Below, piece after piece: positions 1 through 64,000 of a stretch of DNA of 64,000 bases. The DNA is from Blastococcus sp. LR1 (GTDB lineage: Bacteria; Actinomycetota; Actinomycetes; Mycobacteriales; Geodermatophilaceae): the NCBI RefSeq assembly GCF_020166105.1, contig NZ_JAIUJY010000002.1:434001-498000 (forward strand), in the 5' to 3' direction. How positions within the stretch are numbered: position 1 is the first letter of the stretch; each line of letters opens with the position of its first letter. Position numbers and translations under genes: made by a program. The notes beneath the pieces are model-generated. The model saw nothing but the letters and a program-made list of their open reading frames with translations, was not told the origin of the DNA and made no database searches.

Positions 1-993
1 CCGCACGGTGCGCAGCAGCGCGCCGTCGGCCAGGTCGTGCAGGCACAGCTCGCTGACGCCCTCGACGTTCCAGAGGGCGAGGACGGTGCCGTCGGCGCGG
101 ACGACGTAGCCGTCGAGGTCGGCCTCCGGGCGGTACAGGACACGGCGACCGGGCGACGGGACGCCGTCCGCGTCCACCGGCACCTCCACCAGACCGGCCC
201 GGTCGGTGAACGGCAGGCCGGGCAGCGAGGCGCGCACGTAGACGGCGCGGCCGTCGGCGGAGAACCGGCCGTCCTCCGAGGCGATGCCGCCGGGCTGGTC
301 GAGCCGGATCGCCCGGCGCTGCAGGCCGGTGGCGACGTCGATCACCACGACGTGGCGGAAGGCCCGCGGCCCACGACGGGCGAGGACCGTGCGGTGGTCG
401 GGCGAGACGGCGGTGACGGAGAGGAAGCCGCCGGAGGCGAGGGTGCGCAGCTCGCCGGTGACGACGTCGACGAGCACGACGTCGGCATCGGGGCCGTGCC
501 CCGGGGCGATCGAGCAGGCGTAGTGCCGCGGCCCGGCCCAGGCGCCGGCGAAGACGGCCGCGCGCGGGTCGGCGCCGGCCAGCACGCGGTGGCCGGTCCC
601 GTCGGGACGGACGACGTGCAGCTCGGCGCAGATGGAGCCGCCCGGGCTCACCAGGTAGGTCAGCCAGGCACCGTCGGGCGACCAGGAGACGGAGATGACC
701 TCCTCCCCCGGCTCGGAGAGGACGGCCGGCGGGGTGGCGCCGTCGAGCGCGGCGACCTCCAGCCGAGGCAGACCGGAGCGGTCGGAGACGTAGGCGGTGC
801 GCAGCCCGTCCGGGGACGGCGCGGGGCACCAGGCGCCGGCGGCGCCGGCGATGCCGGAGATTGCGGCGCGGACGTCGGCGGGCAGCGTCTCGGGCGGGAC
901 GAGCGCCTCGAGGGCGGGCATCCCGCCCTGGGGCAGGCTGGTCGCGAGCCCTGCGGGCACGGCCGTACGCCGGCGGGTGACCGGGCTGGCCAT
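1..993 (-). CDS. S9 family (prolyl oligopeptidase-like) peptidase, partial
   Basis: Amino-terminal 331 residues of an S9-type serine peptidase; the catalytic alpha/beta-hydrolase half and the stop lie beyond the left edge. What is visible is a beta-propeller with PD40/TolB-type blades, for example PSPDGLRTAYVSDRSG (residues 59-74) and WSPDGAWLTYLVSPGG (104-119). In this family the propeller covers the active site and restricts access to short peptides; whether this one is an oligopeptidase, acylaminoacyl peptidase or esterase cannot be told without the missing half. No signal peptide is seen, so it is probably cytoplasmic. The ATG at 993 has AGGAGG four bases upstream. It is divergent from sepH, leaving 235 bases for both promoters. 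Confidence 0.8.
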   Translation of the reverse strand, partial: MASPVTRRRTAVPAGLATSLPQGGMPALEALVPPETLPADVRAAISGIAGAAGAWCPAPSPDGLRTAYVSDRSGLPRLEVAALDGATPPAVLSEPGEEVISVSWSPDGAWLTYLVSPGGSICAELHVVRPDGTGHRVLAGADPRAAVFAGAWAGPRHYACSIAPGHGPDADVVLVDVVTGELRTLASGGFLSVTAVSPDHRTVLARRGPRAFRHVVVIDVATGLQRRAIRLDQPGGIASEDGRFSADGRAVYVRASLPGLPFTDRAGLVEVPVDADGVPSPGRRVLYRPEADLDGYVVRADGTVLALWNVEGVSELCLHDLADGALLRTVR

Positions 994-1228
994 CGCGCCT
1001 CCTCGGCTCGGGCTCCGAGACCCCACTGTCGTGGTTCCTCGTTGCGGTCATGTGTCAGGACTGTCATCGGCGTGGAAAACCCTCATCCGCACCCCCCGGC
1101 GGAGGGACCTGGACCACCGTCGGCGGGCGCGCCACGCCGAGCCGCCTGCGGGCCGCACGCGCCGCGCCCGGATAACCTCGGGGACCGGGCTCCCCGTCGG
1201 GCCCCCCGTCGGCTGGTAGGAGGTCGCC

Positions 1229-2125
1229 ATGCGCACGCTGCGCCTCGTGGCACTCTCCGAGGACGGGCAGAGCCTGGTCCTGATGGCCGAGGGCCCGGAC
1301 GGTGCCGACGGCGAGAAGTTCACGCTCCCCATCGACGACCGCGTCCGCGCGGCCGCCCGGGGCGATGCCCGCCGGCTGATCCAGATCGACGTCGACAACG
1401 GCAGCGAGCTCCCGCCGCGGGTCATCCAGTCCCGCATCCGCGCCGGCGAGACCCCCGAGCAGGTGGCCGCCGACTCCGGCACGCGGGTCGAGCGGATCAT
1501 GCGCTTCGCCCATCCCGTGCTCCAGGAGCGCGAGCGGGTGGCCGACCAGGGCCGCGAGGCCCAGGTCCGCCTCTCCGACGGCGGTCCGAGCGCCAGCACC
1601 ACCTTGCAGCGCTTCATGGTCGAGCGGCTCCGGCTGATCGGCAGCGACTTCGGCGCCGTGGAGTGGGACGCGTTCCGCGACGACGACGGCAGCTGGATCG
1701 TCACCGGCGCGTGGCGGGCCGGGGAGAAGTCCGGCACGACCCGCTGGCGGTTCGACCTGCCCTCGCGCACGGCGACCCCGACCGACGCCGCGACCACCGA
1801 CTTCGCGGAGGGCACCCGGCTGGTCCGGGTGGTTCCCGAGGTGGCGCCGGCGCCCCGCAGTCGCCCGGTGTCGGTCGTGCGCGCCCCCGAGTCCGCACCG
1901 GCCGAGTTCCTCGAGGACGACGAGGACGACGAGGACGAGCACGTCCGCGACGTCCACGCGCCCGACGGCTCGCCCGCGGACGACGACATGACCGCCCTTC
2001 TCGACGAGGTCGCCGAGCACGACACCGTCGTCCTCGGGCGCACCGGCGAGGACGGCGACGAGGACCCGCGCGCCCGCATCCCGGCGTGGGAGGACATCGT
2101 CTTCGGGGTCCGCCGCAACCGCTGA
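1229..2125 (+). CDS. sepH: Septation protein SepH (DUF3071)
   Basis: 298-residue homologue of SepH, an actinobacterial cell-division protein that in Streptomyces binds FtsZ and promotes filament assembly at septa. The conserved DUF3071 region covers about residues 1-115 and opens with MRTLRLVALSEDG; a helix-turn-helix-like segment lies at about 68-97 (SRIRAGETPEQVAADSGT). The carboxy half is variable and carries an acidic run (EFLEDDEDDEDEH, from 226), as is typical of the disordered tail. The ATG at 1229 has AGGAGG five bases upstream. It stands alone between the divergent S9 peptidase and the YflT-like gene. The family assignment is strong; the FtsZ-regulating role is carried over from characterised relatives. 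Confidence 0.93.
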   Translation: MRTLRLVALSEDGQSLVLMAEGPDGADGEKFTLPIDDRVRAAARGDARRLIQIDVDNGSELPPRVIQSRIRAGETPEQVAADSGTRVERIMRFAHPVLQERERVADQGREAQVRLSDGGPSASTTLQRFMVERLRLIGSDFGAVEWDAFRDDDGSWIVTGAWRAGEKSGTTRWRFDLPSRTATPTDAATTDFAEGTRLVRVVPEVAPAPRSRPVSVVRAPESAPAEFLEDDEDDEDEHVRDVHAPDGSPADDDMTALLDEVAEHDTVVLGRTGEDGDEDPRARIPAWEDIVFGVRRNR

Positions 2126-2183
2126 CGTCCCCGTCCGGGGGACGGGGCGCATGCCGTCCGGTCTCCGGGGTACCGACCCGGGC

Positions 2184-2660
2184 ATGTCAGCGTCGGTATC
2201 GATGCCGCTCGGCGGCGTCCAGGTGGGTTCCTACGACAGCTACGAGCAGGCGCAGGCCGCGGTCGACTACCTCTCCGACGAGAAGTTCGCCGTCGAGAAC
2301 GTGACGATCATCGGCACCGACCTGCGCATGATCGAGAAGGTCACCGGCCGCTTGACCATGGGCCGCGCGATCGCCGCGGGCGCGGCGGGCGGCGCGTGGT
2401 GGGGCCTCTTCGTCGGGCTGCTGCTGGGCATCTTCGCCGAGGACGGCGGCAACTGGCTCGGCTCGGTGCTCACCGGACTGCTGATCGGCCTCGCGTTCGG
2501 TGCGGCCTTCGGCGGCATGGGGTACGCGGCCACGCAGGGCCGGCGCGACTTCACGAGCACGAGCACCATCAAGGCCAGCCGCTACGACGTGATGTGCGCC
2601 CCGGCCCACGCCGAGGAGGCCCGGGCGATGCTCGCCCGCTTCTCGCTGCGCAACCAGTAG
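2184..2660 (+). CDS. General stress protein, YflT/GS17M-like
   Basis: 158 residues. The amino-terminal part (GSYDSYEQAQAAVDYLSDE) matches the heat-induced stress protein YflT/general-stress-17M domain, with the usual 'shift, identify, variable membrane part' layout: an alpha/beta domain of about 50 residues, then a long Gly/Ala-rich hydrophobic stretch from about 60 to 115 that would form two membrane helices, and a short soluble tail. Biochemical function of the family is unknown; Bacillus members are sigma-B regulated. The ATG at 2184 was chosen over an in-frame ATG 33 bases upstream because homology begins here. It lies 58 bases after sepH and ends 5 bases from the convergent methyltransferase. 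Confidence 0.8.
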   Translation: MSASVSMPLGGVQVGSYDSYEQAQAAVDYLSDEKFAVENVTIIGTDLRMIEKVTGRLTMGRAIAAGAAGGAWWGLFVGLLLGIFAEDGGNWLGSVLTGLLIGLAFGAAFGGMGYAATQGRRDFTSTSTIKASRYDVMCAPAHAEEARAMLARFSLRNQ

Positions 2661-2665
2661 GAGGC

Positions 2666-3472
2666 CTACCTGAGGGTCGCGAAGGCGACGGCCGCCGCGG
2701 CGGCCACGCCGAGCGAGTCCACCCCCGGGCGCATCGGGATGCGGGCGCGCACCGTCGCGGCCTGCTGCGCCTCGGGGGTGAGCCCCGGCCCCTCGGCGCC
2801 GAGCAGCACCGCCGTGCGCGGGTGCGCGACCGGGTCGACGTCGGTCAGGTCGACGGCGTCGGCCGCCGGAGTGAGCGCCACCGTGGTGTACCCGGCGTCG
2901 TGCACCCGGCCGAGGTCGGCCGGCCAGTCCGAGAGCACGGTGAACGGCAGCGCCAGGATGTGCCCCATCGAGACGCGGACCGACCGCCGGTAGAACGGGT
3001 CGGCGCAGCGGGGGTCGAGCAGGAGTCCGTCGATGCCCAGCGCGAGCGCGGAGCGGGCGATCGAGCCGAGGTTCTCCGCGTCGTTGAGGCCTTCGAGCAC
3101 GGCGAGCCGGCGCGGCGCCGCAGGGTCCGGGCCGGCCAGCAGCTCGTCGAGGTCGGCCGGTGGCCTGCGGTCGGCGGAGGCGATCACCCCGCGGGTGAGC
3201 CGGAAGCCGATCACCTCCGACAGCAGCCACTTGTCCGCCTCGTAGGCGGGCACGTCGTCGGGCAGGTCGAGCGCCGCCACGCGTCCCGGCACGCCGAGCA
3301 CGGCCCGGATCCGGTAGGGCGAGGCCAGCAGCCGCTGGACGGCGGAGACGCCCTCGACGATGACGGGTCCGCCCCACCGCGGGGTGCCCTCCGGCCGGTC
3401 ACCGGCCTTGAGGTCGCGAAAGTCGGCCACCCGCGGGTCGGCGGGGTCGGTGATGACGACGGGGGCGGGCAC
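2666..3472 (-). CDS. TrmH/SpoU-family RNA 2'-O-methyltransferase
   Basis: 268-residue SPOUT (alpha/beta-knot) RNA methyltransferase that would transfer a methyl group from SAM to a ribose 2'-OH in rRNA or tRNA. The three SpoU motifs are present: NDAENLGSIARSA (motif 1), LLGAEGPGL (motif 2) and DSLGVAAAAAVAF (motif 3), preceded by an amino-terminal substrate-binding region. The exact target is unknown; rlmB itself is elsewhere in this window (61941-62903), so this is a second paralogue. The open frame runs further upstream, but the GTG at 3472 is chosen because a CACAAT -10 hexamer (3480-3485, minus strand) sits seven bases before it, the spacing of a leaderless mRNA. Confidence 0.88.
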   Translation of the reverse strand: MPAPVVITDPADPRVADFRDLKAGDRPEGTPRWGGPVIVEGVSAVQRLLASPYRIRAVLGVPGRVAALDLPDDVPAYEADKWLLSEVIGFRLTRGVIASADRRPPADLDELLAGPDPAAPRRLAVLEGLNDAENLGSIARSALALGIDGLLLDPRCADPFYRRSVRVSMGHILALPFTVLSDWPADLGRVHDAGYTTVALTPAADAVDLTDVDPVAHPRTAVLLGAEGPGLTPEAQQAATVRARIPMRPGVDSLGVAAAAAVAFATLR

Positions 3473-3557
3473 GACGGGAATTGTGCCGGTGCCCCGCTCC
3501 CCCTCCCGCGGGGGACCGGGATTCAAGCCTCCCGCGGGTGCTGCCGATCTCCTTGCC

Positions 3558-5651
3558 ATGCCAGGAATGCGGGCGACGGTCCCGGAGGTGAGTGCCGGCT
3601 GGGGCGTCTTCACCCGGCTGGCCTTCGGCATGGCCGCGCTCGGGGTCTGCGTCGGCGCCGTCTTCCCGTACTTCGCCGAGCTGCTCCAGGTCCCGGCCGA
3701 GTACACCCGCGCGCCTGCGTTCCGCCTCGCCTGCCTCGGTGCCGGGCTGGTGCTGGGCGCCGCCAACTGGCTGCTCACCCGCCGCGTGATCGGCACCCGG
3801 CTGCGGCTGCTCGCCACGCGCCTGACCGACGTGGCCGAGACGGTGGGCTCGCCCCTGGCGGCCGGCTCCTCGAGCCCGCTCCCCCGGGCCGACCTGGTGC
3901 TCCCGGTGGGCGCACCCGACGACCTGGCGCGCACCGCGGTCGCGTTCAACGCGATGCTGGCCGCGCTCGACCGTGAGCGCCGGTTCCGCTCCGTCGTGCA
4001 CTCCACCAGCGACGTCATCCTGCTGATCGACCCGTCCGGGCAGATCTCCTTCGTCTCCGACTCGGTGCGCGAACTGCTCGGCTGGCCCGCCGAGGACCTC
4101 CTCGGGGCCCCTCCCCAGCACCTCATCCACTCCGACGACCTGCCCCTGCTCATGGGCGAGGGCGGCACCGGGTTCGACCTCTCCTCCGACGGACTGCCGC
4201 AGGTCCTCGTCCTGCGCGTCCGGCACCGCGACGGCGGCTGGCGGTACCTGGAGGTCACCAGCTCCGACCGTCGCACCGATCCGGTGATCGGCGCGGTGCT
4301 GCTGAGCGCCCGCGACGTCACCGAGCGCATGGAGCTGCAGCAGCAGCTCACCCACCAGGCCACGCACGACGAGCTGACCTCGCTGCCCAACCGGGCGGCC
4401 GCCCTGGCGCACGGCGCCGAGCTGCTGGCCGTGCGGCGGGGGAACGCCCAGGTGGCGGTGATCCTCCTGGACCTCGACCGGTTCAAGGAGGTCAACGACA
4501 CGCTCGGCCACGGCTACGGCGACCGCCTGCTCGCCCAGATCGGGCCGCGGCTGCACCCGCTGGTGCGCGACGTCGACCTGGTCGCCCGCCTCGGCGGCGA
4601 CGAGTTCCTGCTGGTGCTGCCCGAGATGAGCCCGACCGGGGCGCGGGCGGTGGCCGGGCGGATCCGCACCGCCCTGGGCGAGCCGTTCCTGGTCGACGGT
4701 CTGGTGCTCGACGTCGACGCCAGCCTCGGCGTCGCCGTGTCCGACGACGGCCCCACCGACGTCGACGCGCTCCTGCGGCGGGCCGACATCGCCATGTACA
4801 CCGCCAAGGAGCGGCAGTCCGGCGTGGAGGTCTACGACCCCACCGCGGACGGCCACGACCGCGGCCGGCTGGTGCTGCTCACCGAGTTCCGCCGCGCGCT
4901 CGCCGAGGGGCACCTCGTGCTCCACTACCAGCCGCAGGTGTCCCTGGAGACCGGGTGCGTGGTGGGCGTCGAGGCCCTAGTCCGCTGGGTCCACGCCGAC
5001 CGCGGGCTGCTGTCCCCCGCCGAGTTCCTGCCGGCGGTCGAGCGGACCGGGCTCATCGAGCCGCTGACCGACCGGGTGCTCGACCTCGCGCTCGCCCAGG
5101 CCCGGGCCTGGGCCGACGAGGGCCTCGCCGTCCCGGTCGCGGTGAACCTCTCCGCACGGTCGGTCCACCTGCCCGGGCTCCCCGACCGCGTGCTCAGCCG
5201 GCTGGCGGCGCACGGGGTGCCGGCCGAGCTCCTGCAGCTGGAGCTCACCGAGAGCGCCCTGCTGACCGAGCCCGAGGCCGCCAGGCAGGTGCTCGAGCGG
5301 CTGCACGCCGCGGGTGTGCGGCTCTCGATCGACGACTTCGGCACCGGCTACTCCTCGATGGGCCACCTGAAGTTGCTGCCCGTGAACGAGCTCAAGATCG
5401 ACCGCAGCTACATCGCCGAGATGACCAGGTCGCCCGGCGACGCAGCGCTCGTACGCTCCGTGATCGACCTCGGGCGGGAACTGGGCCTCACGGTCGTCGC
5501 CGAGGGCGTCGAGGACCCGGCCACGGCCGCGGCGCTCGCCGACCTGCGGTGCGACGTGGGCCAGGGCTACCTCTACACCGCGCCCCGGCCGGCCGAGGAG
5601 CTCACCTGCTGGCTGCGGGACCACCTCCCGGCTCCCGCCATCCGGAGCTGA
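3558..5651 (+). CDS. Membrane PAS-GGDEF-EAL cyclic-di-GMP enzyme
   Basis: 697-residue protein for cyclic di-GMP turnover at the membrane. Order: two membrane helices (about residues 12-35 and 55-78), a linker, a PAS sensor domain (from about 140, RFRSVVHSTSDVILLIDPSG), a GGDEF diguanylate cyclase domain with intact RLGGDEF (near 345) and an EAL phosphodiesterase domain with intact EALVRW (near 472) and DDFGTGYSS (near 592). Because both catalytic motifs look complete, it could make and degrade c-di-GMP, with direction set by the PAS or membrane input. The start ATG 3558 is the first near the homology; ATG 3567 is an alternative and no clear ribosome site decides. It is divergent from the SpoU gene and lies just before the ABC operon promoter. 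Confidence 0.93.
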   Translation: MPGMRATVPEVSAGWGVFTRLAFGMAALGVCVGAVFPYFAELLQVPAEYTRAPAFRLACLGAGLVLGAANWLLTRRVIGTRLRLLATRLTDVAETVGSPLAAGSSSPLPRADLVLPVGAPDDLARTAVAFNAMLAALDRERRFRSVVHSTSDVILLIDPSGQISFVSDSVRELLGWPAEDLLGAPPQHLIHSDDLPLLMGEGGTGFDLSSDGLPQVLVLRVRHRDGGWRYLEVTSSDRRTDPVIGAVLLSARDVTERMELQQQLTHQATHDELTSLPNRAAALAHGAELLAVRRGNAQVAVILLDLDRFKEVNDTLGHGYGDRLLAQIGPRLHPLVRDVDLVARLGGDEFLLVLPEMSPTGARAVAGRIRTALGEPFLVDGLVLDVDASLGVAVSDDGPTDVDALLRRADIAMYTAKERQSGVEVYDPTADGHDRGRLVLLTEFRRALAEGHLVLHYQPQVSLETGCVVGVEALVRWVHADRGLLSPAEFLPAVERTGLIEPLTDRVLDLALAQARAWADEGLAVPVAVNLSARSVHLPGLPDRVLSRLAAHGVPAELLQLELTESALLTEPEAARQVLERLHAAGVRLSIDDFGTGYSSMGHLKLLPVNELKIDRSYIAEMTRSPGDAALVRSVIDLGRELGLTVVAEGVEDPATAAALADLRCDVGQGYLYTAPRPAEELTCWLRDHLPAPAIRS

Positions 5652-5664
5652 CGCGCAGCCGGCG

Positions 5665-5717
5665 TTGACACCGGTCACCGAACTCATCTAGCGTTGAGTT
5701 CATTAACCGGTGAATTC
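5665..5717 (+). promoter_or_regulatory. Promoter and TetR-type operators of the ABC exporter operon
   Basis: A consensus -35 TTGACA (5665-5670) and -10 TAGCGT (5689-5694) are 18 bases apart. Two inverted repeats overlap this promoter: AACTCA-8-TGAGTT (5681-5700), which brackets the -10, and GAGTTCA-8-TGAATTC (5696-5717, one mismatch), which covers the expected transcription start. They share the GAGTT half. The third gene of the operon encodes a TetR regulator, so these are its likely operators (inference). Confidence 0.75.
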
Positions 5718-5729
5718 TGGGAGCGCGTC

Positions 5730-6452
5730 ATGGACGTCGTCACCGTCAGCGATCTCGTCGTCGACCGAGGCAGGCGCCGGGTGCTCCCCGGCCTGAGCTT
5801 CGCCGTGCCGGAGGGCCAGGTCACCGGCCTGCTCGGACCGAGCGGCAGCGGGAAGAGCACGCTGCTGCGGGCGATCGTCGGCGTGCAGCGGATCCGGTCG
5901 GGCACGGTGACCGTCCTCGGGCATCCCGCCGGCTCCCCCGCCCTGCGCGACCGGGTCGGCTACGTGACCCAGTCCCCCAGCGTCTACGCCGACCTCACCG
6001 TGCGGGAGAACGCGCGCTACTTCGCCGCGCTCTACGGCAGAGGGGCGCGCGAGGCCGACGCCGCGATCGCCGACGTCGGGCTCGGCGAGGCCGCCGGTCA
6101 GCTGGTCGGCGACCTCTCCGGCGGCCAGCGGGGCCGCGCGTCGCTGGCCTGCGCGCTCGTCGGCGAACCCGAGGTGCTGGTGCTTGACGAACCGACCGTG
6201 GGCCTGGACCCGGTGCTGCGGGTCGAGCTCTGGGAGCGCTTCTCCGGCCTCGCCGCGGCCGGGACGACGCTGCTCGTCTCCAGCCACGTCATGGACGAGG
6301 CCGCCCGGTGCGACCGGCTGCTGCTCCTCCGCGACGGCGCCCTGCTCGCCGACACCACGCCGGGGCGGCTGCGCACCGACGGCCGCTCCGACGACCTCGA
6401 GGAGGCGTTCCTGAACGTCGTCCGCGCGAGCGCGCAGGAGATGGCCCGATGA
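5730..6452 (+). CDS. ABC transporter ATP-binding protein (drug/ABC-2 type)
   Basis: 240-residue nucleotide-binding subunit of a two-gene exporter. Walker A GPSGSGKST (36-44), Q-loop near residue 81, signature LSGGQRGR (129-136), Walker B VLVLDEP (149-155) and a switch histidine in VSSHVMDEA. Its size and its ABC-2 permease partner place it with daunorubicin/DrrA-like multidrug or lipid exporters; the substrate cannot be read from sequence. Start ATG 5730 has GGGAG eight bases upstream. Its stop overlaps the permease ATG (ATGA), so the two are translationally coupled. Transcription comes from the TetR-type promoter just upstream. Confidence 0.93.
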   Translation: MDVVTVSDLVVDRGRRRVLPGLSFAVPEGQVTGLLGPSGSGKSTLLRAIVGVQRIRSGTVTVLGHPAGSPALRDRVGYVTQSPSVYADLTVRENARYFAALYGRGAREADAAIADVGLGEAAGQLVGDLSGGQRGRASLACALVGEPEVLVLDEPTVGLDPVLRVELWERFSGLAAAGTTLLVSSHVMDEAARCDRLLLLRDGALLADTTPGRLRTDGRSDDLEEAFLNVVRASAQEMAR

Positions 6453-7222
6453 GCACCGCGACCCACCTGAGCCCCCGCCTGACCACGACGACCGCGGTGC
6501 GCGTGCTGCGCCAGCTGCGGCACGACCACCGCACGATCGCGATGCTGCTCGTGCTGCCCAGCCTGCTGCTCGGCCTGCTCTACCTGCTGTGGCAGGACGT
6601 GCCTCCCGTTCCCGGGCAGCCGGACGTCTTCGACCGGGTCGGGCTGACGATGCTCGGCGTCTTCCCCTTCGTGGTGATGTTCCTGGTCACCAGCATCGCG
6701 ATGCTGCGCGAACGCACGTCGGGCACCCTCGAGCGGCTGCTCAGCACCCCGCTGTCCCGGCTGGACCTGCTGCTCGGCTACGGTCTGGCGTTCGGCCTCG
6801 CCGCGGCGCTGCAGGCGGCGGTCACCGTCACGGTGGCGACCACGCTCTACGACCTGGACGTCGCCGGCTCGGTCGGGCTCGTGGTGCTCATCGCCGTCGT
6901 CGACGCGGTGCTCGGCGTCGCCCTGGGCCTGCTGGCCAGCGCCTTCGCCCGCAGCGAGTTCCAGGCGGTGCAGTTCATGCCCGTGATCGTGCTGCCACAG
7001 TTCTTCCTCTGCGGGCTGCTGGTCCCGCGCGAGCAGATGGCGGGCTGGCTGCAGGCCGTCAGCGACGTCCTCCCCCTGACCTACGCGGTCGAGGCGCTGC
7101 GGGAGGTGGGTCGCTCGGTGGAGGCGACGGGCACGATGTGGACCGACGTCGGCATCGTGGCCGGCGCGGCCCTGCTCGCCCTCGCGCTCGCGGCGGCGAC
7201 CCTGCGGAGGAGGACCGACTGA
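6449..7222 (+). CDS. ABC-2 type transporter permease
   Basis: 257-residue membrane subunit with about six hydrophobic helices (for example IAMLLVLPSLLLGLLYLLW near residue 31 and VVLIAVVDAVLGVALGLLAS in the middle) and the DrrB/ABC-2 pattern, including LRERTSGTLERLLSTPLSR after helix 2 and FLCGLLVPREQM in the carboxy half. It would form the export channel with the ATPase at 5730-6452. The start ATG overlaps the upstream TGA (ATGA). The TetR gene follows through a CTGA overlap, so all three genes are one transcription and translation unit. Substrate unknown. Confidence 0.9.
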   Translation: MSTATHLSPRLTTTTAVRVLRQLRHDHRTIAMLLVLPSLLLGLLYLLWQDVPPVPGQPDVFDRVGLTMLGVFPFVVMFLVTSIAMLRERTSGTLERLLSTPLSRLDLLLGYGLAFGLAAALQAAVTVTVATTLYDLDVAGSVGLVVLIAVVDAVLGVALGLLASAFARSEFQAVQFMPVIVLPQFFLCGLLVPREQMAGWLQAVSDVLPLTYAVEALREVGRSVEATGTMWTDVGIVAGAALLALALAAATLRRRTD

Positions 7223-7839
7223 GCACCAGCGAGCAGCCGCGCCGGCGGACCGGGCGGCGTCCCGGCAGCCCCGACACCCGGGACGCCGTGCTGGCAGCAG
7301 CCCGCGAGGCCTTCGCCGAGCGGGGGTTCGACGGCGCGACCATCCGGCAGATCGCCACGTCGGCAGGTGTCGACCCCGCGCTCGTGCACCACTACTTCGG
7401 CAGCAAGGACCAGCTCTTCCTCGCCGCGATCGAGGCGCCGGCCGACCCGGGCGAGCTCCTGCCGGAGCTGCTCGCGGCCGGGCCCGAGCACGTCGGCGCG
7501 GGCGTCGTCCGCACCCTGCTCACCGTCTGGGACGGTCCCGCGCAGGCCGCCGGGCTGGCCCTGGTGCGCTCCGCCGTCGGCAACGAGTGGACCGCCAAGC
7601 TGCTCCGCGAGTTCCTGGTGACCCAGGTGCTCCGCCGGGTGCTGGCCACCCTGGACCTGCCGCCCGGCGAGGCGGAGATCCGCGGAGGCCTGGCCGCCTC
7701 GCAGCTCATCGGGCTGGTCGTCGGGCGCTACGTGCTGCGGATCGAGCCGCTGGCGTCGGCCGACCGCGACGAGCTCGTCGCCGCGATCGGCCCCTCGGTC
7801 CAGCGCTACCTCACCGGCGACGTCGCCCTGCCGGGCTGA
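7219..7839 (+). CDS. TetR-family repressor of the ABC operon (CTG start)
   Basis: 206-residue TetR regulator. The DNA-binding helix-turn-helix is at about residues 40-60 (ATIRQIATSAGVDPALVHHYF), followed by GSKDQLF and an all-helical ligand domain like those of drug-responsive TetR proteins. As the last gene of the exporter operon it probably represses the operon and responds to the exported compound (inference). No ATG or GTG lies between the upstream gene and the helix-turn-helix. The only reasonable start is CTG at 7219, preceded by AGGAGG and forming a CTGA overlap with the permease stop; the first codons CTG AGC ACC parallel the common ATG/GTG AGC ACC opening. A GTG near 7289 would delete part of helix 1. 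Confidence 0.9.
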   Translation: MSTSEQPRRRTGRRPGSPDTRDAVLAAAREAFAERGFDGATIRQIATSAGVDPALVHHYFGSKDQLFLAAIEAPADPGELLPELLAAGPEHVGAGVVRTLLTVWDGPAQAAGLALVRSAVGNEWTAKLLREFLVTQVLRRVLATLDLPPGEAEIRGGLAASQLIGLVVGRYVLRIEPLASADRDELVAAIGPSVQRYLTGDVALPG

Positions 7840-7847
7840 CCCGCCGG

Positions 7848-9395
7848 TCAGGCCTCCGCGGGAACGGCCGCCGCGTGGTCGGGCAGCACGCCGGTGCGGT
7901 GCCGCTGACGGAGCCGGTAGTACGCCAGCCCGGTCAGCGCGATCGCCCCGATGAAGAGCACCGCGCCCCACTGCAGGTACCAGTGGTACGGCTCGGTGGC
8001 GTTGTAGACCTCCCGCCGCGGCCAGCCCAGGTTGATCGCCATGCCCGCGCCCCACAGGACCGCGAGCACGTTCACCGGCAGCCCCCAGCGACCGAGCGAG
8101 AAGTGCCGCTCGCCGTCATCCGCCACGGGCCAGCGGCCGCGGAGCCGGCTGATCAGCATCGGCACGGTGACCAGCAGGTAGGCGAGGTAGATCATCACGA
8201 CGGCGATGCTCGTGATGACCGTGAAGATCTGCGGCTGCCGGATGTTGATCAGCAGGATGCTGATCGACAGCAGCCCGATGACGACGGCGGGGACGACCGG
8301 CGTCTTGAAGCGTGGGTGCACCTTGGCCAGCCGCGCCGAGCCGGGCAGGTTGTTGTCCCGCGCCATCCCGAACATCATCCGGATGGTGGCGGTGTGCACC
8401 GCCAGGCAGCAGACGGTGATCGCGACGACGATCGCGAGCAGGAAGATCCGGCCGATGCCGCTGCCCGCCGCCTGCAGCAGCACGTACTGCAGGCCGCCGG
8501 TGCTCGACGCGAGCTGCGGGTCGCGGATGTTCTCCACCGCCATCAGGCCGAAGAGCAGGATCAGGCCGCCGAGCACGAAGGACGCCGTGATCGCCCGGAT
8601 GATGGCGCGCGGGGCGGTGCGGCGGGCATCGACGGTCTCCTCACCGAGCGAGCTGGCGGTGTCGAAGCCGTACATCACGTAGCCGGAGGCCAGCGCGGCG
8701 ATGAGGAAGGCACCCAGGTAGCCCAGGTCCTGACCCTCCCCCGCACCCGCCGTGTCGAGGACGACGTCGGGACCGCGGGTGGCGTGCGCGGCGAGCAGCA
8801 CGATGATCAGCACCGCGGCGATGAGCTCGATGAAGACGCCGGTGCTGTTGATGCGGGCCATGAGCTTCACGCCGAACACGTTCACCAGCGTGGTGAAGAC
8901 GATGAGCGCGCTGCCCAGGATCACAGCGTTGACCGCGTAGTCGTAGGGGCCGGTGCCGTCGCCGACGATCTGGAAGCCGGACCACAGCTGGGGCAGCGTG
9001 ATCTGGTAGGCCAGCACCGTCGCCGCGAGCGTCACGATCGAGGCCGTGAGCATCATCCAGCCGGCCATCCAGGCGGTGGTGCGGTTGCCCAGGCGCTTGG
9101 TCCAGTTGTAGAGCGAGCCGGCCACCGGGTAGCGCGCCGCCAGCTCCGCGAAGCACAGCGCCACCATGAGCTGGCCCACGAACACGATCGGCCAGGACCA
9201 GACGTAGGCCGGCCCCCCGGCGCCGAAGCCGAAGTAGAAGAGCTGGAACGTGCCGGTGAGGATGGAGATGTAGCTGACGCCGGCGGCGAAGCTGGAGAAC
9301 CGGCCGAGGCTGCGGTCCAGCTGCTGCTTGTAGCCGAACCCGGCCAGGGAGTCGCCGTCGTGCTGGGCACCCGCGGGCGCGACGTCGGCGCTCAT
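7848..9395 (-). CDS. APC-superfamily amino acid permease
   Basis: 515-residue secondary transporter with about twelve membrane helices. The APC signature is clear: FSSFAAGVSYISILTGTF near residue 38, a conserved region around PVAGSLYNWTKRLGN, GYDFDTASSLGEET-like text (GFDTASSLGEETVDARR) between helices 6 and 8, and large hydrophobic blocks throughout. It belongs to the amino acid/choline (GABA permease, BAT1-like) branch and imports an amino acid or amine by ion coupling; substrate not determinable. Start ATG at 9395 overlaps the stop of the upstream thioesterase gene (ATGA), so the two are co-translated. It ends nine bases from the convergent TetR gene. Confidence 0.88.
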   Translation of the reverse strand: MSADVAPAGAQHDGDSLAGFGYKQQLDRSLGRFSSFAAGVSYISILTGTFQLFYFGFGAGGPAYVWSWPIVFVGQLMVALCFAELAARYPVAGSLYNWTKRLGNRTTAWMAGWMMLTASIVTLAATVLAYQITLPQLWSGFQIVGDGTGPYDYAVNAVILGSALIVFTTLVNVFGVKLMARINSTGVFIELIAAVLIIVLLAAHATRGPDVVLDTAGAGEGQDLGYLGAFLIAALASGYVMYGFDTASSLGEETVDARRTAPRAIIRAITASFVLGGLILLFGLMAVENIRDPQLASSTGGLQYVLLQAAGSGIGRIFLLAIVVAITVCCLAVHTATIRMMFGMARDNNLPGSARLAKVHPRFKTPVVPAVVIGLLSISILLINIRQPQIFTVITSIAVVMIYLAYLLVTVPMLISRLRGRWPVADDGERHFSLGRWGLPVNVLAVLWGAGMAINLGWPRREVYNATEPYHWYLQWGAVLFIGAIALTGLAYYRLRQRHRTGVLPDHAAAVPAEA

Positions 9396-10213
9396 CGGGC
9401 GGTCCGGGCGAGCTGCCGGCTCTGCGCGACCAGGCGGCCGGTGGAGTCCCAGATCCGGTAGTCCTCGTCGCTCCAGCCGCCGGCGATCTCGCTCGCGCGC
9501 GCCTCGACCAGGCACCAGCCGGGCGCGGGCAGCGCCCGCACGAGGACCTGCAGCTGCACCGTGGGCGCCCAGCCCATCCGGCCGGTGGCGAAGCTGGTGG
9601 GCGGCAGGACGTCGGCGAACAGCAGGAGCGACAGCGGGTCCGCGGGGCGGCCGTCGGCGAACCGCACCCACGCCCGCAGCACCGGGTCCTCCGAGGGCCG
9701 GCCCAGCGCCCACATCGCCGTCGCCGGGTCCAGCCGGCTCTCCACGTGCCGGGTCAGCCCGGGCAGCTGGATCGGAACCGCGGCCAGGTGCGCGTTGGCC
9801 GCCATGTCCAGGCACTGGTCGGGCCCGGGCACGTCGGGCATCGGCGAGGAGTACTCCGACGGGCCCTCGACGAGCGTCGCCGTCGTCGCCTGCACGGTGA
9901 TCACCGGGCCGCCGTCGTCGGCGAGCGTGACCAGGGAGTGGGCGAGCGTCCGGCCGGCCGGGCCGGGCGTCACGGCGAGGGTCGCGGGGCCGCCCGCGCC
10001 GGCGCGCAGGTAGCTGGCCGACATCGCGACGGGGTGCTCGTGCGGGCTCTCCAGCACGGCCGCCCGCCCGGCCGTGGCCAGCAGGTAACCCCCGTTCAGG
10101 ATGCCGTTGCCGACGTCCCAGGTGGGGTCGAGGTCGACCTGGAGCGCGGACCCCTCCGCCCGCCGCACGGCGGTGGCGAGGTCGAAGGCGGAGGTCTCAT
10201 CGTTCTGCGACAC
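9392..10213 (-). CDS. Acyl-CoA thioesterase-like (double hotdog) protein
   Basis: 273 residues with two tandem hotdog-fold halves, as in the TesB-like/YbgC-related thioesterase family of actinobacteria: an amino-terminal half containing NGGYLLATAGRAAV and a carboxy-terminal half containing GWAPTVQLQVLVRALPAPGW and a RIWDSTGRLVAQSRQ ending that is typical of these proteins. It would hydrolyse an acyl-CoA in the cytoplasm; chain specificity is unknown. Start GTG 10213 is chosen because CACCCT (10221-10226, minus strand) lies seven bases upstream, giving a leaderless transcript. The gene is coupled to the APC permease through ATGA, and divergent from the aldo/keto reductase only 27 bases away. 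Confidence 0.78.
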   Translation of the reverse strand: MSQNDETSAFDLATAVRRAEGSALQVDLDPTWDVGNGILNGGYLLATAGRAAVLESPHEHPVAMSASYLRAGAGGPATLAVTPGPAGRTLAHSLVTLADDGGPVITVQATTATLVEGPSEYSSPMPDVPGPDQCLDMAANAHLAAVPIQLPGLTRHVESRLDPATAMWALGRPSEDPVLRAWVRFADGRPADPLSLLLFADVLPPTSFATGRMGWAPTVQLQVLVRALPAPGWCLVEARASEIAGGWSDEDYRIWDSTGRLVAQSRQLARTAR

Positions 10214-10240
10214 GGGGCACAGGGTGCCAGGGTGATCCAC

Positions 10241-11209
10241 ATGGACTACACGCACCTCGGCAGCAGCGGCCTGCAGGTGTCCCGGCTCTGCCTGGGCACC
10301 ATGAACTTCGGCTGGAAGACCGAGGAGGCCGAGTCGCACACGATCATGGACCGGGCGCTGGCCGAGGGGGTCAACTTCTTCGACACGGCGAACGTCTACG
10401 GCTTCGACGCCGGCAAGGGCCGCACCGAGGAGGTGCTCGGCAGCTGGTTCGCCCAGGGCGGGGAGCGCCGGGAGAAGACGGTGCTGGCCACCAAGGTCTA
10501 CGGCGGGATGTCGGACTGGCCGAACGACACCTTCCTGTCCGCCCGCAACATCGTGCGCGCCTGCGAGGGGTCGCTGCGGCGGATGGGCACCGACTGGATC
10601 GACCTCTACCAGTTCCACCACGTCGACCTGGAGACGCCGTGGGACGAGATCTGGCAGGCCTGCGAGACGCTCGTCGCCCAGGGCAAGGTGCTCTACGTCG
10701 GCTCGTCGAACCACGCCGCCTGGCAGATCGTCGAGGCCAACGCCGTCGCCGCCCGCCGGAACTTCACCGGACTGGTCAGCGAGCAGTCGCACTACAACCT
10801 GCTCACCCGGCTCGTGGAGCTCGAGGTGCTTCCCGCGGCGTCGCACCACGGCGTCGGGATCCTGCCGTGGAGCCCGCTGGCCGGCGGCCTCCTCGGCGGC
10901 GTGCTGGAGAAGGCCGAGGGCGGACGGCGCGGTGACGCGCGCACGCAGGAGCGGGTGGAGAAGCACCGCCCCGCACTGGAGGCCTACGAGGCGCTGTGCC
11001 GCGACCTCGGGCACGCGCCGGCCGACGTCGGCGTGGCCTGGCTGCTGCACCAGCCGGCGGTGACGGCGCCGATCGTCGGGCCGCGCACGATGGAGCAGCT
11101 CGAGGGCGGCCTGCGCGCGCTGGAGATCGAACTGGACGACGCGACGCTGACCCGGCTCGACGAGATCTTCCCCGGCTACAAGGCCGCTCCTATGGAGTAC
11201 GCGTGGTGA
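10241..11209 (+). CDS. Aldo/keto reductase
   Basis: 322-residue NADPH-dependent oxidoreductase with a TIM-barrel fold. The catalytic set is present: Asp48 and Tyr53 (FFDTANVYG), Lys85 (LATKVYGG) and His126/127 (LYQFHHVD). The segment SHYNLLTRLVELEVLP and the carboxy-terminal IVGPRTMEQLEGGL place it in the AKR11/YajO-like group acting on small aldehydes or ketones; the substrate is unknown. Start ATG 10241 is seven bases after CAGGGT (10228-10233), so likely leaderless. The 3' end overlaps the convergent phosphodiesterase gene by 20 bases. Confidence 0.92.
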   Translation: MDYTHLGSSGLQVSRLCLGTMNFGWKTEEAESHTIMDRALAEGVNFFDTANVYGFDAGKGRTEEVLGSWFAQGGERREKTVLATKVYGGMSDWPNDTFLSARNIVRACEGSLRRMGTDWIDLYQFHHVDLETPWDEIWQACETLVAQGKVLYVGSSNHAAWQIVEANAVAARRNFTGLVSEQSHYNLLTRLVELEVLPAASHHGVGILPWSPLAGGLLGGVLEKAEGGRRGDARTQERVEKHRPALEAYEALCRDLGHAPADVGVAWLLHQPAVTAPIVGPRTMEQLEGGLRALEIELDDATLTRLDEIFPGYKAAPMEYAW

Positions 11210-11759
11210 CGGGCCAGCTGGTCACGACGTCGTAGGGCGCCCGGCCGCCCAGCCGGCTCTCCAGCAGCTGCACCTCGGCCACCGGCCACTCCGGTCCGCG
11301 GTAGCCGGCGAGCCGGTCGGGCAGCGTGCCGTCGGCGGGGCGCCCGGGCTTCCAGCGGCCGAGGGTCAGGTGCGGCTGGAAGGCCCGGTCCTCGACCGGC
11401 AGCCCGAGCTCCCGAGCGACGTCGGCCAGCCGGCCGGCGAGCGCTCCGAGGGGGACGACGTCGCCGTCGACACCTGCCCAGGCCACCTGCGGACGGCGGA
11501 CCGAGCCGAACCGCCCGCCACCGGCCAGCCGCAGGAGCATCGGCGGCGCCGCGGTCACGGCCGGTCCGGCCGCGGCGACCAGGGCGGGGACGAGCTCCTC
11601 GGGCACCTGGGCGAGGAAGAGCAGCGTCAGGTGCCAGCGCTCCGGCCTCCCCCATCGCGGAGCGCCGGGCAGGTCGCGCACCGAGGCCAGCGCCTCGGTC
11701 AGGTCCTGCCGCGCGGGCTCGGGCGGAACGATCGCGAAGAACACCCGACGGGTGCTCAG
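11190..11759 (-). CDS. thpR: RNA 2',3'-cyclic phosphodiesterase (ThpR-like)
   Basis: 189-residue 2H phosphoesterase of the 2'-5' RNA ligase group. Both catalytic HxT motifs are present as HLTL (43-46) and HLTL (130-133, numbering from the CTG). Members hydrolyse 2',3'-cyclic phosphate ends of RNA; the ligase activity named in databases is a side reaction. The probable start is CTG 11759, which forms a CTGA overlap with the stop of the upstream membrane protein; the GTG at 11744, five codons on, is the alternative and would still keep the first strand. The 3' end overlaps the convergent aldo/keto reductase by 20 bases. Confidence 0.85.
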   Translation of the reverse strand: MSTRRVFFAIVPPEPARQDLTEALASVRDLPGAPRWGRPERWHLTLLFLAQVPEELVPALVAAAGPAVTAAPPMLLRLAGGGRFGSVRRPQVAWAGVDGDVVPLGALAGRLADVARELGLPVEDRAFQPHLTLGRWKPGRPADGTLPDRLAGYRGPEWPVAEVQLLESRLGGRAPYDVVTSWPVTTRTP

Positions 11760-12142
11760 ACCGGCACCTGGAGCCCGGCGGCCCGCAGCGAGGCGGTCAC
11801 GCGCAGCCGTTCGACGTCCCGGCGGCGCCCCTCCTCCAGCTCGGGGAGCGACGTCGACACGCCCAGGATGCCCGCCGCCTCGGTCAGCACGTCGTCGTAG
11901 GCGGCCCGTACCGCTCGACGCCGGGCCATCGGGACGCCCGCGGGGGCGAACTCCACCTGCCGGCCCAGCCGGCGGAGATCGGCGGCGACGTTCTCCAGCG
12001 GCCGGACGGCCGGGACCGGGTGCCGCACCGCCCTCCGGCGGGCCAGCCGGCTCCCGGCCCACCGGGCGACGGGGCCGGCGAAGGCGACCAGCCCGGCGAA
12101 CAGCGCCAGCAGGAGCACGAGCTGGACCAGTGCGGTGGCCAT
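11756..12142 (-). CDS. Conserved hypothetical single-pass membrane protein
   Basis: 128 residues. One amino-terminal membrane helix (ALVQLVLLLALFAGLVAFAG, about residues 4-23), then a basic linker (SRLARRRAVRH) and a soluble helical cytoplasmic domain of about 90 residues with regular Leu/Arg/Glu spacing, suggesting a helical bundle. I do not recognise a named family. The ATG at 12142 follows a G-rich stretch. The downstream phosphodiesterase overlaps its stop, so the pair is co-translated, but nothing links the two functions. Real coding is supported by codon bias and the coupling. Confidence 0.7.
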   Translation of the reverse strand: MATALVQLVLLLALFAGLVAFAGPVARWAGSRLARRRAVRHPVPAVRPLENVAADLRRLGRQVEFAPAGVPMARRRAVRAAYDDVLTEAAGILGVSTSLPELEEGRRRDVERLRVTASLRAAGLQVPV

Positions 12143-12194
12143 GGCGCGCCCCCAGTGCGGGTGTGGAACCGGCGACGCCGAAGGTACCCGCGGC

Positions 12195-13580
12195 TCAGAC
12201 CGACTGCTGGCCCGGCGCCCGCTCGGCGAGGGTCTCCTCCGCCGCACGCAGCTGCGGCGCCGGGACGGCGTCCCGGCGCTCACCCACCCGCAGCCGGACC
12301 CGCAGCGGCGAGCGCCGCAGCTCGAGCCGGACCGACCGGTGCCGGGAGAGGAACACCGCCGCGCCCAGGCCCGCGACGACGCAGACGGCGCCGCCGAGGA
12401 TGAGCCCCCACGGGGCACCGAGGTGCTCGGAGATCCAGCCCACCAGGGGCGCGCCGACCGGAGTTCCGCCCATGAAGCACATGAAGTAGAGCGCCATCAC
12501 CCGCCCGCGCATCTGCGGGTCGACGCCGAGCTGCACGAAGCTGTTGGTGGCCACGCTGAACACCAGCGCGGCGGCTCCGGTGGGGATCAGCAGGAGGGCG
12601 AAGCTGGCGTACGTCGGCATGAGCCCGGCGACGACGGTGAACAGCCCGAAGACCACCGCCGAACCCACGAGGAACCGTTGCCGGGGGCGGACGCTGCGCC
12701 GGGTGGAGAGCAGCGCCCCCGACAGGGAGCCGACGGCGAAGAATGTCGAGAGCAGCCCGAACGCCTCGGCGCCCAGGTCGAAGGTCTCGCGGGCCATCAG
12801 CGCGATCGTGACCTGGTAGTTGAAGCCGAAGGTGCCCAGGACGAAGGCGAGCGCCATCGCGAGCACCAGGTCGGGGTGCGCCCACGTGTAGGCCAGCCCC
12901 TCCCGCAGCTGGCCGCGCCCGCGGGCGACCGGCTTGCTGGGTCGCAGCTCCTCGGTGCGCATCCCGGCCAGCGCGGTGATGGTGAAGGCGAAGCTGACCG
13001 CGTTGAGGAAGAAGGCCGGAGCCGTGTCGCCGCCGGCCGCGGCGATCAGCAGCCCGGCCAGCGCCGGGCCCACCAGCCGCGCGCCGTTGAAGATCGTCGA
13101 GTTGAGGCTGACGGCGTTGGTGAGCAGCGCCGGGCCGACCATCTCCGAGACGAACGCCTGGCGCACCGGGGCGTCGACGGCCGAGACCGCACCCAGTCCG
13201 CCGGCGAGCACGAAGACGTGCCAGAGCTCGACCGCCTCGGTGGCCACGAGCACGCCCAGGACCAGCGAGAGCAGGCCCATGAGCACCTGGGTCATCAGCA
13301 GCAGCCGGCGCTTGGGATAGCGGTCGGCCAGGACACCGCCGTACATGCTGAGCAGCAGCGACGGGCCGAACTGCAGCGCGGTGATGAGGCCGAGGGCGAT
13401 CCCGCTGTCGTCGGAGAGCTGCAGCACCAGCCAGTCCTGGCCGATGCGCTGCATCCAGGTACCGGTCAGGCTCAGCAGGTTCGCGGACGCGTAGCGCCGG
13501 TAGTTCCGGACCCGGAGCGCCCGGAACATGCCGTTCCCCGGATCGGCCGCCGTCCGTTGGTCAGTGCTCGTGCAGGTCAC
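12195..13580 (-). CDS. MFS transporter (MarR-linked efflux type)
   Basis: 461 residues with about twelve membrane helices, of the DHA/Bcr-like and TetV-type 'MFS_3' branch. Features are RNYRRYASANLLSLTGTWMQ at the start of helix 1, the loop-2/3 motif GGVLADRYPKRRLL and GAVSAVDAPVRQAFVSEMV before helix 5. It likely exports a toxic compound; the substrate is unknown. The start GTG 13580 overlaps the stop of the MarR gene (GTGA), so regulator and pump form one operon, which makes efflux under MarR control the natural reading. The carboxy tail (from about residue 425) is a soluble Arg-rich extension. Confidence 0.88.
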   Translation of the reverse strand: MTCTSTDQRTAADPGNGMFRALRVRNYRRYASANLLSLTGTWMQRIGQDWLVLQLSDDSGIALGLITALQFGPSLLLSMYGGVLADRYPKRRLLLMTQVLMGLLSLVLGVLVATEAVELWHVFVLAGGLGAVSAVDAPVRQAFVSEMVGPALLTNAVSLNSTIFNGARLVGPALAGLLIAAAGGDTAPAFFLNAVSFAFTITALAGMRTEELRPSKPVARGRGQLREGLAYTWAHPDLVLAMALAFVLGTFGFNYQVTIALMARETFDLGAEAFGLLSTFFAVGSLSGALLSTRRSVRPRQRFLVGSAVVFGLFTVVAGLMPTYASFALLLIPTGAAALVFSVATNSFVQLGVDPQMRGRVMALYFMCFMGGTPVGAPLVGWISEHLGAPWGLILGGAVCVVAGLGAAVFLSRHRSVRLELRRSPLRVRLRVGERRDAVPAPQLRAAEETLAERAPGQQSV

Positions 13581-14014
13581 CCACCACTGGCCAGCGCGTC
13601 CATGATCCCGGCGGCCTCGCGCAGGACGGCGCGCTCCTCCGGGGTGAGCTCCTGGAGCCGGCCGGCCAGCCAGGCCTCCCTCGCCCGGGCCTCGGCCTCG
13701 AGCAGCTCCTCGGCCGAGGGCGTCAGGTCGAGAACGACCTGACGCCCGTCGGTCGGGTGCGGGGTACGGCTGACCAGGCCGGCGCTCTCCAGCGCCCCGA
13801 CGACCCGGGTCATCGACGGAGGCTGGACGCGCTCGTGGGCGGCCAGCTCCCCCGGGCTCATCGGGCCGTGGCGCTTGAGGGACGACAGCGCCGCCAGCTG
13901 GGTGAGCGTGACCGAGGTGTCCACGCGCTGGTTGCGCAGCCTGCGGGACAACCGCATGACCGAGAGCCGCAGCTCGTGGGAGAGCGCGGCCGTGTCGAGC
14001 GTCGTCCGGCGCAC
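13577..14014 (-). CDS. MarR-family transcriptional regulator
   Basis: 145-residue winged-helix regulator. The recognition helix region is LAAHERVQPPSMTRVVGALESAGLV (about 59-83, cited in part) and the wing carries PHPTDGRQVVLDLT, the conserved D-x-R of MarR proteins. It is the first gene of a two-gene operon with an MFS pump and probably represses it. The start GTG 14014 is seven bases after TAGGCT (14022-14027 on the plus coordinates, minus-strand reading), so the mRNA should be leaderless; the surrounding TTAGCCTAGCTCA has partial dyad symmetry that could be the operator. Confidence 0.92.
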   Translation of the reverse strand: MRRTTLDTAALSHELRLSVMRLSRRLRNQRVDTSVTLTQLAALSSLKRHGPMSPGELAAHERVQPPSMTRVVGALESAGLVSRTPHPTDGRQVVLDLTPSAEELLEAEARAREAWLAGRLQELTPEERAVLREAAGIMDALASGG

Positions 14015-14040
14015 GATCGTTAGCCTAGCTCAGCAGTGGG

Positions 14041-15606
14041 TCAGAACAGCTGCTGCAGCGGCTCCAGCGCGAAGTAGACGAGGAACATGATCGCGACGAC
14101 CCACATGAGCGGGTGGATCTCGCGGCGCCGCCCGACGGCCACCCGCAGCAGCACGAAGCTGACGACGCCGGCGCCGATCCCGTTGGTGATCGAGTAGGTG
14201 AACGGCATCAGGGCGATGGTCAGGAACGCCGGGATGACCAGGGACATGTCGTCCCAGACCAGGTTCCTGATCTGGCTGATCATCAGCGCGCCGACGATGA
14301 CCAGCGCAGGTGCCGCCGCCTCGGAGGGCACCACGGCCACCAGCGGGGTGAAGAAGACCGCGACCAGGAACAGCAGTCCGGTGACGACGCTGGCCAGGCC
14401 GGTCCGGGCGCCGTCGGCGACACCGGCGGTGCTCTCGATGTAGGTCGTGTTCGACGAGACGCTGCCCGCGCCACCGGCCGCGGCGGCGATCGAGTCGACC
14501 AGCAGGACGGGCTGGGACTTCGGCAGGTTGCGGTCCTTGTCGAGCATGTCGCCCTCGGCGCCGACGGCGGTGACCGTGCCGACGGTGTCGAAGAAGTCGG
14601 CGATCATGATCGAGAAGACGATGAGCAGCGCGGCGATGATGCCGATCCGCTCGAAGCCGCCGAACAGCGAGAAGTTGCCGAGCAGCGACAGGTCGGGGCT
14701 GCCGATGACGTCCTCCGGCAGCTCGGGCACCTGCAGCGCCCAGGCGCGGTCGTTCACCGAGCCGTCGTCGCCGAACTTGGGGCCGATGTCGGCGATCGCC
14801 TCGACGATGATCGCCAGCACCGTCGTCACGACGATGCCGATGAGCAGCGCGCCCTTGACCTTGCGCACCACGAGCACGGCACTGAGCAGCAGGCCGACGA
14901 CGAAGACGAGCAGCGGCCAGCCGGCCAGCTGGCCACCGACGCCGAAGCTGATCAGCGGGGTGCCCGGGCGGATGACCCCGGCGTCGGCCAGGCCGATGAT
15001 GGCGAGGAAGAAGCCGATGCCGACGGCGATGGCCGTCTTCAGCTGCGGCGGGATGGCCTCGAACACGGCCTTGCGGAAGCCGGTGAGCACCAGGACGGTG
15101 ATCAGCAGGCCCTCGAGCACGACCAGGCCCATGATCTCGGGCCAGGAGAGCTGGGTGGCCGCGAAGACGGCGACCAGCGCGTTGATGCCCAGGCCGGTGG
15201 CCAGCGCGAAGGGGTAGCGGCCGACGATGCCCATGAGGATCGTCAGGACGCCGGCCAGCAGGGCGGTCACGGCGGCGATGGAGCCGAACGGGAGGACCGT
15301 GCCCTCGACGTCGGCACCCGGCGTGCCGTCGGGGCCGGCGATGCTCGTCAGGATGATCGGGTTGAGCACCACGATGTAGGCCATCGTGAAGAAGGTGGTG
15401 AGGCCACCGCGGAGCTCACGGGTCATCGTCGAGCGGCGGGCGCTGATCTCGAAGTAGCGGTCCAGGCCGTTCTTCGGCTTGACCTGCGGGCCCGCGCTGC
15501 GACGCGGCGTCGGCGTGCCGGCCGCGACGTCGGCAGGGGTGTCACCGTCGGCGCGCGGGGCACCCGAGGCGCTGGCGCCGCCGGAGGAACTGGACTGCTG
15601 GGGCAT
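14041..15606 (-). CDS. NCS2-family purine/uracil permease (AzgA-like)
   Basis: 521-residue nucleobase transporter. After a disordered Ser/Ala-rich amino terminus of about 45 residues come LDRYFEISARRSTMTRELRG and TTFFTMAYIVVLNPIIL, hallmarks of the adenine/guanine/hypoxanthine (AzgA) subgroup. Later segments are the conserved MIADFFDTVGTVTAVG with the substrate-binding D and the GGAGSVSSNTTYIESTAG motif. It would import purines with protons. Start ATG 15606 has GGAGAG seven bases upstream. It lies 27 bases downstream of nothing co-directional and ends next to the MarR start, so it is probably monocistronic. DUF2530 is divergent. Confidence 0.93.
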   Translation of the reverse strand: MPQQSSSSGGASASGAPRADGDTPADVAAGTPTPRRSAGPQVKPKNGLDRYFEISARRSTMTRELRGGLTTFFTMAYIVVLNPIILTSIAGPDGTPGADVEGTVLPFGSIAAVTALLAGVLTILMGIVGRYPFALATGLGINALVAVFAATQLSWPEIMGLVVLEGLLITVLVLTGFRKAVFEAIPPQLKTAIAVGIGFFLAIIGLADAGVIRPGTPLISFGVGGQLAGWPLLVFVVGLLLSAVLVVRKVKGALLIGIVVTTVLAIIVEAIADIGPKFGDDGSVNDRAWALQVPELPEDVIGSPDLSLLGNFSLFGGFERIGIIAALLIVFSIMIADFFDTVGTVTAVGAEGDMLDKDRNLPKSQPVLLVDSIAAAAGGAGSVSSNTTYIESTAGVADGARTGLASVVTGLLFLVAVFFTPLVAVVPSEAAAPALVIVGALMISQIRNLVWDDMSLVIPAFLTIALMPFTYSITNGIGAGVVSFVLLRVAVGRRREIHPLMWVVAIMFLVYFALEPLQQLF

Positions 15607-15722
15607 GCGGACTCTCCGGGACGGTGCGGGCGGCCAACGAGCGGCGACAGCGTGCCACACGCGCCACACGCGCCGGACCGGGCAGCGTCCTCCGTGACCC
15701 GCCCGCAATCTAGGGTTCGTCC

Positions 15723-15950
15723 GTGCCCGGTCCCCTGAAGCAGGCTCCTCCCCCGCTGCAGATCGACACTGCCCGCGTCGTGCTGGCAGGGATGGCGGCG
15801 TGGGCGGTGGCCCTCGTCGTCCTGCTGATCCTCGGCGACCGGGTCGACCGGATGTGGACCTGGACCTGCGTGGCCGCGCTCGGCCTGGCGGTGCTCGGGC
15901 TGTGGATCATGCGGCTGCAGGGCCAGTCGCGCTCGCGCCACCGGGACTGA
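15723..15950 (+). CDS. DUF2530 small membrane protein
   Basis: 75 residues matching the actinobacterial DUF2530 family: a short Pro-rich head (PGPLKQAPPPLQIDTARVV), two membrane helices (about 21-40 and 46-64) connected by the conserved DRVDRMWTWTC, and a basic tail. Function unknown. The family commonly sits beside NCS2 permeases, as here (divergent, 116 bases apart). The GTG at 15723 is six bases after TAGGGT (15711-15716), a leaderless arrangement with no room for a ribosome site. Confidence 0.85.
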   Translation: MPGPLKQAPPPLQIDTARVVLAGMAAWAVALVVLLILGDRVDRMWTWTCVAALGLAVLGLWIMRLQGQSRSRHRD

Positions 15951-16126
15951 TTCCGCGCCCGGTCGGCACCCCTCCGAGCCGCCGCCTCCCCTGCGCAGCC
16001 GAACCCCGCCTCGAGCACGGCCCACCTTTCTGAGCGCTGGCCAGCTCCTCTCGTCAAGACCTTTCTCGGATCTGTGGACAGGCCTCTGACCTGGGGATTC
16101 GTGCTGCACGCTCGGGCCATCTCGGC

Positions 16127-16148
16127 TAGGATTCGTACATACGTTCGA
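16127..16148 (+). promoter_or_regulatory. Promoter -10 with abutting LexA/SOS box
   Basis: TAGGAT (16127-16132) is a good -10 and is directly followed by TCGTACatacGTTCGA (16133-16148), one mismatch from the actinobacterial LexA box TCGAAC-4-GTTCGA. It lies 18 bases upstream of the GTG of the DUF222/HNH gene. A LexA dimer here would cover the transcription start. DUF222/13E12 genes of mycobacteria are known members of the SOS regulon, which supports the call. Confidence 0.8.
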
Positions 16149-16165
16149 GTCGTCCGGGAGGTGTC

Positions 16166-17404
16166 GTGCAGCAGCTGGAGGCGCTGGGGTCGCTGCTCGA
16201 CGAGCTCTCGGGCGAGCGGCTGGAGGGCATGTTCGGTCCGCAGTTGCTGGAGCGGCTGAGCCCGCTGCTGGTGCTGCAGAACCGGATCGCCGCGGAGGTG
16301 GCGCGGACGGTGCGGCAGTGCGAACTCGCGGATGCGCCGGAGTTCGACGGGAAGGCGTCGATGGCGTCCTGGTTGCGTGGGCACGCCCGGATGTCGCAGT
16401 CCGCGGCCGGTCATGTGGTGCGCAACGGTCGGGCGCTGGAGCACCTGCCCGCGGTGGCTGCGGCGTTCGCCGCAGGGGCGATCTCGGCTGAGGCGGTGTC
16501 GGTGATCGCGCCGGCCGCCGCGCCGAAGAACCTGAGGGCCGCCGCCGAGCAGGGCGTGGATGCGGCCGCGGTCGATGCGCTGCTCGCCGATGTTGCCCGC
16601 ACCCAGTTCCATCCGCAGCTGCGCACGGCGGTCTCCCACTACCTCGACCGGCTGGATCCCGACGGCCCCGAACCCGATCCCACCGAGCAGCGGTCGCTGA
16701 CCATGTCGAAGCACCCCAACGGCAGCCTGTCCTTCCGCGGGGAACTGGACGCGGTCGGTGGGGAAAAGTTCCAAGCCGCGATCGAGTCGATCCTGCAGGC
16801 CTCACGCCCCGCCGGTGATCTGCGCACCCGCGCCCAGCAGTCCGCCGACGCGCTGGTGCAGCTGTGCGACAACCAGCTCGCCGCCGGCGCCCTCCCGACG
16901 ATGCGCACGTTCAAGCCGCACGTCGTGGTCACCATCCCGATCGAGGACCTGGTCGGCTCCGACACCGCCCACGCGACCGCCGACCTCGGGTTCGGCGCGA
17001 CGATCTCCGCCGCACGCGCCCGCTGGCTGGCCTGCGACGGCAACGTCACCCGCATCGTCATCGGCCCCGAAGGCCAACCCCTCGAACAGGGCCGCAGCCA
17101 CCGGGTCGTACCGCCCCACCTGTGGCGCGCACTCACCGCCCGCGACCAGCACTGCGTCTTCGCCGGCTGCGACGCCCCCGCCCACTGGTGCGAGGCCCAC
17201 CACCTCATCCACTGGGCCCACGGCGGCGACACCGACCTGCACAACCTCGCCCTGCTGTGCGAACGCCACCACACCAAGGTCCACCACGGATTCAGGGTCG
17301 AACGCGACGAATCCGGCCGATGGCACACCTACCGACCCGACGGCAGCGAAATCCTGATCCTCCCGCGGATTACCGACGAACCGGTCACCACCCGCGCCGG
17401 CTGA
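16166..17404 (+). CDS. DUF222 (13E12-type) HNH endonuclease-domain protein
   Basis: 412 residues. The amino-terminal two-thirds is DUF222 (LVLQNRIAAEVARTVRQCEL, then the conserved SMASWLRGHARMSQSAAGHV and AISAEAVSVIA segment). The carboxy end is an HNH nuclease domain starting at Cys330 (CVFAGCDAP), with EAHHLIHWAHGGDTDLHNLA and CERHHTKVHH giving the paired cysteines, His-Asn-His metal site and closing histidines. It should bind and cut DNA; the biological role of these often multicopy genes is unresolved. Start GTG 16166 has GGGAGG just upstream. The SOS box at 16133-16148 points to DNA-damage induction. Length is near the family norm and no frameshift is seen. Confidence 0.9.
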   Translation: MQQLEALGSLLDELSGERLEGMFGPQLLERLSPLLVLQNRIAAEVARTVRQCELADAPEFDGKASMASWLRGHARMSQSAAGHVVRNGRALEHLPAVAAAFAAGAISAEAVSVIAPAAAPKNLRAAAEQGVDAAAVDALLADVARTQFHPQLRTAVSHYLDRLDPDGPEPDPTEQRSLTMSKHPNGSLSFRGELDAVGGEKFQAAIESILQASRPAGDLRTRAQQSADALVQLCDNQLAAGALPTMRTFKPHVVVTIPIEDLVGSDTAHATADLGFGATISAARARWLACDGNVTRIVIGPEGQPLEQGRSHRVVPPHLWRALTARDQHCVFAGCDAPAHWCEAHHLIHWAHGGDTDLHNLALLCERHHTKVHHGFRVERDESGRWHTYRPDGSEILILPRITDEPVTTRAG

Positions 17405-17434
17405 CCGGCCCCAAGGGAGCAGTCGGTCAGTCGG

Positions 17435-18235
17435 TCAGTCGGTCAGGACGTCGTGTCCCGAGGTGTCGTAGCGCGCCGAGTTGACGACCTCGGTGTCGTC
17501 GACGGGCATGAGCGTGGCCTGGCTGTGCGCGCCGCAGCCGTAGTCGGCGGTGACCGCGCGACCGTCGGCCGGCGCGTAGGCGTTGCCGCAGACACCCAGC
17601 ATCTGCCGCAGCGAACCCGCCAGCGGCAGGTAGAAACCGCAGGTGGCGCACGGGCCGGGCGCCTGCCGGGCCATCGGAGCCGCCGGGCCGAACTCGCCGG
17701 CCGTCCAGCGACCCACGGCGTCGGACCGCCCCTCGCGGGACATCACGCGCTCGCGGCCCAGGCCGAGCTCCGAGGCGACGACGCGGCCCTCGGGGTCCTC
17801 GGCGGAGTCGTCGTCGACGGTGTAGGACGGCGCCAGCCGGATGTCGTCCTCGGTCGAGGGCAGCACGTCGCCCACCGACAGGTCGCCGGGACGCAGCCGC
17901 TCGTGCCACGGCACCCAGGCCGGCGCCAGGATCGCCTGGTCGCCAGGGAGCAGGACGACCTCGTCGACCGTGACCCGGTCCGCGCCGGGCACACGAGCGA
18001 GGGTGACCGCCCAGTGCCACCCGACGTAGCCGGGCAGCGTGCTGGCGAACGTGTGGGTGACCACCTCGCCGAGCTCGGGCCCGGCGGCGGGCTCCGGGGC
18101 GGCGCCGAGGTGCTCGCCCACGAGGGCGGCATCCCCAGCCGTCTCGACCGCGGCCTCCCGGGCCGGCTCGACCGCGGCGGTCAGCGGGGAGTCCGCGGCG
18201 GATGCGGGCCGGACTGCGGCGGGGAACTCGGACAC
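17435..18235 (-). CDS. DUF3027 domain protein
   Basis: 266 residues. After a variable Ala-rich head, the DUF3027 core runs from about HTFASTLPGYVGWHWAVTLA to the end, with the conserved PAWVPWHERLRPGDLSVGD and a Cys-rich part PCATCGFYLPLAGSLRQMLG followed by VCGNAYAPADGR and YGCGAHSQA. These cysteines could hold a metal. Function unknown; the family is actinobacterial and usually near a cold-shock-domain gene, as here. GTG 18235 is chosen over ATG 18244 because a CACAAT -10 (18243-18248, minus strand) lies seven bases before the GTG and overlaps that ATG, so the transcript would begin at the GTG. Confidence 0.85.
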   Translation of the reverse strand: MSEFPAAVRPASAADSPLTAAVEPAREAAVETAGDAALVGEHLGAAPEPAAGPELGEVVTHTFASTLPGYVGWHWAVTLARVPGADRVTVDEVVLLPGDQAILAPAWVPWHERLRPGDLSVGDVLPSTEDDIRLAPSYTVDDDSAEDPEGRVVASELGLGRERVMSREGRSDAVGRWTAGEFGPAAPMARQAPGPCATCGFYLPLAGSLRQMLGVCGNAYAPADGRAVTADYGCGAHSQATLMPVDDTEVVNSARYDTSGHDVLTD

Positions 18236-18343
18236 GGCACCCATTGTGGCGGACGCGGGGGTCGCGGCGGCACATCGGCGTCCCTCCGGGTGGGATACGG
18301 GCGTCGGGGCCGAACTCCCAGGCCGGTGCGGCACCATGGGGAG

Positions 18344-19969
18344 GTGTCCGCTTCCCGCCGTCCGCCCGGAGCTTCCCGGCGCTCCCGGCTGACCGGTCGA
18401 CGGAGCCCCGTCGGCCCCGACCGGGTGGACACCGCGCCCGTGGCCGTTCCGCGGCCGCAGACCCGGCCGATGCCGTCCGCGGCCGCCCAGCCACCGGGTG
18501 ACGACCGGCCGACGACGACCATTCCGACCCCCGGCCCGACGCCGGCTCCCGACGCGACGGCACCAGAGGCGACCATTCCCGCCCCCGGGCCGACGCCGAC
18601 TCCCCCGCTGCCGGGCAGCCCCAAGGTCACCGTCACGCGGGTGGCCGCCGCCCGGAGCCGCCAGCTGACCGTCGCCGCCGCCCGCCGGGTGAAGGCGGCC
18701 AGCCGCGCCGACGGCGCCGGCGAGAGCGGGCTCACCCACCTGCTCTGGGTCAACGCCCTGCACATGGCCGGCGACGCGATGATCGCCGTCTCGCTCGCCG
18801 GCACCCTCTTCTTCGCCGCGACCACCGACGCGCAGCGCGGCAACGTCGCCCTCTACCTGCTGGTGACGATGGCCCCGTTCGCCGTCGTCGCGCCGGTCAT
18901 CGGGCCCGCGCTCGACCGGCTGCAACGCGGCCGCCGCTGGGCGATGGCCGCCTGCCACCTCGGCCGTGCGGTGCTGGCGCTGGTCATGGCCGCGCACTTC
19001 GACGACCTCTGGCTCTACCCGGCCGCGCTCGGCGTGCTCGTGCTGTCCAAGGCGCACAACGTGCTGCGCGCGGCGGTGGTCCCCCGGGTGCTGCCGGGCG
19101 CGATGTCGCTGACCTCTGCCAACGCCCGCCTGTCGGTGTTCGGGCTGGCCACCGCCGGCGTCGCCGGCGCGCTGGCCGCAGGCGTGGCGGCGCTGATCGG
19201 CTTCGACTGGGAGCTGTGGGCCACCGCCGCCGTCTTCGTCGCGGGCGGCGTGCTCGCCGTCCGGCTGCCGGCGCACGTGGACGTGCCGACCGGCGAGGAG
19301 CCGGCCGATGTCCTGCGCACCGCGGAGATCCCGGTGCCGGGGAAGCGCCGCCAGGTGAGCCCGCACGTCGTCCTCGCGCTGCGGGCGAACGCCGCGCTCC
19401 GCGGGCTGGGTGGCTTCCTCACGATCTTCTCGGCGTTCCTCGTGCAGGCGACCTTCGCCGATGGCTGGGAGGCGACGCTCGCCCTCGGCTCGCTCGCCGT
19501 GGCCGCCGGAGCAGGCAGTTTCGCCGGCACCGCCGTCGGCTCCCGGCTGCACACCGCGGCGCCCGACAAGCTCGTGCTCTACGCCGCCACCGCTGCCGCG
19601 GCGGTCACCGTCGTCGCCGCGATCTTCTACGGCTTCTGGATGGCCGTCCTGGTCGCCGGGGTCTCCGCCGTCGCCAACGCCATCGGCAAGGTCTCCCTCG
19701 ACGCGATCATCCAGCGGGAGGTGCCCGAGCGCCTGCGCGCCTCGGCGTTCGCACGCTCGGAGACGATGCTGCAGCTGGCCTGGGTGGTCGGCGGCGCGCT
19801 CGGCATCGCCCTCCCGCCGACCGGCTGGCTCGGCTTCACCGTCGCTGCGGCGCTGCTCGCCGTCGCCGTGGGGCTGGTGCTCTGGACCCTCTACCGCGGC
19901 CGCCCGGCCGCGCCGGCGACGGGCTCCGCGGAACCGCCGACGACGCCGGTGGGACCGTCGTGGTCGTGA
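18344..19969 (+). CDS. MFS transporter with long Pro-rich cytoplasmic head
   Basis: 541 residues. The first 120 or so are disordered and proline/threonine rich (PTPGPTPAPDATAPEATIPA and similar), then about twelve membrane helices begin at HLLWVNALHMAGDAMIAVSL. The DRLQRGRRWAMA loop and LRASAFARSETMLQLAWVVG are typical of this actinobacterial MFS subgroup. Substrate unknown. GTG 18344 fits a leaderless start, with CACCAT (18332-18337) six bases upstream; the next in-frame GTG (18425) is the alternative. Its stop overlaps the DUF2771 gene start (GTGA), so the two genes are coupled. Confidence 0.8.
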   Translation: MSASRRPPGASRRSRLTGRRSPVGPDRVDTAPVAVPRPQTRPMPSAAAQPPGDDRPTTTIPTPGPTPAPDATAPEATIPAPGPTPTPPLPGSPKVTVTRVAAARSRQLTVAAARRVKAASRADGAGESGLTHLLWVNALHMAGDAMIAVSLAGTLFFAATTDAQRGNVALYLLVTMAPFAVVAPVIGPALDRLQRGRRWAMAACHLGRAVLALVMAAHFDDLWLYPAALGVLVLSKAHNVLRAAVVPRVLPGAMSLTSANARLSVFGLATAGVAGALAAGVAALIGFDWELWATAAVFVAGGVLAVRLPAHVDVPTGEEPADVLRTAEIPVPGKRRQVSPHVVLALRANAALRGLGGFLTIFSAFLVQATFADGWEATLALGSLAVAAGAGSFAGTAVGSRLHTAAPDKLVLYAATAAAAVTVVAAIFYGFWMAVLVAGVSAVANAIGKVSLDAIIQREVPERLRASAFARSETMLQLAWVVGGALGIALPPTGWLGFTVAAALLAVAVGLVLWTLYRGRPAAPATGSAEPPTTPVGPSWS

Positions 19970-20415
19970 GAAGACCCGCGTCCGTCCTGCTCGCCCTCGG
20001 CCTCGCCGCCGGCCTGTCCGGCTGCGCCGGGGAACCCGACGGCCCCGGCGAGGTGCGCGCGCAGGCCGGCAGCCAGGACATCACCGCCCGGCCGACGCAG
20101 TTCTGCCTGGACGGCGACCCCCAGCGCTACGAGATCACGCCGCCGATCGTCGAGGTCTCCCCCGACACCGCCATCTCGCTCACGGTGCCCGAGTCGGTCG
20201 CCGAGAGCGGCTGGCAGGTCCAGGTGTTCGACGACCAGCTCCAGGAGGTGATCGGCGAGGTCGACGTCCCCGAAGGCACGGAGACCTTCGCCGAGATCAA
20301 CTCCTCCGACGTCGTCCCCCCGGCCTTCTACCTCGTGGTGGTCGAGGACAAGGGCGGCGACTGCGGCGAGTGGACCGGCGCGTGGCCGGTCGGCTTCCTC
20401 CGCGCCGGCGGCTAG
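19966..20415 (+). CDS. DUF2771 family lipoprotein
   Basis: 149 residues with a lipoprotein signal peptide: basic RRP, hydrophobic [12 protein letters not shown] and lipobox LSGC (Cys20). The mature part has the DUF2771 pattern, including two more cysteines ([13 protein letters not shown] and KGGDCGEW) that probably pair, and [20 protein letters not shown], consistent with a small beta-sandwich outside the membrane. Function unknown. GTG 19966 overlaps the stop of the MFS gene (GTGA). The 3' end shares four bases, CTAG, with the convergent cold-shock-domain gene, so both stop codons lie in one tetranucleotide. Confidence 0.83.
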
Positions 20416-20804
20416 CCCTCCAGGTCGGTCGCCACCGCGCGCAGCACGGAGCCGACCTTCTTGGCGTGCTGCCGGTCGGGGTAGCGGCCGTGGCGGAGGC
20501 CCTCGGAGACGTCGTCGAGCAGCTTGATGAGGTCCTCGACGATCGGGACCAGCTCGTCGGGCTTCTTCCGGTTGGCCGCGGCGACCGACGCCGAGACCGA
20601 CGGCAGCGGGTCGAGCAGGCGGACCTGCAGCGCCTGGTCGCCCCGGCGCCCGGCGACGATCCCGAACTCCACCCGCTGGCCCGGCTTGAGGTCGGTGCCG
20701 GCCGGGAGCGCGTCCTTGTGCACGAAGACGTCGGGACCGTCCTCGCGGGAGAGGAAGCCGAAGCCCTTCTCCGCGTTGAACCACTTGACTCTGCCGGTGG
20801 GCAC
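20412..20804 (-). CDS. Cold-shock-domain protein with helical tail
   Basis: 130 residues. Residues 1-65 are a cold shock domain with RNP1 KGFGFL and RNP2 VFVHKD, preceded by the family start [12 protein letters not shown]; it would bind single-stranded RNA/DNA. Unlike the short cold shock protein at 46734-46934, it carries a 65-residue carboxy tail predicted helical ([20 protein letters not shown] and [18 protein letters not shown]). This long form is common in actinomycetes beside DUF2771 and DUF3027. Start GTG 20804 has GAGGGA nine bases upstream. The 3' end overlaps DUF2771 tail-to-tail. Confidence 0.9.
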
Positions 20805-20941
20805 GGTGGATCCCTCAGTTCCTCGATGACGCGGCGCGCGGCCGGGTGACGGCGGCGGCTCCGAGCCGCTCGTCGCACAGGTTAACCGCCCGCCGCTGCG
20901 CCCGGACCTGCCTTTTCGAAGCGCGTCCCTACCCTGGCCGG

Positions 20942-21301
20942 GTGCCCGCCACCCCGGACGCCCCCGACCACCCCGACTACCGGTTCACCCTCGCCAACGA
21001 GCGCACCCTGCTGGCCTGGCTGCGCACAGGTCTCGCGCTCGTGGCCGGCGGCGTCGCCGTCGCCACCTACGCCCCGGACCTGGGCGTGCGCTGGGGCAGC
21101 GCCGCCGTCGCGCTGGGGCTCGTCCTCCTCGGGCTGGCGACGGCGCTGGCCGGCTACCGCCGGTGGCGGGCCAACGAGGAGGCGATCGGAGCCGGCCGGC
21201 CGCTGCCGGCGAGCGGGGTCGTCCCGGCCGTCGCCGCCGCGCTGGCCGCTGTGGTGGTCGTCGTGGGAGTGCTGGTGGGCGTCGAGGTGCTGCAGCGGTG
21301 A
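20942..21301 (+). CDS. DUF202 (YidH-type) membrane protein
   Basis: 119 residues with the DUF202 signature [20 protein letters not shown] followed by three membrane helices (about 30-48, 53-72 and 93-115). Function of the family is unknown. GTG 20942 is six bases after TACCCT (20930-20935), a leaderless arrangement; an upstream in-frame ATG at 20846 lies outside the homology. A second, shorter DUF202 gene follows after seven bases, so the pair is an operon and the two products may form a hetero-oligomer (inference). Confidence 0.87.
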
Positions 21302-21308
21302 CGGGCCG

Positions 21309-21620
21309 GTGACCGCCGTCGAGACCCAGCCGGAGCGCACCGCGCTGGCCTGGCAGCGCACCGGGCTGGGCGTGCTGGCCGTCGCGGGTCTGCTCGGGCA
21401 CCGCGCGTTGCACATCGGGAGCCCCACCCTGCTGGTCGCCGCCGGGGCCGTCGCACTTCTCGGGCTCGCCGTCCTCGGGGCGCTCGCCCCCCTGCGCTAC
21501 CGCCAGGTGCGCGGCAGGGTCGAGCGGGGCCGCGCCGTCTGTGATCCCTGGGTGGCCCGCGCGGTGACCGCGACGGTCCTGCTCACCGCGGTGGCCGCCG
21601 CCGTGGCCGTGCTCAGCTGA
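21309..21620 (+). CDS. DUF202 membrane protein, second copy
   Basis: 103 residues, paralogous to the gene just upstream: ETQPERTALAWQRTGLGVLA replaces the [15 protein letters not shown] motif, followed by three membrane helices. It lacks the longer amino-terminal arm of its neighbour. Start GTG 21309 follows GGGCC seven bases after the upstream stop. The last eight bases overlap the convergent nucleotidyltransferase-like gene. Function unknown. Confidence 0.85.
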   Translation: MTAVETQPERTALAWQRTGLGVLAVAGLLGHRALHIGSPTLLVAAGAVALLGLAVLGALAPLRYRQVRGRVERGRAVCDPWVARAVTATVLLTAVAAAVAVLS

Positions 21621-22179
21621 CCTCGTCGACCGCCACGATCTGAAGGCGGCCGAGCAGCTGCAGGAAGACGACGGCGAAGTCGTTCTCCGCCACGTCGCGG
21701 GCCACCTGCGCCCAGTCGACCTGCTCCCGCAGCGCCCGCGCGACCGGCAGCATCCGGGAGAAGTCGCAGTAGTGCTCGTCCAGCGCCATCAGCTTGGTGA
21801 TCAGGATGTCGGTCGGGTCGAGCACCGGCATCTGCACCGACAGGACCGGCAGCACCTCCGCCCGCTCGACCAGGTCGATCTCCGTGGGCCGGCCGCAGGT
21901 TCGCCACAGCACGTCGACGAAGACGTCGTCGCGCATCACCTTGAGCAGCCAGTCCTCCGCCGGGTCGACCACCTGCAGCCCGGCGTCGGCCAACGCCTTG
22001 GCGGCCCGCTCCGCCTCGGCCGCGGGCACGAGGAAGTCGGCGTCGTGGTCGGGCTCGGGGGCGCCGCGCACCCAGGCGGCGTAACCACCGCAGAGCGCGA
22101 AGGGCACCTCGCCCTGCTTGAGGGCCACGGCGGTCCGCTTCAGCAGGTCGCGCACCTGGTCGCGGGGAGAGGGCTGCAC
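21613..22179 (-). CDS. Nucleotidyltransferase-superfamily protein
   Basis: 188 residues resembling the antitoxin/toxin-type (AbiEii/MNT-like) nucleotidyltransferase fold: FALCGGYAAWVRGAPEPDHD contains the GG helix-start and DHDADF the paired acidic residues expected to hold metal and NTP. A third acidic residue (DVFVDVLW) follows in the right place. The carboxy half is helical (TDILITKLMALDEHYCDFSR). Its substrate and role are unknown. GTG 22179 is the most likely start; GTG 22197, six codons upstream, is possible. It ends within the DUF202 gene (8-base overlap). No partner antitoxin gene is adjacent. Confidence 0.75.
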   Translation of the reverse strand: MQPSPRDQVRDLLKRTAVALKQGEVPFALCGGYAAWVRGAPEPDHDADFLVPAAEAERAAKALADAGLQVVDPAEDWLLKVMRDDVFVDVLWRTCGRPTEIDLVERAEVLPVLSVQMPVLDPTDILITKLMALDEHYCDFSRMLPVARALREQVDWAQVARDVAENDFAVVFLQLLGRLQIVAVDEVS

Positions 22180-22257
22180 GGAGGGCCCGCTACCCGGGAA
22201 CACCCTGCGCACGCGCGGGATGGGGTAGATCCACAGGTCAGCGGGCACAGGGTGCTC

Positions 22258-23025
22258 GTGCGCATCGCGACCTTCAACATCCTGCACGGGCGTTCGCTGG
22301 ACGACGGCCGGGTCGACGTCGACCGGCTGGCCGCGGCCGTGAAGAGCCTGGACGCCGACGTCCTCGGCCTGCAGGAGGTCGACCGCGACCAGCCCCGCTC
22401 CATGGGCGCGGACCTCACCGCGGTCGCGGCGGAGGCGATGGGCGCGGAGCACTCGCAGTTCGTCGCCGCGATCTCCGGAACGCCCGGTGGCACCTGGATG
22501 GCCGTCACCGGGGAGGAGCAGCCCGGCGCGGCGAGCTACGGCATCTCGCTGCTGTCGCGCTATCCCGTCGTCTCCTGGCGGGTGGTCCGGATGGCCCCCT
22601 TGAACGCGCGGGTCCCCATGTGGTCGCCGGACAGCCGGCGTCCCTTCCTCCTGCACGACGAACCGCGGGTCGCCGTCGCCGCCGTCCTCGACGGGCCGTT
22701 CGGGCAGTTCACCGTCTGCAACACCCACCTGACCTTCGTCCCGCGGTGGAACGGCCGGCAGCTGCGCACCTTGGTGCGGTCGCTCGAGGGCACTCGCGAG
22801 CCGCTGGTGCTGATGGGCGACCTCAACATGCAGCGGAAGGCGGCCGTCCGGCACAGCGGGATGGAGTCCATCGCCACCGGAGCGACGTTCCCCGCCCCGC
22901 GTCCCGCGCGGCAGCTGGACCACGTGCTGGTGCGGGGAAACCTGCGAGCGGCCGGCCCTGCCGAGGCCGTGCGGCTGCCGCTCTCGGACCACCGCGCGCT
23001 GGTCGTCCGGGTGGAACCTGGCTGA
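22258..23025 (+). CDS. Endonuclease/exonuclease/phosphatase-family protein
   Basis: 255 residues with the EEP (DNase I-like) fold. Motifs: RIATFNILHG (metal-binding Asn), LGLQEVDRDQ (catalytic Glu), CNTHLTF, LMGDLNMQRK (Asp-x-Asn) and LSDHRALVV (catalytic His-Asp pair, SDH). It hydrolyses a phosphodiester or phosphomonoester; whether its substrate is a nucleic acid, inositol phosphate or lipid is not clear. No signal peptide. GTG 22258 is the likely start; GTG 22252 two codons upstream is equally close to the homology. Divergent from the nucleotidyltransferase gene. Confidence 0.87.
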   Translation: MRIATFNILHGRSLDDGRVDVDRLAAAVKSLDADVLGLQEVDRDQPRSMGADLTAVAAEAMGAEHSQFVAAISGTPGGTWMAVTGEEQPGAASYGISLLSRYPVVSWRVVRMAPLNARVPMWSPDSRRPFLLHDEPRVAVAAVLDGPFGQFTVCNTHLTFVPRWNGRQLRTLVRSLEGTREPLVLMGDLNMQRKAAVRHSGMESIATGATFPAPRPARQLDHVLVRGNLRAAGPAEAVRLPLSDHRALVVRVEPG

Positions 23026-23074
23026 CACGCGGGGACGGGTCGCGCGGTGACCCCGATCACGACATCATTCCGGC

Positions 23075-23404
23075 ATGGCCAGCAACGCAACAGCCAGCAT
23101 CCTGTCGCTCGTCGCCACCATCGTGCGGGTGGCGTGCGCCGTCATCGCCGCGGTGATCGTGATCCATGCGCTGTTCGTGCTCTTCGAGGCGAATCCGACC
23201 AACGGGCTGGTGGAGTTCGCCGCGGGCTGGCGCGACTCCTTCGGCTGGTTCACGAAGGACCTGTTCACGCCCTCGGACCCGAAGATCGCCGAGACGATCA
23301 ACGCCGGGCTCGCCGCGGTGGTCTGGGTCGTGGCCGGGAGCCTGATCTCCAAGCTGATCGTCAAGCTCGCCCCGGCGCCCGCCTCCAAGAAGGCCGACGC
23401 CTGA
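23075..23404 (+). CDS. Hypothetical membrane protein
   Basis: 109 residues with two membrane helices (about 12-38, IVRVACAVIAAVIVIHALFV, and 72-92, INAGLAAVVWVVAGSLISKL) joined by a loop containing GWRDSFGWFTKDLFTP. The pattern is common in small actinobacterial proteins of unknown function. The ATG at 23075 is six bases after CATCAT, so it may be leaderless. It ends 18 bases before a strong hairpin terminator shared with the convergent gene. Confidence 0.7.
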   Translation: MASNATASILSLVATIVRVACAVIAAVIVIHALFVLFEANPTNGLVEFAAGWRDSFGWFTKDLFTPSDPKIAETINAGLAAVVWVVAGSLISKLIVKLAPAPASKKADA

Positions 23405-23421
23405 TCGAGGCGCGCGCCTGA

Positions 23422-23455
23422 TCGGTCGCCGGCGGCCTGCGCCGCCGGCGACCGA
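23422..23455. terminator. Bidirectional hairpin terminator
   Basis: A perfect 15-bp stem (arms 23422-23436 and 23441-23455, CGGTCGCCGGCGGC repeated in reverse) with a CTGC loop lies exactly between two convergent genes ending at 23404 and 23461. No U-tract follows, which is usual in very GC-rich actinomycetes. Confidence 0.8.
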
Positions 23456-23460
23456 GGTGC

Positions 23461-23688
23461 TCAGTGCTTGCGGTTCTCCGCCAGCTGCACGCCCGCCCGG
23501 TTGGGCTTGTCCGTCGGGTGCGCGTAGAGCAGGCGGTCGGCCGGGAGCGGGAAGGCGTGGTCCTGGCCGAACGGCGACAGGGGGCCGGCGACCGACGCCG
23601 AGAGCTCGGTGAGCGGCGGACCGCCGTCCTCGGACTCGCCCCAGGTGGGCTCCACCAGGTGCGCGTGCTTCTCGTTGCGCTTGGCCAT
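23461..23688 (-). CDS. Small conserved hypothetical protein
   Basis: 75 residues, hydrophilic, no membrane segment; it opens MAKRNEKHAHLVEPTWGESE and ends in LLYAHPTDKPNRAGVQLAEN. No known domain. The ATG at 23688 has GGAGGC four bases upstream, so it is a well-placed gene despite its size. It is convergent with the membrane protein gene at 23075 and shares its terminator. Confidence 0.7.
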   Translation of the reverse strand: MAKRNEKHAHLVEPTWGESEDGGPPLTELSASVAGPLSPFGQDHAFPLPADRLLYAHPTDKPNRAGVQLAENRKH

Positions 23689-23804
23689 GACGCCTCCGTG
23701 TGCTGTGCCGTGCGCACCGTGCGGTGCGCTGTCTCCCCCATCTTCGCGCGTCGGCCCCGGCCTCCGCACGCCACCGCCCCGTGCGGAGGAGACGGGATCG
23801 TCGT

Positions 23805-24314
23805 TCAGCGGCCGGGAGGAACCGTCCGGGCGCCGTAGACGGTGGCCGCGTCCTCTGTGGTCAGCACCCACTGGGCGCCACCCACCGGCGCCGCCTGGAC
23901 CGTCGCGCCGTCGAGCGCCTGCACCGCTCGAGTCCGCCACACGGCGGTGCTCAGCAGCCGCAGCCGGACCTCCTCGCCGTCGTAGGGCTCGAAGGAGATG
24001 ACCGCGGGGCCGGCCACCCGCAGCGTGCCGGTCCGCCAGGAGGTCGTGGCCAGGCCCTGCCGCCAGCGGCGGGTGCGCAGCAGCGCCCCAGCTCCGACGC
24101 CGATCCCGGCTGCCCCGGCCAGGACGAGCGCGAGGGTTCCGACGCCCGCGCCCGGCAGCCGTCCACCTCCGCTGTCGGCCACCTGGACGGCGGCGACGCC
24201 GAGCAGGATCCCCAGGACGACGGCGATCACCCCGCCGCCCAGCCAGCGCAGCGCGCCCATCTGGTGAGCGGCCAGTGCGGTGCGGGTGCGCGGGTCGTCG
24301 GCGGCGGCTGGCAT
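23805..24314 (-). CDS. Hypothetical membrane protein
   Basis: 169 residues. Two membrane helices (about 22-45, LRWLGGGVIAVVLGILLGVA, and 57-76) are followed by a soluble domain of about 90 residues rich in beta-strand patterns (GPAVISFEPYDGEEVRLRLL, GGAQWVLTTEDAATVYG), reminiscent of bacterial PH-like domains that follow membrane hairpins. That similarity is weak and no function is proposed. It is divergent from the helicase-associated gene, with 64 bases between starts. Confidence 0.65.
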   Translation of the reverse strand: MPAAADDPRTRTALAAHQMGALRWLGGGVIAVVLGILLGVAAVQVADSGGGRLPGAGVGTLALVLAGAAGIGVGAGALLRTRRWRQGLATTSWRTGTLRVAGPAVISFEPYDGEEVRLRLLSTAVWRTRAVQALDGATVQAAPVGGAQWVLTTEDAATVYGARTVPPGR

Positions 24315-24378
24315 CCCGCCATGCTCTCAGCCGGGCCGCCCGGGCAGCGGGTGGCGCTGACGACGTAGCGTGGACCGG

Positions 24379-26649
24379 ATGTCCACGGAAGCCCCTGCGA
24401 CGCTCGCCGCCTGGCTGCGCACCCGCAGCGACGAGCAGTTGAGCGCGTTGCTGGCGGCCCGCCCCGACGTCGCCCGCCCCGCCCCCTCCGACGTCGTCGC
24501 CCTGGCCAGCCGGCTGGCGGTGCCGGTCTCGGTGGACCGCGCCCTCGACGAGCTGGACGCCGCGACCCTGCAGGTGCTCGACGTCGTGCTGCTCGCGCCC
24601 ACCGACGGCGTCGCCCCCGACGAGCTGATCGCGGCGCTGCCCGAGGTCGCCGACGACGTGCTGGTCGCCACGATCGACACCCTCACCACCCGCGCGCTGC
24701 TGTGGGGCGACGACGTCCTGCACGCACCCGACCCGGTACGGCGATCGGTGCGTCATCCCGCGGGGCTGGGCCGCCGCGCCCTCGACCTGCGGCTGCACCT
24801 GCCGGCCGACCTCCCCGCGGTCCTGGGCGAGCTCGCACCCGACGAGCTGGCGGTGCTGGAGCGGCTGGCCGGCGACCGCCCGGTCGGCCACCTCCCCGAC
24901 GTCCCGGGCAACGGCGCCTCCTCCCCCGCCCGACGGCTGCTGCAGCGCGGCCTGCTCGCCCGCATCGACGCCCTGAACGTCGAGCTCCCCCGGGAGATCG
25001 GCGTCCTGCTGCGCGGGAGCTCCCCCTACGGGCCGCCGCGCACCCGCCCCGAGCCGGCCGTGACCGCGCGGGAGCCGAAGGTGGTGGACCGGCAGGCCGC
25101 GGGCGGCGCGCTGGAGGTGGTCGGCCGGATCGGCGAGCTGCTGACGCTGCTGGAGGAGGAACCGGCCGGACTGCTGCGCAGCGGAGGGGTCGGCGTGCGC
25201 GACCAGAAGCGGGTGGCGAAGGCGCTGAAGGTCTCCGAGCCCGACGCCGCCTGGCTGCTGGAGCTCGCCTTCGCCGGTGGACTGCTCGACGTCGGCGGAC
25301 CGCACCGCGACGAGTGGCTGCCGACCCGCGCCTACGACGTCTGGCGGGAGCAGGACCTCGCCGACCGCTGGGCCGTGCTCGTGGCCGGCTGGCTCGACGG
25401 CGTCCGACTGCCGTCGCTGGTCGGGGTGCGCGACGTCGCCGGGAAGTCGGCCAACGCCCTCTCCCCCGATCTGGTGCGGCACACCGCCCCGGCGATCCGC
25501 CGGTCGGCGCTGGCCGTGCTCGCCGAGCTGCCCGCCGGCTCCGGTCTCGCGCCCGACGACCTCACCGCGCTGCTGCGCTGGCGCACCCCGCGCCGGGCCG
25601 ACCGGCTGGCACCGGTTCCCGACATGCTGGCCGAGGCCGCGCGCCTCGGCGTCCTGGTCAACGGTGCGCTCTCCACCGGCGGGCGCGGCCTGCTGACGAG
25701 CGGGGAGGACGGCGCCGCCGACGGCATGCGCGGTCTGCTCCCCGCGCCGGTCGACCACGTGCTCGCCCAGCCGGACCTGTCGCTGATCGCGCCGGGCCCG
25801 CTGGTCGCCGAGCTGTCCGACACCCTCTCGGTCGTCGCCGACGTGGAGTCCTCCGGCGGCGCGACGGTCTTCCGGGTGTCGGAGGCCAGCGTGCGCCGGG
25901 CACTGGACGTCGGCTGGTCGGCCTCAGACCTGCACGACTTCTTCGCGAAGGCCTCACGCACCCCGGTGCCGCAGGCGCTGGACTACCTGGTCGACGACGT
26001 CGCCCGGCAGCACGGACGGCTGCGGGTCGGCTCGATCGAGTCCTACGTGCGCTCCGACGACCACGGGCTGCTCTCCCAGGTGCTCAGCGACCGGCGGACG
26101 GCCGCCGCGGAGCTGCGCCGGCTGGCCCCGGGAGTTCTCGTCAGCGGACTCGGTGCCGACGAGGTGCTCACCGTGCTGCGCGACGCGGGCTACGCACCCG
26201 CCGGCGAGAACCCGGGCGGCGCCGTCCTCACCCGGCCGCCGGCCCGCGCCCGTGCCGCCGGCCGGCGGACCGGCGCCGAGCCCTCCCCCGCCGGCCGCCG
26301 GCCGTCGGACGACGAGCTGGCCGCGGTCGTGCGGGAGGTGCGCGCCGGCGACGCCGCGCTGGCCGCCCGCCGCGGCGAGGCGGTGCGCCAGGTGCCCGGC
26401 GTGACGACGGCGTCGACGCTGGAGCTGCTCTCCCGCGCGCTCCGCGAGGGCGTGCCGGTGTGGCTGGGCTACGTCGACGCCCAGGGCAGCGGCAGCCAGC
26501 GCGTGGTGCAGCCGGTGTCGCTGGTCGGTGGGTTCCTGCAGGGCTACGACGAGGGGCGCGGGGAGAACCGCACCTTCGCCGTGCACCGGATCACCTCGGT
26601 CGCCCTGGTCGAGCCCGACGACGCTCAGGCGCGGCCCGGCACCGCGTAG
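24379..26649 (+). CDS. Helicase-associated (XPB/Ssl2-like) domain protein with WYL-like end
   Basis: 756 residues. Starts STEAPATLAAWLRTRSDEQL, the conserved opening of the actinobacterial helicase-associated family whose middle resembles the non-catalytic domains of XPB/Ssl2 (Helicase_C_3). No Walker motifs are present, so it is not itself a helicase. The carboxy end holds a WYL-type module: VWLGYVDAQGSGSQRVVQP from residue 694, then GYDEGRGENRTFAVHRI. WYL modules bind nucleic acid or ligands. It lies near XPB (27716-29401), and such genes usually accompany XPB in actinomycetes, so a helicase partner role is likely but unproven. ATG 24379 is seven bases after TAGCGT (24366-24371), a leaderless start. 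Overlaps DUF1648 tail-to-tail by 25 bases. Confidence 0.83.
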   Translation: MSTEAPATLAAWLRTRSDEQLSALLAARPDVARPAPSDVVALASRLAVPVSVDRALDELDAATLQVLDVVLLAPTDGVAPDELIAALPEVADDVLVATIDTLTTRALLWGDDVLHAPDPVRRSVRHPAGLGRRALDLRLHLPADLPAVLGELAPDELAVLERLAGDRPVGHLPDVPGNGASSPARRLLQRGLLARIDALNVELPREIGVLLRGSSPYGPPRTRPEPAVTAREPKVVDRQAAGGALEVVGRIGELLTLLEEEPAGLLRSGGVGVRDQKRVAKALKVSEPDAAWLLELAFAGGLLDVGGPHRDEWLPTRAYDVWREQDLADRWAVLVAGWLDGVRLPSLVGVRDVAGKSANALSPDLVRHTAPAIRRSALAVLAELPAGSGLAPDDLTALLRWRTPRRADRLAPVPDMLAEAARLGVLVNGALSTGGRGLLTSGEDGAADGMRGLLPAPVDHVLAQPDLSLIAPGPLVAELSDTLSVVADVESSGGATVFRVSEASVRRALDVGWSASDLHDFFAKASRTPVPQALDYLVDDVARQHGRLRVGSIESYVRSDDHGLLSQVLSDRRTAAAELRRLAPGVLVSGLGADEVLTVLRDAGYAPAGENPGGAVLTRPPARARAAGRRTGAEPSPAGRRPSDDELAAVVREVRAGDAALAARRGEAVRQVPGVTTASTLELLSRALREGVPVWLGYVDAQGSGSQRVVQPVSLVGGFLQGYDEGRGENRTFAVHRITSVALVEPDDAQARPGTA

Positions 26650-27125
26650 CGGCGGGTGAACATCCAGGCCAGCCGGCCGCCCAGGACCAGCAGGTAGGTC
26701 CCGAGGGCGACGACGGCCCAGGGCCCGAGCCGGGGCTCCTCCAGCGCCGCCGCGCGGACCAGCAGCAGCTGGACGGCGGCCAGCAGCAGGAGCGTCGACG
26801 CCCCGAGCCACCACATGTCCTCGGCCAGCAGCCGCCGCAGCCGGTCGAGGTGCTCGGGCTGCTTCCAGTACTCCGGGTGCGGCACGTTGACGTGCTCGGC
26901 CGGCACCCGGCCGACGAACCAGACGAGCCCCGCGAACAGCGCGGCGGTGCCGAGCCCGATCACGCCGAAGGTGCCCAGGGCGACCGCGCGGCTGCTCCAG
27001 GCATCGGCCTCGCCGCTGCCGCCGAAGTGGGTGGGCACCCGCTCGGGGAGCCGGCCGAGCGACCACAGCCAGACGGCGGCGAACAGCACCCCGGCTCCGA
27101 CGAATCCCATGCGCGCTCTGCCCAT
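26625..27125 (-). CDS. DUF1648 membrane protein
   Basis: 166 residues with four membrane helices. The amino-terminal LPERVPTHFGGSGEADAWSS is the DUF1648 signature (P-x-H-F/W-x-x-x-G-x-x-D/N). The family includes proteins near SdpI-type immunity factors, but here there is no other sign of that role. ATG 27125 is six bases after TAGGTT (27132-27137, minus strand), so leaderless. Its last 25 bases overlap the end of the helicase-associated gene, and it is divergent from the thioesterase gene 39 bases away. Confidence 0.83.
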   Translation of the reverse strand: MGRARMGFVGAGVLFAAVWLWSLGRLPERVPTHFGGSGEADAWSSRAVALGTFGVIGLGTAALFAGLVWFVGRVPAEHVNVPHPEYWKQPEHLDRLRRLLAEDMWWLGASTLLLLAAVQLLLVRAAALEEPRLGPWAVVALGTYLLVLGGRLAWMFTRRYAVPGRA

Positions 27126-27164
27126 GGGCCGAACCTAGCGGCGGGCTGCGGCATGCTGCCTCGG

Positions 27165-27617
27165 GTGACCTCTCCGAGCATCCAGGAACGGCTGATCCCG
27201 GACATGACGTGTTTCGGCTGCGGGCCGGCCAACGAGCGCGGTCTGCGGATCCGGAGCTACCCCGGCGACGACGGGGTGACGGCGACGTTCACGCCGTGGC
27301 CGGAGCACGACAACGGCCTGGGTTACCTCAACGGCGGGATCATCTCGACGCTGCTGGACTGCCACAGCGCTGCCGCGGTTCTGCACGAGGCGGAGCAGCG
27401 GGGGCTGGTCACGCCCGGCAGCGCGCTGGCGTACGTGACCGCGGGGCTCGATGTCCGGTTCCTCCGGCCCGCGCCGCTGGCCGAGCCGGTGTCGCTCGTC
27501 GCGGTGGTCACCGAGGCGTCCGAGGCGCAGATGACCGTGGACGTGCAGCTGCGGTGGGACGGCAAGCCGCGGGCGACGGCGACGGCGCTCTGGAAGCGCT
27601 GGCGCCCCCGCAGCTAG
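27165..27617 (+). CDS. PaaI-family hotdog thioesterase
   Basis: 150-residue single-hotdog acyl-CoA thioesterase. CFGCGPANERGLRIR at the start is typical of a subgroup carrying an amino-terminal Cys pair; GYLNGGIISTLLDCHSAAAV contains the catalytic-helix Asn/Asp segment and LDVRFLRPAPL the strand after it. It probably hydrolyses aromatic or medium-chain acyl-CoAs. GTG 27165 is preferred (CATGCT 27152-27157 seven bases upstream suggests leaderless); ATG 27153 is the alternative but lies inside that hexamer. XPB follows 98 bases downstream on the same strand. Confidence 0.85.
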   Translation: MTSPSIQERLIPDMTCFGCGPANERGLRIRSYPGDDGVTATFTPWPEHDNGLGYLNGGIISTLLDCHSAAAVLHEAEQRGLVTPGSALAYVTAGLDVRFLRPAPLAEPVSLVAVVTEASEAQMTVDVQLRWDGKPRATATALWKRWRPRS

Positions 27618-27715
27618 CCGCCGCGGGGAAGGCCAGATCGCTCCCCGGCGTTACCGTGGACAGTCCGGCGCGTGCCCTGCCGCGCCGCCATCCCCGAACG
27701 AAGGATCACATCGCC

Positions 27716-29401
27716 TTGAGCGACGGCCCCCTGATCGTCCAGTCGGACAAGACCCTGCTCCTCGAGGTGGACCACCCGCTGGCCCGTGAGTGCCGCGCGT
27801 CGATCGCGCCGTTCGCCGAGCTGGAGCGCTCCCCGGAGCACGTGCACACCTACCGGGTAACGCCGCTCGCGCTGTGGAACGCCCGCGCCGCCGGCCACGA
27901 CGCCGAGCAGGTCGTCGACGCGCTGGTCCGCTTCTCGCGCTACCCCGTGCCGCACGCGCTGCTGGTCGACATCGCCGACACGATGGACCGCTACGGCCGA
28001 CTCACCCTGGCCAACAATCCGATCCACGGCCTGGTCCTGACCAGCACCGACCGCGCGGTGCTGGAGGAGGTCGTCCGGTCGAAGAAAGTCGCCCCGATGC
28101 TGGGCGCCCGCATCGACGGCGACTCCGTCGTCGTGCACCCCTCCGAGCGCGGCCGGCTCAAGCAGGCGCTGCTCAAGATCGGCTGGCCGGCCGAGGACCT
28201 CGCCGGCTACGTCGACGGGCAGGCGCACCCGATCTTCCTGGACCAGGAGGACTGGACGCTGCGCGACTACCAGCAGCAGGCCGTCGACGGCTTCTGGGCC
28301 GGCGGCTCGGGCGTCGTCGTCCTCCCCTGTGGCGCGGGCAAGACGCTGGTCGGCGCCGCGGCGATGGCCGAGGCCAAGGCGACGACGCTGATCCTGGTGA
28401 CCAACACCGTCTCCGGGCGGCAGTGGAAGCGCGAGCTGATCGCCCGCACCACGCTGACCGAGGAGGAGATCGGCGAGTACTCCGGCGAGCGCAAGGAGAT
28501 CCGCCCGGTCACCATCGCGACCTACCAGGTGATCACCACCCGCCGGAAGGGCGAGTACCGGCACCTGGACCTCTTCGACGCGCAGGACTGGGGCCTGATC
28601 GTCTACGACGAGGTGCACCTGCTGCCGGCGCCGATCTTCCGGCTCACCGCCGACCTGCAGTCCCGCCGCCGGCTCGGCCTCACCGCCACGCTGGTGCGCG
28701 AGGACGGCCGCGAGGACGACGTCTTCTCCCTCATCGGGCCGAAGCGCTACGACGCCCCGTGGAAGGACATCGAGGCGCAGGGCTACATCGCGCCGGCCGA
28801 GTGCGTCGAGGTGCGGGTCGCGCTCGACGACGAGGAGCGGATGACCTACGCCGTCGCCGAGCCTGAGGAGCGGTACCGGATCGCGGCGACCGCGCACTCG
28901 AAGCTGCCGGTGATCCGCCGGGTGCTGGAGCGGCACCCCGAGGAGCAGAAGCTCGTCATCGGCGCCTACCTCGACCAGCTCGAGGAGCTCGGCGCCGCGC
29001 TCGACGCCCCGGTGATCCAGGGGTCGACGACGAACAAGGAGCGCGAGCGGCTGTTCGACGCGTTCCGCTCCGGCGAGATCAAGACCCTGGTGGTCTCCAA
29101 GGTCGCCAACTTCTCCATCGACCTGCCCGAGGCCGCGGTCGCCGTGCAGGTGTCGGGCACCTTCGGGTCGCGGCAGGAGGAGGCGCAGCGGCTCGGCCGG
29201 GTGCTCCGCCCCAAGGCCGACGGTCGGCAGGCGCACTTCTACACGGTGGTCAGCCGCGACACCCTCGACAGCGAGTACGCCGCCCACCGGCAGCGCTTCC
29301 TCGCCGAGCAGGGCTACGCGTACACGATCGTCGACGCCGCGGACCTGGCCGGCCCGGGCGAGGTCAACGGCCCGGACTGGGTGGACGAGCCCGCCGACTG
29401 A
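27716..29401 (+). CDS. DNA repair helicase XPB
   Basis: 561-residue superfamily 2 helicase of the bacterial XPB/Rad25 group. Order: an amino-terminal damage-recognition-like domain (to about 180), LRDYQQQAVDGFW (Q-like motif), Walker A LPCGAGKT (203-210), DEVH box (298-301), GLTATLVREDGRE (motif III), then a second RecA domain with VVSKVANFSIDLPEAAVAVQ and RQEEAQRLGRVLRP (motif VI). It unwinds duplex DNA in the 3'-5' direction in characterised relatives and is tied to repair or transcription. Start TTG 27716 with AAGGA ten bases upstream; no ATG or GTG fits. Genomic partner: the helicase-associated/WYL protein at 24379. Confidence 0.92.
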   Translation: MSDGPLIVQSDKTLLLEVDHPLARECRASIAPFAELERSPEHVHTYRVTPLALWNARAAGHDAEQVVDALVRFSRYPVPHALLVDIADTMDRYGRLTLANNPIHGLVLTSTDRAVLEEVVRSKKVAPMLGARIDGDSVVVHPSERGRLKQALLKIGWPAEDLAGYVDGQAHPIFLDQEDWTLRDYQQQAVDGFWAGGSGVVVLPCGAGKTLVGAAAMAEAKATTLILVTNTVSGRQWKRELIARTTLTEEEIGEYSGERKEIRPVTIATYQVITTRRKGEYRHLDLFDAQDWGLIVYDEVHLLPAPIFRLTADLQSRRRLGLTATLVREDGREDDVFSLIGPKRYDAPWKDIEAQGYIAPAECVEVRVALDDEERMTYAVAEPEERYRIAATAHSKLPVIRRVLERHPEEQKLVIGAYLDQLEELGAALDAPVIQGSTTNKERERLFDAFRSGEIKTLVVSKVANFSIDLPEAAVAVQVSGTFGSRQEEAQRLGRVLRPKADGRQAHFYTVVSRDTLDSEYAAHRQRFLAEQGYAYTIVDAADLAGPGEVNGPDWVDEPAD

Positions 29402-29447
29402 CCCGTTCGGCTGTCGCTGACCACCCTCGCTGCCGAAGGGGTCAGGC

Positions 29448-31265
29448 GTGGAGACGATCCTGACCGCGGTCGGCGGCTTCGCCGTGGGCCTGGTCGCGCT
29501 GTTCGTCCAGAGCTGGTGGCGGCGACGGCGGGCGAAGGCCTGGCGGGCCGACCTCGGGCAGGGCGGCCGCACGACCATGGGGGCGCGCCTGACGCTGCCC
29601 GGTCGCTGGTCCCGCTCGGGGCAGCTCGCTCTCGCCGCGGGACATGCCGTCTGGGCGCCGCGCTGGGGCACGGGCCGGGTCGACCTGACGGGAGGGGTCG
29701 TCCTGCACTCGGGGATGGCCACGGGCGCGTGGTCCACGCCGGACGACGTGCTCCTGCGCATCCAGCTCACCGACCGGCGGGTCGTCGAAATGGCGCTCGG
29801 TGAGGAGTACGCAGGCCTCCTCGTCGGCGTCCTCCGCTCGTCGCCATCGGCCGGGGTGCCGAAGCCCCCCTCCGCCCCGAAGCCGGGCCGGAGCTGGTGG
29901 GCCTGGCTGCTCCTGGGCCTGGGCGGGCTGTGGGTGGCGTACTGCCTGAGCATGTACGTCACGGGCTACTCCGCCTCGGTCGAGGTGGTGGGCGGCGACG
30001 GCGAGGGCTTCTGCGACGTCGTCTGGACCGACGCCGACGGCATCGAGCGCAGCGGCGAGGCCGACTGCGACGACGAGCCCACGGGCAGCCTCCTCGACGT
30101 CCGGGTCACCGGCTGGCCGGACCCGGGCGACCCCACAACCCCGGGCCTGTACGTGGGGATCGCCCTGATGGTGGGGCTGCCGCCGGCACTCGTCGGCGGC
30201 CTCCGCCTCCTGTACCTGCGCAGCCGTCGCAATGCGTGGTCGGCATCGGTCCCTGGCTCCGCCGCGGTCGAGCCGGCGCACCCCCTGCCGCCACTGACGG
30301 AGGACGACCTCCGGCTTCTCCCGGGCGAGCAGCCTGCCGCCCTCCTCGCCCGGCTGGCGCCCTACACCCGTCGACAGATCCCGCGCGACGACTGGGAGGA
30401 CGCGCGACGCCCCGCCGGCGCCACCTCCGCCGTGCGTCCGAGGTCTGCGCTGCTGGGCTTCCTGTGGCCGATCGGGTTGGTCGCCATCGCCGCCGCCATC
30501 GCCTGGCCCCTGCCGGCCCAGTGGTACGCGCTCACCTCCGGGCCCACGACGATCGCCACGGCCACGAGCACAGGCGAACGGGCGCTGGAGTCCTTCGGCC
30601 CCGTGCCGGAGTCGGTCACCGTGCGATTCCGGGACGGGGACGGCCGTGCCCGGGAGGCGGACGTCGCCGTCGACAACCTGCCGCCGACGGGCAGCGAGGT
30701 GGACGTCGAGTACGCGCTCGCCGACCCGTCGTCCGCCCGGCTGGTCGGGAAGGACGACGCGCTCGGCCGAGGCGTCGGCGTCTGCGTGGCAGTCCTGCTG
30801 ATCGCGTTGCTGTGGTGCACAGGCCTCGCGGTCCTCCTCACGCGCCGGGCCCGAGCCATCCGGATCGCGCGCACGACGGAGCCGCGCCCGGCGCTGGGGT
30901 TGCTGATCGCCGACGCCGTCGACGGGACGCCTGTCGTGCTGGCCGTCGACCCGCTCGTCTCCCCTGTCACCTTCGTGCCCGTGCCCGTGCGCCTGCCCCT
31001 GCCCGAGGGCACCTGCGCGCACTTCCAGGCGTACGCGGCGCCGTCGCTGTCGGTACGGGGCGCCCTGCGCGCCGGCGAGACGGTGGTGCTGGAGGTCGAC
31101 GGCCTTGCCGGCTCCCTGCTACCCGCGGCCCCGGCCACCGCAGTCTCCGGCCAGGTGGCGCTCGATCTGCTGGACAGCGTGGGTGCCCAGGCCCGGTCCG
31201 GGGACGACTCCGCGCCGGAGGCGACCCTGGCGCGGCTGGGCGGCGGGGACCGCCCTCCGGCCTAG
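29448..31265 (+). CDS. Hypothetical multi-pass membrane protein (DUF3592-like)
   Basis: 605 residues. About five membrane helices: 4-20, about 150-170 (WWAWLLLGLGGLWVAYCLSM), about 243-262, about 342-362 (LLGFLWPIGLVAIAAAIAWP) and about 445-467. The extracytoplasmic parts between helix pairs (YSASVEVVGGDGEGFCDVVW and ESVTVRFRDGDGRAREADV) each look like the DUF3592 beta-domain, as if two such units were fused. Cys192 and Cys220 may pair. Function unknown. GTG 29448 has GAAGGGG upstream. It follows XPB by 46 bases but reads as an independent insertion between the two helicase genes; its composition is slightly less extreme than theirs. Confidence 0.72.
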   Translation: METILTAVGGFAVGLVALFVQSWWRRRRAKAWRADLGQGGRTTMGARLTLPGRWSRSGQLALAAGHAVWAPRWGTGRVDLTGGVVLHSGMATGAWSTPDDVLLRIQLTDRRVVEMALGEEYAGLLVGVLRSSPSAGVPKPPSAPKPGRSWWAWLLLGLGGLWVAYCLSMYVTGYSASVEVVGGDGEGFCDVVWTDADGIERSGEADCDDEPTGSLLDVRVTGWPDPGDPTTPGLYVGIALMVGLPPALVGGLRLLYLRSRRNAWSASVPGSAAVEPAHPLPPLTEDDLRLLPGEQPAALLARLAPYTRRQIPRDDWEDARRPAGATSAVRPRSALLGFLWPIGLVAIAAAIAWPLPAQWYALTSGPTTIATATSTGERALESFGPVPESVTVRFRDGDGRAREADVAVDNLPPTGSEVDVEYALADPSSARLVGKDDALGRGVGVCVAVLLIALLWCTGLAVLLTRRARAIRIARTTEPRPALGLLIADAVDGTPVVLAVDPLVSPVTFVPVPVRLPLPEGTCAHFQAYAAPSLSVRGALRAGETVVLEVDGLAGSLLPAAPATAVSGQVALDLLDSVGAQARSGDDSAPEATLARLGGGDRPPA

Positions 31266-31278
31266 GCACGAGCATCGT

Positions 31279-31325
31279 GTGCGCTGATGTGCCATTCCAG
31301 CACCCGGAACGGCACATCAGCGCAC
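31279..31325. repeat. Long inverted repeat (20-position stem) after the membrane protein gene
   Basis: Arms 31279-31293 and 31311-31325 are a perfect 15-bp inverted repeat (GTGCGCTGATGTGCC), continued after one A-C mismatch by four more pairs (TTCC/GGAA) around a seven-base loop AGCACCC. It starts 13 bases after the stop of the DUF3592-like gene, so it may terminate transcription, though no U-tract follows. The stem is not simple GC and could also be a protein site or repeat element. Confidence 0.75.
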
Positions 31326-31509
31326 GGCGCCCACCCCGGTGGGACGGAAGTGACGTGCCGGTCCCTCACGGCATGAGGATCCCCACAGACCTTTTCCCTT
31401 GACGTCGTGTTTCCGCAGGTCAGACGCGCGTTGGGTAGCTCTATACGTGGTCGGGGCCGGGGCGCGCGACAGGGGACCGGTTGGGCGTGTTGCTCCTCGG
31501 ACAGTGAAG

Positions 31510-33300
31510 ATGGACCCCGTCATGGGGAGTGCATTGCGAGCGGAAGCCTTGAGCCCGCAGACCACCAGCCGTCCGCTCCGCGCATGGCAGCAGGCCGCGC
31601 TCGCCCAGTACGAGGAGCAGTCCCCCAAGGACTACCTCGTCACCGCTACGCCCGGCGCCGGGAAGACGACGTTCGCGCTGACCCTGGCCGCCCGACTGCT
31701 GTCCCGCCGCGAGGTCGCCCGCGTCGTCGTCGTCGCCCCCACCGACCACCTGCGCCTGCAGTGGGCCGAGGCCGCGGACGCGATGGGCATCGTGCTCGAC
31801 CCCAACCTGACCAACGCCGTCGGACCGGTCCGCGCCGGCACCCAGGGCTACGTGACCACCTACGCGCAGGTCGCCGGCAAGCCGATGCTGCACGCGGCCC
31901 GCGCCACCGCCGTCAAGTCGCTGGTCATCCTGGACGAGGTGCACCACGCCGGTGACGGCCTCTCCTGGGGGGAGGCGGTCGAGGAGGCGTACGGCATGTC
32001 CGCCCGCCGGCTCTGCCTGACCGGGACGCCGTTCCGCACCAAGCCCGACGAGCGCATCCCCTTCGTCCGCTACGAGGAGGACCTCTTCGAGGGCGAGGCC
32101 GGTGGCCTGGTCAGCCGCGCCGACTTCACCTACGGCTACAAGGAGGCGCTGGCCGACAATGTCGTCCGCCCCGTCGTCTTCGCCGCCTACACCGGCACCT
32201 CGCGCTGGCGGAACTCCGCCGGCGAGGTCGTCGCCGCCTCGCTGAGCGAGGCCGGCACCAAGTCGGTGGAGATGCAGGCCTGGCGCACCGCGCTGGACCC
32301 CAAGGGCCAGTGGGTGCCGCACGTGATCGCCGCGATGGACGACCGGATCACCCACCTCCGCGAGGAGGGCGGCATGCCCGACGCCGCCGGCCTGATCCTC
32401 GCCAGCGACCAGGACGACGCCCGCGCCTACGCCAAGATCGTCCGCCGGGTGACCGGCAAGGCCGCCGAGCTGATCCTCTCCGACGACCCCAAGGCGTCGA
32501 AGAAGATCGAGCGCTTCGCGACCGGGTCCGCGCGCATCGCCGTCTGCGTCCGCATGATCTCCGAGGGCGTCGACGTCCCCCGCGCCGCCGTCCTGGCCTG
32601 GATGACCTCCTACCGGACGCCGCTGTTCTTCGCCCAGGCCGTCGGCCGCGTGGTCCGCTCCCGCTCGCCGCACGAGTCGGCGACGGTGTTCCTCCCCGCG
32701 GTGCGCCCGCTGCTGTCGCTGGCCGCCTCCATGGAGGAGCAGCGCAACCACGTCATGCCGCCGCCGAAGAGCCAGCCCGACGAGGAGCTCGAGGCGCTCG
32801 ACCTGCCGCCGCGGGAGCCGAAGGAGGGCGAGATGAAGCAGTGGGAGGCCCTCGAGGCCGACGCCCGCTTCGCCCACGTCCTCCACAGCGGAACCGCGCA
32901 CACCGGCGAGGGCACCGGCGCGACAGTCGTCGTCGGCGAGGAGGACGAGGAGTTCCTCGGCATCCCCGGTCTGCTCACCCCCGCCCAGACCGCGGAGCTG
33001 CTGTCCAAGCGCGACGACGAGCTGCGGCAGCGGATCGCCGCGAGCCACCGGGCCGACGTCGACGACTTCATGATGGTCGAGGACCACCCCGACGAGGACG
33101 ACACCGGCCGCTCGTGGCGCGACGCCGCGGAGCTCCGCCGGGAGATCAACAGGCTGGTCAACCGGGTCGCGGCACGCACCTCGCAGCCGCAGGCCGTCGT
33201 GCACACCCAGCTGCGTCAGTCCGTGCCCGGACCGCCGTCGGCATCCGCGTCGGTCGACGTCCTCCGCGCCCGCCGGGAGCGCCTGCGCACGATGTTGTGA
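31510..33300 (+). CDS. DEAD/DEAH-type (superfamily 2) helicase
   Basis: 596 residues. LRAWQQAALAQYEEQ precedes Walker A ATPGAGKTT (K52), DEVHH box (142-146), LTGTPFRTK (motif III), then RIAVCVRMISEGVDVPRAAV (motif V) and FFAQAVGRVVRSRSP (motif VI), so both RecA lobes are complete. The last 170 residues are charged and helical, without a known domain. It belongs to an actinobacterial helicase family that is nearly universal in the phylum and unassigned to a pathway; ATP-driven remodelling of nucleic acid is the safe call. Start uncertain: ATG 31510 is given; GTG 31504 and ATG 31522 are alternatives. It is third in a helicase-rich stretch with the WYL protein and XPB. Confidence 0.87.
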   Translation: MDPVMGSALRAEALSPQTTSRPLRAWQQAALAQYEEQSPKDYLVTATPGAGKTTFALTLAARLLSRREVARVVVVAPTDHLRLQWAEAADAMGIVLDPNLTNAVGPVRAGTQGYVTTYAQVAGKPMLHAARATAVKSLVILDEVHHAGDGLSWGEAVEEAYGMSARRLCLTGTPFRTKPDERIPFVRYEEDLFEGEAGGLVSRADFTYGYKEALADNVVRPVVFAAYTGTSRWRNSAGEVVAASLSEAGTKSVEMQAWRTALDPKGQWVPHVIAAMDDRITHLREEGGMPDAAGLILASDQDDARAYAKIVRRVTGKAAELILSDDPKASKKIERFATGSARIAVCVRMISEGVDVPRAAVLAWMTSYRTPLFFAQAVGRVVRSRSPHESATVFLPAVRPLLSLAASMEEQRNHVMPPPKSQPDEELEALDLPPREPKEGEMKQWEALEADARFAHVLHSGTAHTGEGTGATVVVGEEDEEFLGIPGLLTPAQTAELLSKRDDELRQRIAASHRADVDDFMMVEDHPDEDDTGRSWRDAAELRREINRLVNRVAARTSQPQAVVHTQLRQSVPGPPSASASVDVLRARRERLRTML

Positions 33301-33301
33301 G

Positions 33302-36286
33302 CTAGGTCAGCAAGCCACGCTGGGCGGCGATGGCGACGGCCTCGGTGCGTCCGCCGGCGCCGAGCTTGGCCAGGATGTTGCTGACGTGCACGCTCGCGGT
33401 CTTCTCGCTGATGTAGAGCTCCGCACCGATCTGCCGGTTGGTCCGCCCCTGGGCCAGCAGCGCGAGGACCGACTGCTCCCGGGGCGTGAGCACCGCGGCG
33501 CCGTCGACCGCGCGCACTCCCCCGACGCCGAGCCGCCCGCGCCGGATCAGCGCCTCCACGGCCGACCGCAGCGGAGCGGCACCCAGCCGGACCGCGACGT
33601 CGTGCGCGGCCTGTGCCTCGGCGGCGGCCGCGGACCGGTCGCCGGCAGCCAGCAGCGCCTCGGCGAGCCGTCGACGCGAGCGCGCCTCCTCGTAGACGTG
33701 CCAGGAGCCGAACGACTCGACGGCCTTCCGCCACGGGCCGGGTGAGTCGTCCCCACGCAGACGCGCCGCCTCGGCCAGCAGGCGCGCCTGCCAGGCCTTC
33801 CCCTCCAGCCCCGGCTCACCGAAGGACTCGACGTAGACGTCCACGGCGGAGCGGGCCAGTTCGATCAGCGGCTCCGCCGCGCTCATCCAGCGCTCCGCGG
33901 TCGCGGTGTCGCCGACGAGCCGGGCGGCGCACGCCGCGTCGGCGGCCGGTGCCAGCGCCGTCGCGATCAGTCGCAGCACCCCGAGGTGGTCGGACTTCCA
34001 GACCGCCTGCAGCTGCCGGCTCGCGGTCATGGCTGCGTCGAGGGCGGTCTGCGGGTCGCCCGTCCAGGCGGCGAGATCGATCTCCGCCGCCGCTGTGACC
34101 ACGGTGAGCAGCACGTGCGACCTCAGCCGCGGCATCAGGGCACGCGCCCAGTCCAGCCGCTCGCGGGCAGCCGGGTCGCCGCGCCCGATCAGGACCAGCA
34201 GCGCCGCGGCACGCAGGTGCGCGGCCATGTCGGGGATGCGGGCGAGCTGGTCGGCCTCGGCCAGGCTCTCGTCCCAGCGACCGGCCATGTAGAGGACGTT
34301 GACCCTCAGGTGCCGCAGCTCCACCGAGTAGAAGGCCCACTCCATGCCGCGGTCGCGGGCCCGCTCCACGGCGCGGCCGGTCACCTCGAGCACCTCGTCC
34401 AGGCGGCCGGCCTCCCGCGCGAACGCGCCCAGGTTGAACACAGCGCGCATCTCGACGTCGACGTCGCCGGCGCGGGCGGCCCGCACCTGCGCCTCCTCCA
34501 GCCGCCGGGTGACCCACGCGAGGTCCTCCCCCGGCCGGTTGCCCGTCTGGGAGATGGCGGTGTCGGCCCAGGCGCTGTCCAGCCCGAGCGCGTCGGCGGC
34601 GGCCAGCGCCTCCTCGGCGATCGCGTCGGCCTCGTCCAGCAGCCCCAGCGAGTAGCTCATCCGGGCGTGTGTGGCGGCGGCCCAGGTGCGCACCTCCGAC
34701 GGCGGGTCGGCCGGGACCAGCGCCAGGGCGGCCCGAGTCTGCTCGTGGGCGCCCTCGACGTTCTCGACCCGGACCATCGCCTGCGCCAGCGTGTAGTGCA
34801 CCCGCGCACGCACCTTCGGGTCCCCGTCCGGCCCGAGCACGTCCAGCGCCGCGCGGAGCAGTGCAACGGCACGGTGCAGCTCACCGGCCGACCGGGCGCA
34901 GACCGCCGTCTCGAAGAGCAGCGCGGCCTGGTCCCGGCCGGCCCGCTCCTCCGCGTCGGGCACCGCCGACCACAGCGCCAGGGCCGCCTCGAGGTGCTGC
35001 AGCTGCTCGGCCGGGGCTCCGACGCAGCAGGCGTCGTCGGCGGCCTCGAGCGCGGCGGTCAGCGCGCCGGGCAGGTCGTTGCTGCCGCGGGCGTGATGCG
35101 CCCGCTCGGCGGCGGTGCCGGCCGTCGGGTGCTGCGCCAGGTAGCCGGCGATCGCGGCGTGCAGACGGACCGCCTCGCCGGGCAGGAGGTCGGCGAGCAC
35201 CGCCTCGCGCAGCAGCGCGTGCCGGAACCGGTAGTGGCCGTCGTCGTGGACGACGAGCAGGTGGTGGTGCACGACCTCGGCGAGCGCCCGCTCGAGCTCC
35301 TCGGGGGCCAGGTCGACGACGCCGGCCAGCGACTCGTGGCGCACCTTGCGGCCTGCGACGGCCGCCACCCGCAGCACCTGCTGGGCGGCCGGCGAGCGCT
35401 GCTCCACCCGGGTCATCAGGACGTCGGCCAGGGCCCAGGGCAGGGCCTCGCCGTGCACCCCCGCGGCCACCAGCTCCTCGGCGAAGAAGGCGTTCCCCTC
35501 CGCCCGTGCCACCACGTCGTCGAGCGCCCGCTCGCTGAGCCCGCCCGCCTCGTGGCCGAGCCCGCGCACCAGCTCGCGCAGCGCCTGCGGCGGCAACGGC
35601 TCGAGGTCGACGCGCTCCACCCCGGGCAGCCGGACGAGCTCCGCGAGCAGCGGCCGGAGCGGGTGCCGGCGGTGCAGGTCCTCGGAACGGTAGGAGGCGA
35701 CGACGGCGATCGGCTCGTCCGCGAGCCGGGCGAGGAGGTAGCGGAGCAGGTCGCGGCTGGACCGGTCGGCCCAGTGCACGTCCTCGAGGACGAGGAGCAG
35801 CGGGCCGGTCGAGGCGAGCTCGCAGAGCAGGTGCGCGACGGACTCGAACAGCAGGAGCCGGCCGTCGTCGGCGGGCTGGGGCATGGCGCGGTTGGGCAGC
35901 GGACGCCCGAGGTCCTGCTCCTCGCCGGTCGGGCGGATGGCCGCGGCCCCGCTGGGCCGGCCGGAGAGCAGGGCGCCCAGCACCGGGTTCTCCCGCGCGG
36001 AGAGCGCCAGCTCCGGGTCGGCGGCGACCGGGCGCAGCAGGTCGACGAAGGGCAGGTAGGGCAGGCCGACGTCCCCGAGGTCGACGCAGTGCCCGATCAG
36101 GACCCGGACGCCGCGCTCGGTCGCCCGGCGGCTCAGCTCGTCCAGCAGCCGGGTCTTGCCGACCCCGGCGTCGCCGGCCAGGAGCACGGCCGACGACCGC
36201 CCGCCGGCCGCCCGGCCGACGTGCGCGAGCAGCCGGTCCAGCTCGTCGGCCCGGCCGACCAGCGGCCCCTCGTCCCATCGCGTCAC
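33302..36286 (-). CDS. LAL-type LuxR-family regulator (AAA-ATPase, TPR, HTH)
   Basis: 994 residues, the large ATP-binding LuxR (LAL/MalT-like) architecture. Amino-terminal ATPase: VGRADELDRLLAHVG, Walker A GDAGVGKT (38-45) and LVLEDVHWADRSSRDLLRYL as Walker B/sensor. The middle 500 residues are TPR-like helical repeats (AEQLQHLEAALALWSAV and similar), the signal-binding platform in relatives. The end is a LuxR helix-turn-helix (933-994: LTPREQSVLALLAQGRTNRQ then SEKTASVHVSNILAKLG). It should activate transcription when it binds ATP and an inducer. Target genes are unknown; the nearest divergent genes begin at 36739. GTG 36286 is the start. The open frame extends upstream but without homology. 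Confidence 0.92.
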   Translation of the reverse strand: MTRWDEGPLVGRADELDRLLAHVGRAAGGRSSAVLLAGDAGVGKTRLLDELSRRATERGVRVLIGHCVDLGDVGLPYLPFVDLLRPVAADPELALSARENPVLGALLSGRPSGAAAIRPTGEEQDLGRPLPNRAMPQPADDGRLLLFESVAHLLCELASTGPLLLVLEDVHWADRSSRDLLRYLLARLADEPIAVVASYRSEDLHRRHPLRPLLAELVRLPGVERVDLEPLPPQALRELVRGLGHEAGGLSERALDDVVARAEGNAFFAEELVAAGVHGEALPWALADVLMTRVEQRSPAAQQVLRVAAVAGRKVRHESLAGVVDLAPEELERALAEVVHHHLLVVHDDGHYRFRHALLREAVLADLLPGEAVRLHAAIAGYLAQHPTAGTAAERAHHARGSNDLPGALTAALEAADDACCVGAPAEQLQHLEAALALWSAVPDAEERAGRDQAALLFETAVCARSAGELHRAVALLRAALDVLGPDGDPKVRARVHYTLAQAMVRVENVEGAHEQTRAALALVPADPPSEVRTWAAATHARMSYSLGLLDEADAIAEEALAAADALGLDSAWADTAISQTGNRPGEDLAWVTRRLEEAQVRAARAGDVDVEMRAVFNLGAFAREAGRLDEVLEVTGRAVERARDRGMEWAFYSVELRHLRVNVLYMAGRWDESLAEADQLARIPDMAAHLRAAALLVLIGRGDPAARERLDWARALMPRLRSHVLLTVVTAAAEIDLAAWTGDPQTALDAAMTASRQLQAVWKSDHLGVLRLIATALAPAADAACAARLVGDTATAERWMSAAEPLIELARSAVDVYVESFGEPGLEGKAWQARLLAEAARLRGDDSPGPWRKAVESFGSWHVYEEARSRRRLAEALLAAGDRSAAAAEAQAAHDVAVRLGAAPLRSAVEALIRRGRLGVGGVRAVDGAAVLTPREQSVLALLAQGRTNRQIGAELYISEKTASVHVSNILAKLGAGGRTEAVAIAAQRGLLT

Positions 36287-36348
36287 GGGGTGGATCGTGG
36301 CACGGACCTGCGACGATCCCGATCCGCCGTGCTCCGGACGGGGTGCGG

Positions 36349-36480
36349 TCAGCGCGAACGCCGGCGCAGCCGGATCCAGGGGCCGCGACGGCTGCGCCCG
36401 GACCGGTCGAGCTGCTGCAGCTGTTCGCGGCGGTAGGCGAGCTCGGCGTCCAGTGCGGGGTTGCTGTAGTGCAGGGCCAT
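36349..36480 (-). CDS. Short conserved hypothetical protein (43 aa)
   Basis: 43 residues: a helical head (HYSNPALDAELAYRREQLQQ) and a strongly basic tail (RSGRSRRGPWIRLRRRSR). ATG 36480 has GAGAGGA about ten bases upstream. It lies 62 bases before the LAL regulator on the same strand, so it may be the first gene of that transcript. No function is known; the basic tail would suit nucleic acid or membrane-surface binding (inference). Support is moderate because the gene is so short. Confidence 0.5.
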   Translation of the reverse strand: MALHYSNPALDAELAYRREQLQQLDRSGRSRRGPWIRLRRRSR

Positions 36481-36738
36481 CGGAACCGCGTCCTCTCGTG
36501 GGTGTTTCTCGGTACGAGAGAGACGTTCGTTCTGAGGGGTGGGCTCCGGCATCGGCCGACCGGGCAGTCCCGGCGGGGGAAACGGGTCCTAAGGGGGTCT
36601 CGGGCACACCCCTTAGAGGGACATCGGCCCGCCGCGGCGGTTCCCGCGCTCCCCCGCAGGGCACGGTTCGCCCCGCGGCGATCGCCGCCGGTCCCGCGTG
36701 CCTCCGGGCCGACAGGACCGCGAGGAAGGGAGTTCGCA

Positions 36739-36984
36739 ATGCGGCTCGGAACTGCCATCGTCCTGCTCGCCCTGGGCGCGATCCTGACCTTCGCCCTGCG
36801 CGTCGACGTCAGCGGCGTCGACCTCCAGGTGGTCGGCTGGATCCTCATGATCGCCGGCGCTCTGGGCATCGTCCTGGAGCTCGCCGTCTGGGGTCCGCGC
36901 CAGCGCCGGGTCACCCACACCGACTCCTACGGCGAGGCCGCCGGCGCACCTGCCCGCCGGAGCACCACCGAAGAGACCTACTGA
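36739..36984 (+). CDS. DUF6458-type small membrane protein
   Basis: 81 residues, two membrane helices (about 5-20, AIVLLALGAILTFAL, and 32-50, VGWILMIAGALGIVLELAVW) flanking RVDVSGVDLQ, the signature of the actinobacterial DUF6458 family; the tail is polar. Function unknown, often annotated as a stress-linked small membrane protein. ATG 36739 has GAAGGGAG eight bases upstream. It ends 20 bases before a strong bidirectional terminator. Confidence 0.8.
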   Translation: MRLGTAIVLLALGAILTFALRVDVSGVDLQVVGWILMIAGALGIVLELAVWGPRQRRVTHTDSYGEAAGAPARRSTTEETY

Positions 36985-37004
36985 GCGCACCCGCTCAGCA
37001 CGGC

Positions 37005-37038
37005 GAAGGGCCCCCGTCAGCGTGGACGGGGGCCCTTC
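37005..37038. terminator. Bidirectional hairpin terminator
   Basis: A perfect 14-bp stem (37005-37018 with 37025-37038, GAAGGGCCCCCGTC) and loop AGCGTG sit between the convergent DUF6458 and MHS transporter genes (ends 36984 and 37045). Confidence 0.85.
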
Positions 37039-37044
37039 GACGTC

Positions 37045-38343
37045 TCAGCGCAGCTCGGTGCCCTTGGTCTCCTTGAGCGTGAGGATCACGCTGAACGCCA
37101 CCACGGCGGCCACCGCCACGTAGATGAAGAACCAGAGCGGACGATCGGCGTCGGACAGCGCGGTGATGACCAGCGGCGCCGTCCCGCCGAAGATCGCGAC
37201 GGTGAGGTTGTACCAAGCGCCGATCCCGGTCGCCCGCAGCTCCGTCGGGAACAGCTCGCTCATGATCGCCGGAGCGATCGAGGCCATCAGTGCGTAGAGC
37301 CCCAGCCCGACGCAGAAGACGACGATGAGCGACGCCAGGTTGTCCTGCACCAGGAACGACAGCGGCACGATGAGCACCGCCATCGCGCCGGACCAGATGA
37401 GCAGCTGCGGCTTGCGGCCGATCCGGTCCGACAGCTTGCCGAACGGATAGCAGAGCGCCACGAACAGCGCCGTCCCCACCGACAGCGCGATGAAGACGTC
37501 GGTCGAGTCGGCGTCCCGGAAGTTGATCGCGAACGGCGTCAGGGCGCTGAAGAACGTGTAGTACGACAGCGTCGAGAGCAGCGTGAAGGCGCAGAGCTGG
37601 AGCACTGCCCGCGGGTGGTGCTTGATCGTCTGCATCAGCGGGTTCTTGGTCGCCTTCGCCTTCTCGGCGTTCTCCTCGAACTGCTCGGTCTCCACCAGCG
37701 AGCGGCGCAGCCACATGCCGATGAACCCGAGCAGACCGCCGATGAAGAAGGCGATCCGCCAGCCGTAGGACTCCAGCTGGTCCTGGTTCAGCACCGTCGT
37801 CAGCAGCACACCCATGAGCGAGGCGGCGAGCAGCGCGGAGCCGGTCGAGATGTAGAAGAACGCCGAGTAGCGGCCGCGGTGCGCCGGCGGCGCGATCTCG
37901 CCCAGGTACGCCGAGGCGTTGGAGACCTCGCCGCCCAGCGACATGCCCTGCGCGATCCGCGCCAGCAGCAACAGGATCGGCGCGAACCAGCCGACCTGCT
38001 CGTACGTCGGCAGGAGCGCGATGACCATGGAGCCGCCGGCCATCAGCAGGATGGTCAGCAGCATCCCGGCTTTGCGCCCCTTGAGGTCGGCGAACCGCCC
38101 GAGGACCAGCCCGCCGAGCGGCCGGAAGAAGAAGGCGAGGGCGTAGGTCGACGTCGCGCCGATCAGCTTCAGCGCCTCGTTGTCGCCGGGGAAGAACTGC
38201 CCCGCGAAGAAGACGACGAAGGTCGCGTAGACGGTCCAGTCGAACCACTCGACCGCGTTGCCGATGCTGGCGGAGACCAGCGTCTTCACCGGGAGCTTGT
38301 GCTTCTCCTCGGTCGCCTGCTCGTGTCTTACCGCGCCCGCCAT
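37045..38343 (-). CDS. MHS-family MFS transporter (metabolite/H+ symporter)
   Basis: 432 residues, about twelve membrane helices, of the metabolite:H+ symporter group that includes ProP and KgtP. Diagnostic segments are VSASIGNAVEWFDWTVYATF at helix 1, FFRPLGGLVLGRFADLKGRK (the loop 2/3 motif) and RIAQGMSLGGEVSNASAYLG in helix 4. It would import an organic acid, betaine or similar solute with protons. ATG 38343 follows GAGGGGGGC. The promoter contains a 16-bp palindrome (38389-38404) and is directly downstream of the candidate small RNA. Confidence 0.9.
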   Translation of the reverse strand: MAGAVRHEQATEEKHKLPVKTLVSASIGNAVEWFDWTVYATFVVFFAGQFFPGDNEALKLIGATSTYALAFFFRPLGGLVLGRFADLKGRKAGMLLTILLMAGGSMVIALLPTYEQVGWFAPILLLLARIAQGMSLGGEVSNASAYLGEIAPPAHRGRYSAFFYISTGSALLAASLMGVLLTTVLNQDQLESYGWRIAFFIGGLLGFIGMWLRRSLVETEQFEENAEKAKATKNPLMQTIKHHPRAVLQLCAFTLLSTLSYYTFFSALTPFAINFRDADSTDVFIALSVGTALFVALCYPFGKLSDRIGRKPQLLIWSGAMAVLIVPLSFLVQDNLASLIVVFCVGLGLYALMASIAPAIMSELFPTELRATGIGAWYNLTVAIFGGTAPLVITALSDADRPLWFFIYVAVAAVVAFSVILTLKETKGTELR

Positions 38344-38379
38344 GGTGCCCCCCTCGGTCGTGCGGTCGTGACCGGGCTC

Positions 38380-38408
38380 ACGCTAGAGCGGTCAACGTTG
38401 ACCGGCAC
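38380..38408 (-). promoter_or_regulatory. MHS transporter promoter with 16-bp palindrome
   Basis: Reading the minus strand, TAGCGT (38380-38385) is a good -10 for the transporter. Its -10/-35 spacer is filled by the perfect palindrome CGGTCAACGTTGACCG (38389-38404); the matching -35 (38403-38408) is poor. A dimeric regulator bound here would control the transporter; which regulator is unknown. Confidence 0.6.
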
Positions 38409-38422
38409 CTCGAGCCGGACGC

Positions 38423-38459
38423 ACGAGAGCCCCCGCCCGGAAGGGGCGGGGGCTCTCGT
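38423..38459 (-). terminator. 16-bp hairpin terminator of the candidate small RNA
   Basis: Perfect arms 38423-38438 and 38444-38459 (ACGAGAGCCCCCGCCC) with a five-base loop. It lies between the structured RNA and the transporter promoter, so on the minus strand it would end the small RNA before the transporter gene. Confidence 0.8.
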
Positions 38460-38602
38460 CGTGATGAGGTCCGGACCGGATGACGGCCGCCTCGCGGCGA
38501 AAAGCACAACACGGCTCCAGGCCCCCGACCGAGGTCGGGGCGGTAGTCCGTGAAGGCGTAACCAAATGGCACCCGGGGGCACGATGCACCCGGTCCGGAC
38601 TC
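38423..38602 (-). ncRNA. Candidate structured small RNA with own promoter and terminator
   Basis: Minus-strand candidate transcript of about 180 nt in the only gap above 300 bases in the window (38344-38671). Promoter: GCGACA (38631-38636), 17-base spacer, TACTCT (38608-38613). The predicted 5' end pairs with a region 110 bases downstream: GTCCGGACCGG (38590-38600) with CCGGTCCGGAC (38469-38479), 11 perfect pairs. Inside are a 7-bp hairpin (38523-38540), a 5-bp helix closing it (38548-38552 with 38510-38514) and a GCCGC hairpin (38486-38498). A 16-bp terminator ends it. I do not recognise the fold: it lacks the core motifs of common riboswitches, SRP RNA, tmRNA and RNase P RNA. The closed rod-like form recalls 6S RNA, but that is only a resemblance. 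Confidence 0.55.
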
Positions 38603-38671
38603 CGCCCAGAGTACGCGCCAGAGCACCCCCTGTCGCTGTCCGCCGTGTCACGCCGCGTGGGCCCGGAGGGT

Positions 38672-39421
38672 TCAGTTCAGCCCGCGCTCGTCCTGCTTCA
38701 GGGCGGTGTCCACGGTCAGCGCGGAGGCGATCACCATGCTCGCCAGCGGCTCGGGCAGCCGGTAGTGCACCAGGACGACGTAGCGATCGGCGGTGGTGAA
38801 CATCGTGCGCGCCAGCCCCTCCCACTTCTTCGTGATGCGGGCGACCTCGGTGCCGGCGGCGTCGAGGACGGCGAAGTCCCAGGCCCACCAGTTCTCCGCC
38901 TGGATGCTCCCGATCACCTGGTTCCCGGCGACCAGGTCGAAGCGGATCCGGCCGAAGACGTTGGCCTGCACGATCTCGCCCAGCGCCGTCCCGTCGGGGC
39001 GCTGCACGATGATCCGCGACTTCATCACCTTGGCCGGGCGGGTGAGCACCAGCACCGGGCCGGTCGCGTCGCGCACCTCGAGGTGGTGGGTGAGGAACTG
39101 GTCGAGGCTGGAGAGCAGCCGGACCGCCTTCTTCATCGCCGACTGCCCCACCTGGACGACGGCGCCGATCTGCTGCCCCTGACCGTCGTAGACCGCGTAC
39201 TCGTTGGTGAGCTCGATGAGCTTCGTCTTCTGCGACACGAGCAGCACCGGCTGGTCGTAGAGCGACGGGCCGGCGGGCAGCTGCTGGACCGGCGCCTGCT
39301 GGACCGGCGGCGGCGCGGTCTGCTGCTGGAGGTGCTCGGTCCAGCTCTGGCCGTCCCACCAGCGGGGCGCCGGGCCCCCTGCGGGATCGGGGTACCAGCC
39401 GGGCGGCGGGGGTCGGGTCAC
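38672..39421 (-). CDS. DUF2510 plus LURP-one/scramblase-like protein
   Basis: 249 residues. Residues 3-28 are a DUF2510 module (PPPGWYPDPAGGPAPRWWDG), a tryptophan-rich motif at the amino end of many actinobacterial membrane or secreted proteins. After a Gln/Pro linker comes a LURP-one-related/phospholipid-scramblase-like beta-barrel domain of about 185 residues (SLYDQPVLLVSQKTKLIEL, then FDLVAGNQVIGSIQAENWWA). Bacterial members have no assigned role. GTG 39421 is seven bases after TAGCTT (39429-39434, minus strand), leaderless, with its start 30 bases from the divergent M20 peptidase start. Confidence 0.82.
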   Translation of the reverse strand: MTRPPPPGWYPDPAGGPAPRWWDGQSWTEHLQQQTAPPPVQQAPVQQLPAGPSLYDQPVLLVSQKTKLIELTNEYAVYDGQGQQIGAVVQVGQSAMKKAVRLLSSLDQFLTHHLEVRDATGPVLVLTRPAKVMKSRIIVQRPDGTALGEIVQANVFGRIRFDLVAGNQVIGSIQAENWWAWDFAVLDAAGTEVARITKKWEGLARTMFTTADRYVVLVHYRLPEPLASMVIASALTVDTALKQDERGLN

Positions 39422-39451
39422 GGCCGCCAAGCTAGTGCCAGACTCCGACGC

Positions 39452-40723
39452 ATGGCCGACCTCACCGCCGTCGAGGCCCGGGTGCTCTCCGCCGTCGACG
39501 AGCAGTGGGCCGTCGAGCGGCTGTGCGAGCTCGTGGCCGTCCCCTCGGTGGGCGGCACCCTGGCGGAGAGCGAGGCCCAGCACCTCGTCGCCGACCGGCT
39601 CGAGGAGCTCGGCTGCACGGTCGACCGCTGGCAGATCGACCTCGGCGAGGCGGCCACCGCACCCGACGCACCGGGGCAGGAGGTCCACCGCACCGAGGCC
39701 TGGGGCGTCGTCGGCACCGTCCCCGGCGCCGGGGAGGGGACGCCGGCGCTCGTGTTCTCCGGCCACACCGACGTCGTCCCGCCCGGCGACCGTTCGCTCT
39801 GGGCGGGCGATCCCTTCGTCCCCCGCCTCGCCGACGGCTCGGTGCACGGCCGCGGGGCCTGCGACATGAAGGCCGGGGTGGTGGCCGCGCTCGCCGCCGT
39901 CCAGGCACTGCGGACGGCGGAGGTGCGCCTGGCCCGGCCGCTGGCGGTGCACGCCGTCGTCGGCGAGGAGGACGGCGGGCTCGGCGCGTGGGCGACGCTC
40001 CGCCGGGGCCACACCGGCGACGTCTGCGTCATCCCCGAGCCGACCGCGCAGTCGGTGATGACCGCGCACGCGGGAGCGCTCACCTTCCGGCTGGAGGTGA
40101 CCGGCCAGGCCGCGCACGCCGCGCTGCGCCACCGCGGGGTGAGCGCGATCGAGCTGTTCGAGCACCTGCACGCCGGCCTGCGGACGTTCGAGGCCGAGCG
40201 GCAGCGCGACGCCGACCCGCGGTTCGGCGACGCCCCCTTCCCCTACGGCCTCTCCATCGGGCGCCTGGAGGCCGGCGACTGGGCGAGCTCGGTGCCCGAC
40301 CGGCTCGTCGCCGAGGGGCGCTACGGCGTCCGGCTGGGCGAGCCGGTGGAGACCGCCCGGGCCGCGCTCGAGGCCCGCCTCGCCGAGCTCTGCGCCGGAC
40401 ATCCCTGGCTGGCCGGGCACCCGGCCCGGCTGACCTGGATCGGCGGCGCCTTCGCCAGCGGGCAGCTGCCGGCCGAGCACCCGCTGCTGGACCGGGTCCG
40501 CGCCGCCGTCGTGGACGCCGGGGGCCCGCCCCCGCCGGAGCGCGCGCTGACCGCCGGCACCGACCTGCGGCTCTACGCAGCCGCCGGCATCCCGACGCTG
40601 CACTACGGCCCCGGCGACCTCGAGCTCGCGCACGGGCCGCTGGAGCGGGTGCCGGTCGCCGAGCTGGTCACCTCGGCCCGCGCCTTCGCGCTCCTGGCGC
40701 TGCGCAGCTGCGGGGTCCGGTGA
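39452..40723 (+). CDS. M20-family metallopeptidase (ArgE/DapE/CPG2-like)
   Basis: 423-residue zinc hydrolase. Metal and catalytic residues are in place: SGHTDVVPPGD (His105, Asp107), GRGACDMKAGV (Asp138), GEEDGG (Glu172 general base, Glu173 ligand), and HYGPGDLELAHGPLE at the end (His ligand). The dimerisation domain covers about 195-320. The family removes acyl groups from amino acids or cuts dipeptides; DapE and ArgE are common members but this sequence is not close enough to name the substrate. ATG 39452 is seven bases after CAGACT (39439-39444), leaderless. The HD-domain gene overlaps its stop (GTGA). Confidence 0.88.
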   Translation: MADLTAVEARVLSAVDEQWAVERLCELVAVPSVGGTLAESEAQHLVADRLEELGCTVDRWQIDLGEAATAPDAPGQEVHRTEAWGVVGTVPGAGEGTPALVFSGHTDVVPPGDRSLWAGDPFVPRLADGSVHGRGACDMKAGVVAALAAVQALRTAEVRLARPLAVHAVVGEEDGGLGAWATLRRGHTGDVCVIPEPTAQSVMTAHAGALTFRLEVTGQAAHAALRHRGVSAIELFEHLHAGLRTFEAERQRDADPRFGDAPFPYGLSIGRLEAGDWASSVPDRLVAEGRYGVRLGEPVETARAALEARLAELCAGHPWLAGHPARLTWIGGAFASGQLPAEHPLLDRVRAAVVDAGGPPPPERALTAGTDLRLYAAAGIPTLHYGPGDLELAHGPLERVPVAELVTSARAFALLALRSCGVR

Positions 40724-41391
40724 GCACGCTGGTCGGCTTCGACGCCTGGACGGCGCTGGCCGGCGACTCCCCCACCTCCCGCACCGAGTGGGCCGCCGTC
40801 GTCGCCGCCTGGAGCGAGCCGCACCGGCGGTACCACGACCTCGCGCACCTGGCCGCCGTCCTCGGGCTGGCCGCGCAGCTTGCCGGGGACGCCCCGGACC
40901 GCGACGCCGTCCTGCTCGCCGCCTGGTACCACGACGTCGTCTACGACCCGGAGCGGTCGGACAACGAGGAGATCAGCGCCGCCCGTGCCCGGGCCGGGCT
41001 GCGCGGGCTGGTGCCGGACGACCGGGTCGAGGAGGTCGTGCGGCTGGTCCTGCTCACCGCGGGCCACGCCCCGGAGCCCGACGACGTCAACGGCGCGGTG
41101 CTCTGCGACGCCGACCTCGCCGTGCTGGCCGGGCCTCCGGAGGCCTACGTGGTCTACGCGTCGGCGATCCGCGCCGAGTACGGGCACCTCTCCGACGAGG
41201 TGTTCACCGCGGGGAGGATCGCCGTCCTCGAGCAGCTGCTGGCGCTCCCCCGCCTCTACCGGCTGCCCGCCCTCGCCGACTGGGAGCCGCGGGCCCGGGC
41301 GAACCTGGCCGCCGAGCTCAGCCTGCTCCGGTCGCGCGCCGGGGCGGGCGGGACTTCTTCCGGCGGAGCCCCGCCGCCATCAGGCGGCTGA
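40720..41391 (+). CDS. HD-superfamily metal-dependent phosphohydrolase
   Basis: 223 residues of the predicted HD phosphohydrolase group COG4339. Ligands visible: RRYHDLAHL, AAWYHDVVYDPERSDNEEIS (the His-Asp doublet) and LLTAGHAPEPDDVNGAVLCD ADL (His and Asp). Residues 1-190 form the domain; the last 30 (AGAGGTSSGGAPPPSGG) are low complexity. Substrate unknown, probably a nucleotide or its conjugate. GTG 40720 overlaps the upstream TGA. The last 74 bases are antisense to the end of the DUF4031 gene, so one of the two tails may be dispensable. Confidence 0.87.
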   Translation: MSTLVGFDAWTALAGDSPTSRTEWAAVVAAWSEPHRRYHDLAHLAAVLGLAAQLAGDAPDRDAVLLAAWYHDVVYDPERSDNEEISAARARAGLRGLVPDDRVEEVVRLVLLTAGHAPEPDDVNGAVLCDADLAVLAGPPEAYVVYASAIRAEYGHLSDEVFTAGRIAVLEQLLALPRLYRLPALADWEPRARANLAAELSLLRSRAGAGGTSSGGAPPPSGG

Positions 41392-41608
41392 GCAGCTCGC
41401 GCGAGCCGAGCGGCTCCGCCCCCGCCGCGACGGCGACGTCGTAGAGGTCCTCGGGGATGTCGTAGTGGTCGCCCTGGAACGCCCGCCGCGGGATGCCGAG
41501 CTCGGCGTCGACGAAGGCGTGCAGCTCCTCGTAGGAGACGTCGCTGACCAGGTGCGACCACTTCCGTCCCCGCCACGGCCACACCGGGGAGTCGATCAGG
41601 ACGGTCAC
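41318..41608 (-). CDS. DUF4031 protein
   Basis: 96 residues with the DUF4031 opening TVLIDSPVWPWRGRKWSHLV and the conserved FVDAELGIPRRAFQGDHYDI, followed by a basic tail (RRKKSRPPRRATGAG). The family is near-universal in actinomycetes, uncharacterised, and sits next to HD-type hydrolases, as here. GTG 41608 is chosen over ATG 41629 because CAGAAT (41616-41621, minus strand) is seven bases upstream, so the mRNA begins at this GTG. The final 74 bases are antisense to the HD gene tail; the divergent VOC gene starts 19 bases away. Confidence 0.85.
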   Translation of the reverse strand: MTVLIDSPVWPWRGRKWSHLVSDVSYEELHAFVDAELGIPRRAFQGDHYDIPEDLYDVAVAAGAEPLGSRELLSRLMAAGLRRKKSRPPRRATGAG

Positions 41609-41627
41609 CCGTGCGATTCTGCCCGCC

Positions 41628-41990
41628 ATGGCGCACGAGCACCCGCGGGTCCGGATCTCACCGATCTTCCCGGTCGCCGACCTGCGGCGGGCGCTCGAGC
41701 ACTATGCCGCCCTGGGCTGCGAGGTGTCGGCGCACGACGAGGGGTACGGCTTCGCCGCCCTGGCCGGGATCGAGCTGCACCTCGTCGTGACCGAGGGGCA
41801 CGATCCGCTCCGCACGGCGGCCGCGGCCTATCTGCACGTGCCCGACGCCGACGAGCTGGCGGCGCGGTGGGCCGGGGTCGGCCGGACGACTCCCCCTGTC
41901 GACACCGACTACGGGCTCCGCGAGGGCGCGCACGTCGATCCGGACGGCAACCTGCTGCGGTTCGGCTCCCCGATAGCGTCTGCGGGGTGA
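41628..41990 (+). CDS. VOC-family (glyoxalase/bleomycin-resistance fold) protein
   Basis: 120 residues with two beta-alpha-beta-beta-beta units: RISPIFPVADLRRALEHYAA, then GFAALAGIELHLVV and HVDPDGNLLRFGSP, which has the family's closing PDGN-x-L-x-F. Similar small VOC proteins include bleomycin-binding and dioxygenase-like members; no function is assigned. ATG 41628 is seven bases after GATTCT (41615-41620), and this hexamer overlaps the -10 of the divergent DUF4031 gene. The following oxidoreductase is coupled through GTGA. Confidence 0.85.
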   Translation: MAHEHPRVRISPIFPVADLRRALEHYAALGCEVSAHDEGYGFAALAGIELHLVVTEGHDPLRTAAAAYLHVPDADELAARWAGVGRTTPPVDTDYGLREGAHVDPDGNLLRFGSPIASAG

Positions 41991-42982
41991 GCAACGAGAT
42001 CCGCTGGGGCATCGTCGGGCCGGGCCGCATCGCCGAGAGCGTGATGCCGGACTTCGGCGTCACCCCGGACGCGCGGGCGGTCGCCGTCGCCTCGCGGTCG
42101 CAGGAGCGGGCCGATGCCTTCGCCGCCCGGCACGGTCTGGAGCGGGCGTACGGCTCCTACGCCGAGATCGTGGCCGACCCCGACATCGACGTCCTCTACC
42201 TGGCGACGCCGCACCCGCAGCACCACGCGCTCGCGATGGCGGCCCTGCGCGCGGGCAAGGCCGTCCTGGTGGAGAAGGCGTTCACGGCCACGACCGCCGG
42301 AGCGACCGAGGTCGTGGACCTGGCGCGCGAGACCGGGGCCTTCGTCATGGAGGCGATGTGGACCCGCTTCCAGCCGGCCGTCGTCGAGCTGCGGCGCCTG
42401 GTGGCCGACGGCGCGATCGGTGAGGTGCGCTCGGTGCAGGCCGACCTCGGCGTGGCCCGCGAGTACGACCCGGCGGACCGGCTCTTCGCCCTCGAGCTGG
42501 GCGGCGGCGCGCTGCTCGACCTCGGGGTCTACGTCGTCTCCTTCGCCCAGATGCTGCTGGGGACGCCGGACCGCGTCGTCGCCACCGGCTCGGTCTTCCC
42601 CTCGGGCGCCGACGCCGAGGCGGCGATCCTGCTGGGCTACGACGACGGCCGGAACGCCGCGCTGACGACGTCGCTGCGGTACGCGTTGCCCGGCGCCGCC
42701 CGCGTGGTGGGGACGACCGGCTGGATCGACGTCCTCCCCCGCTTCCACCACCCGCGGACGATCGTGCTGCACCGCCAGGGCGCCGAGCCCGAGGAGATCA
42801 CCCGCCCGCAGACCGGCGCCGGGTACGCGCACGAGCTGATCGAGGTCACCGAGTGCCTGCGCGCCGGTCGTACCGAGAGCGCCGTGATGCCGCTGGCCGA
42901 CACCCTCGCCGTGCAGGACGTGCTGGGTCAGGCGGCCGACCAGCTCGGCGTGCGGCACACCGAGGCGGTCGACGTCCTCTGA
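41987..42982 (+). CDS. Gfo/Idh/MocA-family oxidoreductase
   Basis: 331 residues. NAD(P)-binding Rossmann domain at the start (IRWGIVGPGRIAESVMPDF), the family's catalytic EKAFTAT segment (Glu-Lys near residue 97) and AMWTRFQPAVVELRRLV, then a mixed alpha/beta substrate domain (LGGGALLDLGVYVVSFAQML, GAGYAHELIEVTECLRAGR). It oxidises or reduces a sugar, polyol or pseudo-sugar hydroxyl; substrate unknown. GTG 41987 overlaps the upstream stop (GTGA), so it is co-expressed with the VOC protein. Confidence 0.9.
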   Translation: MSNEIRWGIVGPGRIAESVMPDFGVTPDARAVAVASRSQERADAFAARHGLERAYGSYAEIVADPDIDVLYLATPHPQHHALAMAALRAGKAVLVEKAFTATTAGATEVVDLARETGAFVMEAMWTRFQPAVVELRRLVADGAIGEVRSVQADLGVAREYDPADRLFALELGGGALLDLGVYVVSFAQMLLGTPDRVVATGSVFPSGADAEAAILLGYDDGRNAALTTSLRYALPGAARVVGTTGWIDVLPRFHHPRTIVLHRQGAEPEEITRPQTGAGYAHELIEVTECLRAGRTESAVMPLADTLAVQDVLGQAADQLGVRHTEAVDVL

Positions 42983-43083
42983 GCTCTCCGTCCGGGTGAA
43001 TCCGCTGTAGCCGACCGCTCTCCGTGCCGATGACGGATGGAGCAGCCGCATGGGCGGCACAGGTTCAGAGGGAGCACGGATTC

Positions 43084-43815
43084 ATGGCACTTCTCGAGGG
43101 TCTGGCCGCTGTCGTGGCGAAGATCGCCGGCGCGAGCACCGCGGCGCAGGTGGCCACCGGTCTGGGCATCGCCGCCGCCGGTGTGACGGGAGCGGGCGCC
43201 GCCAACGCACTGCCCGAGCCGGTGCAGAACGTCGTTGCGCAGGCCGTCGAGACGGTGTCGCCCTTCGACCTCCCCGACTCGGCCGACTCGGCCGACTCGG
43301 CCGACTCGGACCAGGATGACGCGGCCGAGACCGACGACTCGGGCCTGGACGGTCCGGGCGACGACGACGGGACGGATGACTCCGCGGAGGACTCGCCGGA
43401 CGACTCCACCGAGGACTCGACCGAGGACGAGGCCGCCCAGGACGAGGGCGCTGAGGACGACAGCGACGGGCGCGGCCTCGACAACGCCATCGAGCACGCC
43501 GACGAGCACGCTCGCGAGAAGCTCGAGGAGAACCAGGCCCGCCACGAGCAGCGCGACGCCGAGAAGGACGCCCGCGACGCCGCGAAGGAGCAGGAGAAGG
43601 CCGCCCGCGAGGCGGCCAAGGAGCAGGAGAAGGTGGCCCGCGAGGCCGCCAAGGCCCAGGAGCGGGCCGCGCAGGAGGCCCAGGAGGCGGCACGCGAGGC
43701 CGCCGAGGAAGCCGAGGAGCAGGCCCGGGAAGCAGCCGAGGAGGCCCGTGAGGCCGCCAAGGAAGCTGCCGAGCAGGCCCGCAAGGCCGCGGAGAAGGAC
43801 ACCGAGGACGACTGA
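43084..43815 (+). CDS. Acidic, coiled-coil repeat protein
   Basis: 243 residues with no recognised domain. A hydrophobic Ala/Gly head (about 1-50, ATGLGIAAAGVTGAGAANAL) could be one membrane or amphipathic helix; then an extremely acidic linker of about 65 residues built from DSADSADSADSD and DDSTEDSTEDE repeats; then about 105 residues of Glu/Ala/Lys/Arg heptads (EKAAREAAKEQEKVAREA and so on), a long single helix or coiled coil. This resembles anchor or spacer proteins; no specific role is proposed. ATG 43084 follows GAGGGAGC. Alone between the oxidoreductase and the convergent DUF72 gene. Confidence 0.75.
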   Translation: MALLEGLAAVVAKIAGASTAAQVATGLGIAAAGVTGAGAANALPEPVQNVVAQAVETVSPFDLPDSADSADSADSDQDDAAETDDSGLDGPGDDDGTDDSAEDSPDDSTEDSTEDEAAQDEGAEDDSDGRGLDNAIEHADEHAREKLEENQARHEQRDAEKDARDAAKEQEKAAREAAKEQEKVAREAAKAQERAAQEAQEAAREAAEEAEEQAREAAEEAREAAKEAAEQARKAAEKDTEDD

Positions 43816-43831
43816 CCTCTGGGCGGCCGGG

Positions 43832-44614
43832 TCAGGCTGCCGGCCAGGCCACCCCGGTCGCCTGGTCCGCCGTGGGCACGCGCGTCGGAGTACCTCCCGC
43901 GCGGCGGACCGCGTCGGCGAAGCGCACCGCGTCGATCACCGCGGCGCAGCCCGGGTCGTTGTTGAAGTACACGAGGACGTCGTCCTCGCCGTACGTCTCG
44001 GCAATCCGGTCCGCCCACAGCTGCAGGGTCTCCGAGCGGTAACCCCACTGCTCGAACCCGTGGTGGAAGCGCAGGTAGCCCCAGTCGGTGGTGCGCCACA
44101 GCGGGGCGATCGGCTGCTCGTCCCGGTCGGCCCAGCACAGCGCCGCCCCGTAGCGCTCCAGCAGGGCGCGGATCTCGTCGGTCCACCACGACTCGTGTCG
44201 CGGCTCCACCGCCACCCGCGTGCCGCCGGGGAACTGCGCCAGGCAGTCGCGCAGCAGGTCGGCATCGGCCTTCAGGGTCGGCGGGAGCTGCAGCAGGATC
44301 GTGTCGAGCTTGGTCTCCAGCCCCTCCGCGCGGCCCATCAGGCGGGCCACCGGCTCCTCCGGCTCCCGCAACCGCTTGATGTGGGTGAGGAACCGGCTGG
44401 CCTTGACCGCCCACCGGAAGTCCTCGGGGGTGCGGTCCTTCCACTTCACGAACGTCTCGCGCTCGGGCAGCCGGTAGAAGGCGTTGTTGCTCTCCACCGT
44501 CGCGAAGTGCTCGACGTAGTGCTCCAGCCACAGCCGCTGCGGGAGCTTCGGCGGATAGAAGGCGCCGCGCCAGTCGCGGTACTGCCAGCCCGAGGTCCCG
44601 ATGATCACGGTCAC
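43832..44614 (-). CDS. DUF72 protein (YecE-like)
   Basis: 260 residues matching DUF72, a TIM-barrel fold family of unknown activity. Conserved pieces are IIGTSGWQYRDWRGAFYPP at the start, FATVESNNAFYRLPERETF, WAVKASRFLTHIKRL, VAVEPRHESWW and the ending VYFNNDPGCAAVIDAVRFAD. It is complete and of normal length. Relatives are sometimes linked to sugar isomerases by fold. GTG 44614 is the start; TAGGCG six bases upstream could be a leaderless -10. Ends 16 bases from the convergent coiled-coil gene. Confidence 0.9.
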   Translation of the reverse strand: MTVIIGTSGWQYRDWRGAFYPPKLPQRLWLEHYVEHFATVESNNAFYRLPERETFVKWKDRTPEDFRWAVKASRFLTHIKRLREPEEPVARLMGRAEGLETKLDTILLQLPPTLKADADLLRDCLAQFPGGTRVAVEPRHESWWTDEIRALLERYGAALCWADRDEQPIAPLWRTTDWGYLRFHHGFEQWGYRSETLQLWADRIAETYGEDDVLVYFNNDPGCAAVIDAVRFADAVRRAGGTPTRVPTADQATGVAWPAA

Positions 44615-44760
44615 CGGGTCCGCCTACCCCCGCCGATCACCGCTGACGCACCGCCCCGTTCGAGCGACGTCCAGCCGCGTCGTCGACCGTTCAGCCGGTA
44701 CGCGGCGCGGCTGGACGTCCGGACGCGCGGCTGGAGCCGCCGCCCGACCCCACGAACGCC

Positions 44761-44796
44761 GACAGGGGCGGCCCGCCGAAGCGGACCGCCCCTGTC
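44761..44796 (-). terminator. groEL hairpin terminator
   Basis: 11-bp stem (44761-44771 with 44786-44796, GACAGGGGCGG), a mismatch, four more pairs (CCGC/GCGG) and a CGAA tetraloop. It begins 32 bases after the groEL stop on the minus strand. Confidence 0.85.
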
Positions 44797-44828
44797 GGGA
44801 CGTGCGAGGTACTACGGGTGGGACGGAC

Positions 44829-46562
<1,734 letters not shown>

Positions 46563-46579
46563 TCACCGTTCCGACCTGA

Positions 46580-46606
46580 TTGGCACTCGGGAGTCCCGAG
46601 TGCCAG
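46580..46606 (-). promoter_or_regulatory. CIRCE operator 1 (HrcA)
   Basis: TTGGCACTC-9-GAGTGCCAG (46580-46606), a close match to CIRCE TTAGCACTC-9-GAGTGCTAA with exact nine-base spacing, 120 bases upstream of groEL. HrcA represses from this site until heat stress. Confidence 0.9.
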
Positions 46607-46614
46607 AAACGAGT

Positions 46615-46641
46615 CTGGCACTCGACCCCGGCGAGTGCAAG
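46615..46641 (-). promoter_or_regulatory. CIRCE operator 2 (HrcA)
   Basis: CTGGCACTC-9-GAGTGCAAG (46615-46641), a second CIRCE in tandem, eight bases from the first. On the minus strand its TTGCAC half could serve as the -35 with CAGACT 17 bases on as the -10, so HrcA binding would block the promoter directly. Confidence 0.85.
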
Positions 46642-46685
46642 AACGGGGGTGTCGGGCCGCTCGACCGGGGGCCCGCGGAACGACG

Positions 46686-46717
46686 CAGGCCCGGTCCCCC
46701 GAGAGGGACCGGGCCTG
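46686..46717 (-). terminator. Cold shock gene hairpin terminator
   Basis: Perfect 13-bp stem (46686-46698 with 46705-46717, CAGGCCCGGTCCC) and a six-base loop, 16 bases after the stop of the cold shock gene on the minus strand and upstream of the groEL CIRCE region. Confidence 0.85.
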
Positions 46718-46733
46718 ACGCCTCAGCGGTGGA

Positions 46734-46934
46734 TCAGGCGGCGCGGACGGCGTCGGCCTGCGGGCCCTTCGAGCCCTGAACGACCTCGAACTCCACCCGC
46801 TGCCCCTCGTCGAGGGACTTGTAGCCGTCCATCTGGATGGCGGAGTAGTGGACGAAGACGTCCTGCCCGCCGTCGACGGCGATGAAGCCGAAGCCCTTCT
46901 CGGCGTTGAACCACTTCACGGTGCCCTGTGCCAC
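46734..46934 (-). CDS. Cold shock protein (CspA family)
   Basis: 66-residue single cold shock domain: [20 protein letters not shown] with RNP1 KGFGFI (13-18) and RNP2 DVFVHY, ending [10 protein letters not shown]. It binds single-stranded RNA and melts secondary structure. GTG 46934 is chosen because GGGAG lies seven bases upstream; a second in-frame GTG at 46946 lacks this. The untranslated region runs to near 47080 with an AT-richer stretch (TTTTCTGTTGTACC in minus reading) that may hold the promoter, in keeping with the long leaders of csp genes. Its neighbours groEL and thrC are in the same order in other actinomycetes as far as I recall. Confidence 0.95.
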
Positions 46935-47088
46935 GTGTGCTCCCACGTTCGTGCGTACGGACGGTCCCTCTGGATCGGGGAACCGGGTCTAGCTCTTCCG
47001 CCCGTTCGAACACGAACATGGAACTGGAACCGCGCGAGAAGGTACAACAGAAAAGGCCTGGTGGAGCCAGAACTCTGCCCCATCGATA

Positions 47089-47123
47089 CCCGGATCGGGC
47101 GACGTGGCGCCGCCCGATCCGGG
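47089..47123 (-). terminator. thrC hairpin terminator
   Basis: Perfect 13-bp stem (47089-47101 with 47111-47123, CCCGGATCGGGCG) and a nine-base loop, seven bases past the thrC stop on the minus strand and just before the cold shock leader. Confidence 0.85.
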
Positions 47124-47130
47124 CCGGGCG

Positions 47131-48432
47131 TCAGCCGATCAGGCCGGCGGCCCGCGCGGACTTCAGCGACGGCTCGACCCGGTGCGTGGGGCCGACGACC
47201 GGCTCCAGCGGGTCGAGGGTCTTGAGGCCCTCGCCGGTGTTGAGGACGACGGTCTCCTTCGCCGGGTCCAGCTGGCCGCCCTCGACGAGCTTGCGCAGCA
47301 CCGCGACGGTGACGCCACCGGCGGTCTCGGCGAAGACGCCGGTGGTGCGGGCCAGGTCGCGGATCCCCTGCACGATCTCGTCGTCACCCACGCGGGCGAC
47401 CGAGCCACCGGTGCGCCGGATGGCGTCCAGGGCGTACGGGCCGTCGGCGGGGTTGCCGATGTTCAGCGACTTGGCGATCCCGGTCGGCTTGACCGGCTTG
47501 ACGACGTCCCAGCCGTTGTCGAACGCGGTGGCGATCGGGTCGCAGCCGGCGGACTGGGCGCCGAAGATCGTCCATTCGGTGGCCTCGACGATGCCCGCGG
47601 CGGTGAGCTCGCGGAACGCCTTGTCCACCTTGGTCAGCAGCGAGCCGGACGCCATCGGGATCACGACCTGGGCCGGGATGCGCCAGCCGAGCTGCTCGGC
47701 GATCTCGTAGCCCATCGTCTTGGAACCCTCGGCGTAGTACGGCCGGACGTTCTGGTTGACGAAGGCGGTGTCCTCGAACTCGTCGGTCTCGGCGAGCTCG
47801 CTGGTCAGCCGGTTGACGTCGTCGTAGGAGCCGTCGACGGCGACGAGCGTCTGGCCGTAGACGGCGGACTGCACGACCTTGCCCGGCTCGAGGTCCGAGG
47901 GGATGAAGACGTAGGACGGCAGGCCGACGCGGGCGGCGTGCGCAGCCACCGAGTTGGCCAGGTTGCCGGTGGAGGCGGCGGCGATCTTCGTGTAGCCCAG
48001 GCCCTTGGCGGCGGTGGCGGCGAGCGACACCACGCGGTCCTTGAAGGAGTGGGTCGGGTTCGCGGAGTCGTCCTTGACCCAGAGGCCACCGGTGAGCCCG
48101 AGCTCCTCGGCCAGCCGGTCGGCGCGCACCAGCGGGGTCATGCCCGGGTCGAGCGAGACGCGGGACGCCGGGTCCTGGCCCACGGGGAGCAGGGCCACGT
48201 AGCGCCAGATGTTCTGCGGTCCGGCCTCGATCTGCTCGCGGGTGACGCTCTTCATGATCTCGGGGTCGTAGTCGACCTCGAGCGGCCCGAAGCACTCGGC
48301 GCAGGCGTGCTCGGCGATGAGGCCGAAGGTGGCGCCGCAGTTGCGGCAGACCAGCCCCCGGGCGGGACAGGGGGGAACGGGTCCCCCGGCGGACGAATCG
48401 GCCTGGACGGAGCCCGGAGCGGTCAGAGTCAT
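47131..48432 (-). CDS. thrC: Threonine synthase
   Basis: 433-residue PLP enzyme making threonine from O-phosphohomoserine, the last step of threonine synthesis. An amino-terminal zinc-ribbon (Cys29, Cys32, Cys44, Cys47: CRNCG and CAEC) precedes the fold-type II catalytic core; the PLP lysine is Lys131 in THSFKDRVVS and the phosphate-binding Gly/Ser-rich loop is ASTGNLANSVAAHAA. Both features match the plant-like actinobacterial threonine synthase with zinc head. ATG 48432 has GGAGG ten bases upstream, and this site abuts the P1 stem of a SAM-I riboswitch (48447-48569), so thrC is probably controlled by S-adenosylmethionine. Confidence 0.96.
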   Translation of the reverse strand: MTLTAPGSVQADSSAGGPVPPCPARGLVCRNCGATFGLIAEHACAECFGPLEVDYDPEIMKSVTREQIEAGPQNIWRYVALLPVGQDPASRVSLDPGMTPLVRADRLAEELGLTGGLWVKDDSANPTHSFKDRVVSLAATAAKGLGYTKIAAASTGNLANSVAAHAARVGLPSYVFIPSDLEPGKVVQSAVYGQTLVAVDGSYDDVNRLTSELAETDEFEDTAFVNQNVRPYYAEGSKTMGYEIAEQLGWRIPAQVVIPMASGSLLTKVDKAFRELTAAGIVEATEWTIFGAQSAGCDPIATAFDNGWDVVKPVKPTGIAKSLNIGNPADGPYALDAIRRTGGSVARVGDDEIVQGIRDLARTTGVFAETAGGVTVAVLRKLVEGGQLDPAKETVVLNTGEGLKTLDPLEPVVGPTHRVEPSLKSARAAGLIG

Positions 48433-48446
48433 GCGACGACTACCTC

Positions 48447-48569
48447 CTCATCTTCCCTGCGTCGGGCCGTCGAGCCGCACAGGACGGAATTGGCACCTCC
48501 CGCTGCGCGAACGCAGGCGGCGGTTGCCGGGGCTTCATCGGGCCGTGTCCCTCTGCCCCTCTGGATGAG
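48447..48569 (-). promoter_or_regulatory. SAM-I (S-box) riboswitch upstream of thrC
   Basis: On the minus strand the leader contains the S-box core CGATGAAGCCCCGGCAACC (about 48522-48540), preceded by AGAGGGGCAGAGGGAC, and the GGTGCCAATTCCG segment (48485-48497). CTCATC (48564-48569) pairs with GATGAG (48447-48452) as P1. The P1 3' strand runs directly into GAGGAGG, the thrC ribosome site, so SAM binding probably alters initiation. The motif set is specific to SAM-I. Confidence 0.92.
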
Positions 48570-48629
48570 TGAACAGCCCGCACTCTACCCAGTCGCGGAC
48601 GGCCGGCGGCGGCCGGACAGGATGGCCCG

Positions 48630-49460
48630 GTGAGCGTGCGCGTCGTCTACACCGATCTCGACGGGACGATGGTGGGCCCGCGGGGCTCCTTCTGGCACAC
48701 GGCGGGGCGGGAACTGACCGACGGGCCGGCCGCGGCCCTGGTCGAGCTGCACCGCGCCGGCGTCGCGCTGGTCCTGGTCAGCGGCCGGACCTACGAGCAG
48801 GTCGTGGAGGCGGGGCGCATCTTCGCCGCCGACGGTGCGATCGCCGAACTGGGCGCCACCATCGGCTGGGGCTCCGGCCGCACCCCGCACCGGCTGCGCG
48901 GCGAGCTCCCCGAGTCCTACGGCGACCGCACCCCGATGGACGTGATGGCCTCCCTCGGCGTCGTCGAGGAGCTCATCGCCGCGAACGCCGGTCGGCTCGA
49001 GTGGCACGCGCCCTGGCACACCACCCACGACACCGACGCGCTGCTGCGCGGCCGGGTCGACCCGCTCGCCGTCGACGCCTGGCTGGACGAGCAGGGCGCG
49101 GGCTGGCTGACGCTCAAGGACAACGGCGCCATCCCGGCCGCCTCCTGGATGGGTCTGGACGACGACGCCGCACCGCCGCGGGTCTACCACCTGATGCCGC
49201 GCGGCATCTCCAAGGGCGCGGCGATCGCCTGGGACCTCGAGCGCCGCGGCCTCTCCCCCGCCGACGCCGTCGCGATCGGCGACAGCGTCAGCGACCTGGA
49301 CATGGCGCCCGCCGTCGGCCGGCTGTTCATCACCGCGAACGGCGCGGCCGTCGACGGCATGGCCGAGGCGCTGGCCGCCGTCCCGAACGTCACCGTCACC
49401 GACGGCGCGATGGGCGAGGGCTGGGCCCAGGCAGTGCGCACCGCACTGGGCCGCGCCTGA
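48630..49460 (+). CDS. HAD-superfamily phosphatase (Cof/MPGP-like)
   Basis: 276 residues. DxD motif YTDLDGT (Asp9, Asp11), VSGRTYEQV (motif II Ser) and GDSVSDLDM (motif IV acids) with a C2B-type cap between. The closest recognisable relatives are Cof-like and mannosyl-3-phosphoglycerate phosphatases, so it may dephosphorylate a phosphosugar or phosphoglycerate conjugate; not certain. GTG 48630 is six bases after CAGGAT (48618-48623), a leaderless start. It is divergent from thrC and ends in a TGATG overlap with the next gene. Confidence 0.85.
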   Translation: MSVRVVYTDLDGTMVGPRGSFWHTAGRELTDGPAAALVELHRAGVALVLVSGRTYEQVVEAGRIFAADGAIAELGATIGWGSGRTPHRLRGELPESYGDRTPMDVMASLGVVEELIAANAGRLEWHAPWHTTHDTDALLRGRVDPLAVDAWLDEQGAGWLTLKDNGAIPAASWMGLDDDAAPPRVYHLMPRGISKGAAIAWDLERRGLSPADAVAIGDSVSDLDMAPAVGRLFITANGAAVDGMAEALAAVPNVTVTDGAMGEGWAQAVRTALGRA

Positions 49461-49843
49461 TGGCTCGTCTCGAGGTCGTCGGTGACCAGCTCAGGCTCCG
49501 CCTCAACGCCCTCGAGAAGCTGCTCGACCTTCGGCTCCACAGCCCCTCGGCTCCGGTGGCCGCCATCCGGGGCGTGACGGTCGACGCCCACCCGAGAGAG
49601 ACCCTGCACGACGTCGACCTCGGCTTCGCCGGCAACACGGCGCTGCTGGGCGCCGTGGTCACTGCATCGTCGAGGGCCGCGGTCCCGCGCGGTCGAGCGG
49701 CGACCTTCGTCTACCTGGGTCGCGAGGCGGTCCGCATCGAGCTCGATGACGAGCACGGCGGCTGGCGGCTGTTCCTCGTGTCGTGCAAGAACGCCGAGGA
49801 CGTCGCCGCCGCGATCCGGTCCGCTACGGGTCGGATCGCCTAG
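49460..49843 (+). CDS. Conserved hypothetical protein
   Basis: 127 residues, soluble, mixed alpha/beta: LEVVGDQLRLRLNALEKLLD at the start, then short strands (VAAIRGVTVDAHP, TFVYLGREAVRIELDDEHGG) and a final helix CKNAEDVAAAIRSATG. The layout resembles a compact PH-like or Sm-like domain but no family is certain. ATG 49460 shares one base with the stop of the HAD gene (TGATG), so the two are co-translated and may work together. It ends 50 bases from the convergent permease gene. Confidence 0.65.
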   Translation: MARLEVVGDQLRLRLNALEKLLDLRLHSPSAPVAAIRGVTVDAHPRETLHDVDLGFAGNTALLGAVVTASSRAAVPRGRAATFVYLGREAVRIELDDEHGGWRLFLVSCKNAEDVAAAIRSATGRIA

Positions 49844-49893
49844 GCCGCGCGAACACCGTGGTCCTTTCGGCGCACCGATCGCGCGACGCCGAC

Positions 49894-50766
49894 CTAGGAG
49901 GTGACGTCGCGGCGGGCGAAGTGCCGGAAGCCGAGCGCGGTGAAGATCGCGACGTAGACCAGCGACTGGATGACGCCGCGGAACATGTCCCCGGAGTCGA
50001 TCGGCGTCTGCAGCAGGTCGGTCCAGGCGAACTCCTCCGCCGTCGGGAACCAGTCGCGGATCGACCCGAGCTGCTCGACCTGGTCGAGGATCGCGAAGAC
50101 CACCATCGTGAAGACGGCCCCGCCGACGGCCGCGAGAGGCGCGTCGGTGATCGTGGAGAACCAGAACGCCAGCGCACCCACGACGAGCAGGTGGACGGCG
50201 AGGTAGCCGAGCATCCCGGCCAGACGCACCATGCCGTCGCCCTGGTCGAGGGTCACCCCGACCGGCGTCTGGATGTCGTCGAAGCCGAAGGCGAGCCCGC
50301 CGGCGACGACGGCCACCACCACGAGCGTGAGCAGCGCGGCCACCGACTGCACCAGGGCGGCGAACCACTTCTGGCGGAGCAGCCGCATCCGGGGCACCGG
50401 GGTGGCCAGCGCGTAGCGCAGCGACCCCCACTGCGCCTCGGTGGCGACGGCGTCGCCGAAGAAGAGCGCGTAGACGACGACCAGGAAGAACCCGGTGGTC
50501 GCGAACAGCACGAACAGCGTGAAGTTCAGTCCGCTGGAGGTGGCGACGTCGACGAGGTTGATCCGGCTGTTGGACTCCGCCTCCTCGTTGGCGCCCAGCT
50601 TCAGGGCGGCGATGAGCACCAGCGGAAGCGCGGCCATCAGCAGGTAGACGCCGAGGGTGCGGCGCCGGGTGAACTGCCGGCGCAGCTCCACCGACAGCCG
50701 CAGCGTGCGCTCGGGCCGGTAGCCCTTGACCGCCCCGGTCGGCTGCACGTGGTCGGTGCTGGTCAT
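49894..50766 (-). CDS. ABC-2-type permease (partner of the hydrolase-ATPase fusion)
   Basis: 290 residues with six membrane helices: RRRTLGVYLLMAALPLVLIA near residue 35, a pair around FTLFVLFATTGFFLVVVYAL, SVAALLTLVVVAVVAGGLAF, and the last at about 265. The amino end RTLRLSVELRRQFTRRRT and TEAQWGSLRYALATPVPRMR match the ABC-2/DUF group of actinobacterial permeases. ATG 50766 overlaps the stop of the fusion gene (ATGA), so both are made together and should form one exporter. Substrate unknown. Confidence 0.88.
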   Translation of the reverse strand: MTSTDHVQPTGAVKGYRPERTLRLSVELRRQFTRRRTLGVYLLMAALPLVLIAALKLGANEEAESNSRINLVDVATSSGLNFTLFVLFATTGFFLVVVYALFFGDAVATEAQWGSLRYALATPVPRMRLLRQKWFAALVQSVAALLTLVVVAVVAGGLAFGFDDIQTPVGVTLDQGDGMVRLAGMLGYLAVHLLVVGALAFWFSTITDAPLAAVGGAVFTMVVFAILDQVEQLGSIRDWFPTAEEFAWTDLLQTPIDSGDMFRGVIQSLVYVAIFTALGFRHFARRDVTS

Positions 50767-53654
50767 GACTCCCCCACCAGCGCGAGGAACGCGTCCTCGA
50801 GCCGTCGTCGCGGCGTGAACTGGTCGACGGCGATCCCCGCGGACACCAGCGCCTGCAGGGCGTCGGAGCGGCGGGCGCCCTCGAGCTCGGCCACCAGACC
50901 CTCGTCGGTGCGGGACGCGGTCACCCCGGGCACCGCGCCGAGGACGGCGATGGCGCGGTCGGTGTCGGCGTCGTCGGCCAGGCCCACGAGCACCGATCCC
51001 CCGGTGCCGACGATCTCCTCCACGGTGCCCTGCACGATCTTCTGCCCCTTCGCCATGACGACGACGTGGCTGCAGGTCTGCTCGATCTCGCTGAGCAGGT
51101 GGCTGGAGACGATGACCGTGCGTCCGGTGGCCGCGTAGTCGCGCAGCACCTCGCGCATCGCGTGGATCTGCGGCGGGTCCAGCCCGTTGGTCGGCTCGTC
51201 GAGCACCAGCAGGTCGGGCAGGCCGAGCATCGCCTGCGCGATCGCGACCCGCTGGCGCATGCCCTGGCTGTAGCGGCGCACCGGGCGGTCGAGCGCCGAG
51301 CCCAGGCCGGCGACGGCGATCGCCTCCTCCATGTGCGCGTCCTCGAGCGGGCGGCCGGTGGCGGCCCAGTAGAGCGTGAGGTTGTCGCGGCCGGAGAGGT
51401 GCGGTTGCAGGCCGGTGCCCTCGACGAACGAGCCCAGCCGGGACAGCACCGGGGCGCCCGGGCCCGCCGCGTGGCCGAAGATGCTGATCCGCCCCTCGGT
51501 GGGCTTGATCAGGCCCATGAGCATGCGCAGCGACGTCGTCTTGCCGGCGCCGTTGGGGCCGAGCAGGCCGAGCACCTGACCGCGGCGGACCTCGAACGAC
51601 AGGTCCTTCACGGCGACGAAGCCGTCCTTGTAGGCCTTCGTCACGCCCTCGAAGCGCAGCGGGACGTCCTCGCCGTCGGGGTCGGCGACAGAGATCTGCC
51701 GACGGCGACGGGCACCCCACCACCGCGCGGCCAGCCAGCCGAGCAGGCCGAGCGCGGCGAGCACGCCCAGCAGGACCCACCAGCGCGACGAACCGCCGGT
51801 GTTCTCGGCCTGCCCACCCACCTCCGGAACGGCGAGGTCGGCCGCCGCGAGCCCGACCGAGTAGGCGCCGGCCGCGACGGGCAGCGCGTAGCCCTGGTCG
51901 GTCGAGGAGACGACGACCCGCATGGTGTGGCCGGCCTCGAACCGGTGCACGATCCCCGGAAGGGTGACCGAGACCCGCGTGGGGGCGGCCGGATCCGCGG
52001 AGACGCCGGTCAGGGCGAGTGGGGCGACCAGTCCGCTGGGCAGCGTCATGGTGCCGTCGGGGCCGACGTCGTAGAGCTTGGCGAACAGCGTGGCCGAGCC
52101 CTCCGGGGCCGCGATCTCGAGGTCCACGGTCGAGGCGCCGACGACCTCGAGGGCGGCGTCCAGCGGCTCGCTGTCGAAGGCGGCGAACTGGCCGGGAATC
52201 TCCAGGGTCGTCCCGCCGAGGGCGGACGTGAGGGCGCCCAGGCCGGGGACGGTGGTCAGGGCCGCGGGCGTTCCGCCGGCCGGGTTGACCACCGGCTGCA
52301 GGGGCCCCTCGAGCTGCACCTGACGGCGTGCGGAGGACTCCTCGCCCGCCAGGCCCGGGTAGCTGTCGGCGATGATCGTGCGGTTGCCGCCCTGCACCCG
52401 GCCGAGAGTGGCCCCGATGCCGGTGGGCGCCGGGTACTCGAAACCGGTGCCGGGGTCCTCGCCCTCGCCCCGCAGGTGCCAGTCGAACCAGCCGCCGACC
52501 TGCTCGCGCAGAGCCTCGGTCTGGCTGTCCGACGACTGCGAGTCGTGACCGCCGGCGAACCAGACCACCTTCACCGGCGTTCCGTTCGCGGCGATGCCGC
52601 GGGCGTTGGCGTCTGCCTGGCCGAGGCCGAACAGCGAGTCCTGGGTGCCCTGGATCAGCAGGGTGGGCGCCTCGATGCGGTCGAGCACGCCGGCCGGGCT
52701 GCTGCGGTCGAGGACCGCGGCGACCTCGGGCGTGAGCGTGCCCGCCTCCGCGGCGGCCTGGTAGGCGGTGCAGATGTCGACCCGGAACCGGCCGCAGGTG
52801 AGCAGCTGCTCCACCACCTCAGGGTTGCGGGCCGCGCGCTCCAGGAGCTCCGGCGGGATACCGCCCATGGAGCGCCCGCCGACCGGACCCGCCGAGGCCC
52901 CGTCGCCGCTCCCGCTCTCGTCGTCGGTACCCCCGCCGCCCCCGAAACCGCCGAGCAGGTCGCCGCCGGGCGCGGCCCCGATGCCGAAGAAGATGCCGGC
53001 CCAGAGCCGCTTGTAGACGCCGGCGTCCGCCGTCTGCGGAGTGGCGGCCACCGTGCCGGCCTCGGGGGTGCCGGTCTGCGAGGGGAACAGCGCCGTGGTA
53101 AGCGAGTTCCAGGTGATCTGCGGCGCGATCGCGTCGACCCGGTCGTCGTAGGCGGCGCCGAGCAGCGCCAGCCCGCCGCCGTAGGAGCCACCGGCGACGC
53201 CCACCCGCGGATCACCGTCGGCGTCGAGCTGCACGTCGTCGCGCTCGGCGAGCAGGTCCAGCAGGGTGGAGAGGTCCGCGATCTCGTAGCGGGGGTCGTT
53301 CAGACCGATCTGCCCGGTGCTCTCGCCGAAGCCGCGGGCGGAGAAGGTGAGCACCACGTAGCCCCGCTCGGCGAGCGCGGTGGCGTCATCGGCCACCGAC
53401 CTCTTGCTGCCACCGAACCCGTGCGCGAGGACGACCGCCGGAGCGGCTTCCTCGGTGTCGGGCAGGTACAGGGTGGTGTCGAGCTCGACGGCGTCCGCAC
53501 CGGAGCCGGAGGGGACGCGGGCGTCCTCGGTCCGGATCTCGGCGGCGGTCGCCGACGGCGCGAACGCGACAGTGGCGGAGGACAGGAGGACGGCGAGCAG
53601 GGCGGCGAGCGGAGCGCGTCCACCCGCACGCACGGGCCCGCGGAGGGAGCGCAC
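50763..53654 (-). CDS. Fusion: exported alpha/beta hydrolase, membrane helix, ABC ATPase
   Basis: 963 residues and the most unusual product here. Order: signal peptide (1-38, ending FAPSATAA), alpha/beta-hydrolase of the X-Pro dipeptidyl peptidase/CocE type (Ser157 in GGSYGG, Asp339 in GTQDSL, His370 in AGGHD), a Gly-rich insert (235-265), a PepX_C-like beta-jelly domain (about 500-612), a membrane helix (625-643), then a complete ABC ATPase: Walker A GPNGAGKT (699-706), signature YSQGMRQR (795-802), Walker B LLVLDEP (815-821), His852. With a cleaved signal and one stop-transfer helix the hydrolase lies outside and the ATPase inside. The permease gene overlaps the stop. GTG 53654 is the start. 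Such fusions may occur in relatives, but I know of no assigned function. Check for a sequencing-free frame: no stop or shift interrupts the join. Confidence 0.85.
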   Translation of the reverse strand: MRSLRGPVRAGGRAPLAALLAVLLSSATVAFAPSATAAEIRTEDARVPSGSGADAVELDTTLYLPDTEEAAPAVVLAHGFGGSKRSVADDATALAERGYVVLTFSARGFGESTGQIGLNDPRYEIADLSTLLDLLAERDDVQLDADGDPRVGVAGGSYGGGLALLGAAYDDRVDAIAPQITWNSLTTALFPSQTGTPEAGTVAATPQTADAGVYKRLWAGIFFGIGAAPGGDLLGGFGGGGGTDDESGSGDGASAGPVGGRSMGGIPPELLERAARNPEVVEQLLTCGRFRVDICTAYQAAAEAGTLTPEVAAVLDRSSPAGVLDRIEAPTLLIQGTQDSLFGLGQADANARGIAANGTPVKVVWFAGGHDSQSSDSQTEALREQVGGWFDWHLRGEGEDPGTGFEYPAPTGIGATLGRVQGGNRTIIADSYPGLAGEESSARRQVQLEGPLQPVVNPAGGTPAALTTVPGLGALTSALGGTTLEIPGQFAAFDSEPLDAALEVVGASTVDLEIAAPEGSATLFAKLYDVGPDGTMTLPSGLVAPLALTGVSADPAAPTRVSVTLPGIVHRFEAGHTMRVVVSSTDQGYALPVAAGAYSVGLAAADLAVPEVGGQAENTGGSSRWWVLLGVLAALGLLGWLAARWWGARRRRQISVADPDGEDVPLRFEGVTKAYKDGFVAVKDLSFEVRRGQVLGLLGPNGAGKTTSLRMLMGLIKPTEGRISIFGHAAGPGAPVLSRLGSFVEGTGLQPHLSGRDNLTLYWAATGRPLEDAHMEEAIAVAGLGSALDRPVRRYSQGMRQRVAIAQAMLGLPDLLVLDEPTNGLDPPQIHAMREVLRDYAATGRTVIVSSHLLSEIEQTCSHVVVMAKGQKIVQGTVEEIVGTGGSVLVGLADDADTDRAIAVLGAVPGVTASRTDEGLVAELEGARRSDALQALVSAGIAVDQFTPRRRLEDAFLALVGES

Positions 53655-53710
53655 GAAGCGCCCAACGGGCGGGACGCCGCGCGTGTTCCGCGCGGGCCGA
53701 CCCGTCTGCG

Positions 53711-55045
53711 TCAGGGCGTCCAGTTGCCGGTGGCGACGATGACCAAGCCCGGGGCCGGCACGCCGCTGACCTCGAAGAACCGGGCCGCGGGGCCGGCGAG
53801 CTCGGGGAACTGCTGCTGCAGCGCGACCGCGGCCTGGCGCTGCGCCTCGTCGCCCTCGGTGAAGAAGACGGTGGTGGCGGCGACCGGGCTGCCCTCGTAG
53901 GCGCCGACGCCCGGGGACTCCCAGCCCCCGGCGACGACGGCGGAGGAGATCTTGCCGGCGAGGCCGGTGACGTCGGTGGCGTTGAGGACGGTCACGGGGA
54001 GCTTGCCGCCCACCGGGGCCTCGGGCTCCAGCGAGATCGGCTCGTTGGCCAGCGGCGGCAGCTCCGCGGTCGGGGCGACCGGGGCGGCGACGGTGGTCGG
54101 GGCGGACGGAGTCTGCGTGCTCGTCTCCTGCGCCGGCGGCTGGGTCACGGTGTAGACGCCGAGGACGGCGAGCGCGACGACCGCCATGGCGACCAGGCTC
54201 TTGAGGACGAGCCGCGGCTTGTGCTCCTCCTCGTCCTCGAAGATGACCTCCGGGGTGCCGTTCTTCTTGGCGGCCCGGCGGCGGGCGGAGTCGGCGGCCT
54301 GACGCTCGGCGCGGTAGGCGGCGCGGCCGGCCTTGGTGGCGCCGCTGGCCGGGCCACGGACGGCGGCGGGAGCGCCCTCGGCGTCGAGGTCGTCGTACTC
54401 GTCCGCGAGGGCCTCGTCGTAGTCGTCGAACTCGTCGACGTCGGCGGCGCGCGTCGAGACGACGTTCCGCTCGGGGATCGCGGTGGTCATCGGCGGCACC
54501 AGCGCCTGCGGCAGGTCGAGATCCGTGCCGAGGTCGAAGGCGCCGCGCCGCGCCGCGTCGGCGCGGGAGGGCTTGGTCCAGTCGCCGTAGGACGACGACG
54601 GGGCGCCCGTCGGAGTGGTCTGGCGCGGAACGCGGGGAGCCCGGGGTGCCGGGCGCGGGGCGCGGCTCGGACCCGTGGTCACCAGGGCCTCGTCCTCCAC
54701 CCAGGAACCGGACGGCGTCAGCGACGGCGCAGCGGCCTTGGCAGCGGAGTGGACCGGCTTCGGGAGGAGCGCCTCACCGGAGGGCGCCGACACCCGTGCG
54801 TCGGCGGCGCGAGCGGGCACGGCCAGCCCGATCCGCGGCTCGGCAGCCGGAACGGGGCGAGCCGGGGCGACCGGGGGTCGCGGCGCGGGCGCACCGCCGG
54901 GGCGGGCGCCGACCGGAACCGGGGGCAGCGGCAGGCGCGAGCGGGAGCCCTGCGGCGCGCGCTCGGCCGGAGGCGTCCCGAGCAGGACGTCACGACGACC
55001 CGACCGATCACGATCCCGGGTGGTCGGATGATCGCTCATCCCCAT
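53711..55045 (-). CDS. LytR_C-domain membrane protein
   Basis: 444 residues. A long disordered Pro/Arg-rich cytoplasmic head (1-290) contains an acidic patch (DEFDDYDEALADEYDDLD) and a basic helix (AGRAAYRAERQAADSARRRA). A single membrane helix follows (LVLKSLVAMAVVALAVLGVY, about 295-315), then a Thr/Pro linker and a carboxy-terminal LytR_C domain (KLPVTVLNATDVTGLAGKIS to the end). That domain occurs at the end of LytR-CpsA-Psr and related envelope proteins; alone it is thought to bind cell-wall material. No catalytic LCP domain is present. ATG 55045 or ATG 55039 (two codons in). Envelope function suits its neighbour, the hydrolase-ABC fusion 56 bases downstream. Confidence 0.82.
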   Translation of the reverse strand: MGMSDHPTTRDRDRSGRRDVLLGTPPAERAPQGSRSRLPLPPVPVGARPGGAPAPRPPVAPARPVPAAEPRIGLAVPARAADARVSAPSGEALLPKPVHSAAKAAAPSLTPSGSWVEDEALVTTGPSRAPRPAPRAPRVPRQTTPTGAPSSSYGDWTKPSRADAARRGAFDLGTDLDLPQALVPPMTTAIPERNVVSTRAADVDEFDDYDEALADEYDDLDAEGAPAAVRGPASGATKAGRAAYRAERQAADSARRRAAKKNGTPEVIFEDEEEHKPRLVLKSLVAMAVVALAVLGVYTVTQPPAQETSTQTPSAPTTVAAPVAPTAELPPLANEPISLEPEAPVGGKLPVTVLNATDVTGLAGKISSAVVAGGWESPGVGAYEGSPVAATTVFFTEGDEAQRQAAVALQQQFPELAGPAARFFEVSGVPAPGLVIVATGNWTP

Positions 55046-55161
55046 GACAGGGCGCGATCCCTCGGGGGTATCGGTCCTGCGCCGCCCAGCGGCTGCAGGA
55101 GCGTTCCCCTGGTCTACTCCGTCACTGCCTGACGCGGCGTGCCTGCCCACGGTGAGCAAAT

Positions 55162-55500
55162 CTAATCCATGTAATTCGCCTTGCCCAGGACCTGAGACGA
55201 ACGCGTTCGTTGACGCGCCGAACGGAGACGTCGGAGCCGCTGCACGAGCACCGGGTCGGCGGCCAGCGCCTCGGGCCGTTCGACCAGGGCGTTGAGCGCC
55301 TGGTAGTACCGGGTGGCCGTGGTTCCGAACTGGTCCCGGATCGCCGTCTCCTTGGCACCGGCCCGCCGCCACCACTGCCGCTCGAACCGGAGCACGTCGT
55401 GCTCCCGGCGGGAAAGCCCTGCCGCCCCCACCTGCGGGAACGCCTCCCCGGGACCGTCTGCCCGGGGCTGGGGGACCACTGGTGCCGGGTCGCTGCTCAT
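55162..55500 (-). CDS. DUF3263 protein (HTH-like)
   Basis: 112 residues; DUF3263 covers about 33-90 with LSRREHDVLRFERQWWRRAG followed by AKETAIRDQFGTTATRYYQA, which reads like a DNA-binding helix-turn-helix. The family is confined to actinomycetes and widely kept, but no target is known. A Pro-rich head of about 30 residues precedes it. ATG 55500 is given; an upstream in-frame GTG (55575) is outside the domain. It is in the same direction as the LytR_C gene, 117 bases upstream, so they might share a transcript. Confidence 0.82.
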   Translation of the reverse strand: MSSDPAPVVPQPRADGPGEAFPQVGAAGLSRREHDVLRFERQWWRRAGAKETAIRDQFGTTATRYYQALNALVERPEALAADPVLVQRLRRLRSARQRTRSSQVLGKANYMD

Positions 55501-55618
55501 CGCTGGTTCCGCCTCTTCCCTGCCCGCCGCCGGGATGTCCCGGACGGCTACGAAAGCGACCGTAGCGCCGCCCACCGACAGTTCCCGGGCAGCGCCGCGG
55601 CGGGTCCGCGGAGCGGGC

Positions 55619-56536
55619 TCAGGGGGTGGGAACCAGAGCCTCCCGTGACCTCCGTCGCGCGCCGGCTCGGGCGTGTCGCAGGCTGTCCGCGGTGAACACC
55701 GCCAGCGCGACCCAGACGATCACGAAACCGGCCAGCCGGGCCGGTGGCATCGGCTCCCCGTAGACGAAGACCCCGATCGACAGCTGCATCAGCGGCGTCA
55801 GGTACTGCAGCAGGCCGACGGTGGACAGCGGGATCCGTCGGGCCGCGGTCGCGAAGAGCAGCAGCGGGATCGCCGTCGCGATCCCCGAGCTCATGAGCAG
55901 CAGCGCGTGTCCCGACCCGGCGGTGGCGAACGTTCCGTCACCTCCGCCGTGGAGGACGGCCAGGATCGCCGCGGCCGGCAGCGCGACGAGCGCCGTCTCC
56001 AGGAACAGCCCCGGAGCCGCCTCGACCACCACCAGCTTCTTCATCAGGCCGTAGAGGCCGAAGCTCGCGGCCAGCCCCAGCGCGATCCAGGGCGGCCGTC
56101 CGTAGTCGATGGTCAGCACCAGGACGGCGACGGTGGCGATGCCGACGGCGACCCACTGGAGCGGCCGCAGCCGCTCGCTGAACACCACGACCCCGAGCAG
56201 CACGCTGACGAGCGGGTTGATGAAGTAACCGAGCGAGGTCTCGACGACCTGCCCGGAGTTCACGCCGTGGACGAAGAGCAGCCAGTTGCCCATCAAGAAC
56301 ACCGCGGCGCCGGCCAGGATCAGCAGACTGCGGCCGCTCCGGGCCGCGGCACGGACGTGCCCCCACCGGCGCACGACGGTCAGCAGGATGCCGACGAAGA
56401 GCAGCGACCAGACCACCCGGTGGGCGACGATCTCCAGCCCGCCGGACGGCTCCAGCAGGGGGAAGTAGAGCGGGAACAGCCCCCAGAGCGCGTAGGCGCC
56501 GATCCCGGAGACCACCCCCAGGCGACGCTCGTCCAC
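55619..56536 (-). CDS. rarD: RarD/EamA-family transporter
   Basis: 305 residues, ten membrane helices in two EamA halves. RarD markers are GAYALWGLFPLYFPLLEPSG near the start, LLFVHGVNSGQVVETSLGYF (the conserved N-W/N-x-x-x-S-L-G-Y-x-I-N-P block) and PLMQLSIGVFVYGEPM in the second half. RarD was named for chloramphenicol sensitivity, but the transported compound is not known. GTG 56536 is seven bases after TACGGT (56544-56549, minus strand), a leaderless start. Divergent from the DUF5313 gene. Confidence 0.88.
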   Translation of the reverse strand: MDERRLGVVSGIGAYALWGLFPLYFPLLEPSGGLEIVAHRVVWSLLFVGILLTVVRRWGHVRAAARSGRSLLILAGAAVFLMGNWLLFVHGVNSGQVVETSLGYFINPLVSVLLGVVVFSERLRPLQWVAVGIATVAVLVLTIDYGRPPWIALGLAASFGLYGLMKKLVVVEAAPGLFLETALVALPAAAILAVLHGGGDGTFATAGSGHALLLMSSGIATAIPLLLFATAARRIPLSTVGLLQYLTPLMQLSIGVFVYGEPMPPARLAGFVIVWVALAVFTADSLRHARAGARRRSREALVPTP

Positions 56537-56601
56537 GCACCGCACCGTACGCCGGGCCTCCCGATCGACAGCACGCAACCGGATCGGCCTACCGTCGGTG
56601 C

Positions 56602-57000
56602 GTGAGCAGCTCGCGGCCCGATCCCCTGCGGTGGATCTGGTACGCCCTCGGCGGCGGCCTCCCCCGGCGGCTCTCGCCCTGGGTGCTGGAGGACACCACC
56701 CGGCGCACCTGGGTGTGGCGGCACCTGGCCCGTGCGGTGGTCCAGCTCAGCCCGCTGGTGCTGATCTGCCTGCTGGCCATCCCGGTGCCGCTGAGCGACC
56801 GGATCTCCGCCGCCGTCGGGGGCCTCCTGCTCGGGCTGCTGTTCTCGCTGGCCTACATGGTCGAGACGATCGAGCACCGCGTGGCGAAGGCCGGCTACGA
56901 ACCGGGGACGGCGGCCCGGCTGCGCGCCCGCCGCGCCGAGCGCGAGCGGCTCGAACGACTCTCGCCCTACCGCCGCGACGGCTCGGGCAGCTTCGACTGA
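56602..57000 (+). CDS. DUF5313 membrane protein
   Basis: 132 residues matching the actinobacterial DUF5313 family: RPDPLRWIWYALGGGLPRRL, WVLEDTTRRTWVWRHLARAV, then two membrane helices (LSPLVLICLLAIPVP and GLLLGLLFSLAYMVETIEH) and a basic tail (RLRARRAERERLERLSPYRR). Function unknown. GTG 56602 is six bases after TACCGT (56590-56595), leaderless. The stop codon abuts the 3' end of tRNA-Thr on the other strand, sharing one base. Confidence 0.83.
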   Translation: MSSSRPDPLRWIWYALGGGLPRRLSPWVLEDTTRRTWVWRHLARAVVQLSPLVLICLLAIPVPLSDRISAAVGGLLLGLLFSLAYMVETIEHRVAKAGYEPGTAARLRARRAERERLERLSPYRRDGSGSFD

Positions 57001-57072
57001 GCCGACGAGGGGACTCGAACCCCTAACCGCCCGATTACAAGTCGGGTGCGCTACCAGTTGCGCCACGCCGGC
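57000..57072 (-). tRNA. tRNA-Thr (anticodon UGU)
   Basis: Minus-strand cloverleaf of 72 bases plus a discriminator U. The acceptor stem GCCGGCG/CGTCGGC has one G-U pair; the D arm is GCGC-8-GCGC, the anticodon arm CCCGA-CTTGTAA-TCGGG (anticodon TGT at 57037-57039), the variable loop five bases and the T arm AGGGG-TTCGAGT-CCCCT. CCA is not encoded. The discriminator base is also the last base of the DUF5313 stop codon. It decodes ACA and other Thr codons. Confidence 0.97.
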
Positions 57073-57120
57073 GGTGACCACCGCCGGTGGCCGCGTCGAT
57101 CGTAGGTGCCCGCCGAGGGC

Positions 57121-57813
57121 TCAGGCCGCCTCGGTCTCCGCGCTGGGGTCGGCGCGCGGCGGCTCCGACCGCAGATAGCCGGCCGGGTCGGCGCTGGCCA
57201 GGGGCCCCGCCGCCATCCAGCGCGCGAACCCGGCGGGATCCCGCCGCTCCAGTTCGTCCAGCACCTGCGCGCGGCGGGCGACCAGGCCCTGCCGGGCGGC
57301 CGGCGCCAGAGCACCCTGCAGGACCGAGCCAGAGCGCAGCCACTCCTCCGCCAGGTCACCGGTGCTCAGCTCGTCCACGGTCGGGACCGGTCCTCGCAGG
57401 GAGCCCGCGGGCCGGGAGGAGGCTCCGGCCAGGCGTCCGGCTGCGGGTCCGGCCAGGGCGGCGCGGAGCCGGCGCTCGCGGAGCCACCGGTTCGTCGCCC
57501 AGCCGGCCCCGGCGAGACCGACCAGCAGCACCGCCGCCCCGCCGCCCGCGAGCATCGCCGTCCCGCTGAGGACGAGGAGCGTGACGACGGTGACCGCGAC
57601 GCCCAGCAGCGCGGACTCCAGCACCGACCGGCGGCGGGGCTCCACCGTCTCCCGCGCGACACCCGCCGTCACGCAGCCGGCCATGGCCCCGGAGACGAGC
57701 ACGGCCATCAGGCCGGGGCCGCGCAGCGCGATGCCGCCGACCACCGAGAGAGCGGCGACGAGGACCAGACCGATGCCGGCGAGGAACCGGAGCAGGGGAC
57801 CACGGACGGGCAC
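57121..57813 (-). CDS. Hypothetical membrane protein
   Basis: 230 residues. Four membrane helices in the first half (about 8-28, 33-52, 64-85, 88-105, for example LLGVAVTVVTLLVLSGTAML) and a soluble helical carboxy half that begins after the positively charged RWLRERRLRAALAGP and ends with DPSAETEAA. No family recognised. GTG 57813 has GGAGG seven to eight bases upstream. It is alone between the tRNA and the divergent permease gene. Confidence 0.7.
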   Translation of the reverse strand: MPVRGPLLRFLAGIGLVLVAALSVVGGIALRGPGLMAVLVSGAMAGCVTAGVARETVEPRRRSVLESALLGVAVTVVTLLVLSGTAMLAGGGAAVLLVGLAGAGWATNRWLRERRLRAALAGPAAGRLAGASSRPAGSLRGPVPTVDELSTGDLAEEWLRSGSVLQGALAPAARQGLVARRAQVLDELERRDPAGFARWMAAGPLASADPAGYLRSEPPRADPSAETEAA

Positions 57814-57954
57814 GAGCAGCCTCCACGGCAGAAGTTGGGGCGGTGCGGCCCGCCGGACGGGGCACTACCCGGCGAGAGGTCGTGTTGCACACGGGGTCAG
57901 CGGACGATCACCCGCTCCCGGACGGGCGCGTGCCGACCGGCAGGATCTGGCGTC

Positions 57955-58728
57955 GTGGGGTCCTCCGTGGTCGTCGTCGACGTCCGGCTCGCCGTCGTCC
58001 TCGTGCTCCTGACCGCGCTGGCGGCGGGAAGCGGACGGCTGTCGGGGCTCGGCGAGGACCGCAGCGTGCTCGTGGCCGCCGTTCGCGCGACTGTCCAGCT
58101 GGCCGCGGTGTCCGCGGTGCTGCTCCTCGTCGTCGGCTCGCTGGAGCTCTCCGCCCTGTTCGTGCTGCTGATGGTCTCCGTCGCCACGGCCACGGCCGCC
58201 GGCCGGACCACCGGTCGTCCCCTGCGCTCCCCCGGCGCCGCCCGCCGGCTGCTCGCCACCGCGCTCCCCGTCGTCGGCGGGGCGGCGCCCGTGGTCGGGC
58301 TCGTCCTCGCCAGCGGCACCGTGCCGCTGCGGGGCGAGGCGGTCATCCCCATCGCCGGGATCCTGATCGGCGGCGCCATGAGCGCCACCTCGCTGGCCGG
58401 CCGCCGGCTGCGCGACGAGCTCGACCGCCGGTCCGGGGAGGTGGAGGCCGGGCTCGCCCTGGGCCTCCTCCCCCGCGACGCGGTGCTGCTCGTCGCCCGC
58501 CCCGTGGCCGGCACCGCGCTGATCCCCCCGCTGGACCAGACGCGCACCGTCGGGCTGGTCACGCTGCCCGGCGCGTTCGTCGGGGTGCTGCTCGGTGGCG
58601 GCACGCCGCTCGAGGCGGGGGCGGCGCAGCTGCTGGTGCTCCTCGGCCTGCTCGCCGCGGAGGTGCTCGCGGTCTGGGCGGTCACCGAGATGGTGGCCCG
58701 CGGCCGACTGCTCCCCGTCCCCCGCTAG
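57955..58728 (+). CDS. UPF0014/FetB-type membrane protein
   Basis: 257 residues with seven or so membrane helices, of the UPF0014 family whose E. coli member FetB is the membrane half of an ABC system linked to iron homeostasis. Conserved text: SVLVAAVRATVQLAAVSAVL, IPIAGILIGGAMSATSLAGR and LVTLPGAFVGVLLGGGTPLE. No FetA ATPase is adjacent, so the partner must be elsewhere, as in other actinomycetes. GTG 57955 is the start, with CAGGAT eight bases upstream; GTG 57967 is also possible. Confidence 0.85.
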   Translation: MGSSVVVVDVRLAVVLVLLTALAAGSGRLSGLGEDRSVLVAAVRATVQLAAVSAVLLLVVGSLELSALFVLLMVSVATATAAGRTTGRPLRSPGAARRLLATALPVVGGAAPVVGLVLASGTVPLRGEAVIPIAGILIGGAMSATSLAGRRLRDELDRRSGEVEAGLALGLLPRDAVLLVARPVAGTALIPPLDQTRTVGLVTLPGAFVGVLLGGGTPLEAGAAQLLVLLGLLAAEVLAVWAVTEMVARGRLLPVPR

Positions 58729-58838
58729 GCCCGGCGCCCAGCAGACTCACAGCCCTCGTCCAGCGACGCACCAGCGCACCGGCGGACAGTGGTACCGACA
58801 GCGCGACCGGACGGTCGTGCCAGGAGAGGATCGGACCC

Positions 58839-60110
58839 GTGAGCGAGCACCAGCACCCCGGAACCGGCCAGCAGTACGGCTGGCAGCCCCCGCAGCCGGC
58901 CGGCCAGCAGGACACCATCCAGCACACGGCCCAGCAGACCGCCCAGCCGCCGACCTACCCCGGCTACGGCGGCTTCCCGACGCCGCCGGCCGCACAGCCG
59001 GAGCGGACGTCGGCCCGCGGGAGCCGGCTCCGCATCGGGCTGGTCGGCCTGGTCGCCGGTGCGCTGATCGGCGGCGGCGCCGGGGCAGGCGTGGCCACCT
59101 TCCTCGACGGGTCCGACGGGACCTCCAGCTCCTCCGCGCCGGCGCAGAGCGTGACGATCAAGGATCCGGAGCGGGCCACCACCGCGACCGCGGCCGCCGC
59201 CAAGGCCGCTCCCAGCGTCGTCACCGTCTACGTCTCCAGCGGGTCGGGCGCCGGCAGCGGCTCCGGCGTCGTCCTCACCGCCGACGGCTACGTGCTCACC
59301 AACAACCACGTCGTCGCCGAGGGCGGGAACGGCGGCAGCGTGCAGGTGCGCACCTCCGACGGGGCGCTCTACGACGCCGAGATCGTCGGGACCGATCCCG
59401 CCTTCGACCTCGCGGTGCTCCGGCTCGACGGCGCCGACGACCTGACGCCGGCCACCTTCGCCGACTCCGACGAGCTGCAGATCGGCGACGTCGCCGTCGC
59501 CATCGGCGCCCCGCTGGGCCTGTCCAACACGGTCACCGACGGCATCATCAGCGCCACCAACCGCGCCGTGGCCACCGGCTCGACCCAGGACGACGCGACC
59601 GTGCTCGACGCGATCCAGACCGACGCCGCGATCAACCCCGGCAACTCCGGCGGCGCTCTGGTCGACGCCGCCGGCGAGGTCATCGGCATCAACACCGCCA
59701 TCGCCACCGTCGCCTCGGGCATGCCGGGCGGCCAGTCGCAGAGCGGCAACATCGGCGTCGGTTTCGCCATCCCCGGCAACACCGCCCAGCGGGTCGCCCA
59801 GGAGATCATCGAGACCGGCACGGCGACCCGCGCGTTCCTCGGCGTGAGCGCGCGCACCGCGGCCGACGACGAGAACAGCGAGGTCGGCACCGGCGCCCAG
59901 ATCGAGACGGTGGAGCCCGACAGCGCCGCCGAGCGCGCCGGCCTCCAGCGCGGCGACGTCGTCACCGCCGTGGGCGACCGCCCGGTCACCACCTCCACGG
60001 AGCTCACCGCCGCCGTGCGCAGCCTGGCCCCGGGCGAGAGCGTCGAGCTCACCGTGCGCCGGGGTTCGGGCAGCAGCACCGTCGAGGTCACCCTGGGCGA
60101 GACCAGCTGA
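58839..60110 (+). CDS. HtrA/DegP-type serine protease with PDZ domain
   Basis: 423 residues. A disordered Gln/Pro-rich cytoplasmic head (1-60), one membrane helix (65-88, LRIGLVGLVAGALIGGG), then a trypsin-like domain outside the membrane with the triad His157 (NNHVVA), Asp190 (FDLAVLRL) and Ser270 (GNSGGA), and one PDZ domain (from about 330, AFLGVSARTA and AERAGLQRGDVVTAVGDRP). It degrades or refolds damaged exported proteins. GTG 58839 has AGGAGAGGA about ten bases upstream. It lies 110 bases after the UPF0014 gene; DUF445 follows after 43 bases with its own promoter. Confidence 0.95.
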   Translation: MSEHQHPGTGQQYGWQPPQPAGQQDTIQHTAQQTAQPPTYPGYGGFPTPPAAQPERTSARGSRLRIGLVGLVAGALIGGGAGAGVATFLDGSDGTSSSSAPAQSVTIKDPERATTATAAAAKAAPSVVTVYVSSGSGAGSGSGVVLTADGYVLTNNHVVAEGGNGGSVQVRTSDGALYDAEIVGTDPAFDLAVLRLDGADDLTPATFADSDELQIGDVAVAIGAPLGLSNTVTDGIISATNRAVATGSTQDDATVLDAIQTDAAINPGNSGGALVDAAGEVIGINTAIATVASGMPGGQSQSGNIGVGFAIPGNTAQRVAQEIIETGTATRAFLGVSARTAADDENSEVGTGAQIETVEPDSAAERAGLQRGDVVTAVGDRPVTTSTELTAAVRSLAPGESVELTVRRGSGSSTVEVTLGETS

Positions 60111-60153
60111 GGTCCGCTGCGGCCGCCCGGCCCCGGTCCCTAGGCTGGGCCGG

Positions 60154-61434
60154 GTGGCCGCTCCCTCACTGACCCCGCCCCTGGCCGGGTCCCTCGACGA
60201 CCCGGCCCGCGCGCGCGACCTCGCCCGGATGAAGCGACTGGCGACCGGGCTCTTCGGCGTCGCCGCAGCGGTGTTCCTCGGCTGCGTCCTGCTCGGCGAG
60301 GAGGCGGGCGCCTGGGTCGGGTACGTGCGGGCGACCGCCGAGGCCTCGATGGTCGGCGCGCTGGCCGACTGGTTCGCGGTCACGGCCCTCTTCCGGCACC
60401 CGTTGCGGCTGCCGATCCCGCACACCGCGATCATCCCGCGGAAGAAGGACCAGATCGGCGAGAGCCTGGGCGCCTTCGTCCAGGAGAACTTCCTGACCCG
60501 CGCCGTCATCGAGGAGAAGCTCGCCACCATCGACGTCCCGGGCCGGCTGGGTGGCTTCCTCGCCGCTCCCGGGCGGGCCGAGCGGCTGGGCGGCGACGCC
60601 GCGAAGGTCCTCACCGCGGTCACCGACCTGCTCAAGGACGAGGACCTGCAGCCCGCCGTCGCCTCGCTGGTCGACCGCAAGCTGCACGAGACGCCTGCCG
60701 CGCCCGGCCTGGCACGGGTGCTGGAGCTGGTCGTGGACGGCGACCGGCACCAGGAGGTGCTCTCGGCGGCCCTGCGGCTGATGGCCCGCTTCCTGGACGA
60801 GAACCGCCTGGTGTTCCGGGCCCAACTGGGCGGCGCCTCCCCCGCCTGGGTGCCCGACTGGGTGGACGACCGCGTCTTCGACCGCGCGTTCGCCGGGATC
60901 CACAGCTTCATCGCCGAGGTCGGCGACGATTCCCGCCACGAGCTGCGCCGCTCCTACGACGCCCGGCTGCGGGCCTACGTGCACGCGCTGCGCACCGACC
61001 CGGAGACCGCGGAGCGGGTCGAGGAGTTCAAGCGGGAGGTGCTCGAGCACCCGGCGATCCGCGACTGGTCCGGCTCGCTGTGGACCACCGCGAAGAACAC
61101 CTTCCTCACCGCCGCGGCCGACCCCACCTCGCCGCTGCGGGAGCGGATCACCGCGCTGATCGCCGATGGCGCGAAGCTGCTGCAGAACGACCCGACCGTC
61201 CGCGAGCTGGTCCAGCGGCACAGCCGCCGCGCCGTGGGGTACGCCGTCGAGCGGTTCTCCGGAGACCTGGCGGACCTGGTGAGCAGCACCGTCGCCCGCT
61301 GGGACACCGAGGAGACCAGCCGTCGCATCGAGCTCCAGGTGGGCCGCGACCTGCAGTGGATCCGGGTGAACGGCACCGTCGTCGGCGGCCTCGCCGGCCT
61401 CGTCATCTACACCGTGGCCCAGCTGCTCTCCTGA
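60154..61434 (+). CDS. DUF445 family membrane protein
   Basis: 426 residues. DUF445 signature: one membrane helix near the start (TGLFGVAAAVFLGCVLLG), the conserved VRATAEASMVGALADWFAVT and LFRHPLRLPIPHTAIIPRKK, then a long helical region and a second helix at the end (TVVGGLAGLVIYTVAQLL). Function unknown; relatives are called YjiN-like. GTG 60154 is seven bases after TAGGCT (60141-60146), so the transcript is leaderless and independent of htrA. Confidence 0.88.
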   Translation: MAAPSLTPPLAGSLDDPARARDLARMKRLATGLFGVAAAVFLGCVLLGEEAGAWVGYVRATAEASMVGALADWFAVTALFRHPLRLPIPHTAIIPRKKDQIGESLGAFVQENFLTRAVIEEKLATIDVPGRLGGFLAAPGRAERLGGDAAKVLTAVTDLLKDEDLQPAVASLVDRKLHETPAAPGLARVLELVVDGDRHQEVLSAALRLMARFLDENRLVFRAQLGGASPAWVPDWVDDRVFDRAFAGIHSFIAEVGDDSRHELRRSYDARLRAYVHALRTDPETAERVEEFKREVLEHPAIRDWSGSLWTTAKNTFLTAAADPTSPLRERITALIADGAKLLQNDPTVRELVQRHSRRAVGYAVERFSGDLADLVSSTVARWDTEETSRRIELQVGRDLQWIRVNGTVVGGLAGLVIYTVAQLLS

Positions 61435-61446
61435 GCCCTGCGACCG

Positions 61447-61875
61447 TCAGGCCTGGATGTAGTCGACGAGCTGCCGCCGCTCCTCCTCCAGCTCGTCCAG
61501 CCGGGCCTTCACGACGTCGCCGATCGAGACGATGCCGACCAGGACGTCGTCGGCGACGACGGGGACGTGCCGCACCCGGTGATCCGTCATCGTGCGCGCG
61601 AGACCGTCCAGGCTGGCCTCGGGCGGGCAGACGTGCACCTCCGTCGTCATCACGCTGGACACGGGGTCGGCGAGGAGCCCGGCGCCGCGCTCGTGCAGTC
61701 CCCGGGCGACGTCCCGCTCGGAGATGATGCCGTCGACGTGACGGCCGTCGGAGGACACGACCAGCGCGCCGATGCCCTTCTCCGCCAGCAACGCCAGCGC
61801 GGTCCCGACGCTCTCCGACCCGTCGACGGTGGCGACTTCACGGCTCTTGTGGCGGAGCAGTTGGCTGATCTGCAC
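61447..61875 (-). CDS. CBS-domain pair protein
   Basis: 142 residues made of two CBS domains (about 5-60, VQISQLLRHKSREVATVDGS, and 72-130, VHVCPPEASLDGLARTMTDH and RHVPVVADDVLVGIVSIGDV). Stand-alone CBS pairs bind adenine nucleotides or SAM and often act as energy sensors; the partner is not known. The GTG at 61875 follows GGAGGAGGAAGT. It is convergent with DUF445 (13 bases) and separate from rlmB upstream by 65 bases. Confidence 0.9.
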   Translation of the reverse strand: MQISQLLRHKSREVATVDGSESVGTALALLAEKGIGALVVSSDGRHVDGIISERDVARGLHERGAGLLADPVSSVMTTEVHVCPPEASLDGLARTMTDHRVRHVPVVADDVLVGIVSIGDVVKARLDELEEERRQLVDYIQA

Positions 61876-61940
61876 ACTTCCTCCTCCGACGCGGTGCCGC
61901 GGAGTGTGCTCCTCCTGCTGCCCGGGGGGCAACGGTCGGC

Positions 61941-62903
61941 TCAGCGGCGGGCGGCGGCCGCCTGGTAGAGCGCGATGCCGGCGGCGACGCTGACGTTGAG
62001 CGACTCGGTGTCGCGGTCGATCGGGATGCGCACGACGACGTCGCACTTCTCCCGGACCAGCCGCGAGAGGCCGGTGCCCTCGGCGCCGACGACGAGCGCG
62101 ACCGGGTCGGCGAAGCCGTCGTACTCGTGCAGCTCGACGTCGCCGTCGCCGGCCAGGCCGACCGTCTGGAGCCCGGCGTCCTGGTAGGCGGTGAGCGCAC
62201 GCGGCAGGTTCACCGCGCGGGCGACCCGCAGCCGCGCCGCCGCGCCGGCGCTGGTGCGCCAGGCCGAGGCGGTCATGCCGACCGCCCGGCGCTGCGGAAC
62301 GACGACGCCGTGGGCGTCGAAGGCCGCGGCCGAGCGCACGACGGCGCCGAGGTTGCGCGGGTCGGTGACGCCGTCCATGGCGACGATCAGCGGCGCCCGG
62401 CCGGAGTCGCGCGCGATCTGGAGGAAGTCGTCCGGGTGCGCGTAGTCGTAGGGCGGCACCTGCAGGCCGATGCCCTGGTGCAGCGCGCCCTGGGACATCC
62501 GGTCGAACTCGCCCTTGCCGACCTCGAGCAGCGGCAGGCCGCGGTCCGCAGCCAGCCCCAGCGCCTCGGTGATCCGCTCGTCCGCGCCGGGCCGGGTGGT
62601 GTCGCCGGTGACGACGTACAGCGCCGTCGCGGGGATCCGCGCGCGCAGCGCCTCGACGACGGGGTTGCGGCCGAGCAGCAGCTCCGGCTGCTCCGCGGAA
62701 CGCTGACGGGCCCGCGCCCGGTCCGCGCGCTGGCGGGCCTCGTCCGCGGCGCGGCGCGCGGCGGGGTGCCCGGTGCGCTGCTCGGCGGGCGGGGTCGCGC
62801 CACGTCCGGCGAGCGACCGCCGGTTCTTGCCACCAGTACCTGCGGTGGCGGTCTTCTTGCCTGCACCGTCGCTACGGCCTCGGCGTTGGCTGTTGCCGGC
62901 CAT
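61941..62903 (-). CDS. rlmB: 23S rRNA (guanosine-2251-2'-O)-methyltransferase RlmB
   Basis: 320-residue SpoU enzyme. After a basic, disordered head (1-72) comes the RlmB amino-terminal substrate domain ([20 protein letters not shown]), then the knot with [20 protein letters not shown] (motif 1), [16 protein letters not shown] (motif 2) and [17 protein letters not shown] (motif 3). It methylates G2251 of 23S rRNA in the P-loop, using SAM. ATG 62903 shares one base with the cysS stop (TGATG), the usual cysS-rlmB pairing in actinomycetes, which strengthens the name. Confidence 0.94.
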
Positions 62904-64000
62904 CAGCGGCTCAGCTCCCATCGGGTTCCTTGCGGGGTGTCCTCGACCGAGAGGCCGAGGGCGGCGAGCTGGTCGCGGATCGCGTCCGCCGCCGCGAAGT
63001 CCTTGCGTGCACGGGCCGCCCGGCGCTGCTCGAGAGCGAGCGCCACCAGCCCGTCGGTGGCCTGCGCCAGCCGGTCGTCCGTTCCGCCCGCGCTGACCCA
63101 CTGCGGGTCGAGCGGGTCGAGGCCCAGGACGCCGAGCATCGCGCGCACCGAGCCGAGCGCGGCCCCGATCGCGGCGTCGTCGCCGTCGGCCAGGGCGGTG
63201 TTGCCCTGCCGGACCGCCTCGTGGACCGCGGCGATCGCGGCCGGGGTGCTCAGGTCGTCGTCGAGCGCCGCGCGGAACTCGGCAGGCAGCTCGCCCTCCA
63301 CCTGCGACCCCACGCGCTCGACGGCGCGCTTCACGAACGACTCGATCCGGCGGTAGGCCTGCCCGGCCTCCTCCAGCGCGGCGTCGGTGAACTCGATCGT
63401 CGAGCGGTAGTGCGGGGCGACGAGGTAGTAGCGGAGCTCGACCGGGCGGACCCGCTGGACCACCTCGTCGACCAGCGCGGTGTTGCCCATCGACTTGCTC
63501 ATCTTCTCGCCGCCGAGAGTCACCCAGCCGTTGTGCATCCAGTACGAGGCGAAGTCCTGGCCGGCGGCCCGGGACTGGGCCTGCTCGTTCTCGTGGTGCG
63601 GGAAGCGCAGGTCCAGGCCGCCGCCGTGGATGTCGAAGGCGTCGCCGAGGTAGCGCCCGGCCATGGCCGAGCACTCCAGGTGCCAGCCGGGGCGGCCGCG
63701 ACCCCACGGGGTCGGCCAGGACGCCGTCTCCGGCTCGCCCGGCTTGCTGCCCTTCCAGAGGGCGAAGTCACGGGGGTCGCGCTTGCGGTCGTCGGTGTCG
63801 GTGTCGGCCGCCGGCTCCAGGTTCTCCAGCCGCTGACCGGTGAGCGCCCCGTACTCGGGGAAGGAGCGCACGTCGAAGTAGACGTCGCCGTCGACGGCGT
63901 AGGCGTGGCCGCGCTCGATCAGCCGCTCCATGAGCTCGACCATCTCGGGGACGTGCCCGGTGGCCCGCGGCTCGTAGGTCGGCGGCAGGATGCCGAGCAC
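62903..64000 (-). CDS. cysS: Cysteinyl-tRNA synthetase, partial
   Basis: Carboxy-terminal 365 residues of a class I cysteinyl-tRNA synthetase; about 100 residues, including the HIGH motif, run off the right edge. Seen are the zinc/catalytic core [20 protein letters not shown] with [19 protein letters not shown] (zinc ligands Cys and two His), the KMSKS loop as [12 protein letters not shown], the DALR anticodon domain ([20 protein letters not shown] and following) and the terminal domain [20 protein letters not shown]. It charges tRNA-Cys. It is in an operon with rlmB through a one-base overlap. Confidence 0.97.

Follow-up and report, generated by a model that had tools for sequence, protein, structure and literature searches.

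In mycobacteria, the structured RNA Ms1 is reportedly about 300 nt long, and its two ends are said to be joined by a helix. Its counterpart in Streptomyces coelicolor, scr3559, measures about 230 nt, lies by a HAD hydrolase locus, and has been shown to bind polymerase (PMC9130861). Ms1 represents a free-standing, intergenic, structured RNA that is widespread in Actinobacteria, a description that also suits the RNA considered here. The family to which the latter belongs differs from Ms1 in that it is shorter, often occurs in multiple copies, and is found at other loci. A second point of comparison is provided by the sigma-E-dependent small RNAs (sRNAs) MicA, RybB, and MicL of Escherichia coli. 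The likeness lies in a small RNA under an ECF-type promoter that stands apart from protein genes (for the existence of sigma-E sRNAs, see PMC6767563). Our RNA is more structured than these. To our knowledge, there is no homology between its family and MicA, RybB, or MicL.

Functions have been established for very few of the sRNAs of Streptomyces (PMC8388888). In S. coelicolor, six sRNAs that include scr7204 have been tied to sigma-E ChIP-seq sites, and the kinetics of this group could not be modelled; in the part of that paper where it appears, scr7204 is only a name in a list, and neither its family nor its structure is described there (PMC10771440).

The DNA analyzed here is a stretch of 64,000 nucleotides from Blastococcus sp. 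LR1 (the window). One of its intergenic gaps encodes, on the minus strand, a free-standing structured small RNA. This RNA is one branch of an actinobacterial family with a core of about 80 to 155 nt, usually followed by a strong hairpin, which is missing from Rfam 15 and apparently unrecognized as a family.

Locus, promoter, and terminal hairpin in Geodermatophilaceae

The gap at 38344-38671 comprises 328 bases and is gene-free in the list of open reading frames, which agrees with the initial annotation of this DNA. Downstream of the RNA and on the same strand lies an MFS transporter gene (37045-38343, minus strand; PF07690), while the other side of the gap is bounded by the end of a scramblase-like gene (PF03803, minus strand), beyond which an M20 peptidase gene is found in divergent orientation. 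The RNA core of 133 nt occupies 38468-38600 on the minus strand and is matched at G000:C2:472468-472600 by both of our covariance models, R1 and R2, the latter built from 103 sequences. Its 5' end is predicted near 38600-38602, so that the transcript would run from 38600 to 38423 (about 178 nt, both ends being predicted and unmapped). The home genome contains a single copy, the next-best match in the covariance model search having an E value of 1.05.

A BLAST search with the gap gave a match in 102 of 112 Geodermatophilaceae genomes, some of them restricted to the terminator region (e.g., G034 and G036); nine of the ten genomes without a BLAST match belong to genera g5 to g7. From the 102 matching genomes, 90 core-bearing loci were studied (30 from the BLAST output itself and 60 fetched in addition), and 61 of these entered alignment A1. 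Across these loci, the core (38600-38468) is conserved far beyond its flanks. Its length is 126, 132, 133, 134, or 135 nt in the 90 members, which makes a conserved reading frame unlikely. The upstream side often carries the scramblase-like gene and/or the M20 peptidase gene, and the downstream gene varies, which shows that the RNA and the transporter gene are not coupled. A seemingly invariant GCGGACAGCG block upstream of the RNA turned out to be an artefact, gaps having been counted as the majority letter.

The promoter originally proposed for this RNA, GCGACA-17-TACTCT, holds for its -10 element, and its -35 element is less secure. TACTCT (38608-38613, minus strand) corresponds to a TAnnnT motif that begins 13 or 12 nt upstream of the RNA in all 90 Geodermatophilaceae members, compared with a mean of 2.4 and a maximum of 7 after mononucleotide shuffling. 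The possible -35 element GCGACA (38631-38636, minus strand) is present in the sequence but only loosely kept in the rows inspected, and a consensus promoter scan over the locus scored no promoters. The TAnnnT motif is probably part of a primary-sigma promoter. At the opposite end, a hairpin of 16 bp with a loop of 5 (38423-38459, minus strand) had been designated a terminator. It is present and recurs in relatives, given that a perfect hairpin with a stem of 8 bp or longer lies within the next 65 nt in 53 of the 90 family members and in 68 of 113 others (random mean, 3.6 in each set). No T run comes after it, however, and the hairpin at 38459-38423 is absent from the output of the terminator scan, whose sole minus-strand site falls inside the RNA. 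Hence, the label "terminator" is based on the hairpin itself and on its presence in relatives, and we refer to it as terminator-like.

Fold and covariation

The minus strand of 38423-38636 folds with a free energy of -126.9 kcal/mol, a stability not equalled by any of 200 dinucleotide shuffles (z = -4.26). The end-joining helix, initially described as 11 bp long, is present and comprises 14 pairs in the alignment-based structure (P1; 38587-38600 paired with 38482-38469), and the internal hairpins that had been described are likewise found in the minus-strand sequence. P2 connects 38579-38583 with 38487-38484 through one bulge and contains two covarying pairs, each of them split evenly over 60 distinct rows between C-G (30) and U-A (30). 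The P3/P4 arm (38504-38557) consists of 38557-38548 paired with 38514-38504 and a hairpin of 38543-38534 with 38529-38517; it varies in length and has shrunk to a short hairpin in most of the compact variants discussed below. Two further elements complete the core, a CGCC-GCGA-GGCG hairpin with a GNRA-type loop (38488-38499) and a near-invariant CCCCGGG segment (38572-38578), which is unpaired in the branched fold and is a candidate interaction strand. CCCCGGG or CCCCCGGG occurs in 136 of the 138 sequences counted, with near forms in the remaining two.

Covariation of the paired arms across relatives, the absence of which had been named at the outset as a ground for refutation, is present. In alignment A1 (61 Geodermatophilaceae sequences, 40-pair structure), 99.0% of the pair cells are standard and 11 pairs are altered on both sides, a number reached by none of 500 shuffles; RNAalifold on the same alignment returned 40 pairs, 9 of them with compensatory changes. 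Of the 2425 pair cells, 168 are G-U, and pairing drops from 99.0% on the minus strand to 92.7% on the complement, which identifies the minus strand as the correct one. For the class-wide set of 103 sequences, a tree-based null with 40 simulations yielded 16 significant pairs, all in the proposed helices, in a model-fitted alignment that is itself biased towards the structure; a structure-free MAFFT alignment of the same sequences yielded 2, both again in the proposed helices, and our guess is that this number is low because P1 changes length. An alignment-free test of P1 was designed to avoid the bias. In this arm-swap test (n = 102, one of the 103 sequences being skipped since the motif was not found), own arms paired with a mean of -25.8 kcal/mol versus -14.9 kcal/mol for swapped arms, and in 52 of 102 cases at most 1% of foreign 3' arms bound equally well. 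In view of the covariation and arm-swap results, helices P1, P2, and P3 are well supported. A GGCUCCA-UGGAGCC pairing that is perfect in one genus proved to be broken in the window's own group and was discarded.

The evidence for the CGCC-GNRA-GGCG hairpin lies in the pattern of its loop, which is GCGA in all 90 Geodermatophilaceae members. Outside this family, 46 of 48 distinct relatives keep CGCC-GNGA-GGCG (GAGA in 31, GUGA in 11, and GCGA in 4) and 2 depart from it, a count that includes covariance-model hits only and in which, the model having been trained on hairpin-bearing sequences, just the free loop letter is unbiased. Named loci from the pattern scan were chosen by a pattern that contains the CGCCGNGAGGCG hairpin and are not counted as evidence for it. 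The stem is nearly without variation.

In the rod fold, CCCCGGG pairs with the near-invariant segment of this hairpin. For the window sequence, the rod reaches -75.5 kcal/mol versus -65.6 kcal/mol for the branched fold, a difference of about 10 kcal/mol in favor of the rod, which is also the RNAalifold choice on alignment A1. Covariation cannot choose between the two, since both competing segments are nearly invariant. The loop pattern of the hairpin favors the branched fold over a single closed rod, and both states may exist. This bears on the likeness to 6S RNA suggested in the initial annotation. A closing helix and, in Geodermatophilaceae, a housekeeping-style -10 element are indeed shared features. 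In contrast, the branched fold, which we favor, lacks the long rod with a central open bubble, although a rod persists in the RNAalifold and single-sequence folds. No Rfam 6S model matched the window or the relatives scanned, and we consider the likeness unsupported.

Spread and promoters in Actinobacteria

Within the order, model R1 matched 213 of 397 genomes. Within the class, it matched 50 of 296, a number that R2 raised to 81 of 296, with two to four copies in 33 of the 81 positive genomes. In a phylum-wide sample, 8 of 198 genomes were positive, all of them inside the class. A DNA pattern scan of named genomes, for which 80 of 119 stretches were listed, returned only Actinobacteria among the matches listed, the genera being Streptomyces, Micromonospora, Amycolatopsis, Lentzea, Actinomadura, Nocardiopsis, Microbispora, Rhodococcus, and Prescottella, along with others. 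A Modestobacter metagenome-assembled genome was also among the matches listed, with a copy scoring 136 bits. The spread of the small RNA first noticed at this locus is far wider than is visible from the window. Compact variants with lower scores extend to further families of the class and may define the minimal functional core; the 20 that were fetched are 82 to 119 nt long with scores of 42 to 56 bits.

Members outside Geodermatophilaceae carry another type of upstream signal. GGAA[C/T]-N15-19-GTT is present within 60 nt upstream in 97 of 112 cases, and the spacer is exactly 18 in 95 of these 97, whereas random 60-mers from the same loci gave a mean of 0.74 (maximum, 4) and shuffled upstreams gave 0.43. 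The 112 are distinct upstreams from which Geodermatophilaceae rows, the L055 antisense artefact, hits with less than 61 nt upstream, and exact duplicates were left out. Several of the 15 upstreams without the motif are one letter off, and a looser form (GGAA[N], spacer of 17 to 19) is found in 8 of the 20 compact variants. The motif is found in none of the 90 Geodermatophilaceae upstreams, and nothing therefore points to an induction by stress of the copy in the window.

The sigma-R motif is given as GGAAT-N18-GTT (PMC2375139) or with a spacer of N18-19 (PMC9205884) and the sigma-H motif as GGAAYR-N17-GTT (PMC4803200). The S. coelicolor sigma-E motif is described as having a similar -35 element and a spacer of mostly 18 (PMC10771440), and elsewhere the sigma-E spacer is modelled as 16 to 17 (PMC6767563). 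Hence, GGAA[C/T]-N18-GTT upstream of most non-Geodermatophilaceae members sampled matches, by its sequence, a sigma-R/sigma-H-type promoter, with the sigma-E type close by. Given the similar -35 element of sigma-E and its reported spacers of 18 or 16 to 17, we do not choose between sigma-R/sigma-H and sigma-E.

Gene contexts were obtained with a simple home-made gene caller and not taken from annotation. For 121 RNAs with a called neighbor, the nearest called gene downstream shares the strand of the RNA in 55 of 109 cases and lies on the opposite one in 54 of 109. The position of the RNAs is mostly intergenic, with two (L155 and L189) overlapping a called gene. The Streptomyces copies examined are located beside FUSC, HAD_2, and SDR genes, others being next to, e.g., a DNA ligase gene. 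The S. coelicoflavus copy is preceded by a FUSC-like gene and a HAD hydrolase gene that share its strand. S. coelicolor sRNAs are numbered by their right flanking gene (PMC3765725, where the naming is explained), and SCO7205 is called a putative hydrolase in a passage of PMC3897704. Combining this with the order HAD-FUSC-RNA in S. coelicoflavus, scr7204 is probably the S. coelicolor member of the family, an assignment by gene order and not by sequence similarity.

Some genomes contain clusters of two or three RNA copies within about 1.3 kb (L131, 1501-2795; L182, 391-957; L190, 3195-3468; L200, 80-352; L225, 6890-7332), which suggests local gene duplication. In the compact variants (L292 to L311), the P3/P4 arm is mostly replaced by a short CGCUUCGAGCG-type hairpin, and CCCCGGG (CCCCCGG in one) and the CGCC-GNRA-GGCG hairpin are kept.

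Function and status of the family

The explanation that we prefer, with a probability of roughly 0.55 for the whole, is that these free-standing, structured RNAs form a new family of trans-acting sRNAs in Actinobacteria, induced by stress through ECF sigma factors outside Geodermatophilaceae and driven by TAnnnT within. Outside Geodermatophilaceae, thiol-oxidative or envelope stress would turn on the RNA through an ECF sigma factor, either one of the sigma-R/sigma-H type or one of the sigma-E type. It would then act in trans, most likely through a C-rich strand (the near-invariant CCCCGGG together with a CU-rich linker) that a rigid junction would expose to mRNAs. This mode of action is that of stress sRNAs whose seeds are C-rich. 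Conceivably, CCCCGGG and the CU-rich linker of most members pair with G-rich translation starts; alternatively, the strand might be bound by a protein. Within Geodermatophilaceae, this RNA would have moved under a TAnnnT promoter, probably one read by the primary sigma factor. The CU-rich linker is not conserved, however, and reads UGCCAUUUGG in the window's own group, leaving Shine-Dalgarno pairing unsupported there. Moreover, the rod fold hides CCCCGGG, which counts against an exposed strand. The family would be new but of a known kind, the bacterial stress-type small RNA, and unusual in combining a structure conserved across the class with a promoter that switches between the ECF type and the TAnnnT type.

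The divergent linker of the window's group makes a protein partner a serious rival. The RNA could serve as a structural scaffold for a conserved protein, either in a ribonucleoprotein particle or as a sponge for a regulator, and not act by base pairing. The junction and the GNRA-type hairpin are near-invariant throughout the class, and it is the linker that would pair, not the core, that varies; the structure and conservation of the core exceed the needs of a simple base-pairing sRNA, which fits a protein partner as well. On the other hand, no neighboring gene is common to the families seen, with the caveat that neighbors were not systematically clustered, and we regard the scaffold as somewhat unlikely. 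In a bolder version of the stress-RNA reading, slightly less probable than the scaffold, the class-wide family supplies the noncoding part of the stress response under sigma-R/sigma-H/sigma-E and its core is possibly a two-state switch, in which CCCCGGG is either paired with CGCCGNGAGGCG (rod, seed hidden) or free beside the GNRA hairpin (branched, seed exposed). Such a switch is possible since CCCCGGG can pair with the near-invariant CGCCGNGAGGCG or stand free.

That the RNA might be the missing 6S/Ms1-type RNA of Geodermatophilales and bind RNA polymerase seems improbable to us. The end-joining helix is stable, the rod is the best single-sequence fold, and, according to PMC9130861, neither Ms1 nor its synteny was found in Geodermatophilales, the authors allowing for Ms1 without synteny. 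However, the predicted 178 nt here fall short of the roughly 200 to 300 nt expected of Ms1, and the cores of 80 to 155 nt elsewhere compare with about 230 nt for Streptomyces Ms1. The neighbors at the window are the MFS transporter and the scramblase-like/M20 pair instead of the HAD-IB hydrolase/oxidoreductase pair of the Ms1 locus, the Streptomyces copies examined also lie elsewhere, and Rfam scans gave no 6S match. RIP-seq in S. coelicolor, as described in PMC11077062, gave two polymerase RNAs, scr3559 and scr0792, which is relevant only if the S. coelicolor member of the family was expressed at that time. Less probable still is regulation in cis, with the RNA as a leader (riboswitch or attenuator) of the transporter gene downstream. 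The RNA does lie upstream of the MFS transporter gene on the same strand, and the hairpin at its 3' side lacks a T run, but the downstream gene changes among relatives and is on the opposite strand in 49 of 102 cases outside the family, and more than half of the members have a strong hairpin behind the core. Both readings fit less well than a trans-acting sRNA. Finally, high G+C content makes stable folds common, and the antisense strand also scores weakly (E values, 0.0009 to 0.006), as might be expected of a chance fold, a repeat, or a coding remnant. We give this hardly any credence considering the compensatory changes, the outcome of the arm-swap test, the G-U strand asymmetry, the promoter and hairpin signals, and the varied core lengths. 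Coding and cis-riboswitch readings were in fact rejected on core lengths, the variable downstream gene, and compensatory changes.

The chief antibiotic producers are found among Actinobacteria, as are important pathogens. If our preferred reading of a trans-acting, stress-induced sRNA is true, a structured RNA common to Streptomyces, Micromonospora, Pseudonocardiaceae, Streptosporangiaceae, and Geodermatophilaceae, mostly under a stress-sigma-type promoter, would be the counterpart of the E. coli sigma-E sRNAs for the class, and the noncoding part of the sigma-R/sigma-E response would be directly testable in S. coelicolor. The interest of the family rests on this breadth and testability.

An Rfam 15 scan of the window gave no family at gathering score over the RNA. 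Together with its own promoter and the terminator-like hairpin, this bears out the initial annotation of an undescribed, structured, free-standing small RNA. Among 20 of the 29 loci L121 to L149, no Rfam family overlapped the RNA, only tRNAs being found elsewhere in the loci, and for single relatives at a relaxed threshold the top score was 19.1 bits, for P5 (gathering score, 60). A description of the family was not found in the literature searched, although supplements and most subscription papers were outside the reach of this search and absence is unproven. Sub-threshold Rfam scores in the gap mostly sit on the hairpin at 38459-38423. The plus-strand scores for sbcD and sodF stayed below the gathering scores of these families; each of the two matches ends on the perfect terminator hairpin, and we take this hairpin to be their cause. 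CoRP RNA of Corynebacterium was set aside, its two fragments measuring 318 and 198 nt. The 20 compact-variant loci gave only Ms_IGR-5 (RF02471) in Rfam, at another place and on the opposite strand (L308, 1387-1577, minus strand); this we judge to be a different RNA, as it lies about 260 nt from a compact variant and on the other strand. Ms_IGR-5 also occurs in the home genome (G000:C4:317610-317871, minus strand), away from the RNA. Elsewhere in the window, the Rfam scan detected a SAM riboswitch (RF00162; 76.4 bits; 48445-48571, minus strand) and a tRNA gene (69.2 bits; 57000-57072, minus strand).
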